Source of the DNA: an uncultured Synechococcus sp.
GTDB lineage: Bacteria > Cyanobacteriota > Cyanobacteriia > PCC-6307 > Cyanobiaceae
Reading direction: 5' to 3'
DNA: 64,000 nucleotides
Assembly (NCBI GenBank): GCA_913057985.1
Contig: CAJXPL010000003.1
Location: forward strand, 1-64,000
Shown: positions 1 to 64,000 of the stretch, piece by piece
Layout of the letters: each line of letters opens with the position of its first letter
How positions within the stretch are numbered: the stretch's first letter is position 1
Made by a program: the position numbers and the translations under genes
The notes under the pieces: model-generated
Told to the model about the DNA's origin: nothing
What the model saw: the letters and a program-made list of their open reading frames with translations, nothing else
Database searches by the model: none

Positions 1-117
1 AAATCCGCCCGGCTGGGCCCCCTGCGGTTTCACTTCTCCAAAAACGGGCTGAGTTCGATCTCCGTGGGTGGACAGGGTGCTGCCATCCAGAGAGCGTGCC
101 AGAGACATCGGGATTAA
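1..117 (+). pseudogene. truncated DUF4236 gene fragment (5' part runs off the window)
   Basis: The first 71 bases are identical to positions 803-873, which encode the start of the intact DUF4236 protein further on. Read in the same frame, the fragment gives the DUF4236 N-terminal motif (LGPLRFHFSKNGLSS), then loses similarity after about base 80 and stops at 115-117. It is a broken second copy of the gene at 785. The upstream end lies outside the window, so its own start codon cannot be seen. Confidence 0.75.
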
Positions 118-391
118 CGTTGGTGCACTGCCCATGCGGTCGGTGAATGCCGCTGCCCTCATGACCCCAGCCGATCGAGCGATTCAGGAGCCTGATGCTC
201 CTTTCTCTGTCCGTCGCCGGCAACGTGGCGGCAGACGGGTTGTGGCGGTGAGCAGTTCTGTGAGCGCCGTGGATGCCCTGCGCTCCCGCATCCGGGCCCA
301 AAGCAAAACGGTCGCTGATCACATCGCCACTGATGTTGAGGCCAAAGCCTTCATCGACGACTGGGCTACCCCTGAGCCCATCACGCGCTGA
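68..391 (+). CDS. putative antitoxin of a MazEF/PemIK-like pair
   Basis: This small reading frame lies directly before a PemK/MazF-like toxin remnant, with 8 bases between stop and toxin start. Its C-terminal half (VDALRSRIRAQSKTVADH, then acidic residues and AFIDDW) looks like the toxin-wrapping tail of an antitoxin. The N-terminal 30 or so residues run through the truncated DUF4236 repeat, so the true start may be the ATG at about 161 (MTPADRAI). No DNA-binding fold could be recognised. The assignment rests mainly on position next to the toxin. Confidence 0.4.
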   Translation: MDRVLPSRERARDIGINVGALPMRSVNAAALMTPADRAIQEPDAPFSVRRRQRGGRRVVAVSSSVSAVDALRSRIRAQSKTVADHIATDVEAKAFIDDWATPEPITR

Positions 392-399
392 AAACCGGG

Positions 400-778
400 G
401 TGGAGCTCAAGGCCGGGCAGATTGTTGCCGTTGACTGGCGCAAGGAACCAGCCGACCCAGCCCAAAATCCTCAGCCTCCAGAGCCGAACAAGCTCCGGCC
501 GGCTGTTGTGGTTCAGGACACTGAGCTGTTCGATCCGGCGTACCCCACGGTGCTGTTTGTTCCGATGACAGGCGACTCAGCCTTGGCCATTCCCGATTTG
601 ACGGTGGTGCTGCAGCCATGCAGCCAATGGCTGCAAAAAGCTGAGCTACTTGCTTCCGCAGCACCTGACCTGTGTGGCCAAGACAGGCATCACGTCTGTT
701 AACCAGTCAGAGATCACCCCAGCGGAACTGCAGCAGCTGCGCCAGTTGGTGGTGCTGACCATCGGCGGCCTCAGCTGA
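400..778 (+). pseudogene. PemK/MazF-family endoribonuclease toxin, frameshifted
   Basis: The GTG-started frame gives a typical MazF/PemK N-terminus (GQIVAVDWRKEP, then NKLRPAVVVQD and YPTVLFVPMTGD). Around 615-625 the frame must shift by one base. After that the expected C-terminus appears (SYLLPQHLTCVAKTGITSV, then an ITPAELQQLR helix) and ends at 776-778. Without the shift the protein stops at 702 with an unrelated tail. MazF toxins cut single-stranded RNA as dimers. This copy is probably inactive unless the shift is a sequencing error. It is followed by the DUF4236 gene. Confidence 0.65.
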
Positions 779-784
779 AATTCC

Positions 785-1300
785 ATGGCCTTTCGTTTTC
801 GTAAATCCGCCCGGCTGGGCCCCCTGCGGTTTCACTTCTCCAAAAACGGGCTGAGTTCGATCTCCGTGGGTGGCCGGGGTGCTTCCTTCAACATCCCGGT
901 GAACCGCAGTGGCGGCAATCGCAGCACGGTGGGTTTGCCGGGAACCGGCCTGAGTTGGAGCATCGAGCATGAGGCCGGAGTGGCTGAGGGCCTGCCCAAC
1001 AGCCGCCGGCTCAAGCCAGGCCAGTTGGACTTGCTCAAGCAGCAGTGCCTGCAGATCCTGCATCAGGAGCTGTTTGCGCCTGGCAACGATGCCCACCGGC
1101 TCTGGAGCGAAGGCCTGATCAGCCGCCTGTTGGCGGATCCCAGCATGAGTGGACGCAATGCTGGCTTGCTGGCGGTGATCGAAACCCCGGAAGCGATGGC
1201 GGCCTACATCCAGCGTGCACGCAGTCAGGATGACGTCAAACGCCGCAGTCAGCGCTGCATCGAGGCCGCCGAGTTGGCGGCTCGATGGCTGAATCGATGA
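785..1300 (+). CDS. DUF4236 domain protein
   Basis: The first 65 or so residues are a clear DUF4236 domain (MAFRFRKSARLGPLRFHFSK, then SISVGGRGASFN and TVGLPGTGLSWS), a short domain of unknown function found at the N-terminus of many bacterial proteins. The remaining 100 residues are helical and charged with no recognised domain. The ATG at 785 matches the family start. A rho-independent terminator follows at 1377. The first 71 bases of the domain are repeated at the start of the window. Confidence 0.8.
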   Translation: MAFRFRKSARLGPLRFHFSKNGLSSISVGGRGASFNIPVNRSGGNRSTVGLPGTGLSWSIEHEAGVAEGLPNSRRLKPGQLDLLKQQCLQILHQELFAPGNDAHRLWSEGLISRLLADPSMSGRNAGLLAVIETPEAMAAYIQRARSQDDVKRRSQRCIEAAELAARWLNR

Positions 1301-1376
1301 TTTCAAACACCGCCGGCACAGGAGTGCTGCGCCATAAAGGTTGCAAGGGCGAGCCAAGCCCTTTGAACACGGACAA

Positions 1377-1406
1377 CGGCAGGCGTGAGACCCCTGCCGT
1401 TTTTGC
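1377..1406 (+). terminator. rho-independent terminator after DUF4236 gene
   Basis: CGGCAGG pairs with CCTGCCG across a short loop and is followed by TTTTT. The site lies about 75 bases after the DUF4236 stop codon and points the same way. Confidence 0.75.
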
Positions 1407-1453
1407 TGTCTGGGTCTTCTGCCACAGCAGGTTGTTCCGCCGCCAACAAGAGA

Positions 1454-2008
1454 TCACAGGTATGAGGTCGCTACCGGCTGCGATTGGTTTCCGGCCACCT
1501 GAACAATCATCGGCCTCTGGCAGACCTGGTTGCAGAAGCAGGACTTTCCCTGCGCTTTGCATTCAAGTGTCTGGCCCGCTACCGCGCAGGTGGTTTTCGC
1601 TTTGCTGGCGAGCTTGCACTCGATCGGGATGGTGCTCCACTCCCCCTGCAGTGATGGTCGATCAATGCGCTTGAGCAGGTCAGCACTGCCGCGCATCTCC
1701 CCATTGAAAAGCGAGGCCTGGTGGATGAACTCCACCCCCTTTGCCATTGCCTGGCGGGTGGCGGCGTAATCGGCGTCGGTTTGTTTGCCAGGCAGCCGGG
1801 CCATGCTGCGGCCTTCTTTTTCCAGCTTGGTGAGCAGCACCTGCTCGTGGCGCAGGCCATCGGCAAACAGTTGCTGATCCAGCTCAGACACTGCTGGCTT
1901 GCTGCCGTCAAACAGCTTCTGCGCCTGCAGCTCCTCCCACCAGGCCCCGATCCCTGGGCTGATGCTGAACAGCGACAGCTGGCTCGGTGTGATCAGGCGG
2001 GAGGGCAT
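1454..2008 (-). pseudogene. truncated TM0106-type RecB-like nuclease
   Basis: The N-terminus (MPSRLITPSQLSLFSISPGI) and the nuclease core resemble the TM0106 family of RecB-like nucleases. Visible PD-(D/E)XK residues are the Asp of GSADLL and the Glu/Lys of IPIECKLASK. Family members usually run to 400-500 residues. Here the frame ends at residue 184, soon after the active site, and the last 40 residues do not look like the family, so the gene is probably a remnant of a frameshifted or deleted nuclease. The neighbourhood holds other broken genes. Confidence 0.55.
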
Positions 2009-2185
2009 GGAAAGCGTTGAGCCTCCTCACGATGCCTCTGCCCCACGATGTTGTGCATCCCTTGATTGAGGGAGATGCGCCTAAGCCAACCACGCACTTG
2101 AGGGGTCAGTCGCTGACGCTGCCAAGGAGGGCGTTGGCGGTTGTCTTTGGCAGGTTTGAGCTCTGCTCCAATCTGACGACTCAGA

Positions 2186-2203
2186 ACTAAGCTAAGACTT
2201 AGT
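2186..2203. promoter_or_regulatory. operator-like inverted repeat before the toxin-antitoxin pair
   Basis: ACTAAG and CTTAGT form a perfect 6-base inverted repeat separated by 6 bases, ending 3 bases before the first ATG of the antitoxin. Phd/YefM antitoxins normally repress their own promoter through such palindromes, so this is the likely autoregulatory site. Binding is inferred. Confidence 0.55.
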
Positions 2204-2206
2204 TTA

Positions 2207-2449
2207 ATGCGGTCGCTGATGAAGCCTGTGAACATCCATCAGGCCAAAACCCAGCTCTCCCAGTTGCTGCAGCTTGTGGAGCAGGGGGAGGAGGTGGTGA
2301 TCGCCCGGGCCGGGGTCCCGATTGCGCGTCTGGTCAGCTGGCAGGACCAAGACCGGACCGTGTCAGCGCCAGGCGCGATGCGCGGCCGGATCCAGATGGC
2401 GGACGACTTTGATGCACCGCTGGATGCGCTATTCGAGGCGTTGCCGTGA
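2207..2449 (+). CDS. Phd/YefM-family antitoxin
   Basis: This is an 80-residue protein with the family's N-terminal DNA-binding and dimerisation region (VNIHQAKTQLSQLLQLVEQG, then EEVVIARAGVPIARLV). The C-terminal third is charged and ends in a helix that would cover the toxin. The more typical start is the second ATG at 2219 (MKPVNIHQAK). The stop overlaps the toxin start by 4 bases, so the two are translationally coupled. It should neutralise the PIN toxin and repress the operon through the palindrome just upstream. Confidence 0.85.
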   Translation: MRSLMKPVNIHQAKTQLSQLLQLVEQGEEVVIARAGVPIARLVSWQDQDRTVSAPGAMRGRIQMADDFDAPLDALFEALP

Positions 2450-2838
2450 CACGCCTGTTGCTGGACACCCATCTGGTGTTGTGGTGGCTGAATGGAGATT
2501 CACGGCTGCCCCAGGCGGTGGTGGAGCGCGTGCAGATGCCCGAGACGGAAGTCTTTGTCAGTCAGGCTTCCCTCTGGGAGATGGCGATCAAGGTGTCGCT
2601 TGGTCGTCTACAGGTCGACCTGGCGGAACTGGAGCGCCAGGTGCCGCTCCAGGGGTTTCGCTGGTTGTCGATTCGCCGGGCTCATCTGTTGGCGGTGGCA
2701 GAGCTGGATTGTGATGGCGAACATCGCGATCCGTTTGACCGGCTTCTGGTGTGCCAGAGCCGAACGGAACCGATGCTCCTGCTCACGGTTGATCGGCAGC
2801 TGAGCCGCTATGGCACCACCGTTCAATGGGTGGGATAA
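2446..2838 (+). CDS. VapC-like PIN-domain ribonuclease toxin
   Basis: A PIN domain fills the 130 residues. The acidic metal ligands are visible as the Asp of LLLDTHLVLWWL near the N-terminus, the Glu of SLWEMAIKVSLG in the middle and the Asp of DPFDRLLVCQ near residue 95. PIN toxins cleave RNA with Mg or Mn. The GTG start overlaps the antitoxin stop. The pairing of a Phd-type antitoxin with a PIN toxin is common in cyanobacteria. All catalytic residues are present, so the pair looks functional. Confidence 0.87.
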   Translation: MTRLLLDTHLVLWWLNGDSRLPQAVVERVQMPETEVFVSQASLWEMAIKVSLGRLQVDLAELERQVPLQGFRWLSIRRAHLLAVAELDCDGEHRDPFDRLLVCQSRTEPMLLLTVDRQLSRYGTTVQWVG

Positions 2839-2888
2839 CGACACCCCTCACTGTCACGCCAACCCCGATGCCCACGGGAGTGTCAGCA

Positions 2889-3533
2889 CTAAGGGCTGCC
2901 CTGGCGTTGGGGATAGGTGTTGGCCCAGCTCTCGGTGGTGGATCCCGCGGGAATCAGCTGCTGATAGGCGTGGCTGCTGAGGATGGCGTCCACGGCTTCC
3001 CCCAGGAGCTCGACTGAGCGGCTCTCGGGTAGGCGATCCAGCAGCTCTTGGTGCATCCGCAGCAGATACCAGGCACTGCCCTCAAGGCCGGCATTGAACT
3101 TGCGCCACATGCCTGGATCGCGCCTGGCGTCAAGCACCATGTCGCCGGCGTTGTGGGCCTTGTCGGCGGCGGTCACCAGCAGTGAGCTCAGTGGTTTGCC
3201 GGCGAGGGAGTTGAGATAGCGGGTTTTGCGCAGCAGCCAGGGTTCCTTCTCGCCCGGCTTGGCCTCGGGTGAGGTGTCGGTGCAGTCGCGCACGATGTCG
3301 GCCACAGCCACCCCAAAGCGTTCGGCGATCGATGCATGGGTCTGGCCTGCGTCTTCGATGGCGTCGTGCAGAAGAGCTGCAATCGCCTGATCTTCAGTGC
3401 CGCCGTCTTCCCACACCAAAGCGCTGACGCTGATCAGGTGTGAGATGTAGGGCACCGGTTTGCCTTTGCGGCGCTGCGCGCGATGCAGTTCTTCGGCCCA
3501 CTGCAGGGCTTCTCCGTAGCGGGGGGTGGTCAT
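2889..3533 (-). CDS. HD-domain phosphohydrolase, SpoT/MESH1-like
   Basis: The 214-residue protein is a single HD domain of the RelA/SpoT type: ISHLISVSALVWEDG carries the first His, AALLHDAIEDAG the HD pair, and LLVTAADKAHNAGDM resembles the AD.xHN motif near the C-terminal end of the domain. Stand-alone proteins of this shape (MESH1, small alarmone hydrolases) remove pyrophosphate from (p)ppGpp, though other nucleotide substrates are possible. There is no synthetase domain. The ATG at 3533 overlaps the stop of the upstream PD-(D/E)XK gene by 4 bases, so the two are co-translated. Confidence 0.75.
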   Translation of the reverse strand: MTTPRYGEALQWAEELHRAQRRKGKPVPYISHLISVSALVWEDGGTEDQAIAALLHDAIEDAGQTHASIAERFGVAVADIVRDCTDTSPEAKPGEKEPWLLRKTRYLNSLAGKPLSSLLVTAADKAHNAGDMVLDARRDPGMWRKFNAGLEGSAWYLLRMHQELLDRLPESRSVELLGEAVDAILSSHAYQQLIPAGSTTESWANTYPQRQGSP

Positions 3534-3985
3534 CGTGTGGCTCCTGCGCACTGCGCCTCAATCAATGGTTTCAACTCTGTGAAGGGCACCGGATCTCCAA
3601 ACAGTTCTTTCAAAGGGTTGAGGCTGATGCTGTGTTGATTTGGCAGTGCCTCAGTCGGCACCACCCAAAAATCCCAGTGATCGAGATCTTCTGGAGACTT
3701 CCCTCGCATCAGACAAAACACATTCACATCGGACACCTTCTGCCGCATGGAAAACACGATTGAGGAAGGACGCTCTTGCGGCCAGCTCTGCTCATAGGCC
3801 GCTGATTTGATTTCGATGGTGATCCCCTTGTATGTGGCATCAACGGGGGCCCATTCCTCTCGGAATTCACTGCTGATGTTCAGTGCACGATGCACGAGCC
3901 ATTCGGCAAAGTCTCCTCGCGTTCTGTTCTCCAACAGATGGCCACTGTTCCAGCGATAGAAGGCATTGAAGCCGCTGATCTGCAT
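3530..3985 (-). CDS. PD-(D/E)XK nuclease-like protein
   Basis: The core RTRGDFAEWLVHRAL, then WAPVDATYKG and ITIEIKSAAYEQSW, fits a restriction-endonuclease-like fold: an early Glu, the central Asp and the E-x-K pair on the next strand. The start chosen is the ATG at 3985 (MQISGFNAFYRWNSG), preceded by AGGAG. The frame stays open upstream to 4168, with another ATG at 4042. The stop overlaps the HD gene. The family often acts on foreign or damaged DNA. The exact target cannot be read from the sequence. Confidence 0.6.
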   Translation of the reverse strand: MQISGFNAFYRWNSGHLLENRTRGDFAEWLVHRALNISSEFREEWAPVDATYKGITIEIKSAAYEQSWPQERPSSIVFSMRQKVSDVNVFCLMRGKSPEDLDHWDFWVVPTEALPNQHSISLNPLKELFGDPVPFTELKPLIEAQCAGATR

Positions 3986-4069
3986 GTCTCCTGTGCTCGT
4001 CCTTTCACCTTCCTTCGATTGCTCTGGCCTCACATCCCGCATTCCAGGGATGAATTCATCGCGATGTCT

Positions 4070-4083
4070 CCCCCAACTGAGGG
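4070..4083. promoter_or_regulatory. CCCTCAACTGAGGG-type palindrome (one mismatch)
   Basis: The sequence CCCCCAACTGAGGG is followed by ATG. It is one of four near-identical 14-base palindromes in the window (others at 7840, 7874 and 21986). It lies between the divergent genes at 3985 and 4153, so it could act on either. Confidence 0.4.
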
Positions 4084-4152
4084 ATGGCAAAGGGGTTGGC
4101 TGCGGCAAGCCTGAAGCAGGCCCTAGCGGCTTTCGTTGTCTGGATGGTGGCC

Positions 4153-4452
4153 ATGCGCGAGATTTCAAACCAAGAGCTCATTGCTGATCGCATCCCGGCG
4201 AATGATGGTCATCATCAGGGCTTGATCCGCTTCGCGCACACGTTCAACGGCTACACCTTTCTCGATGGTGCGGATCCCTCAGAACAGTTCCGAGCCACCT
4301 GGGCCGACCTCTCGTTGAGCGAGCTGCGCTGTCTGCTGTTTCTCTACGTGCGCGCTGATCGCTGGGATGGAGGCATGAGCACCGATTGGTCACTGATGTG
4401 GGATCTGGTGGCAGCCATTCGTGGACGCGTTGAGGCCGGGGAGCTGGATTGA
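4153..4452 (+). CDS. DUF6508-like hypothetical protein
   Basis: The 99-residue protein has a helical C-terminal half with the pattern LSLSELRCLLFLYVRADRW followed by an acidic end. This resembles DUF6508, whose typical signature is 'LRxLLxxxVRADRF'. Function unknown. An upstream in-frame ATG at 4084 would add 23 hydrophobic residues. The ATG at 4153 (MREISNQELI) fits better because the family begins near a hydrophilic helix. It stands alone, divergent from the nuclease/HD pair. Confidence 0.5.
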   Translation: MREISNQELIADRIPANDGHHQGLIRFAHTFNGYTFLDGADPSEQFRATWADLSLSELRCLLFLYVRADRWDGGMSTDWSLMWDLVAAIRGRVEAGELD

Positions 4453-4524
4453 GCTGGAGGGGTTTAACCCCGAAACTCAGAGCAAGGGATGGCCGGCCGG
4501 TGAAGGGGGGATCAACATCAGGCC

Positions 4525-5463
4525 ATGGCTGATTCTTCGCTCCCCCGCGCCGTCTTCCTCGATGCCCTCAGCCTCGGGCCGGTGGATCTGGCGCCGCTTG
4601 AGCAGTGGTGTGCACTGACGGCCTGGCCTTCCACCGCCATCGGCGAGCGTTTGGAGCGGTTACGCGATGCCGAAATCGCCATCACCAACAAGATCCCTCT
4701 GGATGGGGAGTTGTTGCGCCAACTCCCCAAGTTGCGCCTGATCTGTGTGGCTGCCACCGGCACCGATCAGATCGACCATGCCGCTTGCCAGGAGCTCGGC
4801 ATCCGCGTGCACAACGCCGGTCGCTACAGCCGTGCGTCGGTGGTTCAGATCACCTGGGCCCTGATCCTTGAACTCTGCTGCGCCATGGATCAGCGGCGGC
4901 GGGATCTCGCTGCAGGCAGCTGGCAGCGCAGCCCGGTGTTCTCGGTGATCGAACCGGAGTTCGATGAACTGGAGGGCCAGACCCTGGTGGTGCTCGGTGC
5001 CGGCGACATCGGCCGCGGGGTGCTCGCCATTGGTGAGGCCTTTGGCATGCACTGCATCGGCCTCACCAGCCGCAGCAGCAGCGCTGAACTGGAAGCGGCC
5101 CTGCGTCAGGCCGATGTGCTTAGCCTCCATGCCCCGCTCACACCGCAGACCCAGCACCTGATCAATGCCCAGCGGCTCAGCTGGATGAAGCCGACCGCCC
5201 GGCTGGTGAACATGGCCCGCGGCGCATTGGTGCAGCTCGAGGATCTCTGTGCGGCCCTGCGCAGCGGGCAACTCGCTGGTGCCGCTTTGGATGTGCTGCC
5301 GGTGGAACCTCCCGGTTCGGAACTGGATGCGTTGTTGATCACCCCCAATCTGTTGATCAGCCCCCACATGGGCTGGAGTTCCCGCCAGGCCCGCAGCCGT
5401 TTGGTGCAGACCATGGCGGGGCATCTGCAGGCCTACGTCTCCGCTGAAGCGGCTTCGGCCTGA
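4525..5463 (+). CDS. D-2-hydroxyacid dehydrogenase (glycerate/hydroxypyruvate reductase type)
   Basis: The 312-residue NAD(P)-dependent enzyme has all family hallmarks in order: TNKIPLDGELL in the substrate domain, VVLGAGDIGRG (the GxGxxG dinucleotide loop near residue 156), LTPQTQHLIN, NMARGALVQLED, and the catalytic His in ISPHMGWSS near the end. Such enzymes interconvert 2-oxo acids and D-2-hydroxy acids; in cyanobacteria hydroxypyruvate or glyoxylate in photorespiration is the likely substrate. Its 3' end overlaps the convergent methyltransferase by 31 bases. Confidence 0.85.
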   Translation: MADSSLPRAVFLDALSLGPVDLAPLEQWCALTAWPSTAIGERLERLRDAEIAITNKIPLDGELLRQLPKLRLICVAATGTDQIDHAACQELGIRVHNAGRYSRASVVQITWALILELCCAMDQRRRDLAAGSWQRSPVFSVIEPEFDELEGQTLVVLGAGDIGRGVLAIGEAFGMHCIGLTSRSSSAELEAALRQADVLSLHAPLTPQTQHLINAQRLSWMKPTARLVNMARGALVQLEDLCAALRSGQLAGAALDVLPVEPPGSELDALLITPNLLISPHMGWSSRQARSRLVQTMAGHLQAYVSAEAASA

Positions 5464-6200
5464 CCCTCAGCGCGGCACAGCCAGAGACGGATGAACAATC
5501 CCTGATACAGCTGCAGGGGTGCCCTCCAGCCGGCTTGCTCGAGCGCCACCGCGAGTCGGCTGGCATCCAGGGAAAACACCACCTTGTTGCGGCTGTCTCT
5601 GATCTTTTCCAGCCTGTCGTCTGGCACGCCCCGGTCGATCAGCCGTTGCCAGGCCACCTGGAACACCTCCCGTTGGCTCTCGCTGTTCTCCGCTTCGCTG
5701 TACGCGCTCAGCAACAGCACGCCACCATCAGCCGTGCACTGGGTGAGTTCGCGCAACATGGCGTTCTGCTCCGCGTTGGGCAGCAGATGCAGCACGTTGT
5801 GGCACACCACCAGATCAAAGCGGGCGCCCTTCAGTTCGTCGTTGAGGGCCTCATTCAGGGTGGAGAGGTGCAATCGGCAGCGGCCGCTGCCGGGGTGATC
5901 TGCAACGGTTTTGCGGCATTGCTCCAGCATCAGCTCACTGGGCTCGAGCACCGTCAGCGCAGCATCTCCGCAGGCGTTGAGCAGCTCTGGAAGTTCATCG
6001 CCGGGGCCGGGGCCCACCACCAGCACCTGTTGGGCATCGCTTGATGTGCTGCGGATCGCTGCTCTGGCGATCTCGTGCAGAACGTCATGGCCGGGGATGG
6101 AGTCCTGAATGCTCTTGCGATAGCTGCGCCCGTAGTCGCCGTCGAAATCAAGGGAGGGCATCGGGCACCGCCATGGAGCTGCCTCAATGATGGTCGCCAT
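5433..6200 (-). CDS. class I SAM-dependent methyltransferase
   Basis: A Rossmann-type methyltransferase of 255 residues. Motif I is VLVVGPGPGDELPEL, an acidic residue in LTVLEPSELML binds the SAM ribose, and the strand DLVVCHNVLHLLP follows. The substrate cannot be told. An alternative start (MPSLDFDGDY) lies 13 codons downstream. It is convergent with the dehydrogenase at 4525 and divergent from the secreted protein at 6234, with only 33 bases between starts. Confidence 0.75.
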   Translation of the reverse strand: MATIIEAAPWRCPMPSLDFDGDYGRSYRKSIQDSIPGHDVLHEIARAAIRSTSSDAQQVLVVGPGPGDELPELLNACGDAALTVLEPSELMLEQCRKTVADHPGSGRCRLHLSTLNEALNDELKGARFDLVVCHNVLHLLPNAEQNAMLRELTQCTADGGVLLLSAYSEAENSESQREVFQVAWQRLIDRGVPDDRLEKIRDSRNKVVFSLDASRLAVALEQAGWRAPLQLYQGLFIRLWLCRAEGQAEAASAET

Positions 6201-6233
6201 GGCTGACGCAGCGACATTCCATTTCTAATTTTC

Positions 6234-6965
6234 ATGCGTGCTTCTCTGCGGATTGGGATGAACTCTCTTGTCACGGTTGCCGGTGTCGCTGCCCTGCTGC
6301 TGAGTCCGCTGGCGGCCCAGGCCAACAGTGATGCCATCACTTATCCCCGTGCGGGTGAGGTCTGCGATCAGGTGGGCCAGGTTTGTTACGACAGCTTTGG
6401 GCCTTCGATCGGCATCACCAAGATCTACTTCGGCCAGTTCGCCGCGGATCGCCTGTCGCAGAACCTCAGCCGCTCCAGCAGCCGCGACTTCCGGCTCAGC
6501 TCAGGTCAGGCCTGCAGCATTTCCATGCGCACCTGTTGGAACGATGGCTGGAATGCGCAGAACAAAGACAAACGGCTCACCAGGCAGTTGTTCGCCTCCG
6601 CCCCGGCCCACAAGCAGGTGGCCAAGCAGAACGGGTTCTGCAGCCTCAGCGAGGCTGGCCGACCCATGTTCGATGGACCCTGCGATCTCAAGCAGGTGGT
6701 GAAGGGCAACACCAGCCGTTTTCGCATTCACCTCAGCAACGGCAACACCTACGTCTTCTCCAACAAAGGTGGCCACAGCTACACCATCAATGATTCCTTC
6801 GGGGGCAGCTGGCCGGTGACCTTCGTGGACCACGGCAACACAGGTGTGTTCCGCTTTGCCAACTACAAGCTGGTGGCTACGCAGAGCAACGGCAACCCGC
6901 AACCCACCACAGGGGAAGTGGCTGGAGCGGCCATCGGCGCGATGCTTGAGAACCTGTTCCGCTGA
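6234..6965 (+). CDS. secreted YcgJ/Fels-1-like protein
   Basis: A signal peptide spans residues 1-31 (hydrophobic LVTVAGVAALLLSPLA, cleavage near AQA-NS). The next section, CDQVGQVCYDSFGPSIG followed by ITKIYFGQFAADRL, matches the YcgJ/Fels-1 prophage-protein-like domain, a cysteine-containing secreted domain of unknown role. The C-terminal 90 residues are rich in Gly, Asn and Ser and probably form a second beta domain. At least six cysteines suggest disulfides in the periplasm. Confidence 0.65.
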   Translation: MRASLRIGMNSLVTVAGVAALLLSPLAAQANSDAITYPRAGEVCDQVGQVCYDSFGPSIGITKIYFGQFAADRLSQNLSRSSSRDFRLSSGQACSISMRTCWNDGWNAQNKDKRLTRQLFASAPAHKQVAKQNGFCSLSEAGRPMFDGPCDLKQVVKGNTSRFRIHLSNGNTYVFSNKGGHSYTINDSFGGSWPVTFVDHGNTGVFRFANYKLVATQSNGNPQPTTGEVAGAAIGAMLENLFR

Positions 6966-7018
6966 TCGCTTGCGACCCATCGGCCGCGTCGCACCGGAGG
7001 TAGCACCGGTGATCTGTC

Positions 7019-7783
7019 TCAGGGGCTGCTCACCGTGATCCGGTTGCCGTTGCCGCCGATCTCCTCGAGTTCAAAGGAGTGGTGGCCGCTCATCGCCCAG
7101 CGCTGGCCTGAGCCATCCACCATCTCCCGGCGATCGGTGGTCGGCACGCCGACGGGCGTGAAGCCGTCGTTTGCTGCGGGCTCGGTTCGGCAGGTGGAGT
7201 CGATGCCATTGAGCGTGCAGGCGAGCGGCCACGCCGCTTTGTTTGGAATCGGGGGCAGTTCCGTGAGATCGGGAAAGTTGCCGCGGATGGAGCCCTTGGC
7301 GTCGTAGGTCACCACCTGGAGGGAACCGGATCCATCCAAGGGCTTCGCCAGCTGGACCATGGCAACGCCGCTGTCGCATGGCCGTGGTTGAAGGGTGAGC
7401 CGGACGACGCCGTACACCAGGTCTGTCGGCTCCGTGGGAGGAATCAGCTGATCGGGAAAGCGGCCGTTGTGTCCCCAGGGGAGTTGTTCAACGCTGTAAT
7501 CGCTGTCGCAGATCCCATTGGCGGCGTTACCCCACCGCACCCGGTTCGGTTCGACGCTGAGCACATCGAGTACAGCGCGCCCGGCTGTGCTGTTGCCCTG
7601 CCAGCGTCCCAGAAAAAAATTGTCGCTGTCCCAGCCCTTGGGTTTTTCAGGGTTCGCGGCGGGTTGTTCAGCCTCCGGTGCCGGTGCCGCCTTTTTGGCC
7701 TGGGGTTCACTGCAGGCCCCGAGCAGAAGGGTGGCTGTAAACAAAGCAGTGCAGCCGCTGCAGATCCTGATCATCGTGCCCAT
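7019..7783 (-). CDS. hypothetical lipoprotein
   Basis: The N-terminus has a lipoprotein signal (LFTATLLLGAC, Cys near residue 24) followed by a Pro/Ala/Glu-rich linker and a 190-residue exported domain (FFLGRWQGNSTAGRAVLDVL). No known domain was recognised; the domain looks like a beta-rich, calycin-like fold. The ATG at 7783 is preferred over the upstream TTG at 7801. A 14-base palindrome of the CCCTCA(N)2TGAGGG type lies 57 bases before this start. Confidence 0.7.
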   Translation of the reverse strand: MGTMIRICSGCTALFTATLLLGACSEPQAKKAAPAPEAEQPAANPEKPKGWDSDNFFLGRWQGNSTAGRAVLDVLSVEPNRVRWGNAANGICDSDYSVEQLPWGHNGRFPDQLIPPTEPTDLVYGVVRLTLQPRPCDSGVAMVQLAKPLDGSGSLQVVTYDAKGSIRGNFPDLTELPPIPNKAAWPLACTLNGIDSTCRTEPAANDGFTPVGVPTTDRREMVDGSGQRWAMSGHHSFELEEIGGNGNRITVSSP

Positions 7784-7839
7784 GCGCCGGAGGGCGCCCA
7801 ATTGCTGATGGTCACGTCATAAACCCTGATGCGAACCAT

Positions 7840-7853
7840 CCCTCATCTGAGGG
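7840..7853. promoter_or_regulatory. CCCTCATCTGAGGG palindrome
   Basis: A perfect 14-base palindrome lies between the divergent lipoprotein gene (start 7783) and the 62-residue gene (start 7940). A second copy follows 20 bases later. Confidence 0.5.
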
Positions 7854-7873
7854 GGGGCCGCGTTTTGCTGTCT

Positions 7874-7887
7874 CCCTCAACTGAGGG
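7874..7887. promoter_or_regulatory. CCCTCAACTGAGGG palindrome
   Basis: A perfect palindrome lies 52 bases before the ATG at 7940. The same motif with one change lies 51 bases before the paralogous small gene at 22051, and the intervening leader is partly conserved (both contain TGCTGAAT before the ribosome-binding region). Confidence 0.55.
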
Positions 7888-7939
7888 ATGTTCAATTCAT
7901 TGATGTGTTGCTGAATAAGGAAGCGCGCCGCCGGTTGTG

Positions 7940-8125
7940 ATGTCTCCTTTTTATGACCTGATTCTTCAGCGCAAGGGCGAGCTGCACACCGAGACGGTTC
8001 AGGTGGCGGATGCCGCCCAGGCCTGGCGCCTCGGGCGTGAGCGCTATCCCCACTGCATCCGTGGCGTTGTCCGTAGGGATGCTGGGCGTGATGGCTCTGC
8101 AGCTGAGCCATCCACACGCCGCTAA
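7940..8125 (+). CDS. small hypothetical protein, paralog of the one at 22051
   Basis: The 61-residue protein begins MSPFYDLILQRKGELHTETV and continues with an AAQAWRLGRERYP helix. The gene at 22051 encodes the same pattern (YDLIIERGGSIVVETIEA, then DAAWRIGLML). Both follow a CCCTCAACTG(A/T)GGG palindrome at the same distance. Function unknown. It lies just before the LuxR regulator, with 25 bases between. An in-frame GTG at 7937 adds one residue. Confidence 0.7.
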   Translation: MSPFYDLILQRKGELHTETVQVADAAQAWRLGRERYPHCIRGVVRRDAGRDGSAAEPSTRR

Positions 8126-8150
8126 AACAAAGGCATCCGAACGGTCTGGG

Positions 8151-8861
8151 ATGGAGCTGCGGCTTGAGTCGAGCGCGTTGCGTGATGGCATCGACGCGAC
8201 GGCGCAGTTTTTCAAGACCCAGCGGATGGTGGCTTGCTGCGGTGATCGCTTCACCCTGGCTTGCCTCTGCTTGGCGGAGCCGATTCGCCGTGCCGTGGTT
8301 GGTGCCGCCACCACTGAAGAGGAGGGTTTTGAGCTGGTGCTGCGCCATAAGCCGAGCCTGCTGATCTGCACGTCGGATCTGGAGACCGGCTACGGCATGA
8401 ACCTGCTGCGGCGGGTGAAGGCGGAGCTGCCCGCCTGTCAGCTGTTGATCGTGCTGGTGCGCGAAACCCAGTCCGTGGTGCAGGAGGCGATGCAGGCCTA
8501 CACCGATGCGGTGATCTTCAAATCAAGTCTCGGCACCGGCAAGGGTGATTTCGTTCAAGCCCTCCAGACCCTCTCTGAAGGTGGCGTGTATCTCCCCGAG
8601 GAGATTCGCCAGCTCGGCGCAGCCCAGGCGCCGAACCCAAACCTGCCGCCGTTGATTGAAGAGCTCACCGAGCGGGAACTGGAGGTGGTGGCTGGCGTCG
8701 CCCGCGGCCTCACCAACCAGGGCATCGGCAGCAGCCTCGGCATCTCAGTGGAAACGGTGAAGACCCATGTGGTCAACGCCAAAGACAAGCTTGGTGCTGC
8801 TGATCGCACCCAGTTGGCGGTGATGGCGTTGCTTTACGGATTGATCGATCCCCTCGGCTGA
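8151..8861 (+). CDS. LuxR-family response-regulator-like transcription factor with atypical receiver
   Basis: The C-terminal 65 residues are a LuxR-type helix-turn-helix (LTERELEVVAGVARGLTNQG, then ISVETVKTHV and NAKDKLGA). The N-terminal 150 residues look like a receiver domain (PSLLICTSDLETGYGMNLL, then LLIVLVRETQSV and AVIFKSS), but a Thr stands where the phosphorylated Asp is expected, so it may be a pseudo-receiver controlled by something other than a kinase. The ATG at 8151 is favoured. The frame stays open upstream through the gene at 7940. Confidence 0.8.
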   Translation: MELRLESSALRDGIDATAQFFKTQRMVACCGDRFTLACLCLAEPIRRAVVGAATTEEEGFELVLRHKPSLLICTSDLETGYGMNLLRRVKAELPACQLLIVLVRETQSVVQEAMQAYTDAVIFKSSLGTGKGDFVQALQTLSEGGVYLPEEIRQLGAAQAPNPNLPPLIEELTERELEVVAGVARGLTNQGIGSSLGISVETVKTHVVNAKDKLGAADRTQLAVMALLYGLIDPLG

Positions 8862-8981
8862 GTCCTGGTGGGCCTTTTTGCTGATCGCCTTTTCGGTGAT
8901 CAGCTGTTCGGTGATCACGGTCGTGATCGCGCTTCGGTGGCCAACGCTCGATCCACAGGGTCTCGGAGTTGCTTTGCTGTG

Positions 8982-9215
8982 ATGTCCGAAGAAACCACCA
9001 ACCAGCAGTCCTGTGGCGGCAAGAAGCGGGCGATGCTCGCCTATGGCCTGGTTCAGATCTCCGCCACCGTGGTGTCGGCTGTGTCGTTGGCGGCCATTGC
9101 CGTGGGTCTCTGCGCCGTGAAGCAGGAGAGCCGCCTGTTCAACGGCTGCGTGGAAACCGTTGTGGCCGAGGGTCGCTCCCAGGCGGAAGCTGTTCGCTAC
9201 TGCAACGGCGGCTGA
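8982..9215 (+). CDS. small membrane protein, hypothetical
   Basis: This 77-residue protein has a hydrophilic N-terminus with a Cys-Gly-Gly stretch, one transmembrane segment (ISATVVSAVSLAAIAVGLCA) and a soluble tail with two cysteines (NGCVETVVAEG, then AVRYCNGG). No family recognised. The start chosen is the ATG after GTG at 8980. Longer in-frame starts exist but run through a repetitive GGTGATCA-rich stretch. Confidence 0.6.
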   Translation: MSEETTNQQSCGGKKRAMLAYGLVQISATVVSAVSLAAIAVGLCAVKQESRLFNGCVETVVAEGRSQAEAVRYCNGG

Positions 9216-9414
9216 GATTCAAGACCAACCCTTCCCGAGGGTTGTGGCCAACACCCTTGGATGAGCCCGCGTTCTGGCCGGGATCAGGCTTTCGTTTTGG
9301 GCTGAAGCAATGAATGCCTATTGCTGCTGTAACGCAGCTTTTAACTATTACTAAGTTCATCTCCATAGATGAAGCGATCGCCATATCTTTGATCTGATTT
9401 CACTGTTTTCTCGG

Positions 9415-10287
9415 ATGCCAGCCCTGAAGTACAAGCGGGATTTCACCCACGAACAGCGGGTGTCGTTCGCCTTTGCGAACTCCGTGGATGCAGCCAAAAG
9501 TGCCAGCTCCAACAAGGGCAAGGCGGCATCTACACCTGCTGAGTACAAGCAAAACCAGTGCGCCGCTATGGGCATTGGTATGGGCCCCCGGATCCATGAG
9601 GAGTGCCCCTACTCGGCGATCAACCACTCCTATGCCTCCACGGGCAGCCAGGCTCTGGAAGCTGCCATCACCGCTGGCTACAAGCAGGTTTTTGGCAACA
9701 TCGGCATCTCCGACAACCAGCGTCTTGTCTCACTTGAAGCCTTCCTCTGTGACGGCCGCATCAACGTGCAGGGCTTCATGGCAGGCTTGGTGAAATCTGA
9801 GCTGTACAAGAACAAGTTTTTCCACGCCGTGTCTCCCATGCGCGGCATCGAGCTCACCACAAAGCACCTGCTGGGGCGCCCTCCGATCAATCAGAAGGAA
9901 GTGAGTGCTGGCATTCAGCTGATCGCTGAAGAGGGTTTCGACGCTTTCGTTGACAGCCTCGTTCGTTCGGAGGAGTACCTCGAGACCTTCGGAACCGACA
10001 CAGTTCCCTATCTGCGTGGTTTCAAGTCGGAAGCACGGGCTTCCTGCTCCACCTTTGTTGGCATGGCCGAAATCACTCCGGCCAATGCCAGCTCTGAAAA
10101 CGCCATGTACACCGGCCCTTCCCTGGTGAAGCGTTTCAGCATGGATCTCAATTCCTTCGCTGCTGCTGCTGTCTATTCAGACGACAGCGATCGTGGTGGT
10201 TTCTCCTACACGAACGCCGTCAGCAACCCCCGCAACGCTGCTTACCGCCGCATGTATGGCGGCAAGTTCAACTACGGCCGCTTCTGA
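9415..10287 (+). CDS. phycobilisome rod linker polypeptide, phycoerythrin-associated (MpeC/D/E type)
   Basis: Residues 78-206 form a PBS linker domain: YKQVFGNIGISDNQRLVSLE, then LVKSELYKNKFF, HLLGRPPINQKEV, RSEEYLETFG and VPYLRGFKSEA. The length of 290 and the N-terminal extension of about 75 residues fit phycoerythrin-associated linkers. Cys49 lies where, as I recall, gamma-type linkers of phycoerythrin II carry phycourobilin. No CpcD cap domain is seen. The protein would join phycoerythrin hexamers in the rods on the thylakoid surface. No other phycobilisome genes lie nearby, so it sits outside the main rod cluster. A strong terminator follows. Confidence 0.88.
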   Translation: MPALKYKRDFTHEQRVSFAFANSVDAAKSASSNKGKAASTPAEYKQNQCAAMGIGMGPRIHEECPYSAINHSYASTGSQALEAAITAGYKQVFGNIGISDNQRLVSLEAFLCDGRINVQGFMAGLVKSELYKNKFFHAVSPMRGIELTTKHLLGRPPINQKEVSAGIQLIAEEGFDAFVDSLVRSEEYLETFGTDTVPYLRGFKSEARASCSTFVGMAEITPANASSENAMYTGPSLVKRFSMDLNSFAAAAVYSDDSDRGGFSYTNAVSNPRNAAYRRMYGGKFNYGRF

Positions 10288-10332
10288 TTCATTGCTGCCT
10301 GCAGCGATGAAGCGATGAGTTGAGTAGTTAGG

Positions 10333-10360
10333 GCAGGAGGGGCAACCCTCCTGCTTTTTT
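10333..10360 (+). terminator. rho-independent terminator of the linker gene
   Basis: GCAGGAGGG pairs perfectly with CCCTCCTGC over a 4-base loop and is followed by six T. It lies 45 bases after the linker stop codon. Confidence 0.92.
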
Positions 10361-10428
10361 CGTGGGTATTACTACTCATTGAGAATCATCCTCGTTTACG
10401 TAAAGTCCCCGGGTTCTTTGGCTTGTGG

Positions 10429-10668
10429 ATGTATTACTTCGGGCTATTGGTGCACGAAAGCGGCCAGGTGAAGCCTCTCTTTGGCACTGAAGTTCTCGAA
10501 GTCGCTGTCTCCAAATTCTTTGAGTGCTGTCTGAGAACGGGATACAAGCCGATTGATGTTCACTTGCGGCTGATCAAATCGGCGTCGCCACAATTTCCAG
10601 CTGAGATCTGTCTGGATAAAAATCTGTTGGTGTCGGCTTACAACCTTCAGGTGGAAAATTATCAATAA
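10429..10668 (+). CDS. hypothetical protein
   Basis: The 79-residue soluble protein (MYYFGLLVHESGQVKPLFG, then FFECCLRTGYKPIDVHLR) has no recognised domain. It has its own promoter region after the linker terminator. It sits between the linker gene and the gene at 10740. An in-frame TTG at 10423 would add two residues. Confidence 0.55.
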   Translation: MYYFGLLVHESGQVKPLFGTEVLEVAVSKFFECCLRTGYKPIDVHLRLIKSASPQFPAEICLDKNLLVSAYNLQVENYQ

Positions 10669-10739
10669 CCTGCTGATTGCTTCAGCTGCGGCTGGCTTTC
10701 GGGGATGACATCTTGGGGACTGCCCCCGCCAAATGCCTC

Positions 10740-11348
10740 GTGGCCAGCCCCGCCGATGCCGACTCCAACCTCAAGCGGGCCCTCGAGCAGCTCAACGAGA
10801 ACGAGGCGGCTGTTGCTGAGGCGATCAATGAGGCCCGCGCTGAGCACGCCCGAAGTGAACCGCCCCTCACCGGACAGGCCCTGCTGGAGCGCATTGATCA
10901 GCTGGCCAGCCAGAGCTCTCTCGACAGTCAGGACGCCGCGATCCTCTGCCACTGGCCCGATGCAGCTTCCATCGGCCAGGCCTGGTTCGAGCTCAAACAC
11001 CCCGGCAGGAGCGTGCCCAGCCCGATGCTGGTGCTCGACGCCTATCTCGTTGGCGCCCCGCCGTTTCTGAGTAAGGCCCAGCGGGATCAGGTGGGCGATT
11101 GGTACCGCAGCAAGGTGAGTGCCAACCCCGAGTACACCGATGCCGTCACCGGCGCGGCCAAGGCCTTCGTGCTGATCGGTGATCTCAATGCCAGTGCCGC
11201 CGGCATGGCCTGGCAGACGATCATTCCCGATCTGCTCGAGCAGGGGCATGATCTCGAGTTCAACGTCACCAAGGAGCAGGTGACGGCGGCGGCGGCCCGC
11301 TGGATTGTTGCGGTGGCCGACACCTTCACGCCACCATCGCTGGATTGA
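10740..11348 (+). CDS. hypothetical protein
   Basis: A 202-residue soluble, Ala/Glu-rich protein with helical segments (NLKRALEQLNENEAAVAEAI, then PLTGQALLERIDQLASQSS). No family recognised. The GTG at 10740 gives a normal start (ASPADADSNLK). The open frame reaches back to a TTG at 10677. The next gene follows after 12 bases, suggesting co-transcription with 11361. Confidence 0.6.
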   Translation: MASPADADSNLKRALEQLNENEAAVAEAINEARAEHARSEPPLTGQALLERIDQLASQSSLDSQDAAILCHWPDAASIGQAWFELKHPGRSVPSPMLVLDAYLVGAPPFLSKAQRDQVGDWYRSKVSANPEYTDAVTGAAKAFVLIGDLNASAAGMAWQTIIPDLLEQGHDLEFNVTKEQVTAAAARWIVAVADTFTPPSLD

Positions 11349-11360
11349 CGCGAGCGATTG

Positions 11361-11585
11361 ATGGGTCTGCAGCTGGTTTCCGCCGACTACCTCCACGAGG
11401 ACGGCATCACCTACCGGATCCGCCGCGACAGCCTCGAGCAGGACTTCACGATTGAGGAGCAGCGCGATGGTGCCTGGGTGGATTGCGGCCTGGATCAGGC
11501 GGTGAAGGATGTGAACTTCGCCGAGTTCAAGCGCCTTGGACTGCTGATCAAGAAGGTGATGGACGCTGATCAATGGCTGGCCTGA
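11361..11585 (+). CDS. small hypothetical protein
   Basis: A 74-residue protein starting MGLQLVSADYLHEDGITYRI. It looks like a compact alpha/beta fold with many acidic residues. It follows the 10740 gene by 12 bases in the same direction and probably shares its transcript. Function unknown. Confidence 0.6.
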   Translation: MGLQLVSADYLHEDGITYRIRRDSLEQDFTIEEQRDGAWVDCGLDQAVKDVNFAEFKRLGLLIKKVMDADQWLA

Positions 11586-11624
11586 GGGGCCACGAATCGC
11601 AGCTGCCGGCCAGCCGCGCCAGGA

Positions 11625-11642
11625 TGTAACGAATTCGTTACA
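11625..11642. promoter_or_regulatory. 18-base perfect palindrome, likely operator
   Basis: TGTAACGAATTCGTTACA is a perfect palindrome ending 8 bases before the ATG at 11651. The length and symmetry fit a dimeric regulator, but the identity cannot be told. The half-site GTTACA resembles the half-site of the RpaB box, which however is a direct repeat. The spacing does not fit NtcA. Confidence 0.55.
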
Positions 11643-11650
11643 CCGCTCTC

Positions 11651-11917
11651 ATGACCGTCGGAGAAATCTTCCTGGAGAGCCTCTCCACCGGGGTGATCAC
11701 TGAGCACGAGGTGAACTGGCTGGCCTCCCACCAGACCAGCTTTGATCGGCCCGAGGAGGCCGCCGCCATCCGTCTTGGCCGCCTGATGGATCAAGGCCAG
11801 ATCAACCTCGGCTGCCGCCTGCCCGAGCCGATGCTGCGCCACCAGGAGGTGCTGGTGGACTGGATTGAACCCCTCGGCCGTCGCCGTCACCGTCAGAGTC
11901 AGCGCGCGGTGGCCTGA
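11651..11917 (+). CDS. small hypothetical protein
   Basis: An 88-residue acidic protein (MTVGEIFLESLSTGVITEHE, then ASHQTSFDRPEEAAAIRLGR) that appears to be a small helical, cyanobacteria-specific protein. An 18-base palindrome sits where the ribosome-binding site would be, so translation may be leaderless or blocked by the bound regulator. Its 3' end overlaps the convergent P450 gene by 19 bases. Confidence 0.6.
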   Translation: MTVGEIFLESLSTGVITEHEVNWLASHQTSFDRPEEAAAIRLGRLMDQGQINLGCRLPEPMLRHQEVLVDWIEPLGRRRHRQSQRAVA

Positions 11918-13137
11918 ACCAGCAGTCCGGCCTTGGGTGTGGGGCTGGGAATCAGCTGCAGCGCCAGGTCTTGATCAGGCTGCAGCTGCAGCTCCACCGC
12001 CTGCAGCAGTCCCAACGCCATCAGGCGGATCTCCAGTTCCGCCAGTGCCTTGCCCAGGCAGACCCGCTCGCCACCACCGAAGGGCAGCAGCGTCTGTTTG
12101 AACGAGCCATCCAGGTGGCGTTGCGGCCTGAATGCCGCCAGATCCTCGTCATTACCGGCCGACGTCGGGCTCAGCACCACCTGAATCACGCTGCCTTCGG
12201 GAACGGCCACCCCCGCCAACTCGATCGGTGCCAGGCTGCGCCGGAAAAAGCCTCCCACCGGCGGCGTCAGCCGCATCACCTCAAGAACCGTTGCGTCCAA
12301 CCGTGGTGATGCGGTCTCGCTCGCTAATCCATCGCGCAACCAGCTCTCCACCTCGGGGTTGAGCAGCAGCGCACGGAACAGGCAGCTCAGCGATGAGGCC
12401 GTTGTCTCGTAGCCGGCGAACAGCAACAGCAGCAGCTGTTCGGCCAGGTCGTCATCGTCCAGGGGAATGCCGGCTTCATCCAAACCGCCGCTCAGCAGAT
12501 CCAGGCCGCCTTGGTTGGTGCCCGCCTGGAGCACGCCCTTGATCCGCTTCAGCAGCCGTTGGCGCGCCGCCATCGCCTTGGCGAAGGGGGTGCCGGGAAT
12601 CGCCAGGGGAATTGAGAACAGGGCCCGGGTCCAGATCTCGAAGTCGGCGAACAGGGCATCACGGTTGGCGCCATCCAGCCCCAGCACCGTGGTGGCGATC
12701 ACGGCAAATGCGAAGCGCCGCATCCGTGCCGCCAGCGGCAGCGCTGTGGTGCTGGTGATCAGCTCCTGGCAGAGCTCCTCCACCATCTGCTCGATCGACG
12801 GGGTGTAGCGCGCCAGTGCTGCGCTGGAGAACAGTTGCCCCACCACCCGACGGCGGGCTTTGTGGCCGGGGCCGTTGCGGTTGGCCAGCGATTGGCTGCC
12901 CAGCAGTTGCCGCACGCTCTCGGGCCACCAGCCCTCCAGGGATTCGCCCTGGCCAAGCAGATCACCGATGGCCCGTTCGCCGCGGATGAACACCATTCGC
13001 TGGGCCAGCAGCTTGGTTTCGAACACATCGCCGTGGGCCTCAAAGCGCCGCTGGGCGAAATCCGCCTGGGTGAAGAAGGCCAGGGTTTCCCCCAGTCCGC
13101 TCACGGCGCCCGTGCTGGGGAGGGGGGTGGTGGCCAT
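11899..13137 (-). CDS. cytochrome P450 (CYP120-like)
   Basis: The 412-residue haem monooxygenase shows the I-helix oxygen-binding motif AGYETTASS near residue 241, an ExxR motif in TVLEVMRLTPP near 290, and the haem loop FGGGERVCLGKALAELE near 355, with Cys as iron ligand. It resembles CYP120, a cyanobacterial retinoid hydroxylase, but substrate is uncertain. It needs an electron donor such as ferredoxin, not encoded next to it. Both neighbours are convergent or divergent, so it is probably transcribed alone. Confidence 0.9.
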   Translation of the reverse strand: MATTPLPSTGAVSGLGETLAFFTQADFAQRRFEAHGDVFETKLLAQRMVFIRGERAIGDLLGQGESLEGWWPESVRQLLGSQSLANRNGPGHKARRRVVGQLFSSAALARYTPSIEQMVEELCQELITSTTALPLAARMRRFAFAVIATTVLGLDGANRDALFADFEIWTRALFSIPLAIPGTPFAKAMAARQRLLKRIKGVLQAGTNQGGLDLLSGGLDEAGIPLDDDDLAEQLLLLLFAGYETTASSLSCLFRALLLNPEVESWLRDGLASETASPRLDATVLEVMRLTPPVGGFFRRSLAPIELAGVAVPEGSVIQVVLSPTSAGNDEDLAAFRPQRHLDGSFKQTLLPFGGGERVCLGKALAELEIRLMALGLLQAVELQLQPDQDLALQLIPSPTPKAGLLVQATAR

Positions 13138-13219
13138 CGCGGCTTGGTGTGAGCTGCCGTTCTAGGTCTGACAGTGCTGCAGGCGCTGGCTATCCCAAGG
13201 GGTGTGCAGCGCGATCTTT

Positions 13220-13471
13220 GTGGAACTCAAGTCTCTGGTCGTGGTGCTGGTCGCTCATCTGGTCAGCGCCGGCCTGTCGAAAACCGTTGCCGCCCAGAAG
13301 GCACGCAACAGCAACCGCTGGGCTGTTGCGGGTTTTCTCTTTCGGCCGTTGGGTCTGATCGCCGCCGTGGGCATGCCGGACCGGCATCAGATCGTTTATC
13401 TGCGCTACCTGGCCGAGCAGCAGGGTTACCAACCCCGCCATGCCTGCGGTGGCCAGAAGGGCGAAACCTGA
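13220..13471 (+). CDS. small membrane protein, hypothetical
   Basis: About 83 residues beginning with GTG (ELKSLVVVLVAHLVSAGLSK) and a second hydrophobic stretch (WAVAGFLFRPLGLIAAVGM). The C-terminus is polar. There is an in-frame GTG six codons upstream at 13202. No family recognised. It is convergent with the lipocalin-like gene, two bases apart. Confidence 0.5.
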   Translation: MELKSLVVVLVAHLVSAGLSKTVAAQKARNSNRWAVAGFLFRPLGLIAAVGMPDRHQIVYLRYLAEQQGYQPRHACGGQKGET

Positions 13472-13473
13472 AT

Positions 13474-13929
13474 TCAGCGGCAGCGCTGAAAACGAACAAT
13501 GCTGCGGGTGAGCCCTTTCTCGGGCCAGTTGGGCATCACCCGCCAGGGGGTGTGCACCGTGAGCACGTCGCCCTCGATCGCAAAAAAGCGGGTCTGCTCC
13601 GTGCCCACCCATTCCGGATTCCAGGCCACATCCACCTGGGTGATCCAACGGTCACCCTCGAGCCGGTAGGTGCCGGTGTAGGCGATCATGCTGCTCAGCA
13701 GGCTCGATCGCTCCTCCGCGTTGGTCCCCGGTTGACGTCCCTCTGCTGAGAGCATGAAGGAGAGACGACCCTCCGGCGTGAAGATCACATAGCCCGTGGG
13801 GTGCTCGCCCATCGGCGCGAAGCTCTCGCCATTGGACTGCTGTTCAACGTCGTAGCTCAACAGCTGCCAAGCGCCATGAACGGTGGGGGTCGTGATGGCT
13901 TGGGCGGGTTGAACCGAACTGACGCTCAC
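13474..13929 (-). CDS. lipocalin-like domain protein
   Basis: The protein matches the lipocalin-like (Lipocalin_5) pattern: HGAWQLLSYDVEQQSNGE, then HPTGYVIFTPEGRLSFML, AYTGTYRLEGDRWITQVD and NPEWVGTEQTRFF. Such domains form a beta barrel; many are of unknown function. The start is uncertain. A GTG at 13929 leaves a short lead before the domain, while the open frame continues upstream to 14274 without family similarity. Confidence 0.6.
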   Translation of the reverse strand: MSVSSVQPAQAITTPTVHGAWQLLSYDVEQQSNGESFAPMGEHPTGYVIFTPEGRLSFMLSAEGRQPGTNAEERSSLLSSMIAYTGTYRLEGDRWITQVDVAWNPEWVGTEQTRFFAIEGDVLTVHTPWRVMPNWPEKGLTRSIVRFQRCR

Positions 13930-14378
13930 AACGAAATCTGTTTCTGCGCGGCAACCTATCGATCGTGATCCGGCTTCGACAGCCCGAATCAGCACATTGC
14001 TGCGCGATTGATGCCATTGGATGCCGATCCAGTAACAACAACAACGAAACTGATCAGCGGGCCGGAGCGTGGCGGTGGCTGGAGGGGGCAGTTGGCTGAG
14101 CCGGGTAGGAGTGATCGGTCCTGATTGAGACCGAGCCCGTGCTTCCAGAGCCTGGATCCGCTTGGAAATGTGCGATGTGCTGTCGGCTCGTGCGCACCAA
14201 CAATTCGAACTCATGCGACTCATTTCTGGAGGCAACTGTTTGCTGCTGATGGCTGTCTCAAACCATCCACACATGCTGAATCTTTGAGTTCACAGCAAAT
14301 CACCAGAATTCAGCTCTTGTTTCCCTTGAAATTTGCAAAACATGGGCTCTAATAGAGATGTCACGTCTTTATAGACCC
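13930..14378. other. 450-base stretch without a convincing gene
   Basis: Only an extension of the lipocalin frame on the minus strand crosses here, and it does not look like protein. The last 80 bases are AT-rich and contain the leader of the AbrB-like gene, including an interrupted palindrome CTCTAATAGAG at 14347. The promoter of that gene must lie here. Confidence 0.5.
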
Positions 14379-14744
14379 ATGCTTACCGGAGCTGATTTGC
14401 TCAACCGCGTTAAGGAACTTGGCGATTGTGCCAAGACAGACCTGGCGAGAGGCTGTGGATACGTCGTCACCAAAAAAGACGGTTCTGAGCAGGTGAAATT
14501 CACCGCGTTCTATGAGGCTCTGCTTGAAGCCAAGGGCCTGTCATTCTCCACGGGTGGATCCGGCGTTGGTAAAGGCGGCCGCAAGCTGTCCTACAAAGCT
14601 GTGGTTCAGGGCAACGGCAATCTTTTGATCGGAAAGGCCTACACCGCTCTGCTGGAACTGCAGCCCGGTGATGAATATGAGATCAAGCTTGGACGCAAGC
14701 AGATCCGTCTGGTTCCCGTTGGCGGCTCCGAAGAAGAGGATTGA
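14379..14744 (+). CDS. cyanobacterial AbrB-like transcriptional regulator (cyAbrB)
   Basis: The 121-residue protein matches cyAbrB closely: MLTGADLLNRVKELGD, then CGYVVTKKDGSEQVKFTAFY, KGGRKLSYKAVVQGNGNL and LGRKQIRLVPVGG. Unlike Bacillus AbrB, the cyanobacterial type carries its DNA-binding domain at the C-terminus. These are abundant regulators of carbon/nitrogen balance and stress genes. The start at 14379 matches the family rather than the upstream ATG at 14358. A terminator follows. Confidence 0.92.
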   Translation: MLTGADLLNRVKELGDCAKTDLARGCGYVVTKKDGSEQVKFTAFYEALLEAKGLSFSTGGSGVGKGGRKLSYKAVVQGNGNLLIGKAYTALLELQPGDEYEIKLGRKQIRLVPVGGSEEED

Positions 14745-14771
14745 TCGCCGGTTCGGCTGCAACACCATTCT

Positions 14772-14810
14772 CCCCGTGGTTCCCTTAGGTTCCACAGGGA
14801 TTTTTTTTTG
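14772..14810 (+). terminator. rho-independent terminator of the cyAbrB gene
   Basis: CCCCGTGG pairs with CCACAGGG (one mismatch) and is followed by a run of nine T. It ends just before the next small gene at 14817. Confidence 0.75.
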
Positions 14811-14816
14811 ACTCCG

Positions 14817-15008
14817 ATGCCCTATCAACCCACAAAGGAGCATCTGGACCATCAGATTCCAGACGCGTTCAAGAGCATCAACAGCTTGATGCGTCAGCTG
14901 AAGCAGGACATCGGCATGGATGACCGCTACATCGCCCTCATGCTTGATGCGCTCTCGCGGGAGTATTCCGCCAAGCAGCCGATCCGAGAAGGTTTCGGCT
15001 TTCGCTGA
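14817..15008 (+). CDS. small hypothetical protein
   Basis: The 63-residue, mostly helical protein (MPYQPTKEHLDHQIPDAFKS, then INSLMRQLKQDIGMDDR) is soluble. The ATG at 14817 lies directly after the terminator T-run, so it either has a promoter inside the cyAbrB 3' region or depends on read-through. An upstream in-frame TTG at 14808 adds three residues. Confidence 0.6.
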   Translation: MPYQPTKEHLDHQIPDAFKSINSLMRQLKQDIGMDDRYIALMLDALSREYSAKQPIREGFGFR

Positions 15009-15084
15009 ACATCAAGCGGCGAGTTGAGCACCTGTTGCTTTCAAGCTGTTGCTATCAACCGGTGGAATGGCGTCTCCTCCACCC

Positions 15085-15252
15085 ATGAAACGACTCCTGC
15101 TCGTTCACAACCTGGTGCAAGGTCAGAGCGTTGTGCATGAACTGGACGACATGGACTTCGCTGTGGAGTTGGTGGAGGGCGATCCGGAGACCGACGATCA
15201 AGGCGAGATGGATGTGGAGAGTCGCTTTTTTATCCGCGTTGACAACGATTGA
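15085..15252 (+). CDS. small acidic hypothetical protein
   Basis: A 55-residue protein (MKRLLLVHNLVQGQSVVHEL) with a strongly acidic second half (EGDPETDDQGEMDVESRFF). The alternation of hydrophobic residues suggests a small beta-sheet domain. No family recognised. Confidence 0.55.
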   Translation: MKRLLLVHNLVQGQSVVHELDDMDFAVELVEGDPETDDQGEMDVESRFFIRVDND

Positions 15253-15333
15253 GCTGTTGTAAGCAGCTCAGCACAGAAAGGATTGATCGGGTCGGATCAG
15301 CGCTATCTCGAAGGAACCCGTGGGTGGAAGGTG

Positions 15334-15516
15334 ATGGCAACGCGCTACGTGCTTCGGACGGGGGAGGTGGTCCACTCCAACCGCAACCCCGAAGAGCTCG
15401 ACGTCTACTGCTACCGAACCGGTGCCAACGACCACACCTGTCTCTTGCTCTCCGATCAATCCGAAGCAGATTTCCTGCTCCGCTACGGATCAGACGAGTT
15501 GAACATCGCTTATTGA
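15334..15516 (+). CDS. small hypothetical protein
   Basis: A 60-residue protein, MATRYVLRTGEVVHSNRNPE, then YCYRTGANDHTCLLLSDQ. Beta-rich, no signal peptide. It follows the 15085 gene by 81 bases and may share a transcript. Function unknown. Confidence 0.55.
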   Translation: MATRYVLRTGEVVHSNRNPEELDVYCYRTGANDHTCLLLSDQSEADFLLRYGSDELNIAY

Positions 15517-15562
15517 CGTCGCTCGGATCGTGGCCTGAATGGGTGGGCACCTAGGCAACGCC

Positions 15563-15712
15563 ATGGACGACGTCAGGCTGCAACAGCTGCTTCAGGAGGC
15601 AGAAGAGCATCTCCGTGCCCGCAGCTGCCGCCAGCGCTATGAGCGCGCCGTGGTCCGTCTGCCCGACAGCCGCCGGGGCATCTGGTTCGGTGATGACAAG
15701 CGTGCGGCCTAA
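15563..15712 (+). CDS. small hypothetical protein (49 aa)
   Basis: The ATG at 15563 opens a 49-codon frame (MDDVRLQQLLQEAEEHLRAR, then CRQRYERAVVRLPDSRRGIW) with the composition of a real helical protein. It overlaps the convergent TerB-like gene by 4 bases. Confidence 0.5.
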   Translation: MDDVRLQQLLQEAEEHLRARSCRQRYERAVVRLPDSRRGIWFGDDKRAA

Positions 15713-16137
15713 GGCGTGCCGTTGACGAGAAGGGCTGGCTCCAGGGGGGCGTGCAGCAACTCAAAAACCGAATCGATGCGCTCAGCCTCCACCTGAGATA
15801 TCGAGAGCATCAAGGCCAGCAGATCGAGCCGCCGCCGCTCTTCGGCGGAATAGGGCCCATCCGAGCGCATCAGTTCTGAGGCCATGGCGTAGGCCGTGAG
15901 CGCTTGATCGGCCGTGAGCGCCTTGGCGGCCTCAAGCATCAGCGCCTTGGTGCCCTTCTCCAGGCGCATGGCCAGCACCGCATCCATCAGCAGCACCACT
16001 TCGTTCTCACTCATCCGGCAGTAGGGCTCGCGGTAATCGAGGGCATGCCGGAATGCCCTGGCCCCAGCCCGGCTGAGGGTGTCGTCCCACGACACCGCGG
16101 TGAGGCCAACAGCTGCAAAAGCAGTGACGACATTCAT
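15709..16137 (-). CDS. TerB-like (tellurite resistance protein B family) protein
   Basis: The 142-residue helical protein shows a TerB-type pattern: LTADQALTAYAMASELMRSD (an acidic helix near residue 75), then GPYSAEERRRLDLLALMLSI. TerB-like proteins are small helical, metal-binding, membrane-associated stress proteins; many are not linked to tellurite. Transcribed alone, divergent from nothing recognisable upstream. Confidence 0.6.
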   Translation of the reverse strand: MNVVTAFAAVGLTAVSWDDTLSRAGARAFRHALDYREPYCRMSENEVVLLMDAVLAMRLEKGTKALMLEAAKALTADQALTAYAMASELMRSDGPYSAEERRRLDLLALMLSISQVEAERIDSVFELLHAPLEPALLVNGTP

Positions 16138-16247
16138 TGGGAATGGCGCAAGCGTTGCTCAACTGTCAACGAATGGTCGCGATCCCTGTTGTTAAAAGCG
16201 CAACAGCTCTATGCAGATGAGTCGTTGCACTTAGTCGGCCTCTCGCA

Positions 16248-16409
16248 TCATTCCGGCAGGCGCTCCACGGCCACATGCATGAACCGCTTCACCATGGCGA
16301 TCGGCCAGCCCTCTCGCTGCAGGTCTTCAGCGATCTGATCGATCTGGAAGCCGATTTCTTCGGCAACCAGCTCTTCCAGCAGCTGGTTCGAATGTTGCGT
16401 GGTGGTCAT
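16248..16409 (-). CDS. small hypothetical protein (53 aa)
   Basis: A 53-residue helical protein (MTTTQHSNQLLEELVAEEIG, then QIDQIAEDLQREGWPIAMVK). The Gly-Trp-Pro turn between two helices gives it the look of a small two-helix domain like that of the gene at 19553. No family recognised. Confidence 0.5.
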   Translation of the reverse strand: MTTTQHSNQLLEELVAEEIGFQIDQIAEDLQREGWPIAMVKRFMHVAVERLPE

Positions 16410-16528
16410 GGGCCGGTGCTCAAGCTCAGCAGCACTGCATCGGGCCTAACCCACCTCGGCTGTGTTTCGCCACCTTGATTTGGTCGCGTTCGGTTGCAGG
16501 CTTGCGGCGCCGTTGCCAGCTTGAAGGC

Positions 16529-16681
16529 ATGAAACAGGCTTCTCTGCTCCGGCGCATCGGCACCTACCTGCTCGGCTTGGTGGATGAGTACTGGGCCATG
16601 CGTCGTCCCTGGCAGTACGGCGCCAAGGAGCCCCAATGCGGGCTGCAGTGCGATGGCGATCACTGCGAACCCGTCGACTGA
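16529..16681 (+). CDS. small hypothetical protein (50 aa)
   Basis: The ATG at 16529 gives MKQASLLRRIGTYLLGLVDE, followed by a Trp-rich segment (YWAMRRPWQYG) and a short cysteine-containing end (CGLQCDGDHCEPVD). Three cysteines and a His near the C-terminus could bind a metal. Confidence 0.5.
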   Translation: MKQASLLRRIGTYLLGLVDEYWAMRRPWQYGAKEPQCGLQCDGDHCEPVD

Positions 16682-16764
16682 GTCAGCCCTGCGCACAATG
16701 CGCGTTTACACGGGTTGCGGCTCCTCCATGTCCCCACAAGAGTGAGGTCAGCCAAGGAGATGAG

Positions 16765-16926
16765 ATGGAGTTCAAAAGCCGCATTTTTGCCACCTCGCGT
16801 GGGTCCACCATCGACGCCATCGGCGAGGGCAAGTACCTGGTGTGCAATCCGGCCTATTGCTTCATGGTGCATGGCCTGCGCCAGGCCCATGAGGCCGTGC
16901 AACGTCAGGAAAAGCCCGCGCTCTGA
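16765..16926 (+). CDS. small hypothetical protein (53 aa)
   Basis: The ATG at 16765 is preceded by AAGGAGATG. The product, MEFKSRIFATSRGSTIDAIG, then GKYLVCNPAYCFMVHGLRQ, ends 3 bases before the next gene, a zinc-ribbon protein, so the two probably form an operon. Confidence 0.55.
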   Translation: MEFKSRIFATSRGSTIDAIGEGKYLVCNPAYCFMVHGLRQAHEAVQRQEKPAL

Positions 16927-16929
16927 GCC

Positions 16930-17106
16930 ATGGCTGAATACCGGATTCACTGCAAGCACTGCGGCTATGAAGGGCAGGCCAACTCCCGTTGGATCCCCTT
17001 CGTGCAGGTGCAGAAGCGGGGGCAGGATTGCCCCCATTGCGGCCGCCCCACCCTGCTGGAGCCCTGGTGCAGGCTGCGGGCTGAAGCGTCCATGCCTGAT
17101 TACTGA
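16930..17106 (+). CDS. small zinc-ribbon protein (58 aa)
   Basis: Two CxxC knuckles are visible, IHCKHCGYEG near the N-terminus and DCPHCGRPTL in the middle, which together would bind one zinc. It follows the 16765 gene by 3 bases. The 3' end overlaps the convergent membrane protein by 7 bases. Too short for a known enzyme; probably a nucleic-acid or protein-binding adaptor. Confidence 0.6.
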   Translation: MAEYRIHCKHCGYEGQANSRWIPFVQVQKRGQDCPHCGRPTLLEPWCRLRAEASMPDY

Positions 17107-17249
17107 AAGGTCTGCCAGCTGCTGGTGAGCCACTGGGGAGCCACGCTCCACCAGATGGCCGTGGCCACAAAAATGGCGGTGAGGCCGATCAGGCTGGTGA
17201 TCAGCTCCTCCTGCCGGTTGTTGGAGCGAAGTTTCCTGGCTTTGCCCAC
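17100..17249 (-). CDS. small membrane protein (49 aa)
   Basis: With a GTG start at 17249 the frame reads GKARKLRSNNRQEELITSL, one transmembrane helix (IGLTAIFVATAIWWSVA), and a short tail. The basic N-terminus should face the cytoplasm. The same frame is open far upstream through selO, but that stretch is an antisense shadow. Confidence 0.5.
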   Translation of the reverse strand: MGKARKLRSNNRQEELITSLIGLTAIFVATAIWWSVAPQWLTSSWQTFQ

Positions 17250-17357
17250 GGTTGTCCTTGGATGCTTCCCTCGGTGTAAGGCCTCGTCTCGGCCTTGGCC
17301 ATCGGTCAAAACACCCGGCCGCAGCTCTGGCGATGATGTGTTCAGCCTCAGGGTCCG

Positions 17358-19031
17358 ATGAGCACCGCCACGTTTGCTGAGTTCGCCGAACGGGCCGACT
17401 ACTCCCTGCTGGAAGCGCTCACGCCTGACCCGGAGTCCACGGCGGATGGGGAGGACCACCGTCCCCGCCAGGTGCTCTCCGGCCATTACGTGCCGGTGAC
17501 GCCCACCCCGATCCCCGAGCCCCAATACCTGGCGCACAGCCGCAGCTTGTTCAGCGAGCTGGGTCTCAGCGATGACCTCGCCCAGGACGATCAGTTCCGC
17601 CGCATGTTTTCCGGCGATCTCGGTGTGGCCACCGGTCCGATGCGGCCCTGGGGCTGGGCCACCGGCTACGCCCTCTCGATCTACGGCACCGAATACACCC
17701 AGCAGTGCCCCTTTGGAAATGGCAACGGCTACGGCGATGGCCGAGCCATGTCGGTGTTTGAGGGGGTGTTTGAAGGGCGCCGCTGGGAGATGCAGCTCAA
17801 AGGTGGTGGTCCGACCCCCTACTGCCGCGGTGCCGATGGTCGCGCTGTGCTCCGCTCCAGCGTCCGTGAATTTCTGGTGCAGGAGTTCATGCATGCCCTC
17901 GGTGTGCCCACCTCCCGTTCGTTGACGCTCTACGTCTCCCATGCCGAGACGGTGCGTCGCCCCTGGTATTCCGAGAACTCACGCTCTATGGACCCGGACG
18001 TGATGGTCGACAACCCTGCCGCCATCAGCACCCGGGTGGCGCCCTCATTTCTGCGGGTGGGTCAGCTGGAGTTGTTCGCCCGCCGTGCCCGCAGTGAGGC
18101 CCACCCTCGGGCGCATCAGGAATTGCACCAGATCGTGGTGCACCTGATCGAACGCAATTACCGCCAGGAGATCGACCCTGGCCTGCCCTTCAGCGACCAG
18201 GTTGTGCTGTTGGCGCGCTTGTTCCGTGATCGCCTCACGACCCTCGTGGCCAACTGGATCCGTGTGGGCTATTGCCAGGGCAACTTCAACAGCGACAACT
18301 GCGCCGCCGGTGGCTTCACCCTCGACTACGGCCCGTTCGGCTTCTGTGAGCTGTTCGATCCGCGCTTTCAGCCCTGGACCGGGGGCGGCGCCCACTTCTG
18401 CTTCTTTAACCAGCCGGTGGCCGCGGAGGCCAACTACCGCATGTTCTGGAAATCTCTGCGCACGCTGATGGAGGGCCAGGCGGAGGTTCAGGCCCAACTG
18501 GATCAGTTGCTGGAGGAGTTCCCCGCTGCCATGCAGGAGGCCATGCAACGGATGTGGAGCAGCAAACTCGGTTTGCCCAGGGCCGACGATGCCTTGGTGC
18601 AAGAGCTGTTGAAGCTCCTGGTGGAGTCCAGTGCCGATTACTCGATGTTCTTCCGCCGCTTGTCGGATCTGCCCGAGCAGATTGATCCGCTGCGGGACTG
18701 TTTCTATCTGCCCCTTTCGGCAGCCCTCGAATCCCAATGGAACGACTGGTTGCTGCGCTGGCGTTCCCAGTGGCCCAGTGGTGTTGATCCGTTGGTGATC
18801 TCCGCTGGCATGCGGCGGGTCAATCCGGCCATCACCTGGCGCGAATGGTTGATCGCTCCGGCCTACCAGCAGGCCGCCGGAGGCGTCACCTCCTTGATGG
18901 CTGAACTGCAGCAGCTTTTCAGCACCCCCTACAACACCCCTTCCGCTGAATTGGCGGCCCGCTACGACCGCTTGAAACCGCGGGAGTTCTTCAGTGCCGG
19001 TGGGGTGTCCCACTACAGCTGTTCGTCTTGA
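17358..19031 (+). CDS. selO: SelO/YdiU-family protein adenylyltransferase (pseudokinase)
   Basis: The 557-residue protein matches SelO over its length: [60 protein letters not shown] and [20 protein letters not shown]. SelO transfers AMP from ATP to Ser, Thr or Tyr of target proteins using an inverted kinase-like active site, and is linked to redox stress. The C-terminus ends in CSS, the position where animal SelO has selenocysteine. The last bases overlap the TTG start of the DUF924 gene. Confidence 0.92.
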
Positions 19032-19564
19032 GCGCCGACGACGTTCTGGAGTTCTGGTTCCAGCAGTGCCGTCCCTGGCAGTGGTTTCGTCGCCGCGACA
19101 GCTTCGATGCCCTGGTGCGAGAGCGATTCGGCGAGGCCGTTGAGCGTGCCCTCGCCGGAGAGCTGGACCACTGGAGCTGTGAGCCCAGCAGCGGTCTGGC
19201 CCTGGTGCTGCTGCTGGATCAGTTCACCCGTCAGATCTGGCGTGGTGAGGCCAAGGCTTTTGCCGGAGATCCCCAGGCTCTGAAGCTGAGCCTGGCAGCG
19301 CTGGAGCGGGGATGGATCGCAGCGGAATCGCAACGACCGCGGCGGCAGTTCTGGCTGATGCCTCTTTTGCACAGCGAAGACATCAGCGTGGTGGCCCAGG
19401 CCATCCCTTTGCTCGAGCACTTCGTGGACGCTGCCACCGCCGATGTGGCCCGCCGCCATCTCCTCCAGCTGCAGCGCTTTGGCCGCTATCCCCACCGCAA
19501 TGCTGCTCTTGGACGGGTGAGTTCACCGGAGGAAATGGTTTTTACGCAGCAATCACAACGTTGA
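19028..19564 (+). CDS. DUF924 family protein
   Basis: The 178-residue, alpha-helical protein fits DUF924: [40 protein letters not shown], and [15 protein letters not shown] near the end. Distant resemblance to tetratricopeptide folds is known for the family; function is not. The TTG start overlaps the selO stop by 4 bases, so it is translated together with SelO. The 3' end overlaps the convergent small gene at 19553. Confidence 0.85.
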
Positions 19565-19732
19565 GGGTTCCTCCCCTTCGTCCTTCATCAGGCGCAGCGC
19601 TGCATTCATCACGGCAGCTTTCACCGCCCGGCGCTCCAGCCCCTGGCGTTCGAAGTGCCGAACGATGCGCGACAGGTCCCACCAGACGGCCACTTCGACT
19701 TCATCCATCTCATTGGCGACGTGGAGAGTCAT
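19553..19732 (-). CDS. small hypothetical protein (59 aa)
   Basis: A 59-residue helical protein (MTLHVANEMDEVEVAVWWDL, then IVRHFERQGLERRAVKAAVM). Codon pattern and start context look genuine. Overlaps the end of the DUF924 gene by 12 bases. Divergent from the glycosyltransferase gene, with about 110 bases between that hold both promoters and a CTGAATTCAG palindrome. Confidence 0.5.
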   Translation of the reverse strand: MTLHVANEMDEVEVAVWWDLSRIVRHFERQGLERRAVKAAVMNAALRLMKDEGEEPSTL

Positions 19733-19839
19733 GGTTGCGCTGGGTCTTAATTCAGCTGTAGCCCCGTGCCAGCACCGCCTGAGGCGTCTGCGGAATGACT
19801 GCTGAATTCAGTTAATACTGCTGCACTGCATGCCGTTGT

Positions 19840-21039
19840 TTGGCCTTGACGCTTGCCCTGCTTGAGCTCCTGCTGTTTCTTGCTGCGGCTGGTTCAGCTG
19901 CAGCGGGATTGCTGATCCTTCAGTTGGGGCTGCAACGGGTGTTTTCAGTGGCACCGCGCTTGAAACCGGGCCAGGACGTTGTTGCTGCGGATACGTCGCT
20001 GACTGTGGTGATCCCGGCCTTCAACGAGGCCTACAACATCGAGGCCTGTGTCGCCAGCGTTCTGGCCAATCAGCCCCCTTGCCGGGACTGGTCGGTGCTG
20101 GTGGTGGATGACGAGTCCAGCGATGCAACGGTGGACAACGCCCTCCGGGCTGGCTCAGCAGCGCCCCACTTCCGGCTGATTCAGGCCGGCCCCAGGCCCG
20201 ACAACGAACGCTGGGTGGGCAAGAACTGGGCCTGCAGCAGGGCCGTTGACCAGGTCTCCAGCGAGTGGCTGTTGTTCATCGATGCCGATGTTCGGCTCAA
20301 GCCCGATGCCCTGAAACGATCCCTGGCTCAGGCCCTTGATGAGCAGGCCGATCTGCTGAGCCTGGCGCCACGGTTGAGTTGCGGATGCCTGGCGGAATGG
20401 ATGGTGCAGCCGATCATGGCCAGCCTGCTGGGCCTCGGCTTTCCCATCCTCGAAACCAACGACCCGGCATCGCCGGTGGCGTTTGCAGCGGGGCCGTTCA
20501 TGTTGTTCAAGGCCTCCACCTATGCCCAGATCGGTGGTCACCGAGCCCTGGCTGGCGAGGTGGTGGAAGATCTGGCCCTCGCCCGCGCCATCAAGGGAGG
20601 AGGCCATCGGCTGTGTTATCTCCTGGGGCTTGATGCGGTCGATCTGCGGATGTACAGCGACCTCGCGGCGCTCTGGGAGGGCTGGACCAAGAACTGGTAT
20701 CTGGGATTGGACAGGGATCCCGTCAAAGCCCTCGGCGCCGCCTTGGTGGTGGTGTTGATGTTTAGCGTGCCCTGGCTGTTGCTGCCGGCGTCGCTCGTAC
20801 TGCTCTGGCTCCAACCCCTGCTGGCTTCGGCTTGGTGGTGGGTGTTGGCCCTGGCGAGCTTGGCCATCCTTCAACAGCTGCTGCTGCGGCTGTGGACGCG
20901 CAGCAACTTTGATGTGCCCCTCAGCTACTGGTGGCTGATGGGAGCCGGTGGGTTGCTGGTGGGTGCGATTGGCCCCGTCTCGATCTGGCGCACCCGCACG
21001 GGACGCGGTTGGACCTGGAAAGGCAGGGCTTTGAATTAG
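19840..21039 (+). CDS. family 2 glycosyltransferase, HpnB-like membrane protein
   Basis: An N-terminal membrane anchor (residues 3-27) is followed by a GT-A catalytic domain: VVIPAFNEAYNIEACVASVL, VVDDESSDATVD, then LFIDADVRLKPDAL with the DxD metal motif, and GEVVEDLALARAIK with the ED of the active site. The last 110 residues have three transmembrane helices. It resembles HpnB, the glycosyltransferase associated with hopanoid loci, but no hopanoid genes lie here, so a lipid or carotenoid acceptor is equally possible. The start is TTG. Confidence 0.8.
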   Translation: MALTLALLELLLFLAAAGSAAAGLLILQLGLQRVFSVAPRLKPGQDVVAADTSLTVVIPAFNEAYNIEACVASVLANQPPCRDWSVLVVDDESSDATVDNALRAGSAAPHFRLIQAGPRPDNERWVGKNWACSRAVDQVSSEWLLFIDADVRLKPDALKRSLAQALDEQADLLSLAPRLSCGCLAEWMVQPIMASLLGLGFPILETNDPASPVAFAAGPFMLFKASTYAQIGGHRALAGEVVEDLALARAIKGGGHRLCYLLGLDAVDLRMYSDLAALWEGWTKNWYLGLDRDPVKALGAALVVVLMFSVPWLLLPASLVLLWLQPLLASAWWWVLALASLAILQQLLLRLWTRSNFDVPLSYWWLMGAGGLLVGAIGPVSIWRTRTGRGWTWKGRALN

Positions 21040-21215
21040 GCGTGGTGTCCCTTTTTGCGGGCATCTTCAGCCCGCCGCCGGATTGCCGCATGCTGGAATG
21101 CTTTTTCCAGCTTGGTCAATTTGGGTTGTTTGTCTTGCAGGGCAGCTTCGCCGCGGGCTTTGGCTGCGTTGATGAAATCGTCCGATTTGGTACCGCTGAG
21201 TCCACCCATTTCCAT
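21036..21215 (-). CDS. small charged protein (59 aa), related to the one at 55233
   Basis: The 59-residue product, MEMGGLSGTKSDDFINAAKA then EAALQDKQPKLTKLEKAFQH, has a very basic end (RRRAEDARKKGHHA). Its central part shares FI-AAK-R-EAAL----PKLT-LEK with the small protein at 55233. The stop overlaps the glycosyltransferase stop, convergent. Function unknown. Confidence 0.6.
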   Translation of the reverse strand: MEMGGLSGTKSDDFINAAKARGEAALQDKQPKLTKLEKAFQHAAIRRRAEDARKKGHHA

Positions 21216-21371
21216 GCCTCAACTGAATCAAGCCTGGTTCCGTTGCGGCTTCATTGGGCTCGAAGCAAAGGCTTTCTATCGAATTCAGGTTTGAACGGAA
21301 TTGTTTGGTAGTCCTTGATCCCATCGATGAGCCATCCCTTCTGAAGCCTCGGCATCTGGCCGCTGTGTGCG

Positions 21372-21647
21372 ATGGTAAGCAGTCTTGATCAATTTCTTTT
21401 TTTGACGATCTTTATCGGAAATCTCTCCTGGGACGCTGAGCGGGAGGATCTCATTCATCTGTTCGGTCAGTACGGCGAAGTGAGCAAGTGTTCCTTGCCC
21501 CTCGACCGGGAGACGGGCCGCAAGCGTGGTTTCGCTTTTGTGGACCTCAGCAGCGAAGCCGATGAGCAGTCGGCAATCGACGACCTGCAGAACGTTGAGT
21601 GGATGGGTCGCGCCATCTCCGTTCGCAAGGCCGAACCCCGCCGCTGA
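21372..21647 (+). CDS. RRM-type RNA-binding protein (Rbp)
   Basis: A single RNA-recognition motif fills the protein. RNP2 is TIFIGNLSWDAERED and RNP1 is RKRGFAFVDLSSEADE, with the conserved aromatic residues in place. Cyanobacterial Rbp proteins bind RNA and some are cold-induced or help localise photosynthetic mRNAs. The family normally starts right at (M)TIFIGNL, here a TTG at 21402. The ATG at 21372 adds ten residues. The product has no glycine-rich tail. Confidence 0.88.
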   Translation: MVSSLDQFLFLTIFIGNLSWDAEREDLIHLFGQYGEVSKCSLPLDRETGRKRGFAFVDLSSEADEQSAIDDLQNVEWMGRAISVRKAEPRR

Positions 21648-21671
21648 GCTTCACAACAGCTTCGCTTCACC

Positions 21672-21938
21672 TCACTGTCCAAAACCGCGGTCGGTTGTGG
21701 ATGGTGAGGTTTTGTCGTGCGTTGTGTTGGGCTGTGGCTGTTGAGAGGCCTGCTGTTGAGTGGCCTGGTTGAACCGACTGTCGAGCCAACGCGAGATGAT
21801 GTAGATCCCAATGAACATCGGGATGTAGATCTGATAAGCACTCTGTTGTTCAATCTCGAGTTGATTGACGACGGTGACAGCAGCGGTACTGAGAACGAGG
21901 TAGATCCCGACGCGCCGAAACAGGGGAGATTTGAACAA
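21672..21938 (-). CDS. small membrane protein
   Basis: The 88-residue protein has two hydrophobic segments (VGIYLVLSTAAVTVVNQL and AYQIYIPMFIGIYIISRWL) and a Gln/Thr/Pro-rich hydrophilic tail. No family recognised. Convergent with the RRM gene. Confidence 0.55.
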   Translation of the reverse strand: MFKSPLFRRVGIYLVLSTAAVTVVNQLEIEQQSAYQIYIPMFIGIYIISRWLDSRFNQATQQQASQQPQPNTTHDKTSPSTTDRGFGQ

Positions 21939-21985
21939 CGTTGTGAGAGCTCAAGCGTTTGATCATGTTCACCTGCCGTTGAACT

Positions 21986-21999
21986 CCCTCAACTGTGGG
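21986..21999. promoter_or_regulatory. CCCTCAACTGTGGG palindrome (one mismatch)
   Basis: The motif matches the perfect palindrome at 7874 except for one base, and sits 51 bases before the paralogous small gene at 22051, the same distance as in the other copy. An eight-codon open frame starting with the ATG just after the motif ends at TGCTGA. Confidence 0.5.
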
Positions 22000-22050
22000 A
22001 TGTGCCAGACGCGCTTTGCCTGCTGAATGGGGAGGCAATGCAACGCCCCG

Positions 22051-22221
22051 ATGCCACCCGCCTATGACCTGATCATTGAGCGCGGGGGCTCGATCGTGGT
22101 GGAGACCATCGAGGCCTGTGACGAAGACGCTGCCTGGCGCATTGGTCTGATGTTGCACATCGAGGCGCTGATGGCCGTGGTCTGCAGGGATGAACACGAC
22201 CCCGAATCGACGCGGGCTTAG
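22051..22221 (+). CDS. small hypothetical protein, paralog of the one at 7940
   Basis: The 56-residue protein (MPPAYDLIIERGGSIVVETI, then DEDAAWRIGLMLHIEALMAV) shares the N-terminal pattern YDLI-(E/Q)R-G-----ET and an AWR helix with the product at 7940. The palindrome and leader upstream are shared too. Function unknown. Confidence 0.65.
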   Translation: MPPAYDLIIERGGSIVVETIEACDEDAAWRIGLMLHIEALMAVVCRDEHDPESTRA

Positions 22222-22248
22222 GGTTTTCTTAAGAGTTGGAGCGATGTT

Positions 22249-22416
22249 GTGATCGGTTTGATCACCTCAGGCTTGTTCCTGGTGTTTCCCTCAATTCCCG
22301 GAGCGGATCTGTCCCTGTTCCAGCAGCTGAACAGGGAACTCGGTGCCCTCTGTCAGGAGCCACCCGCTCAGGCCATTAGGGTCTGTCGCCTACATGCCCG
22401 CCTGGTGAACGGCTGA
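22249..22416 (+). CDS. small hypothetical protein (55 aa)
   Basis: A GTG-started frame giving IGLITSGLFLVFPSIPGADL, then LFQQLNRELGALCQEPPAQA. The hydrophobic N-terminus could be a signal or membrane segment. It lies 27 bases after the 22051 gene, same direction. Confidence 0.4.
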   Translation: MIGLITSGLFLVFPSIPGADLSLFQQLNRELGALCQEPPAQAIRVCRLHARLVNG

Positions 22417-22417
22417 G

Positions 22418-22954
22418 TCAGCGCTCGTCAAGCACCACACCACAGGCAACCCGTGCTCCACCTCCACCCAGGGGGGGCTCGTCCCTGTAGGTGTCGCCAC
22501 CTGCGTGAACAATCAGTGCTTTCCCCTTCAGATCAGCTGTGCTGAGCCGTGGCGCCACCACGCTGGTGTTGGTCTTGCCGTCGTCATCCACCACCAGCCT
22601 GCTGAGATCGCCCCGGTGACCGTTTCCGAAGGGGCCGAGATGTTGACCCGTTTCGTCAGGGTCCCAGTGACCTCCGGCGGCCAAGCCGGCAACAGGAGTG
22701 CCCTCGGCGGTTTCGCCCACGTCGCAGCTTCCCGTGCTGTGGAGATGGAAGCCGTGTTCCCCAGGGCTCAGCCCGGCCAGATCGGGATAAATCACCAGGC
22801 CCTGGTCGGTGTCTTGCGCTGTGACGCTGCCGATCGATTCGCCAATGCCGTTGGCAGCAATGCGTTGCATGGTCACCTCCAGGGCTCCGCACCAGCCCGG
22901 TGTGAGCGTGAGCAGGCCGATGAGCAGAACGAGCTGGGCGAGCAGGCGGCGCAT
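22418..22954 (-). CDS. sodC: Cu/Zn superoxide dismutase, exported
   Basis: The 178-residue protein starts with a signal peptide (LLAQLVLLIGLLTLTPGWC). The enzyme domain has the copper ligands in HGFHLHSTGSC, the zinc/copper region GGHWDP and GNGHRGDL, and the last copper His in ALIVHAGGDTY; two cysteines in GSC and ARVACGV would form the usual disulfide. It removes superoxide in the periplasm. Upstream in-frame sequence to 23164 is a shadow of the divergent gene. The start follows a run open on the minus strand. Confidence 0.9.
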   Translation of the reverse strand: MRRLLAQLVLLIGLLTLTPGWCGALEVTMQRIAANGIGESIGSVTAQDTDQGLVIYPDLAGLSPGEHGFHLHSTGSCDVGETAEGTPVAGLAAGGHWDPDETGQHLGPFGNGHRGDLSRLVVDDDGKTNTSVVAPRLSTADLKGKALIVHAGGDTYRDEPPLGGGGARVACGVVLDER

Positions 22955-23039
22955 CACAGAACAGCGGGTTCTTGAATTGTCGCCCCCGGTTGGTGCCGTC
23001 TGCGGTGAAGATGGTGCGTCGTTCAGTTGATGCTTGGTG

Positions 23040-23276
23040 ATGCGTTGGGAGTACACCCAGTTGCGCTTCGTGCCCCGGGGGAAGTCGTGGACCGGGGAAA
23101 TCGAGGAGCTCTGGCTGGATGATCGCCAGCTGATCTCCAGAAGCCATCCGCAGCGTGACATCACCCTGGTGGGCTTGATGAATGAATTAGGAGAGCAGGG
23201 TTGGGAATTGGTGACCTACGCCCAACCCTTCACGGGCTACCACGGTGGTTGCTACACCTTCAAACGTCAGAAGTGA
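23040..23276 (+). CDS. small hypothetical protein
   Basis: A 78-residue protein, MRWEYTQLRFVPRGKSWTGE, then LVGLMNELGEQGWELVTYAQ. The pattern 'WEY..L...LN.LG.qGWELV' resembles DUF4177-type small proteins. Divergent from sodC. The frame could also begin at TTG 23034. Confidence 0.6.
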   Translation: MRWEYTQLRFVPRGKSWTGEIEELWLDDRQLISRSHPQRDITLVGLMNELGEQGWELVTYAQPFTGYHGGCYTFKRQK

Positions 23277-23285
23277 GCAGCTGCT

Positions 23286-23420
23286 TCAGAGCGGGCTGGT
23301 GCTGATGTGCTGGGCCATGTGCTGGGCCATTCCCATAAAACCGATCACGAGAAGAGCAACAGCGACGGTTGAGGCAATGGATGCCAAGCCCATTTGTGTT
23401 TGATGGCTCAGGCTTTTCAT
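23286..23420 (-). CDS. small membrane protein (44 aa)
   Basis: The ATG at 23420 gives MKSLSHQTQMGLASIASTVA, then VALLVIGFMGMAQHMAQH: one transmembrane helix followed by a His/Met-rich repeat (MAQHMAQH), which might bind copper. Overlaps the stop of the upstream Cys-rich gene by 4 bases, so the two form an operon. Confidence 0.55.
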   Translation of the reverse strand: MKSLSHQTQMGLASIASTVAVALLVIGFMGMAQHMAQHISTSPL

Positions 23421-23629
23421 GCATCAACCTCGTTTTTCAGATGCACGAGAATGCATTGCTCGTAGCAACTGCCATCATCAAGATTGCAGAGGGTCAGGCA
23501 TTCAAAATAGGCATTTACTTGTGATTCAGTGACGCAAGCTTGGCCAGCATTTGGTGGCTCCAGGTTTGTATTCAGCACGTCTTTCTCAATTCGCAGAGCG
23601 ACGCTATGCCGATTTTCTTTTTTGGGCAA
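23417..23629 (-). CDS. small cysteine-rich protein (70 aa)
   Basis: MPKKENRHSVALRIEKDVLN is followed by a cysteine-rich half (ACVTESQ, then FECLTLCNLDDGSCYEQC). Spacing of the last four cysteines (C-x3-C-x6-C-x3-C) suggests a helical hairpin with two disulfides or a metal site. It is co-translated with the membrane protein at 23286. No family recognised. Confidence 0.6.
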   Translation of the reverse strand: MPKKENRHSVALRIEKDVLNTNLEPPNAGQACVTESQVNAYFECLTLCNLDDGSCYEQCILVHLKNEVDA

Positions 23630-23736
23630 TGAAATTATTGCGGCGGGTAAATACCTAGATAAAATTACCCATATCAGATCGATTGTGATGGTCGGTCTTT
23701 TTTTTGGGTTGATCCCTTGCTTCTTATGGTGAGCCG

Positions 23737-24090
23737 ATGAGCAAGGGCACCCCCGCTGAACGGCTCGAGGACGAGCTCGATCGTGCCAAGGCTCGTGGCC
23801 GTTGGCTCAGTGACGATGAGCAGGCTGCGCTTGATCGTGAAGCGGATGCCGAAGCCCTTCTGGTGGAGGCCAAGCAACAGCGTGATCGCAAGCTGATCAT
23901 CCTCACCGGAGTCTGCCTGTTGATTCCTCCGTTGTGGCCTGTGGCCCTGGGGCTGACCATGTTTCTTCTCTATCCAGACACCATGACCAGGATCGGGCTG
24001 GCTGCGGCGATCACTTTCCTGTTGGGCGGATTGCTGTTGGCCGGCGTGCTTGGTTTGGCGATGGTCTGGCTGATTCAGTGGCTGTTCTGA
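23737..24090 (+). CDS. small membrane protein with N-terminal charged helix
   Basis: Residues 1-50 form a charged helix (AERLEDELDRAKARGRWLSD) and the rest has three hydrophobic segments (LIILTGVCLLIPPLWPVAL, LAAAITFLLGGLLLAGVLG and AMVWLIQWLF). No family recognised. Divergent from 23629 with an AT-rich gap of about 100 bases. Confidence 0.6.
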   Translation: MSKGTPAERLEDELDRAKARGRWLSDDEQAALDREADAEALLVEAKQQRDRKLIILTGVCLLIPPLWPVALGLTMFLLYPDTMTRIGLAAAITFLLGGLLLAGVLGLAMVWLIQWLF

Positions 24091-24121
24091 TCAGGTGCTG
24101 TTCTGATCAGCTCTGCTGAGA

Positions 24122-24526
24122 TCAGTTGCGAGATTTCACCACCGTCATGCCGACGGGGGCCAGGGCAATCAACGCCAGCTTGATGTGCTGAATGCCGAAG
24201 GGAATGCCGATGATCGTGACAAAACACGCCAGGGCGCTGCTGAGGTGACCAAGGGCCAACCACCAGCCGGCCACAAGAAACCAGATCACATTGCCGAGTG
24301 CACCCAGGGGGCCCGTTCCCAGGTCACCGCGTCCCCTGAGCTGACGCCGGTTCATGGCCTCGGAGCCGAAGGGCCAGAGCGAGAAACAACCGACCACCCA
24401 GCACGACCGTGCCCATGGCAGGCCAACGATGCTGATCGCGCAGATCAACGCGGCCAGCCACCAGGCCAGAGCCATGGGCAGTCCGCCGAGAACAACCCAG
24501 AGGAGGTTGAGGAGCATCGAAAGCAT
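24122..24526 (-). CDS. YccF domain membrane protein
   Basis: Two YccF repeats are visible: LLNLLWVVLGGLPMALAWWL then ISIVGLPWAR, and LGNVIWFLVAGWWLALGHL then VTIIGIPFGIQHIKLAL. This matches the YccF inner-membrane domain, usually 130-150 residues with four helices; function unknown. The length of 134 fits. Confidence 0.85.
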   Translation of the reverse strand: MLSMLLNLLWVVLGGLPMALAWWLAALICAISIVGLPWARSCWVVGCFSLWPFGSEAMNRRQLRGRGDLGTGPLGALGNVIWFLVAGWWLALGHLSSALACFVTIIGIPFGIQHIKLALIALAPVGMTVVKSRN

Positions 24527-24591
24527 GTCTCCATTGTCACGGCATGCCCGATGTTCGTTCGTTAAATTCTGTAAAAGGTGTTTGACCAGGT

Positions 24592-25452
24592 ATGCCGGGC
24601 TGTTTCGGGATTGTTGGTTGTGGGTATGTCGGTTCTGCTGTTGCAGCTCATCTCAGGCGCCAGGGCCATGAAGTTGTCGGCACCACCACCAGCCCCGGAC
24701 GTCTGGCTGAACTCTGTGATCTGGTTGACCACCCCCGTCTTTACAGCGCGGGCGACCCGATGGCAGACACCAGCTTCCTGGATCGGCTCGATGGCGTTCT
24801 GATTGCGATGGCCCCCACCACCGCCACCTTTGAAGAGGATCAATACGAGAAGGTTTATGGCCAGGCGGTGCCGGCCCTGGTGGATGCCATTCGTCAACGG
24901 CAGGGGCGCAAGCCGCTGCATGTGGCGTATCTGAGCAGTGCAGGCGTCTATGGCAATCAGTCCGGTGCGATCTGCAATGAGCTGACGCCCCCTGATTGTT
25001 CCAACAATGCAAACGCTCTTCTGGCCAGCGCCGAGACCTCCGTTCTTTCCTTGAACGACCCCTCAATCCAGGCCTGTGTGCTGCGGCTTGGTGGTATTTA
25101 CGGTCCCGGTAAGGACATTCCGTCGTACATCCGCAGCGCTGCTGGACAGTCGGTTCGCAAGAACGGCAATCACATCAACGCCTGGGTTCATCTGCACGAC
25201 ATCATCCGCGGCGTGGATTTCGCCTTCGGCCGGCGGCTCCACGGCATTTACAACCTTGTGGATGATCTCCAGTTCACCCGGCGTCAGCTCTCCAATGCCC
25301 TCTGTGATGACTTCGGATTGCCTCCCGTGATCTGGGACAACCATGATCGACCCGGCGCCCGTGTCTTCAATGCCCGTGTCAGCAACGCCCGGTTGCGTCA
25401 GATCGGATTTCGGCCCAGCGTCAGCTCCATGCTTGAACCTGTGGTGGCCTGA
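24592..25452 (+). CDS. NAD-dependent epimerase/dehydratase-like SDR protein
   Basis: An atypical short-chain dehydrogenase fold of 286 residues. FGIVGCGYVGSAVAAHLRRQ is the GxGxxG nucleotide loop; VAYLSSAGVYGNQSGAIC includes the usual strand before the catalytic Tyr; and LRLGGIYGPGKDI follows. It resembles sugar-nucleotide epimerases of the 'SDR a' type but lacks the full YxxxK pair, so a chaperone-like or reductase function is possible. It is the only gene in its transcript. Confidence 0.7.
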   Translation: MPGCFGIVGCGYVGSAVAAHLRRQGHEVVGTTTSPGRLAELCDLVDHPRLYSAGDPMADTSFLDRLDGVLIAMAPTTATFEEDQYEKVYGQAVPALVDAIRQRQGRKPLHVAYLSSAGVYGNQSGAICNELTPPDCSNNANALLASAETSVLSLNDPSIQACVLRLGGIYGPGKDIPSYIRSAAGQSVRKNGNHINAWVHLHDIIRGVDFAFGRRLHGIYNLVDDLQFTRRQLSNALCDDFGLPPVIWDNHDRPGARVFNARVSNARLRQIGFRPSVSSMLEPVVA

Positions 25453-25629
25453 GCTTCGCTGCATCAGCATCAGCTAGCGGCGCAGGATGTCGTCTGCGGC
25501 TGAATTCATTTTTCGATACAGATTGCCTGAATTTCTCTCATATTGTGTTGTTCATGTAAAGCAGGATTGCGGGATCCACAGTCAACTTGTTGTGTTGATT
25601 AGAACCTTTTCATTCATCGCGGTGGTGCT

Positions 25630-25776
25630 GTGATAGACGAGTCGTTCTGCATCGAATTTGCATCCTCCCTGGCCTTGATCCTGCTTGAGCTCAATGCAGA
25701 GCTCCTCGAGCTCGCTGAAGAAGCCTCCAACGTCACAGCCGAGCTTTCTGTTGTTGAGCTTGAGCGTGCCTGCTGA
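25630..25776 (+). CDS. small acidic hypothetical protein (48 aa)
   Basis: A GTG-started frame giving IDESFCIEFASSLALILLEL, then AELLELAEEASNVTAELSVV, a strongly acidic helix. Its TGA overlaps the ATG of the next gene by one base. Preceded by about 170 bases of AT-rich intergenic DNA (25453-25629) where the promoter should be. Confidence 0.5.
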   Translation: MIDESFCIEFASSLALILLELNAELLELAEEASNVTAELSVVELERAC

Positions 25777-26069
25777 TGTTGGCTCGCATTCGTGCCGTCT
25801 TTGCTGATGCTCAAACGCAAGGTTTGGATCAGCTGTACGACGTCATCAATGCGGCACGTGATCTTGCACCGGATTCAGATTTTCAAGCCTGCTACGACCT
25901 GGTGATGGCATCCAGTGGCACTGAAGTGGAGACCTGGATCAACTTCACAGTGACCACGGCCACCCGGTTCGATCTTGATGATCAACCGGAGCCGGAACAG
26001 TTTCTTTCCGTTCTCGAGGAATGTTGTGATGCCCGTCGGGAGCAGCAGAGGGCTCAGCCCTCGGAATAG
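25776..26069 (+). CDS. hypothetical protein
   Basis: The 97-residue acidic protein (MLARIRAVFADAQTQGLDQL, then AARDLAPDSDFQACYDLVMA) has an amphipathic helical N-terminal half. Coupled by a 1-base overlap to the 25630 gene. Convergent overlap of 16 bases with the 26054 gene. No family recognised. Confidence 0.55.
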   Translation: MLARIRAVFADAQTQGLDQLYDVINAARDLAPDSDFQACYDLVMASSGTEVETWINFTVTTATRFDLDDQPEPEQFLSVLEECCDARREQQRAQPSE

Positions 26070-26290
26070 CGCAGGGCTTTGAGGCCCATCACCAGATGGG
26101 TGCGAAAACTTCCCAGCGCCATCACCTGCTTCGGTGATCGCGTGTCGCTAACGGCATCACCCTGGCCTTCAATCCAACGCAGCAGCTCCTGGGTTTGGTC
26201 GGCCCATGCACTCAGTGCAGCGCGCAGCAGTTCGTCATCGCTGAGTTGCCCTTCAGGAGCGGCGGATGGATCCATCGCCGCTTTCAGCAA
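26054..26290 (-). CDS. hypothetical helical protein, N-terminus uncertain
   Basis: A helical protein (GQLSDDELLRAALSAWADQT, then LLRWIEGQG and SFRTHLVMGLKALR). The first usable start is a TTG at 26290, but the frame continues upstream for about 30 codons with protein-like sequence (KISLSIDPDPFVPDALSHQQ) and no ATG, GTG or TTG. Either a non-standard start is used or the original start codon was lost. Confidence 0.5.
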   Translation of the reverse strand: MLKAAMDPSAAPEGQLSDDELLRAALSAWADQTQELLRWIEGQGDAVSDTRSPKQVMALGSFRTHLVMGLKALRYSEG

Positions 26291-26423
26291 GGCGTTGAGT
26301 TGCTGATGGCTCAGCGCGTCAGGAACAAAGGGATCAGGATCGATGCTTAAGGAAATCTTTAGACGTGACTCGACGGTAGTTCATGGGTATCGGTTGCGAC
26401 CACCCGTGTTTTGGCTCATTGCC

Positions 26424-26810
26424 TCAGCGTGATGGAATTTGATCCGGGTCAACGCTCAGGCCGCGTGTGGCAAGGGCCAGACGCCGGGCTGCCAACAGAG
26501 CGGGATACGCCAGTGCTGAGCGTTGGTTGTCAGCAAACACCCTGGCCAGCAGCCTCAGCAGCGGATCACTGGGCTTCATGCGCCGGCTCAGTTCAGCAAT
26601 GGCTTCACTGCCATGCCACGTCTGCTCTCCTTCGATCAGAACGGCGCCATTGCGCAGAGGCAGGCCGAGCGTATTGAGTTCTCGACGGATCATGTGATCG
26701 GCGCGCCCGTCAACAATGCGCAGGTTGGGAACACCCGCCTGCAGCTCACTGCGGAGGGCGAACTCTCGACAGAATGGGCATCCGCCGTCGTAGATGAGGG
26801 TTACCAGCAT
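26424..26810 (-). CDS. DCC-family thiol-disulfide oxidoreductase (DUF393)
   Basis: The N-terminus has the defining DxxCPxC motif (LIYDGGCPFCREFALRSE) of the DCC family, a thioredoxin-like fold of 120-140 residues; here 128. LLRLLARVFADNQRSALAYP fits the helical second half. Redox partner unknown. Its ATG ends at the same base where the divergent secreted protein begins. Confidence 0.85.
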   Translation of the reverse strand: MLVTLIYDGGCPFCREFALRSELQAGVPNLRIVDGRADHMIRRELNTLGLPLRNGAVLIEGEQTWHGSEAIAELSRRMKPSDPLLRLLARVFADNQRSALAYPALLAARRLALATRGLSVDPDQIPSR

Positions 26811-27178
26811 TGCTGAATTCTGTCGCGAAAGGCTTGGGTCTGGCGTTGTTGTTGCTCTGCTGGTTGTTGGTGGCGCCCCAGCCCTCGTGGGCGGAGTGGG
26901 TCTGTGATGGGGATCGGCTCAGTGTTGAGATCACGCGAGGAGCCGTTGATCTCACCGGTCTGGCGGAGGGCATTCCGAACACGTTGGAGGGAACCCTGCC
27001 GGGGGACGGCGTTCTGCTGCACTGGCGCGATCTTGACTTGCAACTTCCGCGCACCAACAATGCAGGTGCTCCCAGTTACACCGATGGCCGTTGGTGGTGG
27101 CGCGTTGTTGATGAATCAGCGCCGGAATTCTGGGAGCGCCGCGGCACGGTGATCCGTCACCAATGTGAACTGATCTGA
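26810..27178 (+). CDS. exported hypothetical protein
   Basis: A TTG-started frame with a clear signal peptide (LGLALLLLCWLLVAPQPSWA, cleavage before EW) and a mature domain of about 90 residues rich in Trp (WWWRVVDES). Two cysteines (WVCDGDRL and HQCELI) could form a disulfide. Divergent from the DCC gene with no gap, so the promoters overlap each other's coding sequence. Confidence 0.55.
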   Translation: MLNSVAKGLGLALLLLCWLLVAPQPSWAEWVCDGDRLSVEITRGAVDLTGLAEGIPNTLEGTLPGDGVLLHWRDLDLQLPRTNNAGAPSYTDGRWWWRVVDESAPEFWERRGTVIRHQCELI

Positions 27179-27190
27179 ACCTTCATCCTT

Positions 27191-27535
27191 CTACCGCCGT
27201 TTTCGCATGCGGCGGTTGGCCTTGCGGGTACCTCCATAGCGATAACCAGCTTGTTCGCGAAAGTTTGGCCAGCAGGTTTCGCACACCAGGATCCAGTCCG
27301 CGAGTCGGGCGGTGCTCACCCGGAAATGCACGTCCCCCGGCTGTCTGCAGGCATCACAACAGAATCTTTTGTTTTTCCACAGTTTTTCAACCGACTCCTC
27401 TGGCGGATCGGTGCCCTGAAGCTTCTCCTGAGGATTGCTTGCTTCGGTCACAGCAAGGAGCGCTTCGTTTCTACTTGAGGCGTCTTCGAAATCACTGATG
27501 CATTTATTGCTTGAAATCAATTGCCAGCACAGCAT
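27191..27535 (-). CDS. putative zinc-finger protein
   Basis: Two CxxC pairs, FCCDACRQPGDVHFRV and LVCETCWPNF, 30 residues apart should form a zinc site, and the C-terminus is strongly basic (YGGTRKANRRMRKRR), suggesting nucleic-acid or ribosome binding. The first 55 residues look unstructured, so the true start may be internal. A DnaA-box-like site lies within the gene at 27373. Confidence 0.55.
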   Translation of the reverse strand: MLCWQLISSNKCISDFEDASSRNEALLAVTEASNPQEKLQGTDPPEESVEKLWKNKRFCCDACRQPGDVHFRVSTARLADWILVCETCWPNFREQAGYRYGGTRKANRRMRKRR

Positions 27536-27664
27536 TCTTCACATTGAGCGGCTGGATCTGCCGGGGACTGCTGAGCATCTGAGGCTTGTTTTCCACGCCG
27601 ATGGCCAAAACCACTTTGCTCGCCAGGATCAGTTGTTTTGGCCCTGTGGAAAAGCTGTGTATAA
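27373..27664. promoter_or_regulatory. cluster of DnaA-box-like sequences
   Basis: TTTTCCACA at 27373, TTTTCCACG at 27589, TGTGGAAAA (reverse TTTTCCACA) at 27645 and TGTGTATAA (reverse TTATACACA) at 27656. TTTTCCACA is, from memory, the box consensus at cyanobacterial origins. The last two are in tandem, 2 bases apart, in the 130-base gap between the genes at 27535 and 27667. Confidence 0.45.
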
Positions 27665-27666
27665 CT

Positions 27667-27918
27667 CTACGAATCGCTTGGAACTTGGGCGTTGATGGAG
27701 GCTTTTAGGGCGGCCATCTCGTGGGCGGTGAGGTGAGCTTCGACGGCCTCAGGGGTGTTGTTCAGATAGTGGATCCATGCCTTGTAGCACTGTTCCTGCG
27801 TTGCTGATGGGTTCTGACCTTCACCACCTCCTGCGTTGAGCAGAAGCTCTTCAATCCTGGCCAGCCGAGCTTCGATCCGGCTCAAGCGGCTGGCGATGGC
27901 CTCGTTCTCTTGCGACAC
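27667..27918 (-). CDS. small coiled-coil protein
   Basis: The first 30 residues are a short coiled coil (RLSRIEARLARIEELLLNAG). The rest (EQCYKAWIHYLNNTPEAVEA, then HLTAHEMAALKASI) is helical. No family recognised. A LexA-box-like sequence lies 57 bases before its start. Confidence 0.6.
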   Translation of the reverse strand: MSQENEAIASRLSRIEARLARIEELLLNAGGGEGQNPSATQEQCYKAWIHYLNNTPEAVEAHLTAHEMAALKASINAQVPSDS

Positions 27919-27975
27919 CTGCGGGTGGGCGGTTGTTGACGTGATTGTTGCCGAGGGCGCCCGGGTTGACGCTGT

Positions 27976-27989
27976 AGTACATGCGCACT
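27976..27989. promoter_or_regulatory. imperfect LexA-type box
   Basis: AGTACATGCGCACT fits AGTAC-N4-G(T/C)ACT with one change from the cyanobacterial SOS box. A further ATGTACT lies 7 bases downstream and is the reverse complement of the first seven bases. It sits between the gene at 27918 and the uncertain frame at 28016. Confidence 0.35.
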
Positions 27990-28015
27990 AAAACAGATGT
28001 ACTGCTCCATGGCTC

Positions 28016-28231
28016 ATGTCTGCCAGTTCCCCCTACGCCCCCTTCCGCGCTGACGAGTGGATGCGCCATTCCTTGATTCGGCCGCGCAAGGTGTTTCCGG
28101 CAACGGCTTCGACCGCGGTTTTTCCAACGGTTTCTGCAACGACGAAACCTCGCGCCAGGCCATCCGGTTCTGCTCGCGTTTGTGAGGCTGTGCAGGGTGA
28201 GCTCTTCCTCTTCCCCGTTGTGATCTGCTGA
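28016..28231 (+). CDS. uncertain small protein (71 aa)
   Basis: MSASSPYAPFRADEWMRHSL, then a stretch rich in Ala, Thr, Pro and basic residues. It lacks clear structure and may be non-coding. Listed because a LexA-like box lies 26 bases before the ATG and no other gene covers 27919-28317. Confidence 0.25.
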   Translation: MSASSPYAPFRADEWMRHSLIRPRKVFPATASTAVFPTVSATTKPRARPSGSARVCEAVQGELFLFPVVIC

Positions 28232-28317
28232 GCCTTGGTCTCTGCGACAAACGTTTGCGGGAGTCGCTGTTTGATCCCTGCTCTGGCAGGGTATCCAATG
28301 GTTTTTGTTGCAACACC

Positions 28318-28443
28318 ATGCTGTTGTTCGCTTCACAGACAGCTCCAGGCGGTCCGACTGTCATTCTTCCGGCCCTGCTGATCACCGGACTTCTCGTTGC
28401 AGCATCCCAGGCGTTCGTTCCCAAGGGCGGCGACAAGAACTGA
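28318..28443 (+). CDS. small membrane protein (41 aa)
   Basis: MLLFASQTAPGGPTVILPAL is followed by one transmembrane segment (LLITGLLVAASQAFV) and a short polar tail (PKGGDKN). The size and layout resemble small thylakoid subunits but no specific match is recognised. Convergent with the serine hydrolase. Confidence 0.5.
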   Translation: MLLFASQTAPGGPTVILPALLITGLLVAASQAFVPKGGDKN

Positions 28444-28458
28444 GCCCTGCCGTTCGCC

Positions 28459-29871
28459 TTATCGAAGGGCTGAGAGAACATCAGCCCCGAAAGCATTGGC
28501 ATCAAATCCCGGCTTTTTGGGTGTCTGTCCCAGTCGCACGATCACCGCGCGCTGGGATGGAGCCACCAGAAGAAGTTGTCCCTGATAGCCCTCAGCTGAA
28601 TAGCTGTCATTGGGCAGATCCGGCCTTGATTTGCGGCGGCCGAGCCACCAGTGCGCGCCATAGGCCTGTTTGGAGCCTCGCGACGCCGTCTGTGCCTGCC
28701 GAACCCAGGCTGCGGGCAGAAGTTGCTTACCGTTCCAGCGGCCCTGATCCAGGTACAACTGGCCAAACCGGGCCCAATCGCGGCCGCTGGCCCACGCCAG
28801 GGATGAGCCCACCAAGGTTCCACTGTTGTCGTTTTCGAGAACGGCAGTTGCCATCCCGAGAGGCCCGAACAATGCCTGCTTGGGAAAGCCCCAGTAGCGC
28901 TGATCGTCATCGATGGTGTTTCTCAGGATCCGGCTGAGGATGTTGGTGGTTCCGGATGAATAGCTCCACTTTTTTCCCGGTTTTTTGCTGAGGGGTTGGC
29001 TGGCGGCGAACCCGGCCATGTCGGCTTCCTGGGTCAGCATCCGTACCAGGTCCGAGTTCAGTGTTCCCGTCGATTCCTCGAACGCCAGGCCGCTGTTCAT
29101 GCGCAGCAGCTGATCCAGGCTGATCCTTTGGCGTGGATCCTGCGGATCACTCCATTCGGGCACCTTCGGTGGCTTGCCTGGATCCAGAAGCCCTTCTTGG
29201 ATGGCCCGTCCGATCAGGGCATGGGTGATGCTTTTGCTCATCGACCAGCCAATCAGTGGCATGTCGGGCTGGATGCCTTGGGCGTAGCGCTCGGCGATCA
29301 CCCAGCCGTTCTGCACCACCACAACGGCGCGGGTGCGTTTGGGTGTGAGCGGCTCGTTCTCTTCAAAGGCGCGATCGAGAGCCTCCTTCAGTGCCTGCTC
29401 ATCAATCTCCGGCGGTTCTGCGGCGGCTGTGGCGATCAGGGGCCAGGCGGTGCCAATGGGCTGGTACGTCGCGGAGCCAGGCTGGTTTGGCTTGGGCAGC
29501 CGGGGTTTTGGATGCCCATTGATCCGCCAGGTGCAGCCCCGTTCACCGTTCTGAATCGCTTCAGCACGAATCAGCCCGAACAGGGCGCTGGCCTCAACGC
29601 GTCCAGCGTTTGGTTTGATCCGGGTGTGGATCATCCCCTGGCCGGCGGCCAGATCTTCGTTGAGCACCTGCTCTGGATCCATTCCAGCCATCAGCACGCT
29701 GCTGCAGAGCTGCTTGGCGCTGAAACTCGCCCCCGCCCTGGCGAATGTGATCAGGTTCCGCAGCGGAGGCTCCAGGCCTGCTGTGGCGCTGAAGGCCACG
29801 GCCGCCACGGAGATCACCACAGTGCGCCACTGCTGCTTTGTCACCCTTGCTTTGTCACCCTCAATGGCCAT
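28459..29871 (-). CDS. serine hydrolase, beta-lactamase/class C family
   Basis: The 470-residue protein has an N-terminal membrane or signal segment (TVVISVAAVAFSATAGLEPP) and a penicillin-binding-like catalytic domain with SMSK (the SxxK nucleophile motif, within GWSMSKSITHALIG), LDQLLRMNSGLAFEES, and YSSGTTNILSRIL (the YxN-like motif). The end reads YQGQLLLVAPSQRAVIVRLG. Related proteins act as D-aminopeptidases, esterases or carboxypeptidases; substrate unknown. Probably periplasmic. Confidence 0.85.
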   Translation of the reverse strand: MAIEGDKARVTKQQWRTVVISVAAVAFSATAGLEPPLRNLITFARAGASFSAKQLCSSVLMAGMDPEQVLNEDLAAGQGMIHTRIKPNAGRVEASALFGLIRAEAIQNGERGCTWRINGHPKPRLPKPNQPGSATYQPIGTAWPLIATAAAEPPEIDEQALKEALDRAFEENEPLTPKRTRAVVVVQNGWVIAERYAQGIQPDMPLIGWSMSKSITHALIGRAIQEGLLDPGKPPKVPEWSDPQDPRQRISLDQLLRMNSGLAFEESTGTLNSDLVRMLTQEADMAGFAASQPLSKKPGKKWSYSSGTTNILSRILRNTIDDDQRYWGFPKQALFGPLGMATAVLENDNSGTLVGSSLAWASGRDWARFGQLYLDQGRWNGKQLLPAAWVRQAQTASRGSKQAYGAHWWLGRRKSRPDLPNDSYSAEGYQGQLLLVAPSQRAVIVRLGQTPKKPGFDANAFGADVLSALR

Positions 29872-29872
29872 G

Positions 29873-29896
29873 AAAAAAGCGGGGTTGTCCCCGCTT
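29873..29896 (-). terminator. rho-independent terminator (minus strand)
   Basis: On the minus strand GCGGGG pairs with CCCCGC around a 4-base loop and is followed by six T. It lies 24 bases downstream of the DUF4278-like gene at 29920, just before the serine hydrolase gene begins. Confidence 0.85.
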
Positions 29897-29919
29897 CAAT
29901 CATGGATGGAACGCTGGCT

Positions 29920-30162
29920 TCAGTACACGTCGTAGCTGACGCCGCGGTAACGCAGTTCCCGTCCGCCGCTTGGGTGCTGTTGTTGGTCGATCGATTCGTA
30001 GGCGACGCCGCGATAGCGCAGCACTTTGGTTTTGCTTCCAACCGGGGTGTGGACCCGGTCGGTGTGGCCCTTGTGGCGGAAGGCCCGTGCCATCTGTGTT
30101 CTGGCCGATTCGATGGCCTGATTGCGCACAGTCCGTGCCTTGATCAGTTGAAGGGTGTTCAT
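29920..30162 (-). CDS. DUF4278-like small protein
   Basis: The 80-residue protein ends in two copies of the DUF4278-type motif (KVLRYRGVAYES, then RELRYRGVSYDVY). The first 50 residues are basic and helical (MNTLQLIKARTVRNQAIESA). DUF4278 is common in cyanobacteria, function unknown. The frame is open upstream to 30243. Its own terminator follows. Confidence 0.65.
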   Translation of the reverse strand: MNTLQLIKARTVRNQAIESARTQMARAFRHKGHTDRVHTPVGSKTKVLRYRGVAYESIDQQQHPSGGRELRYRGVSYDVY

Positions 30163-30332
30163 CTCTCTCTTGCGCGGTGCCCACGCCCCCGTTGCCTGGC
30201 GTGGATCTGACTGCGGCCTGTTGATGAGGCTCAACGTGTCCACACCCTAACCCCAATTAGTATCAACGGCTACTGTTTTTTCTGCTTCTTTTGGAGCGGC
30301 GTTGTCAGCATGGTTCTGTATGAAGACAGCGC

Positions 30333-30923
30333 TTGTCTGGGGCAGTTCCTCTGGTGTGCATCTGCGGGCCGTCTGCGGCCGGCAAAACAACCCTGGCCGC
30401 CCGTCTGGCCGAGCAGCTGCGGTCCAGGGGGCGTCATCCCCTGCTGATCGCCTGCGACGACTACTACCGCTCTGGTTGGTCTCCCAGCTCGCGCTATGGC
30501 TTCGACACGGTGGATGCCATTGATGCGGATCAGCTGAGGTTGCAACTCAGCGCTGTTCGCTACCGCCAGTTGAACGCGCTGCGCAGCTACGACATGCGCA
30601 GCCGCAGGGTGAGCTCCAGGTTGTTGCAGCAGCCCTATGACATGGTTCTGGTGGAAGGCTCCTACGGGCCACAGCACCTGTTGGAGGATGTGCCCATTTC
30701 GCTGGTTGTGTACGTCGAAACCCCACTGCTTCAGAGGTTGATCAAGCGTCTCTGGCGTGATGTTCGCGACAGGCAGAGGCCGGCTTCCTATGTGATTCGC
30801 CAGATGCTGCGCGAAATGCTCCCGGGTGAGCGTCGCTTCATTCACCCTTTGAAGCGCCGCGCAGATCTTGTAGTTCGGGGCTACAACTTCGATCTGGAGC
30901 CGATTCTCAGCAGAATTGGATAG
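30333..30923 (+). CDS. uridine kinase / P-loop phosphotransferase
   Basis: Walker A is CGPSAAGKTTLAARLAEQL near residue 12. LLIACDDYYRSGW matches the conserved DDYY loop of uridine kinase and phosphoribulokinase relatives, and PYDMVLVEGSYGPQHL carries the second acidic motif. The length of 196 fits uridine kinase-like proteins. It would phosphorylate a nucleoside or a small sugar. Start TTG at 30333; no better ATG is seen. Confidence 0.8.
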   Translation: MSGAVPLVCICGPSAAGKTTLAARLAEQLRSRGRHPLLIACDDYYRSGWSPSSRYGFDTVDAIDADQLRLQLSAVRYRQLNALRSYDMRSRRVSSRLLQQPYDMVLVEGSYGPQHLLEDVPISLVVYVETPLLQRLIKRLWRDVRDRQRPASYVIRQMLREMLPGERRFIHPLKRRADLVVRGYNFDLEPILSRIG

Positions 30924-31381
30924 CTGCTTAAGCCTTGATCAGTCACAGTGCTGGTTTCTGCGTAGGCCTGTGCGTCTGGAGACTGATTGATTGATGGTTT
31001 CGATGGTTTGCCCTGGCTGATTCGATCAGCGGGTCTGCTTTTTAGGGCGAGACATCTTCTTTTTAGGGCGAGAGAGCAGGCGCGAGATTTTGGTCATCCA
31101 TCGATCCGGTGCAGCTTGTTGCGTCGAAACAACCGCTGCTCTTTGCTTAGCTGACGCAGGGTTTGGGCCTGAAGGCTCTGATAGCGCCCAGCGGAAATCC
31201 ATCAAGGATCGGGGCTTGCCGGCCGGGGACTGAGCCAGCACCTGCTGACGATGCTGATGTTGAGTGCGCAACAGCCTTAAAAGGCACCTTTGTGCACCAT
31301 GGCTCAAGCAGGTCCTGTTCCGCCAGCAGGGGTCTCTCGTTCATCGCAGGCGTCAGACAGTGCCCGCCCAGGGGGACAGGC
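30924..31381. other. 460-base stretch with at most a small uncertain gene
   Basis: The sequence contains a 15-base direct repeat (CTTTTTAGGGCGAGA at 31038 and 31059). On the minus strand the repeat is in frame and encodes a basic tail (SRPKKK then SRPKKQ) of an open frame from 31307 to 31026. Its upstream part does not look like protein. A 23-residue basic peptide from 31097 is possible. Confidence 0.35.
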
Positions 31382-31645
31382 TCAGACCTTGTTTCCTTCG
31401 TCGTCCCAGTACTCGATTCTGTTCACTTCAAGATCGTCTTGTTTGAGTTTGGCGGCGATCTCCTTGGCCCTCGCCCTCAGATACAGCTCATCGGTCACCA
31501 GGCTTTGGTAAACGATCTCTTCCAGGGTTTCTGCGGGAGCTTCTGAGACGATCTGCTTTACGTCGTCCTTGCTCAGCTTCACGTCAGTTCGAATGCTGAC
31601 GGTCTGCTCGAAGTTGAACTCGATTTCGTTGATGACCGATTCCAT
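31382..31645 (-). CDS. small hypothetical protein
   Basis: An 87-residue, acidic protein (MESVINEIEFNFEQTVSIRT, then DVKLSKDDVKQIVSEAPAET). The frame is open upstream, but the ATG at 31645 is right after a minus-strand terminator, so transcription probably restarts there. No family recognised. Confidence 0.6.
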   Translation of the reverse strand: MESVINEIEFNFEQTVSIRTDVKLSKDDVKQIVSEAPAETLEEIVYQSLVTDELYLRARAKEIAAKLKQDDLEVNRIEYWDDEGNKV

Positions 31646-31661
31646 GGGCTCCCTGGCAGAC

Positions 31662-31692
31662 AAAAAGAAACCCCCGCCAAAGGCAGGGGTTC
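31662..31692 (-). terminator. rho-independent terminator (minus strand)
   Basis: On the minus strand ACCCCTGCC pairs with GGCGGGGGT over a 3-base loop, followed by TTCTTTTTG. It lies between the DUF1651 gene (ending at 31826) and the next minus-strand gene starting at 31645. Confidence 0.8.
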
Positions 31693-31825
31693 CAAAACGG
31701 CTCGCAGGAGTGTGTCCTTGTTTCCACCCTGTGAGGCGTTTTTCCTCACAAAACCAACATGCCAATCCGATGCGTCCGCTGGGATTTCTGATGGACAGCC
31801 TTGCAGTTGGCCCCAGCGACCTGTC

Positions 31826-32080
31826 TCAAAGTTCAACCGCGTCGCCCCAGGCCGGAGATGCAAGGCGCTTCCAGCCCTGGGTCTGCAAGGACGCCCAGAG
31901 TTGTTCTGCTTCGGCCTTTCGCAGGTGTCGGCGTTCCTTCAGCAGGGGAGGGCCGTCAGGCAGGCGCCGGCCTCTGTCGATGAAGACCTTCGGCTCATGA
32001 ATCCATCCCTTCTGGTCGCGATGGAATCGCCAGATCCAGCGGTCGTCGCTGTCAATCAGCCAGCCCTCTCCCATGACCAT
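31826..32080 (-). CDS. DUF1651 family protein
   Basis: The 84-residue protein (GEGWLIDSDDRWIWRFHRDQ, then HEPKVFIDRGRRLP, LLKERRHLRKAEAEQLW and LQTQGWKRL) matches the DUF1651 pattern, a small family expanded in marine picocyanobacteria with unknown function. A perfect LexA-type box lies 7 bases before the ATG, so it is probably part of the SOS regulon. A terminator follows at 31692. Confidence 0.8.
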   Translation of the reverse strand: MVMGEGWLIDSDDRWIWRFHRDQKGWIHEPKVFIDRGRRLPDGPPLLKERRHLRKAEAEQLWASLQTQGWKRLASPAWGDAVEL

Positions 32081-32086
32081 GCTGCA

Positions 32087-32100
32087 AGTACATTAGTACT
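32087..32100. promoter_or_regulatory. perfect LexA-type SOS box
   Basis: AGTACATTAGTACT matches AGTAC-N4-GTACT exactly, the known cyanobacterial LexA operator pattern. It lies between the DUF1651 start (32080, minus) and a short plus-strand frame at 32105, so it could control both. Confidence 0.6.
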
Positions 32101-32104
32101 AGCA

Positions 32105-32221
32105 ATGGTGGGTTTGGCTGGTCAAGTGGTCTTCTGGTTCAGGTCCAGGCCAAAAAAAAAGGAGCAGGCCCCTCAGCCCACCCCTCCTCTTGACGCATGG
32201 AAAGCACCACTGCTTTCGTGA
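32105..32221 (+). CDS. uncertain small protein (38 aa)
   Basis: An ATG-started frame giving MVGLAGQVVFWFRSRPKKKE and a Pro-rich end. It begins 4 bases after the LexA-type box. It may be a small membrane-associated SOS peptide, or not coding. Confidence 0.3.
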   Translation: MVGLAGQVVFWFRSRPKKKEQAPQPTPPLDAWKAPLLS

Positions 32222-32478
32222 TGCACTGTCCAAGACGATGGCGCTTTGGCGGGTATCGATGCGCACGTTTTTAGGTATTACTGCTTAGTAAGAACTGTTT
32301 TCATTCGCGTGATGATTCCGAAGGCGCGAGCATCACTGCCAACGCTTCGGGGAGTTGAACGAGCGCAGGTTCCCTCGCCTGCGCCTCCCCCAAACGTTCA
32401 TGGGAGCAGGGTGCGGATCCAGCTGCCTTGGCGCTGATGGGGTGATCCAGCTACCAACCCTTCAGGATCTTCCGCGTC
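32222..32478. other. gap before the ferredoxin gene
   Basis: About 260 bases without a gene. They contain a stem-loop GCGCAGG-TTCCCTCG-CCTGCGC near 32366 with no T-run, which may belong to the 5' leader of the ferredoxin transcript. Confidence 0.4.
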
Positions 32479-32762
32479 ATGGCCTCTTTCAACATCAGCA
32501 TCGAGGGTGGTGCCAGCTTTTCGTGCCCTGATGACGCGTTCATCCTTGATGCAGCCGAGGAGGCCGGAGTTGATCTGCCCTATTCCTGCCGGGCAGCGCC
32601 TGTTCCACCTGCGCCGGCCGTTTGGTGAGTGGTTCGGTGGATCAGACCGATCAGAGCTTTCTCGATGATGATCAGATCGGCCAGGGGTTTGCCCTCCTTT
32701 GTGTGAGCTACCCGACCGCTGATTGCGTGATTAAGGCCAATGCTGAAGAGCTGCTGTCTTGA
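32479..32762 (+). pseudogene. petF: plant-type 2Fe-2S ferredoxin, frameshifted (petF-like)
   Basis: The ATG frame reads a normal ferredoxin N-terminus ([20 protein letters not shown], then [13 protein letters not shown]) up to codon 39 (32595). Then one base is missing. In the next frame the expected sequence follows: [20 protein letters not shown], then [15 protein letters not shown], ending at 32762. Restoring the base gives all four cluster cysteines (C-x4-C-x2-C and a later C) in a product of 94 residues. As written, translation stops at 32627-32629. It is either a sequencing error or a recent inactivation. Confidence 0.8.
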
Positions 32763-33416
32763 TCAGGGCTTGCGGGTGATCACAGGACGGCGCCGTTTCG
32801 GATAAAGCTCACGGCACATGGGGCAGACGGTTCCGTCGCAGCCCCGTGCTGTGCAGAACTCACGGCCCCAGAAGATGATCTGCAGGTGCAGGCGGTTCCA
32901 GTGCTCCTTGGGGAAGAGGCACTTGAGGTCCTGTTCCGTGCGCGCCACACTGCTGCCGTCGCTCAATCCCCAGCGTTGGGCCAGCCGGTGGATGTGGGTG
33001 TCGACGGGGAAGGCGGGCACGCCGAAGGCTTGGGCCATCACCACGCTGGCTGTTTTGTGCCCCACGCCGGGTAACGCCTCGAGTTCCTCAAAGCTCTGGG
33101 GTACGTCGCCGTCGTAGGCCGTCACCAGAATCTGAGCGAGGCGGCGCACGTTTCTGGCCTTGGTTTTGGCCAACCCGAGCTGCCGGATGAACGCCAGGAT
33201 CTGCTCCTCCTCGAGTGCTGCCATGGCGGCGGGTGTCGGTCCGGCGGCAAACAGCGCCGGTGTCACCTCATTCACCTTCTTGTCTGTGCACTGGGCACTC
33301 AACAGAACAGCGATCAGCAGGGTGAACGGATCACTGTGATCCAGGGGGACAGGTGTTTCCGGGTACTGCTCGTGGAGGCGCTGCAGGATCACCTCCACTC
33401 GCTCAGACCTGCGCAC
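32763..33416 (-). CDS. nth: endonuclease III (DNA glycosylase/AP lyase)
   Basis: The 217-residue protein shows the helix-hairpin-helix with catalytic Lys (LEALPGVGHKTASVVMAQAF), the catalytic Asp in FPVDTHIHRLAQRWG, and the 4Fe-4S cluster cysteines near the C-terminus (CTARGCDGTVCPMC; C-x6-C-x2-C-x5-C with the first Cys in FCTARGC). It removes oxidised pyrimidines in base excision repair. It abuts the ferredoxin gene, convergent. Confidence 0.95.
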   Translation of the reverse strand: MRRSERVEVILQRLHEQYPETPVPLDHSDPFTLLIAVLLSAQCTDKKVNEVTPALFAAGPTPAAMAALEEEQILAFIRQLGLAKTKARNVRRLAQILVTAYDGDVPQSFEELEALPGVGHKTASVVMAQAFGVPAFPVDTHIHRLAQRWGLSDGSSVARTEQDLKCLFPKEHWNRLHLQIIFWGREFCTARGCDGTVCPMCRELYPKRRRPVITRKP

Positions 33417-33514
33417 GGGTGTTCAGTGAGTCAGGTGATCTTGGCGCTTCGGCGATTGCATCGCTTCGTTGCAGCGTTTCCCTGCCGTTGTCGCAGTTGT
33501 TTTAGGACCGGCAG

Positions 33515-34483
33515 GTGCGATCCTTGATCAGGCCAAATTTGTCTTCATTGCACCTGTTGAGCTGGAAACGTTCGGCGGCCGTGCTGCTGGTTGTGATGGG
33601 TGTGTTGCTGGCCTCTTGCCGCAGCCGAGACCAGAACATCGCCGCGGATTCCCGCCCCCAGGTGCTCACCACCTTCACGGTCTTGGCCGATCTCGCCCGC
33701 AATGTGGCGGGTGATCGGATCCAGGTGGCTTCGATCGTCAAGCCAGGGGCCGAGATCCACGGTTATCAACCCACCCCCAGTGACATCGAGCGCGCCAGCA
33801 AGGCGGACCTGATTGTTGAGAACGGGTTGGGGCTGGAGTTGTGGGCCCAGCGTTTCACGGCTGCAGCGGGGGACGTGCCCACCATCACCCTTTCGGAGGG
33901 GATGGAGCCTCTGCTGATCACGGAGGACGCCTATTCCGGTAAGCCCAATCCCCATGCCTGGATGTCCCCCCAGCGCACGATGGGCTACGTGGACCATCTG
34001 GAGCGAGCCTTCAGCCAACTCGATCCGGCCGGAGCCGAGGTCTTTGCCTCTAATGCGTCGGTCTACAAAGCCAAGCTCCAGGCCCTGGATCAGGAGCTGC
34101 GCATGGCGATCGCCGCGCTGCCGGCCCAGCAAAGGCTGCTGGTGAGTTGTGAGGGGGCCTTCACCTATCTGGCAGCGGATTACGGACTCGAAGAGGCCTA
34201 TCTCTGGCCGGTGAATGCCGAAAGCGAGATCACACCCAAACGCATGGCACGGTTGATCGACAAGGTGCGCGAGCGGCAGGTTCCGGCCATTTTCTGTGAA
34301 AGCACCGTGAGCGATAAAGCCCAACGGGAGGTGGCAGCGGCGGCCGGAGCACGATTCGGTGGAACTTTCTTCGTGGATTCCCTCTCGTCTCCGGACGGGC
34401 CTGCACCCACCCTGCTGGAACTGCAGCGGCACAATGTGGGTCTGATCCGCAAGGGCTTGGACTTGTCCGAGAGCAACCGCTGA
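33515..34483 (+). CDS. mntC: manganese/zinc ABC transporter, substrate-binding lipoprotein
   Basis: The N-terminus has a lipoprotein signal (LLVVMGVLLASC, Cys near residue 35). Metal-ligand regions are GAEIHGYQPTPSD, PNPHAWMSPQRT, a Glu in LLVSCEGAFTYLAADYGL and an Asp in GGTFFVDSLSS. These fit the ZnuA/MntC cluster A-I family; a Mn-specific role is inferred from the cyanobacterial context. It captures metal in the periplasm. The stop overlaps the ATPase gene by one base. Confidence 0.9.
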   Translation: MRSLIRPNLSSLHLLSWKRSAAVLLVVMGVLLASCRSRDQNIAADSRPQVLTTFTVLADLARNVAGDRIQVASIVKPGAEIHGYQPTPSDIERASKADLIVENGLGLELWAQRFTAAAGDVPTITLSEGMEPLLITEDAYSGKPNPHAWMSPQRTMGYVDHLERAFSQLDPAGAEVFASNASVYKAKLQALDQELRMAIAALPAQQRLLVSCEGAFTYLAADYGLEEAYLWPVNAESEITPKRMARLIDKVRERQVPAIFCESTVSDKAQREVAAAAGARFGGTFFVDSLSSPDGPAPTLLELQRHNVGLIRKGLDLSESNR

Positions 34484-35238
34484 TGCGCATTCAGGCCGAC
34501 CAGCTCTGTGTGGACTACAACGGCACGGTTGCCCTGTACGACGCCAGCCTGCACCTGCCAGCCGGTTGCATCTGCGGTCTGGTGGGCATGAACGGTGCCG
34601 GAAAATCGACGTTTTTCAAGGCCCTTACTGGGTTTGTGCGACCCTCGCGCGGCAGAATCCGCATCAACGGCAGCAGCGTTGCTGAAGCCCAGCGTCATCA
34701 AGCGGTGGCCTATGTGCCCCAGAGCGAAGGGGTGGATGCCCAGTTCCCCGTGTCGGTGTGGGATGTGGTGATGATGGGCCGCTACGGCGCGATGAATGCG
34801 TTGCGGATTCCCCGCAGCTCCGATCGTGTGGCTGTGCGGGACGCCTTGACGCGGGTTGATCTGCTGGAGCTGGCCGATCGTCCCCTTGGCACCCTCTCCG
34901 GTGGTCAGCGCAAGCGCACGTTCCTGGCTCGAGCCATCGCCCAGCGCGCTGACGTGCTGCTGCTGGATGAGCCCTTCAATGGGGTTGATGTGCGCACGGA
35001 GCAGCTGATGGCTCAGCTGTTTCTTCAGTTCCGCGACGAGGGCCGCACCATCCTGATCTCCACCCACGACCTGGGCCATGTTCGTGATTTTTGCGATCTG
35101 GTGGTTCTGATCAACAAGACCGTGCTCGCCTACGGGGAAACCTCAGAGGTGTTCACGCCCGAGAACCTCGCCATGACTTTCGGTGGCGTGCCGCCCGATC
35201 TGCTGACGGGCAACAGCTCCCCTGAGGAGACGTTCTAA
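34483..35238 (+). CDS. mntA: manganese/zinc ABC transporter, ATP-binding protein
   Basis: The 251-residue ATPase has Walker A GMNGAGKSTFFKALTG, Q-loop VPQSEGVDAQFPV, signature TLSGGQRKRTFLARAIA, Walker B VLLLDEPFNGVD and the switch His in ISTHDLGHVRDF. It energises the importer with MntC and MntB. The permease gene does not follow directly: an opposite-strand acyltransferase gene occupies 35240-36604. Confidence 0.92.
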   Translation: MRIQADQLCVDYNGTVALYDASLHLPAGCICGLVGMNGAGKSTFFKALTGFVRPSRGRIRINGSSVAEAQRHQAVAYVPQSEGVDAQFPVSVWDVVMMGRYGAMNALRIPRSSDRVAVRDALTRVDLLELADRPLGTLSGGQRKRTFLARAIAQRADVLLLDEPFNGVDVRTEQLMAQLFLQFRDEGRTILISTHDLGHVRDFCDLVVLINKTVLAYGETSEVFTPENLAMTFGGVPPDLLTGNSSPEETF

Positions 35239-35239
35239 A

Positions 35240-36604
35240 TCAGAGCTCTCCCGCGTCCTTTGTCATTGCCCGAGAGGCGTCGGGCATCAGGGCAATGAGA
35301 GCCTGCTCCAGGTCTTGCATGAACACCTGCATCGCCTCGCGACGGTTGCTGCGGTACTGATTCAGGCGAGGCCGCACGGGCAAGGCTCGTCCGAGCTGCA
35401 CCTCCACCCGTTGTGGGCCGAGGCTGGGCTGACCCTTCCAGGGCTTGTCTTCGATCCAGCCGATCGCTTCCTCCACCAGCAGCAACATCTCGGCAAAGCG
35501 GTCAAAGTCGGGTCGATCACTGATGTAATGACCACTCACGCTGGTGAAATGCTCCACCAGTCGCATGCGGGTGAGTTCGAGGTCGGCTTCCCGTGCCTCC
35601 CAGTCCGCCAGGCTTCGCTCCAGCGGCGGGAGCTGATCAACACCCTCCCGGTAGATCCGATCCCAGGCGGCCTGCTCGATCCGGCGGCAGCGCTCCTGAA
35701 GATTGCCGACGGCACGCAGGCCGAAATGCGTCTCGGCTTTGGCCAGGCCATGCCGGCGGTAGGCATCAATCCTCTCGCTGAAGGTCTGTGCTGGGTCGGG
35801 CTTCAGCCGTTCGAGCTGCTCAAGGGCTTTGAGCAGCTTCATGCCGATCTGGATCAGCCGGTCGCGGCTAGTGGTCTCGGGATTGTCCGGTCCGGCATCG
35901 GGGTAGGGGATGCCGAGATGGCATTCGAGGGATGCCAACCGCGCTTGGAGGGCGATCCAGTTGGGGTGTCTCCAGCTGTAGTGAATGCCGATGGGCAACA
36001 CCTCCAGCGGCCGCTCGTCGTTGGCTCTTTCCAGATCCTCAGCGGCCCAAAATGCCAGCTGGGCCACCCCCGGCTCCAAGGGAGCCATCTCGCCGGAGAG
36101 GTTGTTGGTGGCTCCTTCTGGTGCCACCACCAGCGGATAGCGCCCTCGGCTCAGAGCCGCACGGGCCTGGGCGAGGGCCGGCCGGTCCAATCGACCGCGG
36201 TGGATGGCGATGCCGCCACTGCGTTGCAACAGCCAACCAATGACCTGACCAGCCCAAATCGGAATGCCACGGTCGTAGAGAAACCGCAGCTGGATGGGTC
36301 GTGGCAACGGCAGCTTGAGCCGCCGTGCCGCCTTGGGAACACGGCTCCAGAACAGATCCGCCAGAACCACCGGATCGCGGGTGCTGGGGTGGCGAAAGGC
36401 GATCAGCAAATTGCAGCCGCCCGACTGCTGCGCTGCAAAGGCTTTCGCCAAGTCTTCTGCCGCATTGCCCTGGTGGATTTCGAGCCCCTGACTGCGGAAG
36501 AGCAGCGGAAGCAGGCGGCTGACCACGGCCTGAACCATCCGGTTGGGGCGGGTGGGTAGCCGGCGCAGCGCGGGACGTGCGTTCTGGGTGGAGGCGCGGG
36601 GCAT
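35240..36604 (-). CDS. PlsC-like acyltransferase
   Basis: The 454-residue protein has an N-terminal acyltransferase domain: FRHPSTRDPVVLADLFW is the HX4D motif, GIAIHRGRLDRPALAQARAA, and VVAPEGATNNLSGEMAPLE is the EGT-like motif. The C-terminal 200 residues are unusual and helical. It probably transfers a fatty acyl group to a glycerol phosphate or similar acceptor. It lies between mntA and mntB on the other strand; the ATG is 33 bases from the mntB start. Confidence 0.8.
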   Translation of the reverse strand: MPRASTQNARPALRRLPTRPNRMVQAVVSRLLPLLFRSQGLEIHQGNAAEDLAKAFAAQQSGGCNLLIAFRHPSTRDPVVLADLFWSRVPKAARRLKLPLPRPIQLRFLYDRGIPIWAGQVIGWLLQRSGGIAIHRGRLDRPALAQARAALSRGRYPLVVAPEGATNNLSGEMAPLEPGVAQLAFWAAEDLERANDERPLEVLPIGIHYSWRHPNWIALQARLASLECHLGIPYPDAGPDNPETTSRDRLIQIGMKLLKALEQLERLKPDPAQTFSERIDAYRRHGLAKAETHFGLRAVGNLQERCRRIEQAAWDRIYREGVDQLPPLERSLADWEAREADLELTRMRLVEHFTSVSGHYISDRPDFDRFAEMLLLVEEAIGWIEDKPWKGQPSLGPQRVEVQLGRALPVRPRLNQYRSNRREAMQVFMQDLEQALIALMPDASRAMTKDAGEL

Positions 36605-36636
36605 CGAACCGGCTGCAGCGCGCCCATACTGAACCG

Positions 36637-37461
36637 ATGGAGCTATTGCTGGAACCCCTCAGTCACGCCTTCATGGTCAAGGCGTTGTTGATCAGCGCCC
36701 TCGTCGGTGGTGTTTGCGGGCTGTTGTCCTGCTTCATGACGCTGAAGGGATGGGCGTTGATGGGTGACGCTGTCTCCCATGCCGTTCTACCCGGCGTAGT
36801 TGTCGCTTATGCGCTGGGCCTGCCCTTCTCCTTGGGGGCGTTCGTCTTCGGTGTCGGATCCGTTGCCGCCATCGGCTTTGTGAAGCAGAAGTCGAGGGTG
36901 AAGGAAGACACCGTCATTGGGCTTGTCTTCACCGGCTTCTTCGCTCTGGGGCTCGTGCTCGTCTCCAAGACGCGCAGCAACATCGATCTCACCCACATCC
37001 TGTTTGGCAATGTGCTGGGGATCTCAACGGGGGATGTGCAGCAGACCCTGGTGATTTCGGTGCTGGTGCTGGTGCTGCTGCTGCTGTTCCGGCGGGACCT
37101 GATGCTCTTCTGCTTCGATCCCACCCACGCCCGATCGATCGGGATCAACACCGGACTCCTGCACTACATGCTGTTGGGACTCCTCTCCCTGGCCGCCGTT
37201 GCCGGTCTGCAGACCGTGGGAATCATCCTGGTGGTGTCGATGCTCGTCACCCCCGGGGCCACGGCCTATCTGCTCACCGATCGGTTCGACCGGATGACGC
37301 TGCTGGCCGTCACCAGCAGCGTGCTCTCCAGTGTGCTGGGAGTGTTCATCAGCTACTGGACCGACAGCTCCACCGCCGGTTGCATTGTGCTGGCGCAAAC
37401 CGCGCAATTCGTGCTCGCCTTCCTTCTTGCACCTGGGCAGGGGGTGCTGCGGCGTCTCTGA
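36637..37461 (+). CDS. mntB: manganese/zinc ABC transporter, permease
   Basis: The 274-residue membrane protein has about eight hydrophobic segments of the ABC-3 family (ALLISALVGGVCGLLSCF, MGDAVSHAVLPGVVVAYALG with the DAxSHAVLPG coupling motif, and TVGIILVVSMLVTPGATAYL). It forms the membrane channel of the MntCAB importer. The start at 36637 (MELLLEPLSHAF) fits the family. Confidence 0.92.
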   Translation: MELLLEPLSHAFMVKALLISALVGGVCGLLSCFMTLKGWALMGDAVSHAVLPGVVVAYALGLPFSLGAFVFGVGSVAAIGFVKQKSRVKEDTVIGLVFTGFFALGLVLVSKTRSNIDLTHILFGNVLGISTGDVQQTLVISVLVLVLLLLFRRDLMLFCFDPTHARSIGINTGLLHYMLLGLLSLAAVAGLQTVGIILVVSMLVTPGATAYLLTDRFDRMTLLAVTSSVLSSVLGVFISYWTDSSTAGCIVLAQTAQFVLAFLLAPGQGVLRRL

Positions 37462-37485
37462 TCAGTTGATGCGTGGATCAGTGGA

Positions 37486-37674
37486 TCAGCGCTCGTCGTC
37501 GTCCCAGTCGTAGGTGTCGTTGAAGCGCTGAACGCCGGCTTCTCGAAAGTGAAAGTCCTTGGCGGAACGACCCTGATCCGATGCCGTTTGCTTGGAACCG
37601 TCCTGGTCCCACGGCTCGCGGTAATCAAGATCGTCCCGCATGTTCTGGAACGGCTCAGGAGGCTTCGCTGTCAT
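37486..37674 (-). CDS. small hypothetical protein
   Basis: The 62-residue hydrophilic, acidic protein (MTAKPPEPFQNMRDDLDYRE, then FHFREAGVQRFNDTYDWDDD) has no known domain. It overlaps the end of the 37655 gene by 20 bases in the same direction, so both belong to one transcript. An upstream ATG at 37692 is also possible. Confidence 0.55.
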   Translation of the reverse strand: MTAKPPEPFQNMRDDLDYREPWDQDGSKQTASDQGRSAKDFHFREAGVQRFNDTYDWDDDER

Positions 37675-37855
37675 CCCACTTGGCTTTGCCATCCAGCAGT
37701 TCGATCAGCTCCTGGAGCTTGCCCATGGTGACGCGCACATCGGCACCGTCGGGCAGAACACCATCGGCCACCACGTTGTAGTGGTCACGGCACTGGTTGC
37801 GCAGCTCCTGCAGGCGCTTCTTGGTGATGGTCTTTTTCTGTTCTGCCGTTGCCAT
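37655..37855 (-). CDS. small hypothetical protein
   Basis: A 66-residue protein with a basic helical N-terminus (MATAEQKKTITKKRLQELRN) followed by VTMGKLQELIELLDGKAKWD. Function unknown. First gene of a two-gene unit with 37486. Confidence 0.55.
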   Translation of the reverse strand: MATAEQKKTITKKRLQELRNQCRDHYNVVADGVLPDGADVRVTMGKLQELIELLDGKAKWDDSEAS

Positions 37856-37910
37856 GGCGATTGCGTGGTCTGGCCCTCATCCCTAGCAGAGCAGGGTGCT
37901 GCCTACCGAT

Positions 37911-38699
37911 CTACCCCGGAAGAACCTGGCGAAAGCCGTGGGCTTCCACCACGTTGAGCGGGGTGTTGAACAGTTCACTCAGTTCGGCGGGCCGCAGCAT
38001 CTCCCGTGGGCTTCCATCCCCAACAAGACGTCCCTCTGCCAGAAACAGCACCCGTTCCATCTCCGGAACGATCGTGTCCACCCGATGGGTGACCTGCACC
38101 ACGGTGGTTCCCGCTTGGATCAAGCGCCGCAGGATCGCCAGCAACTGATGGCAGGCCTGGAGGTCGAGGGCACGGCTCGGCTCATCCAGCACCAGCACCT
38201 CGGGTTCGTGAACAAGGGCGCGAGCGATCAACAGGCGCCGCCGCTGTCCGTCCGACAGCTCTCCGCAGCAGCGTTCACGGATGCTGTGGAGGTGCAGTTG
38301 ATCGAGCAGATCCCGCGCCTGCTCCCATTGCCGCGCAGTGGGCTTCTGATCCCGACCCAGCCGGGTGGCCCCATAAAAATTGCTCACCACCGCCTCTTCA
38401 ACAGCTGTTTTGGGGTGAAGCCGCTGTTCCATGTCGCTCGACACAACCCCCAGGCGGCTGCGCAGCGCCCAGAGGTTCACCGTCTCGCTGCCAAACAACC
38501 GCAAATGAGCGTCAGGGCGAACGATGGGATACAGGCTGCGGTCGATCAGTTTCACCAGGCTGCTTTTGCCTGCGCCATTGGGCCCCAACACCGTTGTGGA
38601 CTGCCGCAGTTTCAGTTGCAGGTTGAGCTTGTGCAGCACCGGGCGATTGCCCAGCCATGCCTCCACATTGCGGAGATCCAGCCAGGTTTCAGTGGTCAT
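37911..38699 (-). CDS. ABC transporter ATP-binding protein (YlmA/ModF-like)
   Basis: Walker A is LGPNGAGKSSLVKLIDRSLY, signature LSDGQRRRLLIARALVHEPE, Walker B VLVLDEPSRALD, switch His VTHRVDTIVPE. The single-domain, 262-residue protein has no adjacent permease, and the insertion after Walker A resembles the ylmA/ModF group of soluble ATPases. The start overlaps the end of the NUDIX gene by 11 bases, so it belongs to a unit with 38689 and 39117. Confidence 0.85.
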   Translation of the reverse strand: MTTETWLDLRNVEAWLGNRPVLHKLNLQLKLRQSTTVLGPNGAGKSSLVKLIDRSLYPIVRPDAHLRLFGSETVNLWALRSRLGVVSSDMEQRLHPKTAVEEAVVSNFYGATRLGRDQKPTARQWEQARDLLDQLHLHSIRERCCGELSDGQRRRLLIARALVHEPEVLVLDEPSRALDLQACHQLLAILRRLIQAGTTVVQVTHRVDTIVPEMERVLFLAEGRLVGDGSPREMLRPAELSELFNTPLNVVEAHGFRQVLPG

Positions 38700-39120
38700 G
38701 GCCCTCCTGCAGCAACCGATCGATCACGATCGACAGGCGCGGAGCGACGGGCCGGAGCTCCTGCTGCCGCTCACTCCAGATGGCGTCACGCACCAGATCA
38801 CTGAGGGGCACCAACTTCATCTCCTGGCCCTCCTTCAACTGCAGTTGGCTCACGGGCACGCTGAGCGTTCCGCGGAACACGTGGGCCACTCGGTTGCCGC
38901 TGTCGTCGCTGAACCATGGTTCGAGCGGCACGCTGGGTGACCAAGCGATCTCTTCCTGCAATTCGCGGTGCACGGCTTCGCTGGCTGTTTCTCCCGGATC
39001 GAGATGGCCGCCAAACAACCCCCAGTGGCCCGGATAGATGATCGAGTCGATGTCGTCGCGCAGTTGGAGCAGCCATCGGCCTTCTCTCTCGAGCATGGCC
39101 AGTGCGACAGCGGGTTTCAT
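38689..39120 (-). CDS. NUDIX hydrolase
   Basis: The Nudix box GHLDPGETASEAVHRELQEE is visible near residue 34 with the catalytic Glu residues; the small residue that usually ends the box is present as Ile-Ala. The 143-residue protein hydrolyses a nucleoside-diphosphate-linked compound; which one is unknown. The start overlaps the stop of the fibrillin-like gene (ATGA), and the end overlaps the ABC ATPase gene. Confidence 0.85.
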   Translation of the reverse strand: MKPAVALAMLEREGRWLLQLRDDIDSIIYPGHWGLFGGHLDPGETASEAVHRELQEEIAWSPSVPLEPWFSDDSGNRVAHVFRGTLSVPVSQLQLKEGQEMKLVPLSDLVRDAIWSERQQELRPVAPRLSIVIDRLLQEGHDH

Positions 39121-39614
39121 GACGCCTCCGGTGTCTTGCGGGACCACTGGGCCAGTCCACCGCCCCGACCCCGCGCTGTGAGTGTTCCCTGCTGCTCGTT
39201 CAGTTCGATCAGGGCAAAGAAGGGCAAGCGTTGGGGTTCCGGTGACGGCAGGCTTCGCTGCAGCAGCACCTGATCGAACCAGCTCAGCTCCAACGACGTG
39301 AAGCGGAACATCAGCAGTGGTCTGGAACCCTTCAGCTGGGCCTGGCCGCTGAACCGGAACCGGAAACCGGCCAGGCAGACCTGATTCACGATGCTCAGGC
39401 CCTGGTCGCTGTGGCTCAAGCTCAGGCTGGCCTGCAGCCAGCGCAGCAGCGTTGCGGTGCCAGGAGCCGGTGCATCCCCGCTGCGGGTCCAGGTTTGCTG
39501 CAACATCCAGCAGCCCGGCAGCTGCTCGATCTGAATGCCGCTGCCCTCACGGCGGCTCTGGTCTTCCCTCGCCAGAAGAGCTGCGGCAGGAGAACCAGGC
39601 AAGGCTGAGATCAT
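39117..39614 (-). CDS. fibrillin/PAP-like plastid-lipid-associated protein
   Basis: The 165-residue protein has LPGCWMLQQTWTRSG, then LRWLQASLSLSHSDQGLSIV, resembling the PAP/fibrillin domain (lipocalin-like, often on thylakoid or plastoglobule lipids). QGTLTARGRGGGLAQWSR matches the end of the domain. The ATG at 39614 is chosen; others lie at 39629 and 39635. First gene of a transcript with the NUDIX and ABC ATPase genes. Confidence 0.55.
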   Translation of the reverse strand: MISALPGSPAAALLAREDQSRREGSGIQIEQLPGCWMLQQTWTRSGDAPAPGTATLLRWLQASLSLSHSDQGLSIVNQVCLAGFRFRFSGQAQLKGSRPLLMFRFTSLELSWFDQVLLQRSLPSPEPQRLPFFALIELNEQQGTLTARGRGGGLAQWSRKTPEAS

Positions 39615-39652
39615 GGGGCTCTGCAACATCCCCATCTTTTCGGAGTCGGCCC

Positions 39653-39844
39653 ATGCAGCGCGACAAGCGCCGGACACCTCCCATAACGGACCTGCTTCTA
39701 CGGGGACTGCGCATCGGGGCCAGCACCGTTGCCCTGGTTGAACTGCTGCGCAGCGATTGGATCGGAGGGGGGCTCGCCAGCTTGGCCTGGCTGGTCTTCG
39801 TTCAGGTGGAGCGTCGCCGGGCGCCGCTCAAGCCTCCGTCCTGA
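39653..39844 (+). CDS. small membrane protein (63 aa)
   Basis: MQRDKRRTPPITDLLLRGLR, then a hydrophobic segment (GGGLASLAWLVFVQVERRRA) and a basic end. No family recognised. Divergent from 39614 and overlapping the convergent 39828 gene by 17 bases. Confidence 0.5.
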   Translation: MQRDKRRTPPITDLLLRGLRIGASTVALVELLRSDWIGGGLASLAWLVFVQVERRRAPLKPPS

Positions 39845-40013
39845 GGATCGAATCGATGCAATTCGGGTGTTGCCGGATATAAGCGTTGAACTCCATGGCC
39901 AGCAGACGGGCCTCAAAGGCATCGGTGGCGTAGAAGCAGGATTCCAGCTTTTCTCCGTTGGATGTCTTGTGGCGGACGGTGTAGGCAGCCCGTCCCTGAG
40001 CAATGCTGGCCAT
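39828..40013 (-). CDS. small hypothetical protein (61 aa)
   Basis: MASIAQGRAAYTVRHKTSNG, then FYATDAFEARLLAMEFNAYI. The frame is open upstream to 40076. Acts as a small alpha/beta protein of unknown function. Confidence 0.55.
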   Translation of the reverse strand: MASIAQGRAAYTVRHKTSNGEKLESCFYATDAFEARLLAMEFNAYIRQHPNCIDSILRTEA

Positions 40014-40159
40014 GGACTGATGAAGCAGTGGTTTCAAGCTGGCACTCCTGCCGGGTGGAATTCCATAACCATTCATTCATGTTTGCGTTTCAACGCTTCG
40101 TAAAGCTGTTTGAAGCGACCAACAGTCCGTCTCACCTCTCTTCCCGCATCCCGCTGCCC

Positions 40160-40573
40160 ATGGCCTCCCCTGCTTTGGCCTTCAACGTTGCTCTCGCGTC
40201 ATTCCTGTCCCTCATCGCAGGGCCTGTTCAGGCGGAATGGCAGCCGATGCAGGAGCCTGCGGTTTGGCAATCCCGTCGCGGCGATCTGCTGCCGGGCGAC
40301 GGCTGGATCTTCATGGAAGCCCTCGACACCCCCGCGATCAAGGCGGCTGAATACATCCGGGCCCCCAAGAGCGTGGACGGTTCCGTTGAGGTGGAAGCAG
40401 GCCTGCTGATTCAGCGCGCTGGCCAGGACCAGTGGACGCAACGGGTTCTGCCGATGCGTGCCAACTGTGCCAAAGGTCAGCTGGAGCAACGCCAGGCCAA
40501 TGGTGCCTGGACCATATACCCCGGTCGCGATGGAACCGTGGTTAAGGTCCGCTGGATCTGCGCATTGCGATGA
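40160..40573 (+). CDS. exported hypothetical protein
   Basis: A signal peptide (NVALASFLSLIAGPVQA, cleavage before EW) is followed by a 110-residue exported domain with the pattern WIFMEALDTPAIKAAEYIRA and two cysteines (ANCAKGQL and RWICALR). The ATG at 40160 is chosen; the open frame also has an ATG at 40079. It overlaps the Hli gene by 4 bases, so both are co-translated. Confidence 0.6.
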   Translation: MASPALAFNVALASFLSLIAGPVQAEWQPMQEPAVWQSRRGDLLPGDGWIFMEALDTPAIKAAEYIRAPKSVDGSVEVEAGLLIQRAGQDQWTQRVLPMRANCAKGQLEQRQANGAWTIYPGRDGTVVKVRWICALR

Positions 40574-40791
40574 GTCGGCCTGCTTTTCGTTACGAGGAAC
40601 CGGAACGCTTCGGCGAGTCGCTCACCACAGCACGCCCCTGGAACCGGTCTGCCCTGACCGATGTGGAGCGGCTCAATGGCCGGGTGGCCATGCTCGGTTT
40701 CTTGGCTGCCGTGGTGCTTGAAAAGGCCACGGGCTTGGGAATCGCGGGTCAGCTTGGTGCAGCTCTGCGTTGGTACCTGCAGTTGGGTTGA
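40570..40791 (+). CDS. hli: high-light-inducible protein (Hli/Scp)
   Basis: The 73-residue protein has the chlorophyll-binding helix ERLNGRVAMLGFLAAVVLEK (ExxNxRxAM signature) and one transmembrane span. Hli proteins bind chlorophyll and carotenoid in photosystem II assembly and dissipate excess energy. The start overlaps the exported gene before it and the methyltransferase gene follows after 3 bases, so the three probably form one transcript. Confidence 0.92.
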   Translation: MSRPAFRYEEPERFGESLTTARPWNRSALTDVERLNGRVAMLGFLAAVVLEKATGLGIAGQLGAALRWYLQLG

Positions 40792-40794
40792 TCG

Positions 40795-41451
40795 ATGACG
40801 GTTGTTCCTGTTCTGAAGGACTCCCAACGCTTCAAGTTGGATGCCACCGACGACGCGATCTTCTACAGCGAGCCGCGTTTCGTTCACCATCTGGATGCGG
40901 GTTTTCGTGCTCGGCTGACGACCCTCTACCGCGAGCGCATTCCTCCCTGTGCCAAGGTGTTGGATCTGATGAGCAGTTGGGTGAGCCACCTGCCGGAGGA
41001 CGTCAGTTACGACAACGTCATCGGCCATGGTCTCAATGTTGAGGAGCTGAGTGCCAACCCCCGATTGGATCGGCACTGGGTTCAGAACCTCAACCGCGAC
41101 CAAACCCTTCCGGTTGAGGATGCATCGATCGATGCCACCTTGATCGTGGCCGGTTGGCAGTACCTGCAACAGCCCGAGCCGATCGCCGCTGAGCTGTGGC
41201 GGATCACCCGCCCTCGGGGTCAGGTGATCGTGGCGTTTTCCAATCGAATGTTCTTTACCAAGGCTCCCCAGGTCTGGACCGACGGTGATGACGGTGATCA
41301 CCTGCGTTACGTCGCCGAGGTGTTGATGGCCCAGGGTTGGCCCCAGCCGGAGATCGTTGCCGAAGACACCCGCGCCGAGGGTGTGATGGGCTTGTTCGGC
41401 GGCAAGGGAGATCCTTTCTTCGCCGTTGTGGCCGAGAAACCTCTCTACTGA
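40795..41451 (+). CDS. SAM-dependent methyltransferase
   Basis: The 218-residue protein has a methyltransferase-like core (AKVLDLMSSWVSHLPEDVSY, then IVAGWQYLQQPEPIAAELWR and ITRPRGQVIVAFSN). The SAM-binding loop is DLMSSW rather than DxGxGxG, as in a group of cyanobacterial paralogs. It directly follows the Hli gene, which makes a role in photosynthetic membranes possible. Substrate unknown. Confidence 0.75.
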   Translation: MTVVPVLKDSQRFKLDATDDAIFYSEPRFVHHLDAGFRARLTTLYRERIPPCAKVLDLMSSWVSHLPEDVSYDNVIGHGLNVEELSANPRLDRHWVQNLNRDQTLPVEDASIDATLIVAGWQYLQQPEPIAAELWRITRPRGQVIVAFSNRMFFTKAPQVWTDGDDGDHLRYVAEVLMAQGWPQPEIVAEDTRAEGVMGLFGGKGDPFFAVVAEKPLY

Positions 41452-41529
41452 TTCCTCGACTTTCCTTTGCCTTGCAGGGATGGACGTTGTTCTGAATTGC
41501 GGCAGCGTGAGGCGAGAACCAGGATCTCC

Positions 41530-41712
41530 ATGAGCTTCACCCTTCCGGGTCTTCTCCCTTGGCGCTTCAGGATCGTGTTGATCGGTCAGCAGGTGGTTCT
41601 TGAGGCTTCGTCTGAGGATCAGCAGCTGAGCACGGTTCTTGAACCTGGTGGAAGCCGCATTCGGCGTGGCTACGACCTGATCAAGGCTCCGCAATGTGCG
41701 TTGATCCGGTGA
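41530..41712 (+). CDS. small hypothetical protein (60 aa)
   Basis: MSFTLPGLLPWRFRIVLIGQ, then EASSEDQQLSTVLEPGG. The start is preceded by AGGATCT. Its stop (TGA) overlaps the GTG of the broken hydrolase gene by 4 bases (GTGA), a normal translational coupling. This suggests the two were one operon before the mobile element came in. Confidence 0.55.
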   Translation: MSFTLPGLLPWRFRIVLIGQQVVLEASSEDQQLSTVLEPGGSRIRRGYDLIKAPQCALIR

Positions 41713-41783
41713 GCAGCACGTCTCGCCTCACTCAGCCCGTCGTCATCTTCGGTGGTTTTCTGAATGCCGAAGTCCGCCAGTAA
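41709..41783 (+). pseudogene. 5' stub of a split alpha/beta-hydrolase gene
   Basis: GTG at 41709 opens a 24-codon frame (SSTSRLTQPVVIFGGFLNAE) that ends at 41781-41783. The same sequence in slightly diverged form (LDQPVVILGGFLITQEAY) is the N-terminus of the hydrolase body at 51,100. This is the left half of the gene interrupted by the mobile element; the sequence identity between the two copies marks the integration site (see findings). Confidence 0.7.
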
Positions 41784-41814
41784 ATGCAAGGGATCTCATG
41801 CCCACCCGGCAGTG

Positions 41815-41845
41815 ATGGGCCTAGTTTGGGCCTACCTCCGGCATG
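41815..41845 (+). repeat. left end repeat (integrase-site-like)
   Basis: ATGGGCCTAGTTTGGGCCTA is repeated with two changes at 50975, in the same direction. In both places CCGGCAT follows a few bases later. The position close to each end of the element suggests integrase arm or attachment sites. Confidence 0.55.
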
Positions 41846-41992
41846 CCGTGGCGATGCCGGCGATCGCCGTTATCCTCTGGTTACGACGCAGGCTCGCCCA
41901 CTAGGGCACCCCTGCACTGGGAGAAGTCGAAATCCCAGAGTGGACGCCTTCCCGGCTCCGGTCACCCACCCCCTGATGAGCCATCAGCTCGG

Positions 41993-42205
41993 ATGAAGGA
42001 TCGGATCACCAGAAATCGGAAGGGCGTCCTGCACGTCAACGGCACGCCTGTGCGGGTGCCGAAGAGTGCTGACTACACCGACACCGAGGCCCTGCAGTAC
42101 GTCGAGAAATGTGCTGAGTGGGCCCCAGGTGCCCGGTGGGACTTCTCGATGCTGGAGATCGGAGCACTGAATCGGATAGCTGAGGCCAAGGGGATTAACG
42201 ACTAA
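41993..42205 (+). CDS. small hypothetical protein of the element (70 aa)
   Basis: MKDRITRNRKGVLHVNGTPV, then SADYTDTEALQYVEKCAEWA. Basic N-terminus and acidic middle. No family recognised. First gene of a plus-strand run of element genes (41993-45390). Confidence 0.55.
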   Translation: MKDRITRNRKGVLHVNGTPVRVPKSADYTDTEALQYVEKCAEWAPGARWDFSMLEIGALNRIAEAKGIND

Positions 42206-42210
42206 GCCCC

Positions 42211-42387
42211 ATGCCTTTTACGGCCAACAACAACGGAGCTGCTCCGCTGGCGCAGCCCCCTGTCCGCACGCATGTCGTGCCGGATTCCAAGTCTCCACGT
42301 ATCAACGCGAAGCCTGAGGTTGTCGAACGCGCCTACGACAACAGCGTTCAGGAACCTCTGACGGCCAGCGAGCAGGGGTGCGACTGA
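42211..42387 (+). CDS. small hypothetical protein of the element (58 aa)
   Basis: MPFTANNNGAAPLAQPPVRT, then RINAKPEVVERAYDNSVQEP. Probably disordered. It begins 5 bases after the previous stop and ends 1 base before the HTH gene, so it is part of one operon. Confidence 0.5.
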   Translation: MPFTANNNGAAPLAQPPVRTHVVPDSKSPRINAKPEVVERAYDNSVQEPLTASEQGCD

Positions 42388-42388
42388 C

Positions 42389-42661
42389 ATGACAACCCTC
42401 GAGCTTCAGCTCGAGCAGACCAGGGCGGAGCTGAGGCGACTCAGCTCTGCTGTGGAGCAGCTCGTAGCCACCACCCCCCAGCGCAACAAGCAGTGGCTGG
42501 AACCTCGAGAGCTCGCCCAGCTGTTGGGCATCTCGACTCGCACCCTCTGCCAGTGGCGCGTCGACGGACGGTTCCGTCCCATCTCGGTCCGTAGGCACGG
42601 GCGGGGTCATCAGTTCCATGCCGATTGGGCTCTAGCTGATGCCCAGGAGGTGTCCCGTTGA
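42389..42661 (+). CDS. excisionase/MerR-like helix-turn-helix protein
   Basis: The 90-residue protein has a short coiled coil (LELQLEQTRAELRRLSSAVE) followed by a winged helix-turn-helix (WLEPRELAQLLGISTRTLCQ, then WRVDGRFRPI), typical of excisionase or DNA-binding regulators of mobile elements. It may direct excision with the integrase or regulate element genes. Its TGA overlaps the ATG of the next gene. Confidence 0.7.
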   Translation: MTTLELQLEQTRAELRRLSSAVEQLVATTPQRNKQWLEPRELAQLLGISTRTLCQWRVDGRFRPISVRRHGRGHQFHADWALADAQEVSR

Positions 42662-42852
42662 TGGAGACGTTCCTGCCGCCGCTGGGCAGTCGCAACACCG
42701 TGCCCGCCGAGGACTGCGAAAGCGCAGCTCGGTGGGAAGCGTTGCGGGCCCACTACTACCGCCAGGTAGAGGTCCATCCCGAGTTCGCCGACTACTGCCT
42801 GGCGCTGGCTGCGTATTACGCCCAGCGGGATGCAGATCGGCCTACGGCCTGA
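42661..42852 (+). CDS. small hypothetical protein of the element (63 aa)
   Basis: METFLPPLGSRNTVPAEDCE, then ARWEALRAHYYRQVEVHPEF. Helical, aromatic-rich. One-base overlap with the HTH gene. No family recognised. Confidence 0.5.
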   Translation: METFLPPLGSRNTVPAEDCESAARWEALRAHYYRQVEVHPEFADYCLALAAYYAQRDADRPTA

Positions 42853-42862
42853 CCAAGAAAAA

Positions 42863-42883
42863 CCCGGCTGAAGGGAAGCCGGG
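42863..42883 (+). terminator. stem-loop between small genes and primase
   Basis: CCCGGCT pairs perfectly with AGCCGGG over a 7-base loop. There is no T-run after it, so it may be a processing or attenuation structure rather than a full terminator. Confidence 0.4.
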
Positions 42884-42906
42884 CCGTTCACTAAGCCTTC
42901 CTAATT

Positions 42907-45390
42907 ATGCCCAAGAATCCTGTCCAGAAGGGCGGTCTGCCATTGGTGGACTGGCCCCAGGTAGATGCCTACCTAAAGCTCACAGAAGCCCCCGGCGAGC
43001 GGTTGCTCGTGCTGTTCCCACCCAAGAAGGGTGGTGGCGGCGGCATCCACTTCGACATCACCGATGGGGTGATTCCGAAGGATGAGGTGGAGACCGGCCT
43101 GCGGAATAACCGCCACCACAGCCTCGGCATCGTGGTGAACCCAGCCCTGCCGAAACCGGCTGACTGGGGGACCAAGCCTGAGCACTTCACCAAGAACGCA
43201 CGGCTCAAGGTTTGGGGTGCCAGCAATGACCACATCAACTGCAGCCGGGTGATCTTCATCGAGGGCGATGGAGGCCTGACCGATCAGGAACAGATGCAGG
43301 TCGTTCATGACGCCCTGCCGGTTACTCCAACATTTGTGCTGCGGACCGGCGGCCAGTCGCTGCACTTCTATTTCCGGGTTGACGAGGAGTTGACCCCAGC
43401 CAAGTTCACGGAGCTGCAGAAGCGTCTGAATCTGGCCTGCTCCAAGGTGAGCGAGGCGTATGGGGCGGATGACTCCATCAGTAGCCCATGCCAGGTCATG
43501 CGACTGCCGGGTGGTGTGCACGGCGGTGTCTACAAGGACCACGGCAGGAAAGAACACGCCCGCATGGTCCTTGTGAGCGGACGTGTCTACGGCCTCCAGT
43601 TGCTGGAGAAATTCCTGCCGCCGCTGGAGGACAGCCGGCCTCGGTCATCACCTCGGAAGGGCTTCTTCAGTGAGGACAGCCACTGGTTGAAGGAGGAGGG
43701 ATGGTTCTCCCGTCGCTCCCGCGAAGAACAGCACCGCCTGGCCGTTGAGATGGCTCAATGTCTGCCCAAGCGTGAGCAGACCGGGCAGGGCGATTACGCC
43801 ATCTGCATCTCCGCGCTTTATGCCCTGGTGGGTCACTTCGGGGCTGAAGAGGCCGGCGCCATTTGCCTGGAGGCCGGCTGGGAGTCCGAGAACTGGGATC
43901 CCATCGAGCGCATCACCACGATCAACAGCACCCCCACCAACACCATCGGAACCTTCATCGAGAAGGCCCGGCAGGGCGGGTGGCGGTTACAGGAGGAGCT
44001 GCTCGAGGCCGCGGCTAAGCCGATGCCGGTGGAGCGGCCCATCACCTTGGAGGAGATGTTTCCCGCCTCGGTGGCTGCAGACCTGCGGCGGATCACCCGC
44101 TACATGCCGTGGCCAGACACGCTGATCATCACCAGCTTCCTGACCACGGTGTCGGCGGCGGTACGGCTCGGCTGCACCATCGAGTTGATCGCGGAGACCG
44201 ACTTCGAGGTGCCGCTGAACCTCTACCACTGCGTTGTGGGTGACACCGGCACGAGGAAAACCCCGGCAGAGCGGGCGCTCATCAAGAAGCCGCTGGCCCC
44301 TCTGAAGAAGGAGCTGCGGCGTCAGTACCGGGAGAAGTTGCTGGCCTACAAGGCCCAGCTCGCTGCAGCTGAAGACGGTGATCCGCCAACTCCCCCGATG
44401 AATCCCTGCCTGGACATCAGTGATGCCACGCAGGAAGCGATGGAGGAGCAGCTAATGGCTCAGGAGCAGTGGCGATTGGGTTTGCTGGTGCTGAAGGACG
44501 AGCTCGCCGGTTGGTTTGCTGCGCTCGATCAGTACAAGCCGGGCGGCAAGTCCAAGGCCGGAAGCGCCCAGGCCAAGCAGATGCTCGAGTTCTTCGACGG
44601 CAGGGGGTTTTTCTCCAAGCGTGTTGGGGAGAGCCGTTACTGCGACGACACCAAGATCACCATCTCTGGAGCGATTCAGCCAGACGTGCTGCGGGGCATG
44701 CAGGACGACAAGGATGCCGATGGCCAGTGGGCTCGGTTCTTGTTCTCCCCATTGCCAGCCAAGGTCGTGCGGTTGCCGGACACCAGGAAAGCAGAGGAGC
44801 TCAAGGCCATCGCAATCGCTGAGGAAGCCCTGAGCGTGATACCGCTGAGGGTTCACCGGATGCCCTCGGTGTTCCTGACCCTCGACGCCGAAGCGTTGAA
44901 GGTGTTCTGCGATTACGACTACCGGGTGTCGGAGGCGGCGCAGAAGGCAATGCTTCCGAGCCATGCAGCTCTGCTGAACAAGTCACCCGGAAAGGTCGGA
45001 CGAATTGCCGGCCTGCTGTGGGTGCTCGATTACGTCACCGATAAGACCGGTGATGGTGAGGTGGGTGTCGAGTTCGTCCAGCGAGCCATACGGCTTGTTG
45101 AACACCTCGACCGGTACGCCATGCAGTTCAACGTGGAGGCCAATCAGACCGCCAAGGAGAAGTGCATGTGGCGCCTCCACCGCAATGCGGGGAAAACCAA
45201 GGACTGGATCCCACAGCGGACACTCCGCAACAACTGCAGCCCCGCCGAGAAGGAGCGGTTCGATGCCGCCGAGATGCAGGAGATGCTCCAGGAGCTAGCC
45301 AAAGCCGGTTATGGCGAGGTCCGCTCTGGTCCCCGCGGTGGCATGGACTATCGATTCCTCCTCCCCAAAGAGGGAACGCGGGAGGTGTGA
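42907..45390 (+). CDS. primase-helicase-like replication protein (DUF3987)
   Basis: The 827-residue protein has two parts. Residues 1-240 look like a primase-polymerase (AEP) domain: IFIEGDGGLTDQEQM, FVLRTGGQSLHFYFRVDEEL and ISSPCQVMRLPGGVHGGVYK. Residues 380-800 match DUF3987: CVVGDTGTRKTPAERALIKK is the Walker A loop near residue 445, and WRLGLLVLKDELAGWFAALD carries the Walker B-like acidic residues. Similar two-part proteins start replication in plasmids, satellites and phages. It is followed by an iteron-rich region. It is the largest gene of the element. Confidence 0.8.
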   Translation: MPKNPVQKGGLPLVDWPQVDAYLKLTEAPGERLLVLFPPKKGGGGGIHFDITDGVIPKDEVETGLRNNRHHSLGIVVNPALPKPADWGTKPEHFTKNARLKVWGASNDHINCSRVIFIEGDGGLTDQEQMQVVHDALPVTPTFVLRTGGQSLHFYFRVDEELTPAKFTELQKRLNLACSKVSEAYGADDSISSPCQVMRLPGGVHGGVYKDHGRKEHARMVLVSGRVYGLQLLEKFLPPLEDSRPRSSPRKGFFSEDSHWLKEEGWFSRRSREEQHRLAVEMAQCLPKREQTGQGDYAICISALYALVGHFGAEEAGAICLEAGWESENWDPIERITTINSTPTNTIGTFIEKARQGGWRLQEELLEAAAKPMPVERPITLEEMFPASVAADLRRITRYMPWPDTLIITSFLTTVSAAVRLGCTIELIAETDFEVPLNLYHCVVGDTGTRKTPAERALIKKPLAPLKKELRRQYREKLLAYKAQLAAAEDGDPPTPPMNPCLDISDATQEAMEEQLMAQEQWRLGLLVLKDELAGWFAALDQYKPGGKSKAGSAQAKQMLEFFDGRGFFSKRVGESRYCDDTKITISGAIQPDVLRGMQDDKDADGQWARFLFSPLPAKVVRLPDTRKAEELKAIAIAEEALSVIPLRVHRMPSVFLTLDAEALKVFCDYDYRVSEAAQKAMLPSHAALLNKSPGKVGRIAGLLWVLDYVTDKTGDGEVGVEFVQRAIRLVEHLDRYAMQFNVEANQTAKEKCMWRLHRNAGKTKDWIPQRTLRNNCSPAEKERFDAAEMQEMLQELAKAGYGEVRSGPRGGMDYRFLLPKEGTREV

Positions 45391-45600
45391 GGGAAGGTGG
45401 GGTTCCCGCGTGAGAACCGCTGGGCCCCGTGCCTTCTCAGGTAATGAGGGAAGGAGGGAACTAACCCTTCTTCTTCCATTGCTGAGGAAACAGACCGAGG
45501 CCCGGCAGCTCATAGAGATACCCCCCTTCCCGCCTTCCCGCATAAGCCCCACTCCGACTGCGCCGGAACGGTTCTTACGAGGGAAGAAGGGCTCCCGCCT
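45370..45600. other. GGGAAGG iteron region, candidate replication origin of the element
   Basis: The segment holds GAGGGAA(C/G) at 45370, 45389, 45446, 45454 and 45579, and the reverse form CCTTCCCGCCTTCCCG at 45525. GAGGGAAGG occurs exactly twice. An inverted repeat CGCGGGA/TCCCGCG lies at its left end. It follows the primase gene directly. No ORF of note is present. Confidence 0.45.
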
Positions 45601-45669
45601 AGGGGAAATTGGCCCTCTTAAAAAGCCGATTCACCCCAGGAAAATGGGTGTGATGGCGTGATCGTGGCC

Positions 45670-45873
45670 ATGAATCACCTGATAGCGCTGCAGCAACTCC
45701 AGGCCCGGCTGGACCGTGTTGCTCCTGCAGTGGTGCCGCCCACGATGCGGTGTTTCACCATTCACGACGGCGAGGACGATCAGTTGCCTGATGACCTTGG
45801 TCGTTGGGATCTGGTTGTCCGCATTGAGGGGCCGCGGCCCTTTCATAACGATGCGGCCATTCAGAAGTTCTGA
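45670..45873 (+). CDS. small hypothetical protein of the element
   Basis: MNHLIALQQLQARLDRVAPA, then CFTIHDGEDDQLPDDLGRWD. Acidic C-terminal half. A GTG 3 codons upstream is an alternative start. No family recognised. Convergent with the recombinase at 45895. Confidence 0.5.
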   Translation: MNHLIALQQLQARLDRVAPAVVPPTMRCFTIHDGEDDQLPDDLGRWDLVVRIEGPRPFHNDAAIQKF

Positions 45874-45894
45874 TTCGGCCCTTAATAGGGCCAG

Positions 45895-46449
45895 TTAGCC
45901 GAAGGCTTCGACCACGGCGACCTTGTGTTCTTCGCGGACGGCCAAATAACGCTCCAATGCCGCCAGCGACGTATGGCCGCTGATGCTTTGGAGGTGTCGC
46001 AGGCTGATGCCCTTGTCATTGGCCGCCGTTAAGCAGCTCCGCCGGAACGAGTGGGTGCTGACGCCTGAGAGGCCCAGCTGTTCACACGTTGCCCGCAGCT
46101 GTTTATCGAACGCTTGTCGGCTCATTGGCCTGCCAACCACTCCACCCGGGACGATGAAGTCCGATGGGCTTGGGTTGGTCTCAGCCTTCCACCGTTTGAG
46201 TACATCAAGCAGCTGAGGGGCCAAGGGCACCTCCCTCGATGTTTTCGTTTTGGTGGTGGCTGCAGTGAAGAGGATGTGTGTATCAGAAATTGCTGCCCAC
46301 GTGAGCAACCGAGCCTCGCTGATCCTCGCGGCTGTGTAGCGGAGGATTGTGGCGAGGACTCGATGAGGCCCAGCAGGCAGCGCATCGATCAAGTTGTCCA
46401 GGTGCTGAGGACTCAAGACCGACGCCTGGCCGAAGCGGTTTTGCTTCAT
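45895..46449 (-). CDS. short tyrosine recombinase (catalytic domain)
   Basis: The 184-residue protein contains the catalytic core only: ILRYTAARISEARLL holds the first Arg, TKTKTSREVPLAP the Lys, THSFRRSCLTAANDK the HxxR, and ISGHTSLAALERYL the His and the nucleophile Tyr. An N-terminal core-binding domain is missing. Such short recombinases occur in cyanophage-related elements. Role, integration or resolution, is uncertain. Together with the integrase at 49766 the element has two recombinases. Confidence 0.85.
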   Translation of the reverse strand: MKQNRFGQASVLSPQHLDNLIDALPAGPHRVLATILRYTAARISEARLLTWAAISDTHILFTAATTKTKTSREVPLAPQLLDVLKRWKAETNPSPSDFIVPGGVVGRPMSRQAFDKQLRATCEQLGLSGVSTHSFRRSCLTAANDKGISLRHLQSISGHTSLAALERYLAVREEHKVAVVEAFG

Positions 46450-46804
46450 TGATCAGGAGTGGTGCAAGTGAGCAGAGCAACGTTTGCAGAACGGGTCTGA
46501 ATCGGTTGCTCTTCCTTACAGAAAAGCACCTGGTGCTCACTTTCGGGTGGTTTTTATTGCAATCAGGAGCACAAGATATCTAATTGCCAATCATTAGACC
46601 TAGACGGATTATTGATATCACTGATGCGAATGTTATTCTATTCGTTGATTGTGATTAGTGATATCACTATCTGTAATCGGTGGGGGTAGGATTGCGATTT
46701 CTGCTTTTCTCTTCGAAGCGCGGGTAGTTCTCACAAACAATATGCCAGCGATGGAGGTTATTTGTCAACATCTGGCGTAGAATTGCAGTGTTGCACTGCT
46801 TTTG
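46450..46804. promoter_or_regulatory. AT-rich control region with operator-like palindromes
   Basis: This 350-base gap between the divergent recombinase and the small gene row is the most AT-rich part of the element. It holds TGATATCACT at 46613, the perfect palindrome AGTGATATCACT at 46657 (inside a longer imperfect dyad) and the hairpin AGCACC-T-GGTGCT at 46525. No gene is seen in it. It probably carries promoters for both directions under one repressor. Confidence 0.55.
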
Positions 46805-47053
46805 ATGGATTCCGATTGGAACCTGTCTAAAGAAGATTGGTTGCTGCTTGCTAGGTGCAATAAATGCGCCCGGCAGTTGTTCCCACAGAGCCAGCGCATG
46901 GCCGACCAGTGGTCTGAGCATGCTTTCCAACGTTTCAAGACCGAGGGGGTATCCCCCGAGTCTTTGAGGGACCGGAGAGCACCAGGCATCACGCAGTTGA
47001 TCGCCAATCGCAGGGCAAATCCAACCCTTCGTCGGCTGTATCGCCTCCCATGA
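46805..47053 (+). CDS. small hypothetical protein of the element (82 aa)
   Basis: MDSDWNLSKEDWLLLARCNK, then CARQLFPQSQRMADQWSEHA. A CNKC pair near residue 18 could be half of a metal site. It overlaps the next gene by 4 bases. No family recognised. Confidence 0.5.
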   Translation: MDSDWNLSKEDWLLLARCNKCARQLFPQSQRMADQWSEHAFQRFKTEGVSPESLRDRRAPGITQLIANRRANPTLRRLYRLP

Positions 47054-47532
47054 CTAACCAAGCCCAGCGGTTCATTGAGCTCCACAGCCGGATGTTCCCG
47101 GAGCAGCCAATTCCACCCCTGCCTCGCCACCCCGAAGAGCTGGGGCTGAGTGTTCAGCTGGCTCTACGAGATGCCGACGCTGCTTGGTGGCAAAACCAGT
47201 TCGGTGGTCGCGATGACCGCGGAGAGCAGGCCCGGCTGCCAGCAGATGTTGAGCAACGGATGCTGGCTGGCACTCCTAATCCCGAGGACGAGGGCCCTCT
47301 GCGTAGAGCCAACATGGACTACTACGCCAACGCTGCAGCTGCACAGCGGGAGCAGGTGATAGAGCGGGCTCGGGAGGCCACGAGAGCTCGTGAGAAAGCG
47401 ATCTTTCAACACCAAGCTCAGAAATCGGCTGAGTTCCGGAGCATGGGAATCCTTGGCCGGATGGCCGCTTCTCCTCTCAGTGCGAATGCGATCGCTCAAG
47501 CCCGTGCCCAATGGGGCATCACAGGCGAATGA
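47050..47532 (+). CDS. hypothetical protein of the element (160 aa)
   Basis: MTNQAQRFIELHSRMFPEQP, then a long charged helical half (EQVIERAREATRAREKAIFQ). No family recognised. Same-strand overlaps with both neighbours by 4 bases indicate an operon; the helical region may form a coiled coil. Confidence 0.5.
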   Translation: MTNQAQRFIELHSRMFPEQPIPPLPRHPEELGLSVQLALRDADAAWWQNQFGGRDDRGEQARLPADVEQRMLAGTPNPEDEGPLRRANMDYYANAAAAQREQVIERAREATRAREKAIFQHQAQKSAEFRSMGILGRMAASPLSANAIAQARAQWGITGE

Positions 47533-47966
47533 CGGCGCTGGCTCGTCACACCGGGAGACCCACCCGGGAGGAATCCGGTGAGATTCCCCCCAAGGTGCGG
47601 GCTGCCCTAACCCTCAGGGCCGCAGGCCACAGCTGGAAGCAGTGCTCCGACATGACCGGGGCCAGCTACCGGAACCTCCTGAAGTGGAAGGATCTGCCGA
47701 TAGCTGAGGCCTACGTCGAGGAGAAGGTGAAGGAGGCCCTGTCGGGCACCTACAACAAGCTCATCAGCGCGGGCCCAGCTGTTGCCGATCGGCTGCTGTC
47801 GATTGCGCTGGACCCAACGGTGAAGAGCTATGCCGCGGTGAGCGCTTGTGAGGCGGTGATCCGCAGCATCGAGCGAGGGGTGCTGGACCGCGAGATGCGG
47901 GAGCACATCACCAAGCTGCGTGAGCAGATGGCCCAGCTGGAGCAGGGACGACCGATTGATGTTTGA
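47529..47966 (+). CDS. small-terminase-like (TerS-type) helix-turn-helix protein
   Basis: The layout fits small terminase subunits of the phBC6A51/HTH type: an N-terminal helix-turn-helix (VRAALTLRAAGHSWKQCSDM, then GASYRNLLKWKDLP), and a C-terminal helical part with ISAGPAVADRLLSIALDPTV and AAVSACEAVIRSIERGV. If it is TerS-like, it could redirect helper-phage packaging to the element, but no large terminase is present. An upstream ATG at 47511 is possible. The assignment is by pattern only. Confidence 0.5.
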   Translation: MTALARHTGRPTREESGEIPPKVRAALTLRAAGHSWKQCSDMTGASYRNLLKWKDLPIAEAYVEEKVKEALSGTYNKLISAGPAVADRLLSIALDPTVKSYAAVSACEAVIRSIERGVLDREMREHITKLREQMAQLEQGRPIDV

Positions 47967-48231
47967 GCCGCGGCGGCTGACCGAGGAGGAAGCGCAATGG
48001 CGTGCCTCCTGCGGTTGGTTCGTGCCTAGCGACTTCGTTCAGGTCGTGGTAGAAAACCAGCACGGGAGTCCAGCTCCCCCTACCTGCGGTCCTGCCGCTG
48101 AATCACATGGAAACCATCGACTTCAACGTCCGGTGCTGGACCTATGCGGGTCCAACAGCACTAGAGGACATGAATCTCGGCATTGCTGCCGGTGCCGTCA
48201 AGGACGGGAGAAACAAGCCCTCCGAGGCTGA
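47959..48231 (+). CDS. uncertain small protein of the element
   Basis: The first 30 residues (MFEPRRLTEEEAQWRASCGW, then FVPSDFVQVVVE) look like protein, but the rest runs in a different frame over the following gene and has an unnatural composition. It may be a truncated or frameshifted gene. Confidence 0.3.
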   Translation: MFEPRRLTEEEAQWRASCGWFVPSDFVQVVVENQHGSPAPPTCGPAAESHGNHRLQRPVLDLCGSNSTRGHESRHCCRCRQGREKQALRG

Positions 48232-48511
48232 GTTCGGCGAGTGCATCGCCATTGTTTTGTGCAATGCAGCCCCGCGAGGAGAGGAGCCTCGGTACTTCGC
48301 ACATCTCGGTGAGATCACCGGGTTGTTCGTGGGTGATGCGGATCTCCTCTGGGCTAATTCAGGCAATAAACCAAACGGCATTGCCTATTCGATGAAGCCT
48401 GTCACCAGGGTTGTTCCACTGCCACGAGATGTGGCTGGTGAGGTATTCCAGGCAGGCATCAACCAGGCGAACCGATCGCGTGTCGTTCACTACCTGCTCA
48501 TGCATGGCTGA
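48107..48511 (+). CDS. hypothetical protein of the element (134 aa)
   Basis: METIDFNVRCWTYAGPTALE, then GECIAIVLCNAAPRGEEPRY. The composition is that of a soluble alpha/beta protein. Overlaps the next gene start by 8 bases. No family recognised. Confidence 0.55.
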   Translation: METIDFNVRCWTYAGPTALEDMNLGIAAGAVKDGRNKPSEAEFGECIAIVLCNAAPRGEEPRYFAHLGEITGLFVGDADLLWANSGNKPNGIAYSMKPVTRVVPLPRDVAGEVFQAGINQANRSRVVHYLLMHG

Positions 48512-48665
48512 GCAGATGAAAGACCCCAAGCAGCCTGTGCGCTACTCAGTAGCGATAACCCCTCAGCTGAAGTCAGAACTTGACCGTCGCCGGAAGGAGT
48601 GGGGCCTGAGCAGTCGGGGTGAGGTGCTTGAGCGCCTTCTCGGCTGGATGGTTCAGGAGCCTTAA
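48504..48665 (+). CDS. ribbon-helix-helix-like small protein (53 aa)
   Basis: MAEQMKDPKQPVRYSVAITP (a beta strand) followed by QLKSELDRRRKEWGLSSRGE and VLERLLGWMV (two helices) is the layout of ribbon-helix-helix DNA-binding proteins of the CopG/Arc type. It could be the repressor of the TGATATCA operators, though that is speculation. Confidence 0.5.
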   Translation: MAEQMKDPKQPVRYSVAITPQLKSELDRRRKEWGLSSRGEVLERLLGWMVQEP

Positions 48666-48689
48666 GCGTTCGATTGTCTAGGTGCGCGG

Positions 48690-49766
48690 CTAGGTGTCGA
48701 CCTCGCCAGCCGCTCCCTGTCCGTATAACCCTCCACGTCCTTCCTCAAACAGCAGGAACAACTCGCCGTCGTATCCCAGCTCTCGCATCATGTATGCCCA
48801 TTCGACCTCGTCAGCTGGTTCGTAGTTATCGCTTTTGCTGATGTTCTTGGCAGCCCAAAGGGGTTGATAATTCCTCCAGTTGAAACCTACATAGCATTGC
48901 TCTGAGGGCTGGCCATTTTCACTCAACTGAAAGCTCTCAAGTGGTCGGACGTGATCGAGATGCCACTCTCCATAGTTATCTAGTGTCATACCTTCTTCGA
49001 ACTGACTCGATATCCACTCAACAAACTCATCCCAAGTGCAGTCCAAAAGGGCGAGAGTTTCCTCTGGTTTTCGTGCATTGTTTTCTCTAAGAGAATGAGC
49101 GATGCGGGAGCTTAGATTGCGTCTCATCGCAAACTCTGGATCAGCTGCATAACGAGCTTTCACATAAATAGCACCTTTATCGCGTTGTTCTTGTTGTTGG
49201 CGGAATCTTTTTCTCCAGGCAAGAAGCTCGGGAGTTCCTTGTCTGCGCCTGACGTCTTCACGCTTGCAACCTCGACATTGTCCGCTGTTTGCGTATCGAA
49301 GTTCTATGTGATTATTTTTGCAGGCTTTTCCATTAAAGTAAAACTGCAGCCCTTCTTCTTTGGCTATCCGTTGTGATCCTGGATAGCTAAACCATCCTTC
49401 GGGCACCTTGCCGCGATGTACTTCTCTTTCTTCTCGATTCTGTCGGTCAAACTTAATCGCTGCACCCTTATTGCCATCGGTTTGAAGCCCCCTTCTTCTG
49501 ACTGCTGAGGTCACAGCCCGTTTTGTTTTTCCTAGATGGTCAGCGATCTCTTGCTGGGTGAGACGGCTGACATTTTTAATAAGAAAATCGACCTCTTGGT
49601 CTGTCCATTCCGAAGGTTTTTCAGCTCTTCTGATCCCTTTTCTTTTCATCCTGTTAGCTACTGATGCTGAGGTTACTCCCAGCGATTCAGCCATTTCTTT
49701 GTTCGACATCCGCATGACGTTGTCGGCCAAAAATTGATCTTCTTCTTCTGTCCATTGCTTCGGCAT
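48690..49766 (-). CDS. HNH endonuclease with two N-terminal SANT/Myb-like repeats
   Basis: The 358-residue protein has two DNA-binding repeats at the start: QWTEEEDQFLADNVMRMSNK then ASVANRMKRKGI, and EWTDQEVDFLIKNVSRLTQQ then RAVTSAVRRRGL. A zinc-binding C-x2-C pair in SGQCRGCKRED precedes the HNH module WHLDHVRPLESFQ then FNWRNYQPLWAAKNISKSDN. The gene is distinctly AT-rich compared with its neighbours. It starts in a 1-base overlap with the integrase stop (minus strand), so the two are co-translated. Likely a homing-type or element-specific nuclease. Confidence 0.75.
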   Translation of the reverse strand: MPKQWTEEEDQFLADNVMRMSNKEMAESLGVTSASVANRMKRKGIRRAEKPSEWTDQEVDFLIKNVSRLTQQEIADHLGKTKRAVTSAVRRRGLQTDGNKGAAIKFDRQNREEREVHRGKVPEGWFSYPGSQRIAKEEGLQFYFNGKACKNNHIELRYANSGQCRGCKREDVRRRQGTPELLAWRKRFRQQQEQRDKGAIYVKARYAADPEFAMRRNLSSRIAHSLRENNARKPEETLALLDCTWDEFVEWISSQFEEGMTLDNYGEWHLDHVRPLESFQLSENGQPSEQCYVGFNWRNYQPLWAAKNISKSDNYEPADEVEWAYMMRELGYDGELFLLFEEGRGGLYGQGAAGEVDT

Positions 49767-51055
49767 CAGCTCGCCTCCGCCAGCCTTGCCATGGCAGCTC
49801 TTAGGTCAGTAGCTGTCATCCAGCGCTGGTAACGCTGCTCGTGCATCTGCAGGGAGTGCCCCATGCTCTGGGCGCACAGGCTTTGGTTCACGTTGGCTTC
49901 GATTGACCGCACGGCCCAGCGGTGCCGCATGTCATAGATATCGAATCGATAGTCGGCTCCGAAGACCTCGGCGATGGTCTCTTTGTAGATCTGCGCCTGA
50001 CGGGCACCGCGCCATGCAGCCACCCACCTCTCGCTGTCAGCGGAGTCGAACTGGTTGGGCTTGATCCACCTGGCCTCCTCGAGCGGCCCCGTTGGGATCT
50101 CCACCTCGTGAAGGGCCCAGCGGTCGATCCATTCCTTCGGGTACGCGAAGCAGGTTCGTGGTGCTGGCAGGCGCAACTTCTCCTTGATTGAGAGGCAATC
50201 GGCGGTGCCGTCCTTATGAAGCTGAAGGCTGGGCACCTCACCGGGTCTGCACCCGAATGTCGCCATCGCTGCGAGGCACCATCCCCACTTCGTGGGCCTG
50301 ATGACATCGATGAGTTGCACCAGCTGCTCATCGGTCGGGAGCTCTCGCTCCTGGGGCTTGTAGTTGCCCCGCAGCATGCGGAGCTGTTCGCTGCCCTCCA
50401 CCCCTGACTTCTTCAGCAGCCGCTCGAACTGCATGCAGGTCATCTGCCTAGTCCTGCTGTCTGGTTCCGTTGTTTCCAGCAGGGTTCGCTGCAGAAGACC
50501 AAGGCTCAGGACACCGTTGGCAGGCAAGCGGTTGAGGATGTGCTGATAGCGCTGCCAGGTGAGCTCGGTGTTGGGCAGTCGCTTCCGGGTCTGCCAGTAG
50601 TCCTTCTCATATGTGGCGATCGCTTCGGCGACGGTGATCGGCTTCTCAGGGATGACCTGGCCCGGCTGATGCTTTGCCCGCAGCACCACCGTGGTGGGAT
50701 CGATCCCTTCGCTGATCGCTTGGTGCATCGCTGTGGCGATCTGCTCCGCTTCGATCAATCCGCCCGGCGTTGCAGGACAACCGAGGCCAGCCTTCCGCTG
50801 TTTCCTCACCCCAGCTGCATCGGTCCAGGTGCCTCTGACACCGATGGTCCCCCTGCCGGGCACGACATACAGAGTCAGCTTTGCCCCGCGATTGCGCAGG
50901 GCTTGGTTAGTAGTGGTGAGGTCCAGGTCCAACCGGGCTGACTCTTGGTGGTTTATTTGGGGATTTGGCGCGAAATGGGCCTGATTTGGGCCTAATTTCT
51001 TGCCGGCATCATCCCGCATAATCCGGAAGGAGGCCACCACCTCATCCCTACTCAA
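49766..51055 (-). CDS. int: tyrosine integrase of the element
   Basis: The 429-residue protein shows an N-terminal arm-binding and core-binding region (TLYVVPGRGTIGVRGTWTDA, then ITVAEAIATYEKDYWQTRKR) and the catalytic residues: ATFGCRPGEVPSL (first Arg), DIYDMRHRWAVRSI (His-x-x-Arg) and SMGHSLQMHEQRYQRW (His and Tyr). It should join the element to the hydrolase gene. The N-terminal 40 residues run through the direct-repeat region at 50975, so the true start may be the TTG at 50933. Coupled to the HNH gene. Confidence 0.9.
   Translation of the reverse strand: MSRDEVVASFRIMRDDAGKKLGPNQAHFAPNPQINHQESARLDLDLTTTNQALRNRGAKLTLYVVPGRGTIGVRGTWTDAAGVRKQRKAGLGCPATPGGLIEAEQIATAMHQAISEGIDPTTVVLRAKHQPGQVIPEKPITVAEAIATYEKDYWQTRKRLPNTELTWQRYQHILNRLPANGVLSLGLLQRTLLETTEPDSRTRQMTCMQFERLLKKSGVEGSEQLRMLRGNYKPQERELPTDEQLVQLIDVIRPTKWGWCLAAMATFGCRPGEVPSLQLHKDGTADCLSIKEKLRLPAPRTCFAYPKEWIDRWALHEVEIPTGPLEEARWIKPNQFDSADSERWVAAWRGARQAQIYKETIAEVFGADYRFDIYDMRHRWAVRSIEANVNQSLCAQSMGHSLQMHEQRYQRWMTATDLRAAMARLAEAS
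50975..51010 (+). repeat. right end repeat (integrase-site-like)
   Basis: ATGGGCCTGATTTGGGCCTA matches the left end repeat at 41815 in 18 of 20 bases, again followed by CCGGCAT. More TTTGG(G/C) repeats precede it from 50955 on. The region lies 115 bases from the predicted junction with the hydrolase gene. Confidence 0.55.
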
Positions 51056-51068
51056 TCCCCCAGAACCG

Positions 51069-51797
51069 TTGTCAGAGCAGAAGAAATTAGATCCTAGAAC
51101 GGTTTCGCTGGATCAGCCCGTAGTGATCCTCGGTGGCTTTCTGATCACGCAGGAGGCCTATCTCCCCCTCGCTGATTGGATTGATCAGGCCACCGGTGCT
51201 GCGGTGCGCATCGTGCCTGCGTCCAAATTGGATTGGCTGGCCACCAGCTGGGCCTTTGGTTGGCGTCGCCTGCTTGATCGCGTTGATGCCGCTGTGCGCG
51301 AGCTTCAGGGCCTGTCATCGACCGGGCGGGTCACCTTGATCGGCCACAGTTCCGGTGGGGTGATGTTGCGGCCCTATCTGGCGGATCAGACCTTTCTGGG
51401 CCGCCGTTTCAACGGTGCAGCCCGATGCAATCGCCTGATCACCCTGGGCAGTCCCCATCAGGCCCTGCGTGCCACACCGCTGCGGGCTCGCGTGGATCGT
51501 GAGTTTCCGGGTTGCCCTGAAGCCGATCGGGTGGATTACGTCGCGGTTGCGGGTCGGCTTGATCCGCTGGGAGCGAATGCATCCAATTTTTCGCGCCGCA
51601 GCGCTGCCCGCAGCTATCGCCAGATCATGGGCGACCCGGATCTGCAGGGGGACGGTCTGGTTCCCCTTCCATCAGCCCTGCTGCGGGATGCCCGTTCGAT
51701 TGAGCTGGCTGATACGGCCCACGGCGGATTGTTCGGCCAAAGCTGGTACGGCTCCACCGATCGCATCGAGCGCTGGTGGTCGCAGCTCGGCGACTGA
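51069..51797 (+). CDS. alpha/beta hydrolase (lipase-like), 5' end replaced by element
   Basis: The nucleophile elbow is VTLIGHSSGGVMLRPYL (GxSxG), and ARSIELADTAHGGLFGQ carries the catalytic His. The N-terminus (LDQPVVILGGFLITQEAYLP) continues the stub at 41709, so the gene was split by the element. The current upstream part comes from element DNA and offers TTG starts at 51069 or 51000. Expression, if any, would depend on an element promoter. Confidence 0.8.
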   Translation: MSEQKKLDPRTVSLDQPVVILGGFLITQEAYLPLADWIDQATGAAVRIVPASKLDWLATSWAFGWRRLLDRVDAAVRELQGLSSTGRVTLIGHSSGGVMLRPYLADQTFLGRRFNGAARCNRLITLGSPHQALRATPLRARVDREFPGCPEADRVDYVAVAGRLDPLGANASNFSRRSAARSYRQIMGDPDLQGDGLVPLPSALLRDARSIELADTAHGGLFGQSWYGSTDRIERWWSQLGD

Positions 51798-51815
51798 ACC
51801 AGGCGATCAGGCATT

Positions 51816-52163
51816 GTGGCCTGCTTCGGCGATCAGCTTGTGCAGGAAACGAAAGGGTTTGGGGGGGGTCAGGCCAAGTCGGCCAAACGCAAATCCAGCA
51901 AGAAGCGCAAGCCGGGAACGTCAAACCATCGCCGTGATCAATGCCCAATGGGGCGCGACCCCGGCCTCGAGGCGATTCAGGCCAGGCAGTGCCTTGGCCT
52001 GCCGCTCACTGGGCGGTTAACCGTTGCCCAGGTGAAGCGGGCTCACAAGCTTCTTGCTGTTCAACACCATCCCGATAAAGGGGGCGACCCTGAGGTGATG
52101 ACACGGTTCAACACCGCCCGCGATGTGCTTCTTGAGCCCGAGATGGAGATGCTTGCTGCCTGA
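51816..52163 (+). CDS. J-domain (DnaJ-like) protein
   Basis: The C-terminal 65 residues are a J domain: LTVAQVKRAHKLLAVQHHPD, then KGGDPEVMTRFNTARDVLLE, with the HPD motif that stimulates Hsp70. The N-terminal 50 residues are Lys-rich and have no fold I can recognise. No G/F or zinc domain, so it is a short, probably specialised, DnaJ co-chaperone. GTG start. Confidence 0.8.
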   Translation: MACFGDQLVQETKGFGGGQAKSAKRKSSKKRKPGTSNHRRDQCPMGRDPGLEAIQARQCLGLPLTGRLTVAQVKRAHKLLAVQHHPDKGGDPEVMTRFNTARDVLLEPEMEMLAA

Positions 52164-52187
52164 CTCCCGGATGTGCGGCCAAGTGGG

Positions 52188-52310
52188 TCAGCTGCCGCTG
52201 CTGCGCCCCAGCACCAGCCAGGTGATCAGCATCAAGCCACTCAGGCTGACCACGGTGTAGATCCAATCGGCGTATGGCGTCCAGAACAGTCCCGCAACCG
52301 GAGCTGTCAT
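52188..52310 (-). CDS. small membrane protein (40 aa)
   Basis: MTAPVAGLFWTPYADWIYTV, then SLSGLMLITWLVLGRSS: one transmembrane helix. Overlaps the start of the upstream small membrane gene by 4 bases, forming a two-gene unit. Confidence 0.5.
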   Translation of the reverse strand: MTAPVAGLFWTPYADWIYTVVSLSGLMLITWLVLGRSSGS

Positions 52311-52501
52311 CGGTCCCAGACCAGCAGGAGCACCACAAACAAGGCCCCGAACACGAGGAAGGGCGTGAGCAGCGTCAGCAGAGACTGTGTTTCGATCGTT
52401 CCGGTTGCAGCAAGCGGATCATCCGGTGGCCTGTTTTGATCTGTCAAATCTCCGTTATTCACTGAGATTGAGGCCAGAGCTCGCGGCCAATCAACCTTCA
52501 T
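52307..52501 (-). CDS. small membrane protein (64 aa)
   Basis: The N-terminal half is polar and the C-terminal half a transmembrane segment (TLLTPFLVFGALFVVLLLVW). No family recognised. Co-translated with the gene at 52188; the real start could be a GTG at 52462. Confidence 0.45.
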   Translation of the reverse strand: MKVDWPRALASISVNNGDLTDQNRPPDDPLAATGTIETQSLLTLLTPFLVFGALFVVLLLVWDR

Positions 52502-52518
52502 CGGGATCGAGCAGTGGG

Positions 52519-52770
52519 ATGAACTACCGTCTGCGTCAAATTCTTGTTGCTTTTGCGGCCTCGATGGGGCTTGGCTTGCTTGGCGGGTTGGCGTTCAACG
52601 TCACGTCCCAACTGATCCGGCCCGGCAAGAGTGACTTGGGCCCGGCATCGCCGGGAGGGCCTGGCCGAGCTCCTGCGTTGCCTGAGCAGAACACAGGCTC
52701 ATCCGATCCAAACTGTGTTGTTCCTCCTGGAGGTGGCCCGCCTGTCACGACGAATTTCCAGCCCTGTTGA
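52519..52770 (+). CDS. small exported or membrane protein (83 aa)
   Basis: MNYRLRQILVAFAASMGLGL is an N-terminal hydrophobic signal or anchor; the rest is Pro- and Gly-rich (ASPGGPGRAPALPEQNTGSS) with two cysteines. Function unknown. Confidence 0.5.
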   Translation: MNYRLRQILVAFAASMGLGLLGGLAFNVTSQLIRPGKSDLGPASPGGPGRAPALPEQNTGSSDPNCVVPPGGGPPVTTNFQPC

Positions 52771-52921
52771 TTGCATCGCGAGGACGGGTTTTTGGGACAA
52801 GGTTTCAAAAGAAAAGATAAAAAAGTGCTCTTGCGATACCCAGATTTGTTTCGTTTGTTCGCTTCGATACCGAAATTGAAGGCTGGCTGAGGTGATTGTT
52901 TGGTTCTCTACCAGCCCATGC

Positions 52922-53071
52922 ATGAACAGCGATCAGCGTCTCAGTTATCTGCACTTGATGAACAAAGCTGCTGAATCGGAAGACAGACAGAGCTATTTCT
53001 ATTACCTCAAGCTGGCTGAACAGACACTCCAACGCCAGGATCCCGAGGTGCTCTGGAAGCCTGCAGGTTGA
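52922..53071 (+). CDS. small hypothetical protein (49 aa)
   Basis: MNSDQRLSYLHLMNKAAESE, then SYFYYLKLAEQTLQRQDPEV. Helical, tyrosine-rich. No family recognised. Confidence 0.5.
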   Translation: MNSDQRLSYLHLMNKAAESEDRQSYFYYLKLAEQTLQRQDPEVLWKPAG

Positions 53072-53072
53072 T

Positions 53073-53327
53073 TCAGCGAATCATGTTGGCCTTGAAAAAA
53101 CCAAATCCAAGGCCAAAGGATGAGGATTGATCGCGATGCAGCGTCACTGAAACATCGAAATCGAGTAGATTGGATTGTTCGATGTCTTCACGCTTCAAGT
53201 TGTGAGCGTTCTCCGATTCGAAGCCGTCGATGATGGCATCGCGATTGGTTTCCAGGTAACCCACCACCTGCTTCAGCACATGGTCGCGCCAGGCCTCGCT
53301 TGCGTCTTTGCTGATTCGATCAGACAT
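53073..53327 (-). CDS. hypothetical protein (84 aa)
   Basis: MSDRISKDASEAWRDHVLKQ, then ENAHNLKREDIEQSNLLDFD. The frame stays open to 53414; the ATG at 53327 is chosen. A mixed helical protein with no known domain. Confidence 0.5.
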   Translation of the reverse strand: MSDRISKDASEAWRDHVLKQVVGYLETNRDAIIDGFESENAHNLKREDIEQSNLLDFDVSVTLHRDQSSSFGLGFGFFKANMIR

Positions 53328-53344
53328 GGTGGCTTCATCCGTAT

Positions 53345-53662
53345 CTACAGGTTGAACCCGAGACCAACGTTGACACGCGTTCCGTAGTTGTAGGGACGAA
53401 CCGGTCCAAACCATGGGGGTGGGGCGACGACGACAGGTCTCCGATTGGGTGCGTAGTACACCGGGGCGTAGGTGCGGTAGTAGGGGCGATAGCTGTGCTT
53501 CACAGCGTTTTTGTAGCCCTTCCGGTACCCCTTGTTGTAGGCCTTCTGTTTCTTGTGGGAGTGGTGATGGCGATCGTTGTGGGCCTGGGCAGCGGGACTA
53601 ACACTGATTCCGGTGACAGCAATCAGAAGCGCAGCAATGCTGAGACGTTGAGCAAGCGACAT
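53345..53662 (-). CDS. exported His/Tyr-rich protein
   Basis: A signal peptide (LSIAALLIAVTGISVSPAAQA) is followed by HNDRHHHSHKKQKAYNKGYR, a His/Lys/Tyr-rich stretch, and a tail of Tyr and Pro (YRPYYRTYAPVYYAPNRRP). Histidine clusters suggest metal binding in the periplasm. Composition is unusual for this genome. Confidence 0.6.
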   Translation of the reverse strand: MSLAQRLSIAALLIAVTGISVSPAAQAHNDRHHHSHKKQKAYNKGYRKGYKNAVKHSYRPYYRTYAPVYYAPNRRPVVVAPPPWFGPVRPYNYGTRVNVGLGFNL

Positions 53663-53758
53663 AGCCAATCGTTTGACTGAATCGACCCTATCCTGCGTCT
53701 GCGGGGAAATCGTGTCGGCTTCCCGCTCAAATGTGACTGGATGCATCTCGCTGATGGA

Positions 53759-53854
53759 TCAACGTTCGATGTCTGTGCGTTGTTCGAGCACGAAACGCAG
53801 GGCCCACAGTCCGGCGTAGGAGCCCGTCAGCACGAGGAGGACCAAGATCAGCAC
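53759..53854 (-). CDS. possible small membrane peptide (31 aa)
   Basis: A GTG-started frame gives a hydrophobic helix (VLILVLLVLTGSYAGLWALR) and a charged tail (FVLEQRTDIER). Composition is that of a single-span membrane peptide, but its shortness makes it uncertain. Confidence 0.35.
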   Translation of the reverse strand: MLILVLLVLTGSYAGLWALRFVLEQRTDIER

Positions 53855-53907
53855 GACACATCCTCAGCGTGGTGGTTTGTTGTAGCTGAGCCGTGTTGGT
53901 TCTGTGG

Positions 53908-54453
53908 TCAGATCTTCCAGTAGCCGTACCAATCAGGATGGGCTGGGTTGTCGTCAACTTGGCCATCCGCGATCAGTTTCAAGTGCCACTGGCCATTGCC
54001 GTGAATCGGCAGCAGATCATCGAGCGCGCTGTCCATTTCGACAGGGTGAAGATCGTCCTTGTGCACCTGCTCCTGTCCCTTGAGCCAACGCTGCCGTGCC
54101 CGCGCCTTGGCGGAGGCTGAAGAACGGGCCACGATCACCCCGAAGGCATGCTGTTCTGCCATCGAGGCGGGGTCATAGGCGCCGAGGTTGACGAACCACA
54201 GCTGCGGACCGTCAACACTGGATGGATCCTGCGCTTGCTCAACAACCTCAACGCGATAGCCATCGACATGGTCGATGCAGCGGTAGCTGTCGATGTGCAA
54301 GCCGCGGCGGAGGCCGATCCATTCCTGCCGCAGCGCCGGCAGTGTTGCGTCGATGGTCTCGCCCACGACCCAGCGCACATCGTGCTGCTCCACATGGCAG
54401 CCCTTGCAACGGCCCCCCAGCGCCACCAGGAACAGCTTCATGGCGCTGCTCAT
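53908..54453 (-). CDS. DUF1543 family protein
   Basis: The N-terminus MKLFLVALGGRCKGCHVEQH (starting 4 residues in) and HDVRWVVGETIDATLPALRQ match DUF1543, a cyanobacterial and proteobacterial family of unknown role. The second half repeats LWFVNLGAYDPASMAEQHAF. The protein has 181 residues. The stop of the upstream gene overlaps its start by 4 bases, so 54450-54848 and this gene share a transcript. Confidence 0.75.
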   Translation of the reverse strand: MSSAMKLFLVALGGRCKGCHVEQHDVRWVVGETIDATLPALRQEWIGLRRGLHIDSYRCIDHVDGYRVEVVEQAQDPSSVDGPQLWFVNLGAYDPASMAEQHAFGVIVARSSASAKARARQRWLKGQEQVHKDDLHPVEMDSALDDLLPIHGNGQWHLKLIADGQVDDNPAHPDWYGYWKI

Positions 54454-54848
54454 CGCTGGGCCGTTGATGACGCGTCGGCATGGGCGACGACGGCACGGCA
54501 GTGGGCGATGAACTCCTCGCCGTTCCTCTCCCCTTTGGCTTGCTTGGTCTGCAGGCTGAGAATCTCAAAGGTCGCGGTGGTGCTGCTGCTCACCGAGGAG
54601 ACGGTCGGACTGCGGCTGCCATCATGAAGGCGATTGTCCAGCGGCAGTCCGTCGTAGGGATCGGTGCCGTCACAACGAAGGAAGGCTGCATGGATGGCAT
54701 CGATGGCCTCCCTCACCTGATACGTCGCCCCTCGCTTCCTGGCACGCTTGGTGATCGTCACCGCCGTGCGGTTCAGCAGCCGCTTGTAGCTGTCGGGGTC
54801 GATGTCCAGCCAGCTGGGGGGCGTGACCGACAACGGATTGCGTTCCAT
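54450..54848 (-). CDS. hypothetical protein with HNH-like motif
   Basis: MERNPLSVTPPSWLDIDPDS, then NRTAVTITKRARKRGATYQV and a FLRCDGTDPYDGLPLDN segment that resembles the start of an HNH zinc-nuclease module, although the rest of the module is not evident. Co-translated with DUF1543. Confidence 0.5.
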   Translation of the reverse strand: MERNPLSVTPPSWLDIDPDSYKRLLNRTAVTITKRARKRGATYQVREAIDAIHAAFLRCDGTDPYDGLPLDNRLHDGSRSPTVSSVSSSTTATFEILSLQTKQAKGERNGEEFIAHCRAVVAHADASSTAQR

Positions 54849-54873
54849 GCACCCCTTTGGTGGCTCCAGGTGT

Positions 54874-55074
54874 TCAGACTTTTTCGAGCCAGGCCACAAA
54901 CAACCGGCGGATTTCCTCTTCGTTGGTCACCCGTTCGCTCAGAGATGCCGTGACTGCGCCGGGGTGCTCGCGCTGCACGATCTGCTCAGCCTCGTAGGCA
55001 TCAGCCGCTTCGACAGGCTTGAAGCCAGCGTCAACGGCCGCTGGAGCGCAATAGAAGACGGGGTAACGGCTCAT
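54874..55074 (-). CDS. small hypothetical protein (66 aa)
   Basis: MSRYPVFYCAPAAVDAGFKP, then AADAYEAEQIVQREHPGAVT. A single small alpha/beta protein, no domain recognised. Confidence 0.5.
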   Translation of the reverse strand: MSRYPVFYCAPAAVDAGFKPVEAADAYEAEQIVQREHPGAVTASLSERVTNEEEIRRLFVAWLEKV

Positions 55075-55232
55075 CGGGTTGCTGCAACCTCCAACCGATA
55101 GCAACGATTCTGCGATCGAGTGAATGGCTGTGGGGAGCTTGCACCCACATCTGTTGAGTTCAGGCATCTTTCTTAAGTCCTGAGCCTCAACAGGTGCTGA
55201 TCCATACCTTTGGTGGTTCTTGCTGAGGAACC

Positions 55233-55391
55233 GTGGCTTTTGATTCTGGAGATAAAACAGATCGCTTCATTGCCGCAGCCAAGACACGGGCGGAAGCTGC
55301 ATTGAACGAGCCGGCACCAAAGCTGACGGCCTTGGAAAAGGGAATGTTGGAGTCGCTGCGACGGGGTGGAAGGCCCGTGCGTCATTGCTGA
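55233..55391 (+). CDS. small charged protein (52 aa), related to the one at 21036
   Basis: A GTG-started frame (AFDSGDKTDRFIAAAKTRAE, then AALNEPAPKLTALEKGMLES) that shares FI-AAK-R-EAAL----PKLT-LEK with the gene at 21036. No other recognised family. The C-terminus is basic (SLRRGGRPVRHC). Confidence 0.6.
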   Translation: MAFDSGDKTDRFIAAAKTRAEAALNEPAPKLTALEKGMLESLRRGGRPVRHC

Positions 55392-55393
55392 GC

Positions 55394-55723
55394 TCAGCGC
55401 ATGAGCAGCCAAACGGCCAAAGCACCGCAACCAAACCCCTTGATGAACTGGGCCCAGGTGAGGCCGTAGGTATCGAGGGAAAGCGTTCTCATCATCAGAT
55501 TCAGAACCTCTTTGTGTTTCCGAATCAAGGGTGAGCTGTTGGCCGTGTTCAGTTGCGGAATCTGTTTGAGCTTGATCTCCCCGAGCTTGGCCAACGTTGC
55601 TGGTCGCGTGTGCTGCTGGAGCATAAGGCGCGCCTGTTGGTCCGAAACGAACAAACCTTTCTTGGGTTGCTGTTCATCGGATGACACGTTGCTAGGCAGT
55701 GGAAGCCCCTCCAATTGATTCAT
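55394..55723 (-). CDS. hypothetical membrane-anchored protein (109 aa)
   Basis: MNQLEGLPLPSNVSSDEQQP, then a helical part (RLMLQQHTRPATLAKLGEIK) and a C-terminal transmembrane segment (GFGCGALAVWLLMR). Starts 1 base from the divergent exported protein at 55725, leaving no intergenic space. Confidence 0.5.
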   Translation of the reverse strand: MNQLEGLPLPSNVSSDEQQPKKGLFVSDQQARLMLQQHTRPATLAKLGEIKLKQIPQLNTANSSPLIRKHKEVLNLMMRTLSLDTYGLTWAQFIKGFGCGALAVWLLMR

Positions 55724-55724
55724 C

Positions 55725-56081
55725 TTGAAAAGAGTCGTCAGTCTGTCGACGGGATTCCTGGTGAGTGCACTGCTGGTGTCCCCCGCTTTTGCCCAAAAGG
55801 TTTCGAAAGAAAACGTCCGTGCGCTGAACACCGCCAGGATGCAAGCTGAGTCCATCAACGGTGGCCTCAACAACTACAGAGCTTCGAAATGCATGTACGC
55901 CACCGGTAAGGGAGGTGGCAACTGCTTGAAGAATGCAAGCGATGGCTACCTGTTCGTGTTTGATGGTGGCTCTCCAGGCTGGCAAGAGGCTGGTGGTCAA
56001 CCCACTGTTGAAACTGAAATTCTTGTCTCTCGAGACGGAGCTTCGATTGTTGATGTTGTCTACAACGGTTCACCGCGTTAA
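55725..56081 (+). CDS. exported protein (118 aa)
   Basis: A TTG-started frame with a signal peptide (LSTGFLVSALLVSPAFA, cleavage before QK). The mature part, RALNTARMQAESINGGLNNY, SKCMYATGKGGGNCLKNASD, SDGYLFVFDGGSPGWQ, has two cysteines. No family recognised. A terminator follows. Confidence 0.6.
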   Translation: MKRVVSLSTGFLVSALLVSPAFAQKVSKENVRALNTARMQAESINGGLNNYRASKCMYATGKGGGNCLKNASDGYLFVFDGGSPGWQEAGGQPTVETEILVSRDGASIVDVVYNGSPR

Positions 56082-56114
56082 TTGAAGGATTCTTCCAAGA
56101 ATGTGGTTTGAATG

Positions 56115-56141
56115 GCCCCGCTGCTCAGGCGGGGCTTTTTT
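56115..56141 (+). terminator. rho-independent terminator
   Basis: GCCCCGC pairs perfectly with GCGGGGC over a 7-base loop and is followed by six T. It ends the transcript of the exported protein at 55725. Confidence 0.9.
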
Positions 56142-56394
56142 GTGGCTTGATTGAGCTCCATATCATTCGGGCATTCGAAGAACTGCAATCGATCTAAATA
56201 ATGAATTGACTGGAAGATGTGAATCTCGGCAGTGCGCAAGATGCTGTGAATACCGGGTTTCAACTCATCAAACTCGGAAAAAAAACTCATGCAAACGATA
56301 AATATCGGATCTGAGTGCCTCGTTCTCCATCCGCTCCCAGCTGTTGTTGAGCTGTTCCTGCAGAGAGGATGGGGTCCAGCAGCTTCAACGGCCC

Positions 56395-57222
56395 TTGTCT
56401 TCCGGCTCAGCCCTGCCGCCCCTGCGCTTGGCCGTTGTGGGTCATGTCGAATGGGTGGAATTTCTGGCGGTGGATCAGTTGCCCCGTCCGGGGGCCATTG
56501 GTCACGCCTTGCGGTCTCTGCAGGAACCTGCCGGTGGTGGAGCCGTTGTTGCGGTTCAGATGGCACGGTTACAGCAGCAACCCGTCCAGTTCTTTACAGT
56601 TCTGGGTCGTGATTCGGTTGGAGAAGCCTGCGTCAAGCGACTCGAGGATCTGGGCCTTGAGGTTCATGTCGCCTGGAGGGAGGCGCCAACCCGTCGTGGC
56701 GTGAGCATGGTTGATGGTGATGGTGATCGTGCGATCACGGTGATCGGCGAGCGGCTGACCCCATCCCTGGATGACGACCTTCCCTGGGAGGCCCTCGGCC
56801 AATGCGATGGACTGTTCGTCACGGCAGCTGATGCTCCTTTGTTGAAAGCCTGCCGTTCTGCTGCAGTTTTGGCGGCGACCCCGCGCGTTCGTTTGACCGT
56901 TCTTCAGCAGGCCGGGGTGTCCCTCGACGCCCTGATTGGCAGTGGCCTTGATCCGGGTGAACGGGTCGAGTCGGGGCTGTTGAACCCAGCTCCCCACACA
57001 GTGATTCGCACGGAAGGTGCCGCAGGTGGTTTCAGTCTTCCGGGCGGTCGCTACGACCCTTCGCCCCTTCCGGGGCCCTTGGTCGAGAGTTATGGCTGTG
57101 GTGACAGCTTTGCGGCGGGAGTGGTTACGGGTCTTGCGGCGCGCTGGCCCCTGCCGGAAGCCATCGCTTTGGGTGCCCAGTGTGGTGCCGCCTGTGCGAC
57201 GCGATTTGGGCCCTATGGATGA
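56395..57222 (+). CDS. PfkB-family carbohydrate kinase
   Basis: The 275-residue protein has LRLAVVGHVEWVEFLAVDQL near the start, GAVVAVQMARLQQQPVQFFT, and near the end ESYGCGDSFAAGVVTGLAAR, the GxGD anion hole with the catalytic Asp. PfkB enzymes phosphorylate sugars or nucleosides such as ribose, adenosine or fructose. The substrate cannot be inferred. The TTG at 56395 gives a typical short lead; a longer one begins at 56344. Confidence 0.85.
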   Translation: MSSGSALPPLRLAVVGHVEWVEFLAVDQLPRPGAIGHALRSLQEPAGGGAVVAVQMARLQQQPVQFFTVLGRDSVGEACVKRLEDLGLEVHVAWREAPTRRGVSMVDGDGDRAITVIGERLTPSLDDDLPWEALGQCDGLFVTAADAPLLKACRSAAVLAATPRVRLTVLQQAGVSLDALIGSGLDPGERVESGLLNPAPHTVIRTEGAAGGFSLPGGRYDPSPLPGPLVESYGCGDSFAAGVVTGLAARWPLPEAIALGAQCGAACATRFGPYG

Positions 57223-57282
57223 GTACTCTCCACGCGCGGTGGCTCGCGATATCGACAAAAATGCACTGAAACATCAGTTGTT

Positions 57283-57579
57283 ATGGCGCCCACCAAAAGA
57301 GAGATCCTTGCCGCATCGGCAGGCTGGGTCGCTGTCACGTTGAACGTGATTCCGGGCTTGGGTGCCGGCTACCTGTACCAGCGCCGCTGGAAGGCGTACT
57401 GGATCACGTCTGCTTTGGCGACGACGTGGTTTGTACTGGGTGGAGTGCTGGGACAGGGAGCTGAGGCCGCTGAAGAAATCCAAAACCAATGGATTGGCTT
57501 GCTTGGGCTCGTTGCTCTCGCGGCTGGAACAGCAGTTGAAGCCGGGCTCGCAGCGAAGAAATCTCGTGAACAGAACTGA
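57283..57579 (+). CDS. small membrane protein (98 aa)
   Basis: MAPTKREILAASAGWVAVTL, then VIPGLGAGYLYQRRWKAYWI and two further hydrophobic segments. The GLGAGYLYQRRWKAYW turn resembles TM2-type small membrane proteins. It follows the PfkB gene by 60 bases. Confidence 0.6.
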   Translation: MAPTKREILAASAGWVAVTLNVIPGLGAGYLYQRRWKAYWITSALATTWFVLGGVLGQGAEAAEEIQNQWIGLLGLVALAAGTAVEAGLAAKKSREQN

Positions 57580-57713
57580 GACGGGTTGCGGCCAGACCAC
57601 TCAGCTTCGGACCAGATCGACTTCAGGGTTTCCGGTCTCCTCGCCTGGGTATCTATGGCCTCAGTGCCAAGCGCTCTTGTTGGGGTTTGTCTTGGTGGGG
57701 CTTGCAGTGATCG

Positions 57714-60215
57714 CTACCCCTCGCGTCTGATCGCCTCGTCCTTCATCCGTTGAACCCGCTCCAAAACGGATTCATTGCTCATCCTGTTGTTCAGCCGCTC
57801 CACCAACAGTGGGAAGGCCAATGGGCTGGGCCGCGGAGTTTCAACGTGCAGCCATTCCTGGCTTGCGGCGCGTTCCAAGGCCGCCTCCAGGCGTGAGATC
57901 TCCAACTGGTCATCGAGCACCTCCTGCTGCGCCTGCAGCAGCAAGCGGTTGTTCGGCTCATGGCGGCTGAACACATCGAACAGCAGCGATGCACTGATCT
58001 GAAGCTGACCGGTGCTTTTGCTCGATCCCGGGAATCCCCGGTTCATCAGGCCTGCGATCTGGGCAATGGCGCGGAAGCGTCGCCGTTGCAGCTCGGAAAG
58101 ATTCAGTGCGTTCTTGAGATCCCGCTCCAGCTTTTGGCGGTCGAGCAGCAGGTCGATGTGGTCCTCCAGCAACTCCGCCATGGGGTAGCTCTTCGGCGCC
58201 AACAGCTCAAAGCCGTAGTCGTTCACCGACACCGTGATTGTGCCCCGCTCCAGACGGGTCAGTCGCGACGCCCAGAGGAAGCCGATGCCCTCATGCACGA
58301 ACCTCCCTTCAAAGGGGTAAGCAAACAGGTGTGTGCCTTCCCGGGTGCGACAGGTCTCAATCAACAGTTGCCCCACCGTCGGCAACACCGAGATGTCCTG
58401 TTGCCGATCAAACAGGGGCTTCAGAGCCTGCAGTTCAGCGTTGTCGAGATCACCACGGCTGGCGCGGTCCACCTCAAGACGCAGGTGATGGGTCAGCAGA
58501 TCGGAGAGGGCCATCTGCCCCCCAGCCCAGGCAGGCACCGTGCGCGTTTTCTTGGTGCTCACCTTCACGTAGGCGGTCATGTCGCGCAGCCGCACGAATT
58601 CCAGCTGGCGGCCGGAGAAGAAGAACACATCCTTCGGCTTCAGCTGGCTGATGAAGGTTTCTTCCACATGGCCGAGCACGGCACCACGAACAAAGCGCAC
58701 GGTGATCGCCGGTGCGGCCGTGATCGTTCCAACGTTGAGACGGTGCAGCCGGGCGATGGCCTTTTCGCGAACCCGGTAGCGCTGGCTTGTCTCCTCCCAC
58801 TCGAGCTTGCGGTAGCGGGGATAGGCACCGAGGCACTCTCCGCCCTGCTCCAGAAACAGCATGCACCAGTCCCAATCCTCCTGGCTCAGCTCGGCGTAGG
58901 CCGCACAGCTGCGCACGGCCTGCAAGGTCTGCTCCGGATGGAAGCCAGGGCCGCAGGCCAACCCTGTGAGGTGCTGCAGCAGCACATCCAAAGGGGCTTT
59001 CGGCGGCTTGCGTTGTTCCACCAGCCCCTCCGCCAGTCCCCGACGCACAGCACTGAGTTCGAGCAGCTCGAGCGCATTGGTGGGCATGAACAGCACCTGG
59101 GATGTTCCGCCGGGCAAGTGCGCTGACCGCCCCGCCCGCTGCAGCAGCCGCGCCAGATTTTTCGGACTGCCGATCTGCACCACCTGTTCCACGGGTTGGA
59201 AGTCCACCCCGAGGTCCAGGGAGCTGGTGCAGACCACCCAACGAATGCCGCCGGCCTTCACGGAGGCTTCGATCGCTTCCCGCTCGCTGCGATCAATGGC
59301 GCTGTGGTGCAGGGCCAATCCCTCTTCCATTTCCGGGCAGGCGAAGCGCAGACACTGGTGCCAACGTTCCGACTGATTGCGGGTGTTGGTGAACAGCAAG
59401 GTGCTGATGCCGGGATTGAGACGGGCCACCAGCTCCTCGTACATCCGCAACCCGAGGTGTCCGGCCCAGGGGAAGCCATCGATTGTCTCCGGAAGGATGC
59501 TCTGAATCTCCGTGCTGCGGGCAGGAGCGCCCCCGATCAGCTGTGGCTCACTTGCCGTTCCCAGGGCATGGCGCGCTGCCTGCTCGAGGTTGCCGATGGT
59601 GGCACTGATGGCCCAGGTCTGGAGCTGGGGGCGCAGCTGGCGCAACCAGCTCAGGCACAGCTCCGTCTGGCTGCCCCGTTTGCTGCCCATCAACTCGTGC
59701 CATTCATCGAGGATCACCGTTTCGAGTTGGCCAAACAGCTCTTCGGCCTTGGCGTTGCTCAGCAGCAGGGCGAGGGACTCCGGTGTCGTCACCAGAATCT
59801 GTGGTGGTGCCTTGAGCTGTTTGCTGCGTTCGCTGCTGCTGCTGTCGCCATTGCGGATGCCCACCCGAATCGGCCAGCCCATCGCCTCGATCGGTTCGCG
59901 GATCGCCAGCGACAAGTCGCGGCTGAGGGCCCGCAAGGGCGTGATGTAGAGCAGTCGTATTCCCTTCAACGGCTGCTCCTCCGCCAACATCCGCGCGATC
60001 GGTCCCATCACGGCGGCGAAGGTTTTGCCGGACCCTGTGGGCACTTGGATCAAGCCATTCCGCCCCGCCAGATAGGCGCTCCAGGTCTCCTGCTGAAACG
60101 GCAGCGATGTCCAGTTCCTTTGCGCGAACCAGTCATGAATCGGGTTCAAGCGAGGGTCGTCGGTTGATGGTTTGGCCTTGGCCTTCGCTTTTGCCTTCTT
60201 TTCTGAAGCTGCCAT
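57714..60215 (-). CDS. ligase-associated DEXH-box helicase (Lhr-like)
   Basis: The 833-residue helicase begins WFAQRNWTSLPFQQETWSAY, with Walker A LIQVPTGSGKTFAAVMGPIA near residue 60, the DEWH box in VILDEWHELMGSKRGSQT, motif III SATIGNLEQAARHA, and motif VI LLQRAGRSAHLPGGTS. The Lhr-core accessory region follows (HHLRLEVDRASRGDLDNAEL). It overlaps the ligase gene by one base, forming the ligase-associated DNA damage response pair. It would unwind damaged or recombining DNA. Confidence 0.9.
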   Translation of the reverse strand: MAASEKKAKAKAKAKPSTDDPRLNPIHDWFAQRNWTSLPFQQETWSAYLAGRNGLIQVPTGSGKTFAAVMGPIARMLAEEQPLKGIRLLYITPLRALSRDLSLAIREPIEAMGWPIRVGIRNGDSSSSERSKQLKAPPQILVTTPESLALLLSNAKAEELFGQLETVILDEWHELMGSKRGSQTELCLSWLRQLRPQLQTWAISATIGNLEQAARHALGTASEPQLIGGAPARSTEIQSILPETIDGFPWAGHLGLRMYEELVARLNPGISTLLFTNTRNQSERWHQCLRFACPEMEEGLALHHSAIDRSEREAIEASVKAGGIRWVVCTSSLDLGVDFQPVEQVVQIGSPKNLARLLQRAGRSAHLPGGTSQVLFMPTNALELLELSAVRRGLAEGLVEQRKPPKAPLDVLLQHLTGLACGPGFHPEQTLQAVRSCAAYAELSQEDWDWCMLFLEQGGECLGAYPRYRKLEWEETSQRYRVREKAIARLHRLNVGTITAAPAITVRFVRGAVLGHVEETFISQLKPKDVFFFSGRQLEFVRLRDMTAYVKVSTKKTRTVPAWAGGQMALSDLLTHHLRLEVDRASRGDLDNAELQALKPLFDRQQDISVLPTVGQLLIETCRTREGTHLFAYPFEGRFVHEGIGFLWASRLTRLERGTITVSVNDYGFELLAPKSYPMAELLEDHIDLLLDRQKLERDLKNALNLSELQRRRFRAIAQIAGLMNRGFPGSSKSTGQLQISASLLFDVFSRHEPNNRLLLQAQQEVLDDQLEISRLEAALERAASQEWLHVETPRPSPLAFPLLVERLNNRMSNESVLERVQRMKDEAIRREG

Positions 60216-61870
60216 CAGCGGTTCTCGATCAATGTCATCGCGGTCTGGAGTGAATCCGCTTCATCGGCGGGTTTGTCGCGTCGCCAGCGCAGGATCCGCG
60301 GGAAACGCACGGCGATGCCGGATTTATGGCGTTTTGAGGGGTGGATGCCCTCAAAGCCGATTTCAAACACCAGCTCGGTTTTCAGGGACCGTGCCGGCCC
60401 GAAGCGCTGCAGGGTGTTGCGTCGGATCCAGCGGTCCAGCTCGAGGATTTCGGCATCGTTGAGGCCGGAATAGGCCTTGGCGAAGGTCACCAACTGCGGC
60501 TCTTCAGCGTTGGTCCAGAGGCCGAAGGTGTAATCGGTGAACAGGTTGGCGCGACGCCCACTGCCGGCCTGGGCATAGAGGAGCACCGCATCGAGGGTCA
60601 TCGGCTCCAGCTTGTGTTTCCACCAGTTGCCCCGTTTGCGGCCGCTCAGGTAGGGCGATTCCGCCTGTTTGATCATCAGCCCTTCGGCGTTGTGCTGACG
60701 GGCCTGGTTGCGCTGTGTCTCCAGTTCCTCCCAGGAGTCGATCGACCAGGACGGGCTCTGCTTCAGCCGCCACGACTCGGGATGTTCGATGCTGCCCAGC
60801 AGCGCAGCCAGCTGCTGCTGGCGCTGCCGTAATCCCTGCTGGCGGATGTCCACGCCCTGATGTTCCAGCAGGTCGTAGGCGATGAACCGCATCGGGCAAT
60901 CCCGTTTCAACGTTGCTCCAACGGTTTTGCGGCCCAGCCGTCGTTGCAGCTGATCAAAGCCAAGCGGCGCGGTGGCGTCCTGTTGCCAGCAGATCAGCTC
61001 GCCGTCTAGAACGCTGCCGGATGGCAAGGCCTTGGCCACCTCCACAAGCTCAGGGAAGCTCTCGTTGACCAGCTCTTCTCCACGGCTCCAGAGGTAGACG
61101 CCGGAGCCGCGATGAATCAGCTGACCGCGGATTCCATCCCATTTCCACTCCAGTTGCCAATCCCTCGCCGATGTCTCCAGCAGTCGGTCGGGTTCCAGGG
61201 GACTGGCGAGATAGAAGGGGTAGGGGGTGCCGCTGGAACGGTGTTCATCCGCCGTCGCGCAGGCGGTGAGTTGCCTGAAGCGCTCTGCGGAGGGCTCAAA
61301 GCCGCCCATCAGCCGTTGCACCACAAGGCTTTCTTCGAGATCAAATGCTTCGGCGATGGCCCGGCTGATCAGGCCTGTCGACACGCCGACACGGAATCCC
61401 CCCGTGAGCAACTTATTAACGATGAAGTGCTGGTCGAGCGGGGTTCGGTGCCATAGCCAGATCACAGCATTGGCCTGATCGTCGTCGCTTCTGGTGCTGA
61501 TGGCCGGCAGCAGGGTGTCCATCCACCAGCTCAGGGGCATGTCTCCATCACCGCTGGGCAGATCCGGATCGCTTGCTTTGACGCATTCCTGCACGGCGGG
61601 CCAGAGCAGGCTGATGGTTTCGGCTGAGTCGCCCACCTGGCCGTAGCAGTCGTCGATCAGCCAATCCGGAAGACCACCGCGGTCCCGCAGGATGTCGCGG
61701 AGTCGGCGACCGGTGATCAGGCGCCTGCGGCGCTTGCCCAGCAGCAGCGTCAACGCCCAGGCCGCCTCCCCTGCTTCGACCCCCTGAAAGTGATCCACCA
61801 GCGCTTGCACCTTGGCCTTGGTGCCCGTGACCTGATCCAGCTGATTGAACAGGTTCTGAAAGGCACGCAT
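60215..61870 (-). CDS. ATP-dependent DNA ligase
   Basis: The 551-residue protein is a stand-alone ATP-dependent DNA ligase. The nucleotidyl-transfer motif is WQLEWKWDGIRGQLIHRG (Lys nucleophile KWDG near residue 205); EGLMIKQAESPYLSGRKRGN and WWKHKLEPMTLDAVLL carry motifs IV-V; the OB-fold part follows. It is coupled to the helicase gene downstream. The start MRAFQNLFNQLDQ at 61870 is chosen over upstream in-frame ATGs. Confidence 0.9.
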   Translation of the reverse strand: MRAFQNLFNQLDQVTGTKAKVQALVDHFQGVEAGEAAWALTLLLGKRRRRLITGRRLRDILRDRGGLPDWLIDDCYGQVGDSAETISLLWPAVQECVKASDPDLPSGDGDMPLSWWMDTLLPAISTRSDDDQANAVIWLWHRTPLDQHFIVNKLLTGGFRVGVSTGLISRAIAEAFDLEESLVVQRLMGGFEPSAERFRQLTACATADEHRSSGTPYPFYLASPLEPDRLLETSARDWQLEWKWDGIRGQLIHRGSGVYLWSRGEELVNESFPELVEVAKALPSGSVLDGELICWQQDATAPLGFDQLQRRLGRKTVGATLKRDCPMRFIAYDLLEHQGVDIRQQGLRQRQQQLAALLGSIEHPESWRLKQSPSWSIDSWEELETQRNQARQHNAEGLMIKQAESPYLSGRKRGNWWKHKLEPMTLDAVLLYAQAGSGRRANLFTDYTFGLWTNAEEPQLVTFAKAYSGLNDAEILELDRWIRRNTLQRFGPARSLKTELVFEIGFEGIHPSKRHKSGIAVRFPRILRWRRDKPADEADSLQTAMTLIENR

Positions 61871-61989
61871 GCGCGCTGGAAAGGGATGGATGGAAAGCCC
61901 CGCCATCCTGACAAGACATTTTGTGAGCAGTGCTGGAAATCCGGCGGAGACCTGTGTTGATCTGAGCGACAGCTTCCTGAAACAGCCGG

Positions 61990-62250
61990 ATGGCACTCCT
62001 CTGGGACAACCTCTCGCAACAACTCAGCAGCGTGCGCGCTACCGCCTCAGCCACGGCCGTCGTCACCCCCGTGGCTGGCTCCGGCACATCGGATGATCCA
62101 TCCGACCGTCGTCGTCGTCTTCAGAAGGCGCTTGAGGCCGTGAAAGACAGCGGCAACGCCATGATGATCGAATCGCTCACAGCCGCGATCGAAGGTCGCG
62201 AAGCAAACCTCAACCTCCCCGAGCTGCCGGACGGCATCGCCAAGTTTTAG
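61990..62250 (+). CDS. small hypothetical protein (86 aa)
   Basis: MALLWDNLSQQLSSVRATAS, then RRRLQKALEAVKDSGNAMMI and GREANLNLPELPDGIAKF. It lies on the opposite strand between the ligase and the exonuclease genes, separating them. No family recognised. Confidence 0.6.
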   Translation: MALLWDNLSQQLSSVRATASATAVVTPVAGSGTSDDPSDRRRRLQKALEAVKDSGNAMMIESLTAAIEGREANLNLPELPDGIAKF

Positions 62251-63233
62251 TCCGACTCCCCTTCGAACAGGGTGTCCAGCGGTTCTGCATCCACACCCTC
62301 CACCTCCCGCAGGTAACGGGCCAGAACGTCACTCTGTCCATGGGTGACGTACACCTTGCGGGCGCCGCTGTCGCGAACGGTCTGGATCAGTCCAGGCCAG
62401 TCGGCATGATCACTGAGCACGAATCCCCGCTCGTAGCCCCGCCGTCGACGGGCTCCGCGCACGGCCATCCAGCCGGAGGCAAAGGCGGTTTGGGGTGACT
62501 TGAAGCGGCGCATCCAGCTGGAGCGATGGGCCGACGGCGGCGCCAGGATCAACCGCCCTTCGAGCGGATCCTTTCGGGGCAGTTCGCTGACGGGACGACT
62601 GGGGGTCATCGGAACCCCTGCCTCGCGGTAGTGGCGGGTCACGGTTTCAACGGCGCCGTGCAGCAGCACCTCCTCCTCCACGCCGATGGCCTTCAGTTCA
62701 GCCAGCAAGCGTTGGGCTTTGCCGAAGGCGTAGCAGAACAGCAGGGATGGTCTGCTGCGATCACGGCTCCACCAGGCATGGATCTCCTTGGCCACCTGCT
62801 CACCGCTTTGCCAGCGATAGATCGGCATTCCGAAGGTGGCTTCGGTGATCAACACATCGCAGCGCACCGGTTCGAAGGGGTCACAGCTGGGGTCGTCATC
62901 CCGTTTGTAATCCCCACTGACCACCCACACCTCACCCTCTGATTCCAGACGGATCTGCGCCGAACCAAGCACGTGTCCGGCGCTGTGAAACGACACCTTG
63001 CATTGCCCCAGCCAGTGTTCTTCGCCGTAGGCCACTGGGTGAAGGGTGATGTCCTTTCCGAGCCTCTGGCGCAGCACCCCTTCACTGGAGGCCACAGCCC
63101 AGTACTCCCCGCATCCGGGGCGGGCGTGGTCGGCATGGGCGTGGGTGATCAGGGCCCGGGGAACCGGACGCCATGGGTCGACCCAGGCCTTCGCGGCACG
63201 GCAATACAACCCCTCCGGTGTGCGTTCGATCAA
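62247..63233 (-). CDS. ligase-associated DNA exonuclease (metallo-beta-lactamase fold)
   Basis: The 328-residue protein has RALITHAHADHARPGCG (HxHxDH metal motif), SFHSAGHVLGSAQIRLESEG and VWVVSGDYKRDDDPSCDPFE, then DHADWPGLIQTVRDSGARKV near the end. It belongs to the beta-CASP/Artemis-like group often found with this ligase and helicase. The TTG at 63233 gives a start close to the family's (IERTPEGLYC); the ATG at 63302 would overlap the next gene. It should trim DNA ends before ligation. Confidence 0.85.
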   Translation of the reverse strand: MIERTPEGLYCRAAKAWVDPWRPVPRALITHAHADHARPGCGEYWAVASSEGVLRQRLGKDITLHPVAYGEEHWLGQCKVSFHSAGHVLGSAQIRLESEGEVWVVSGDYKRDDDPSCDPFEPVRCDVLITEATFGMPIYRWQSGEQVAKEIHAWWSRDRSRPSLLFCYAFGKAQRLLAELKAIGVEEEVLLHGAVETVTRHYREAGVPMTPSRPVSELPRKDPLEGRLILAPPSAHRSSWMRRFKSPQTAFASGWMAVRGARRRRGYERGFVLSDHADWPGLIQTVRDSGARKVYVTHGQSDVLARYLREVEGVDAEPLDTLFEGESD

Positions 63234-63300
63234 GCTCCGCCGCCGATCGCTGCAAACAGTCTGAAAGGCCCATACCTTGAGCGCGTTCGACCCGCTTGCC

Positions 63301-63534
63301 ATGAAGCTGCTCGCTGCCGCTCTGTTTGTTTCAGCCCTGGCTGTGCCCAGTTCCGCTTTGGCTCAGAAAAAGATTCCCAAGGCCCAAGGCCACAACCAAT
63401 GCCCCCTGGGTTATGTCAACACCCTGGGCACCACCTGTGTGTCTCCGATCTATTACGAGATGAAGCCCACCAACGGTGAAGCCTGCCCCTCCGGCTGGAT
63501 GAATGTTGGCGCTGGCTATTGCCGTAAGAAGTAA
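63301..63534 (+). CDS. small exported cysteine-rich protein (77 aa)
   Basis: A signal peptide (LLAAALFVSALAVPSSALA, cleavage before QKK) and a mature protein with four cysteines (NQCPLGYVNTLGTTCVSPIY, then GEACPSGWMNVGAGYCRKK). The C-P-x-G-(W/Y)-(M/V)-N repeat suggests two similar disulfide-bonded halves. Confidence 0.6.
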   Translation: MKLLAAALFVSALAVPSSALAQKKIPKAQGHNQCPLGYVNTLGTTCVSPIYYEMKPTNGEACPSGWMNVGAGYCRKK

Positions 63535-63966
63535 TCAATTCAGTGGCTGAGGCCTTAGGCCACTCCAGCGCTCCAGGGTGTTGATCGATTGAACACCCTG
63601 GAGTCGCGTTGATCCCGGCCGTGTCCAGGTGGGGATGGATCGAATGTTTTCATCCCTGCACTGCCTGAGCTGGTCGGGGTACTTGTCGGGCAGACCGCAT
63701 TCCACGTAGTTCAGGATGGCTCCGGCCTGTTTGCCAAAGAGCTTCATCTGCTCTTTGCAGGCAGGGCACCAATGGGCTCCAAAAAAGCTGGCGCCCACCG
63801 TGTTGAGTTGCTCGGCCAACTTGATTGTTTGTTCTGTGGACTCCGTTGCGGGTTCAGGAATCGGTTGGTTCCACGGTTGTGCAGCCGCTGCGGTGCACAA
63901 CGTCCCCGCCATCGCTGCCATCAAGGTCAGAACCCTGATGCCCTTGGGCTGGATGACGGGGGCCAT
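63535..63966 (-). CDS. exported thioredoxin-like protein
   Basis: The 143-residue protein has a signal peptide (RVLTLMAAMAGTLCTAAAAQ) and a thioredoxin-like core with the redox pair in ASFFGAHWCPACKEQMKLFG (CPAC). It resembles the thioredoxin-like domain found with VKOR proteins in cyanobacteria, and would act on periplasmic or lumenal thiols. SIPTWTRPGSTRLQGVQSIN fits the cis-Pro loop. Complete within the window. Confidence 0.75.
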   Translation of the reverse strand: MAPVIQPKGIRVLTLMAAMAGTLCTAAAAQPWNQPIPEPATESTEQTIKLAEQLNTVGASFFGAHWCPACKEQMKLFGKQAGAILNYVECGLPDKYPDQLRQCRDENIRSIPTWTRPGSTRLQGVQSINTLERWSGLRPQPLN

Positions 63967-64000
63967 GAATCGCAGGGGTTGGATTGTCGAAAATTTATTC

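Follow-up and report, generated by a model that had tools for sequence, protein, structure and literature searches.

Satellite-like elements have been proposed as a route of gene transfer among the dominant phototrophs of the ocean, and we know of no phage that carries those of picocyanobacteria. Tycheposons were reportedly described by Hackl et al. in Cell in 2023. Three papers present them as picocyanobacterial integrative elements with tyrosine recombinases, some of which are proposed as phage satellites (PMC10187409, PMC10872708, PMC11389934). Gram-negative PICIs have an integrase, an excisionase and a primase and capture the packaging of their helper; one of them, EcCICFT073, carries the cosN of its helper with a different cosB and has no TerS (PMC6092414). 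PICMIs are small marine satellites with an integrase, an AlpA-like gene and a DUF3987 primase and without virion genes, the hallmark of which is integration at fis and the prototype of which has no identified terS (PMC10803314). Integration into the 5' end of a protein gene, with a replacement 5' end supplied by the element and imperfect att repeats, is described for dusA-associated islands and prophages (PMC4482086).

The window, i.e. the whole stretch of DNA analysed, comprises 64,000 nucleotides of an uncultured Synechococcus sp. (contig CAJXPL010000003.1, positions 1 to 64,000) and contains an insert of 9,381 bp. The insert is integrative, with an integrase and replication genes and without virion genes, as is general for phage satellites. 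It resembles the tycheposons in its picocyanobacterial host and its tyrosine recombinases, and related elements found here adjoin tRNA genes, whereas the element itself lies in the 5' end of a protein gene and the window has no tRNA gene. With gram-negative PICIs it shares the integrase, excisionase and primase; the PICI gene order (integrase beside stl, then xis, pri-rep, ori and terS) is not found, since xis and primase lie toward the opposite end of the element from the integrase, and neither the open reading frame list nor profile searches showed a repressor beside the integrase. In contrast to EcCICFT073, it joins a TerS with a phage-like site, together with a small recombinase and the proteins p83 and p160. 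The combination of integrase, AlpA-like gene and DUF3987 primase is that of PICMIs, but the insertion is in a hydrolase gene instead of fis and a TerS-family protein is encoded. The manner of integration is that of the dusA elements in a different gene, dusA itself not being the target; the elements known at dusA count as prophages or genomic islands and have not been described as satellites of the present kind. We consider it probable that the element is a phage satellite of the integrative kind, which encodes its own TerS and shares a packaging-type site with an S-2L-like cyanosiphovirus helper; its satellite nature is well supported.

The ends of the insert were located by comparison with 10 genomes of the same genus (L053-L062), in which the locus occurs without it and the two flanks of the window, 79-97 % identical to these genomes, join as a single uninterrupted gene. 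The features at the junctions, including paired 20-bp repeats that may be integrase arm-type sites, are as follows:

41709-41783, plus strand: orphaned original 5' end (stub) of the hydrolase gene, joined to the hydrolase body in the 10 insert-free genomes
41733-41763, plus strand: attL, 31-bp imperfect repeat with the crossover TCGGTGG at 41749-41755, placed by the overlap of the flanks and by allele differences from the empty sites
41815-41834, plus strand: putative integrase arm-type repeat, left copy, ATGGGCCTAGTTTGGGCCTA, with a 90 % identical copy at 50975-50994
50975-50994, plus strand: putative integrase arm-type repeat, right copy, also present in G020
51069-51797, plus strand: hydrolase open reading frame, with an element-supplied 5' end (to about 51136) and the host body; in frame, with a matching replacement N-terminus in G020
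51114-51144, plus strand: attR, with the crossover TCGGTGG at 51130-51136, placed in the same way as that of attL

The sequence-only reading had described a 5' stub (GTG at 41709, end at 41783) and a hydrolase body restarting at about 51110. Both are seen in the sequence, the stub with a translation ending in LTQPVVIFGGFLNAEVRQ and a stop, the body, containing LDQPVVILGGFL, at about 51108-51797. The test set beforehand, which asked for an intact hydrolase gene with the exact junction in relatives, gave that outcome in the 10 genomes. At most of the empty loci the left flank match ends at 41763 and the right flank match begins at 51114, so that the two overlap by 31 bp, corresponding to an imperfect direct repeat at the ends of the element (41733-41763 and 51114-51144, 27 of 31 bp identical). 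Allele differences from the empty sites, which read GTCGTCATCT-TCGGTGG-CTTTCTGATCACG, narrow the crossover to the 7 bp TCGGTGG: attL consists of host left flank, TCGGTGG and a T of the element, and attR of element sequence, TCGGTGG and a C of the host. The 7 bp agree with the short overlaps that tyrosine recombinases usually have. The proposal that a protein gene rather than a tRNA gene served as the target agrees with these junctions and with the lack of a tRNA gene in the window. That the element splits the hydrolase gene holds as regards insertion, but not as mere splitting, since the element brings 5' coding sequence of its own, from which an open reading frame continues in frame into the hydrolase; the element is better said to replace the 5' end of the gene.

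The open frame runs from TTG at 51069, or from upstream of it, across attR into the host hydrolase body. A search by consensus found no sigma-70 promoter before the rebuilt start; the rebuilt hydrolase may be expressed from the start supplied by the element. A decayed relative of the element occupies the identical insertion site in genome G020, the flanks of which are 86-91 % identical to the window, and has the same substitute hydrolase N-terminus (ending in SLDQPVVILGGFLIT). The integrases of the two are 95 % identical as protein and 93.8 % identical as DNA, i.e. closer than the host flanks, which does not favour simple old vertical descent. Integration with a replacement 5' end was already known for dusA islands (PMC4482086), and the present case documents a probable satellite that removes the start of a protein gene and returns a new one.

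The genes and the non-coding site within the insert are:

41993-42205, plus strand: small open reading frame, 70 amino acids, no assignment (open reading frame only)
42389-42661, plus strand: excisionase/AlpA-type HTH protein, 90 amino acids (HTH_17, phrog excisionase), with a 38 % identical gene product in candidate-helper contig L174
42658-42852, plus strand: 64-amino-acid protein, relative of a conserved small protein in candidate-helper phages (phmmer E 1e-4 to 0.03, about 20 phage contigs)
42907-45390, plus strand: DUF3987 primase/helicase, 827 amino acids (PF13148, E 3e-39)
45895-46449, minus strand: small tyrosine recombinase, catalytic domain only, 184 amino acids, R-K-H-R-H-Y intact (PF00589, E 5e-26)
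46643-46766, plus strand: conserved non-coding satellite site, with a core at 46676-46726 matching the phage site (alignment and profile/model searches)
46805-47053, plus strand: p83, 82 amino acids from ATG at 46805, opening the p83-p160-TerS operon; homologs equally placed in related elements
47050-47532, plus strand: p160, helical protein without assigned function, homologs in 7 other elements
47511-47966, plus strand: TerS-family protein, 151 amino acids, of a 23-member family; weak Foldseek matches include phage TerS structures
48107-48511, plus strand: 134-amino-acid protein, no assignment (open reading frame only)
48411-48665, plus strand: small protein of 84 amino acids, no family match (open reading frame; no PHROG match)
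48690-49766, minus strand: HTH and endonuclease VII (HNH)-type nuclease, 358 amino acids (phrog_323, E 3e-21; phrog_1035 endonuclease VII, E 3e-16)
49766-51055, minus strand: tyrosine integrase, 429 amino acids (phrog_1 integrase, E 1e-13), with a 95 % identical homolog at the same site in G020

Profile matches support the tyrosine integrase, second recombinase, DUF3987 primase and excisionase-like gene named from the sequence at the outset, and the absence of virion genes was borne out. Relatives of the primase in G106, G275 and G003 are 40-44 % identical over most of its length. The product of 47511-47966, earlier called TerS-like, was placed correctly in kind and is likely a TerS: 4 of the 23 family members match phrog terminase small subunit families (best E 6e-8), and phage TerS chains are among the weak structural matches. 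Its true start is probably further in than 47511. Fold searches with a confident structure model of p160 gave no fold match. The region from recombinase to TerS had been recognised in part; what had been missed are the non-coding site and the gene that immediately precedes p160 (46805-47053).

This region is a recurrent module, in which a small intact tyrosine recombinase is followed by a non-coding site and then by p83, usually p160, and TerS. It was found again in at least 10 related elements, several of which adjoin tRNA genes (Arg, Ser, Ala, Lys, Pro), and the genome from which the window comes has a second module-bearing element on contig 41. The catalytic residues R, K, HxxR, H and Y of the small recombinase are invariant among the 12 aligned members. 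Within the non-coding stretch a core is conserved, which reads GGGGGnAGGGTTGCAA, then about 20 nt, then CGCGGGGAACTTAC; the window has a 14-bp perfect palindrome close by. A profile made from 11 elements also matched L117, L115, L116, L108 and L118, all of which had been left out of it, and a model from 15 elements gave 15 matches at E below 1e-9 over 34 genomes of the genus. All six newly fetched loci among these strong matches sit in the module, with only the recombinase and p83 recognised in L241.

It is quite improbable that the locus holds a degenerate prophage, or an ordinary genomic island, that has lost its mobility. G020 does show the lineage decaying in place, but all main element genes are open in the window, the module is conserved across many elements, and the integrase identity relative to that of the host flanks speaks against simple old descent. 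The element, read as a satellite, may still be mobile.

The site was also found in phages. In IMG/VR the exact pattern was matched in two viral contigs, homologous to each other, close to a TerS-like gene, the family of which is abundant (at least 600 contigs). This gene has no PHROG match, and we take it to be terS from its sequence character and its position adjoining, and divergent from, the TerL gene. These contigs represent an uncultivated cyanosiphovirus family, and a bipartite site matched by the element's site of about 50 bp lies just past terS in each of the 77 that were scored; 80 contigs were fetched, the few left out having too little sequence past terS. The longer contigs have one convincing copy each. 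The phage group was first reached with a satellite-derived pattern, so the two exact-pattern contigs are not independent; the remaining ones were gathered by TerS protein, regardless of the site. The link to phages was post hoc, having arisen from a motif noticed in an alignment rather than from a question set.

Cross-searches, run after the motif had been chosen, used models each built without sequences of the other group. The phage-only model, applied to 34 whole genomes, had satellite sites as all of its top 11 matches (E up to 0.007), including the window site as a modest match (E 0.0023, 18.9 bits); the first non-satellite match ranked next, at E 0.027. The phage-only profile over the satellite loci scored the window site at 14.7 bits, against a best of 9.9 in shuffles. 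Conversely, 34 of 39 matches of the satellite-only profile in phage loci lay 30-250 bp past terS, many of them individually weak. The satellites L120, L122, L136 and L137 had a weak match to the phage model or none. Searching named phages with the L129 site by blastn gave chance-level matches only, and the site is absent from the cultured cyanosiphoviruses S-2L, KBS-S-2A and P-HS2.

Fixed cos ends at the phage site were considered and found unsupported, with 0 of 77 contigs ending there. For the same reason headful (pac-like) initiation is the better fit, although contig ends are weak evidence.

The small recombinase might be the protein that uses the site, for resolution or integration, with the phage likeness a by-product, e.g. 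of satellites recombining into a phage genome. In every element examined the site adjoins the recombinase gene, the catalytic residues of which are invariant. The phage loci, however, gave no homolog of the recombinase although the site is conserved in them, and we regard this explanation as very improbable. Somewhat unlikely, in our estimate, is that the shared site serves regulation (as promoter, operator or replication origin), with a helper-phage factor binding it and switching on the TerS operon, rather than packaging. Its place in the satellites directly upstream of the p83-p160-TerS operon and beside a divergent recombinase gene, the palindrome close by and the lack of phage contigs ending at the site would agree with such a role. 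The long phage contigs, however, have one copy of it each, located beyond the terS 3' end, which is an unusual position for a promoter. The region past the terS 3' end is a common neighbourhood for packaging signals, and the proposed role of the site is in packaging.

The phage family with the site includes a contig (L158) with genes for TerL, portal, scaffold, major capsid and connector, the capsid protein of which is 73 % identical to that of Marine virus AG-345-A17 and 36 % to that of cyanophage S-2L. S-2L is the nearest named cyanophage relative (TerL 43 %, MCP 36 %); the candidate-helper family has the site, whereas S-2L, KBS-S-2A and P-HS2 do not. A picocyanobacterial host is supported by one contig of the Prochlorococcus single-cell genome AG-418-M08, with TerL 82 %, portal 74 % and TerS 61 % identical; in this Prochlorococcus phage the right half of the site alone is recognisable. 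A further match was seen in a binned proteobacterial MAG (L235) and was weighed lower, as bins can be mixed. Relatives of the excisionase gene and of the 64-amino-acid gene of the element occur in the phage family, adjacent to each other in L174. Because the core of the site is shared with the site next to its terS, the S-2L-like family appears to be the best helper candidate. Prophage-like TerL genes in G029 and G028 (38-39 %) were also considered as a helper and rejected, as no site was found near either. IMG/VR, queried with the integrase, the primase, the small recombinase and two TerS proteins in searches that reach only close relatives, yielded no satellites, and TerS and primase had no match in the phage collection.

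Profile comparison detected no homology between the satellite TerS and that of the candidate helper, so the two need not bind the same sequence. This favours a chimeric packaging site, to which we give about an even chance, with a phage-shared core and satellite-specific flanks read by the element's own unrelated TerS, p83 and p160 serving as adaptors. EcCICFT073, with cosN kept and cosB changed, is a partial precedent (PMC6092414).

In the proposed course of events the integrase recombines attP with a 7-bp core within the first 20 or so codons of the hydrolase gene, as the junctions show, and the substitute 5' coding end on attP keeps the host reading frame open. On infection by the helper phage the element would presumably excise and replicate by its own DUF3987 primase, and its DNA would enter helper capsids, packaging being steered by its own TerS acting on the site beside the p83-p160-TerS operon. 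The satellite reading put forward from the sequence gains strength from the TerS family, from the repeated occurrence of the module (several times by tRNA genes), from the lack of virion genes and from the site in common with a cyanosiphovirus family.

The module of recombinase, site and p83-p160-TerS is now defined. The chimeric site, if true, would mean that the helper of these satellites has been named from sequence alone. By a shared site, satellites could be matched to their helpers on sequence grounds, and since this one also occurs in a specific, very common phage family, the question of which phage carries the element becomes an experiment.

The genome from which the window derives carries a second element like the one in the window (locus L131) on another of its contigs, C41, approximately 3 kb from a tRNA-Lys gene, with the following content:

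C41, about 12900-15030: recombinase, site, p83-like gene, p160 and TerS.

The p160 of this element is 60 % identical to its counterpart in the window. Another DUF3987 primase gene, present as broken pieces, is found on the small contig C52 (L132) of the same genome. In the window itself, a perfect 14-bp palindrome, TAGTGATATCACTA (46656-46669), adjoins the site; this palindrome was not observed in the related elements.

A TerS gene with 93 % identity, interrupted by an internal stop, occurs in a genome of another genus (G207, L247 / L123), accompanied by an integrase remnant and by a tRNA-Arg gene at a distance of a few kb; the site was not detected at this locus.

The complete genome G029 contains three recombinase/site/p83-p160-TerS modules (L130, L245), two of which are approximately 9 kb or less apart. 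Terminase large subunit genes with 38-39 % identity to that of the candidate helper, an uncultivated S-2L-like cyanosiphovirus family, are found in two same-genus chromosomes, G029 (L222) and G028 (L223). These loci are possibly prophages, and the shared site, when looked for there, was not found.

In G020, a second genome with a relative of the element at the same hydrolase site, attL and the retained integrase are separated by an unrelated stretch of approximately 1.5 kb (L052, 13472-14960) that contains small ORFs, and the element appears as if it had decayed or been partially replaced.
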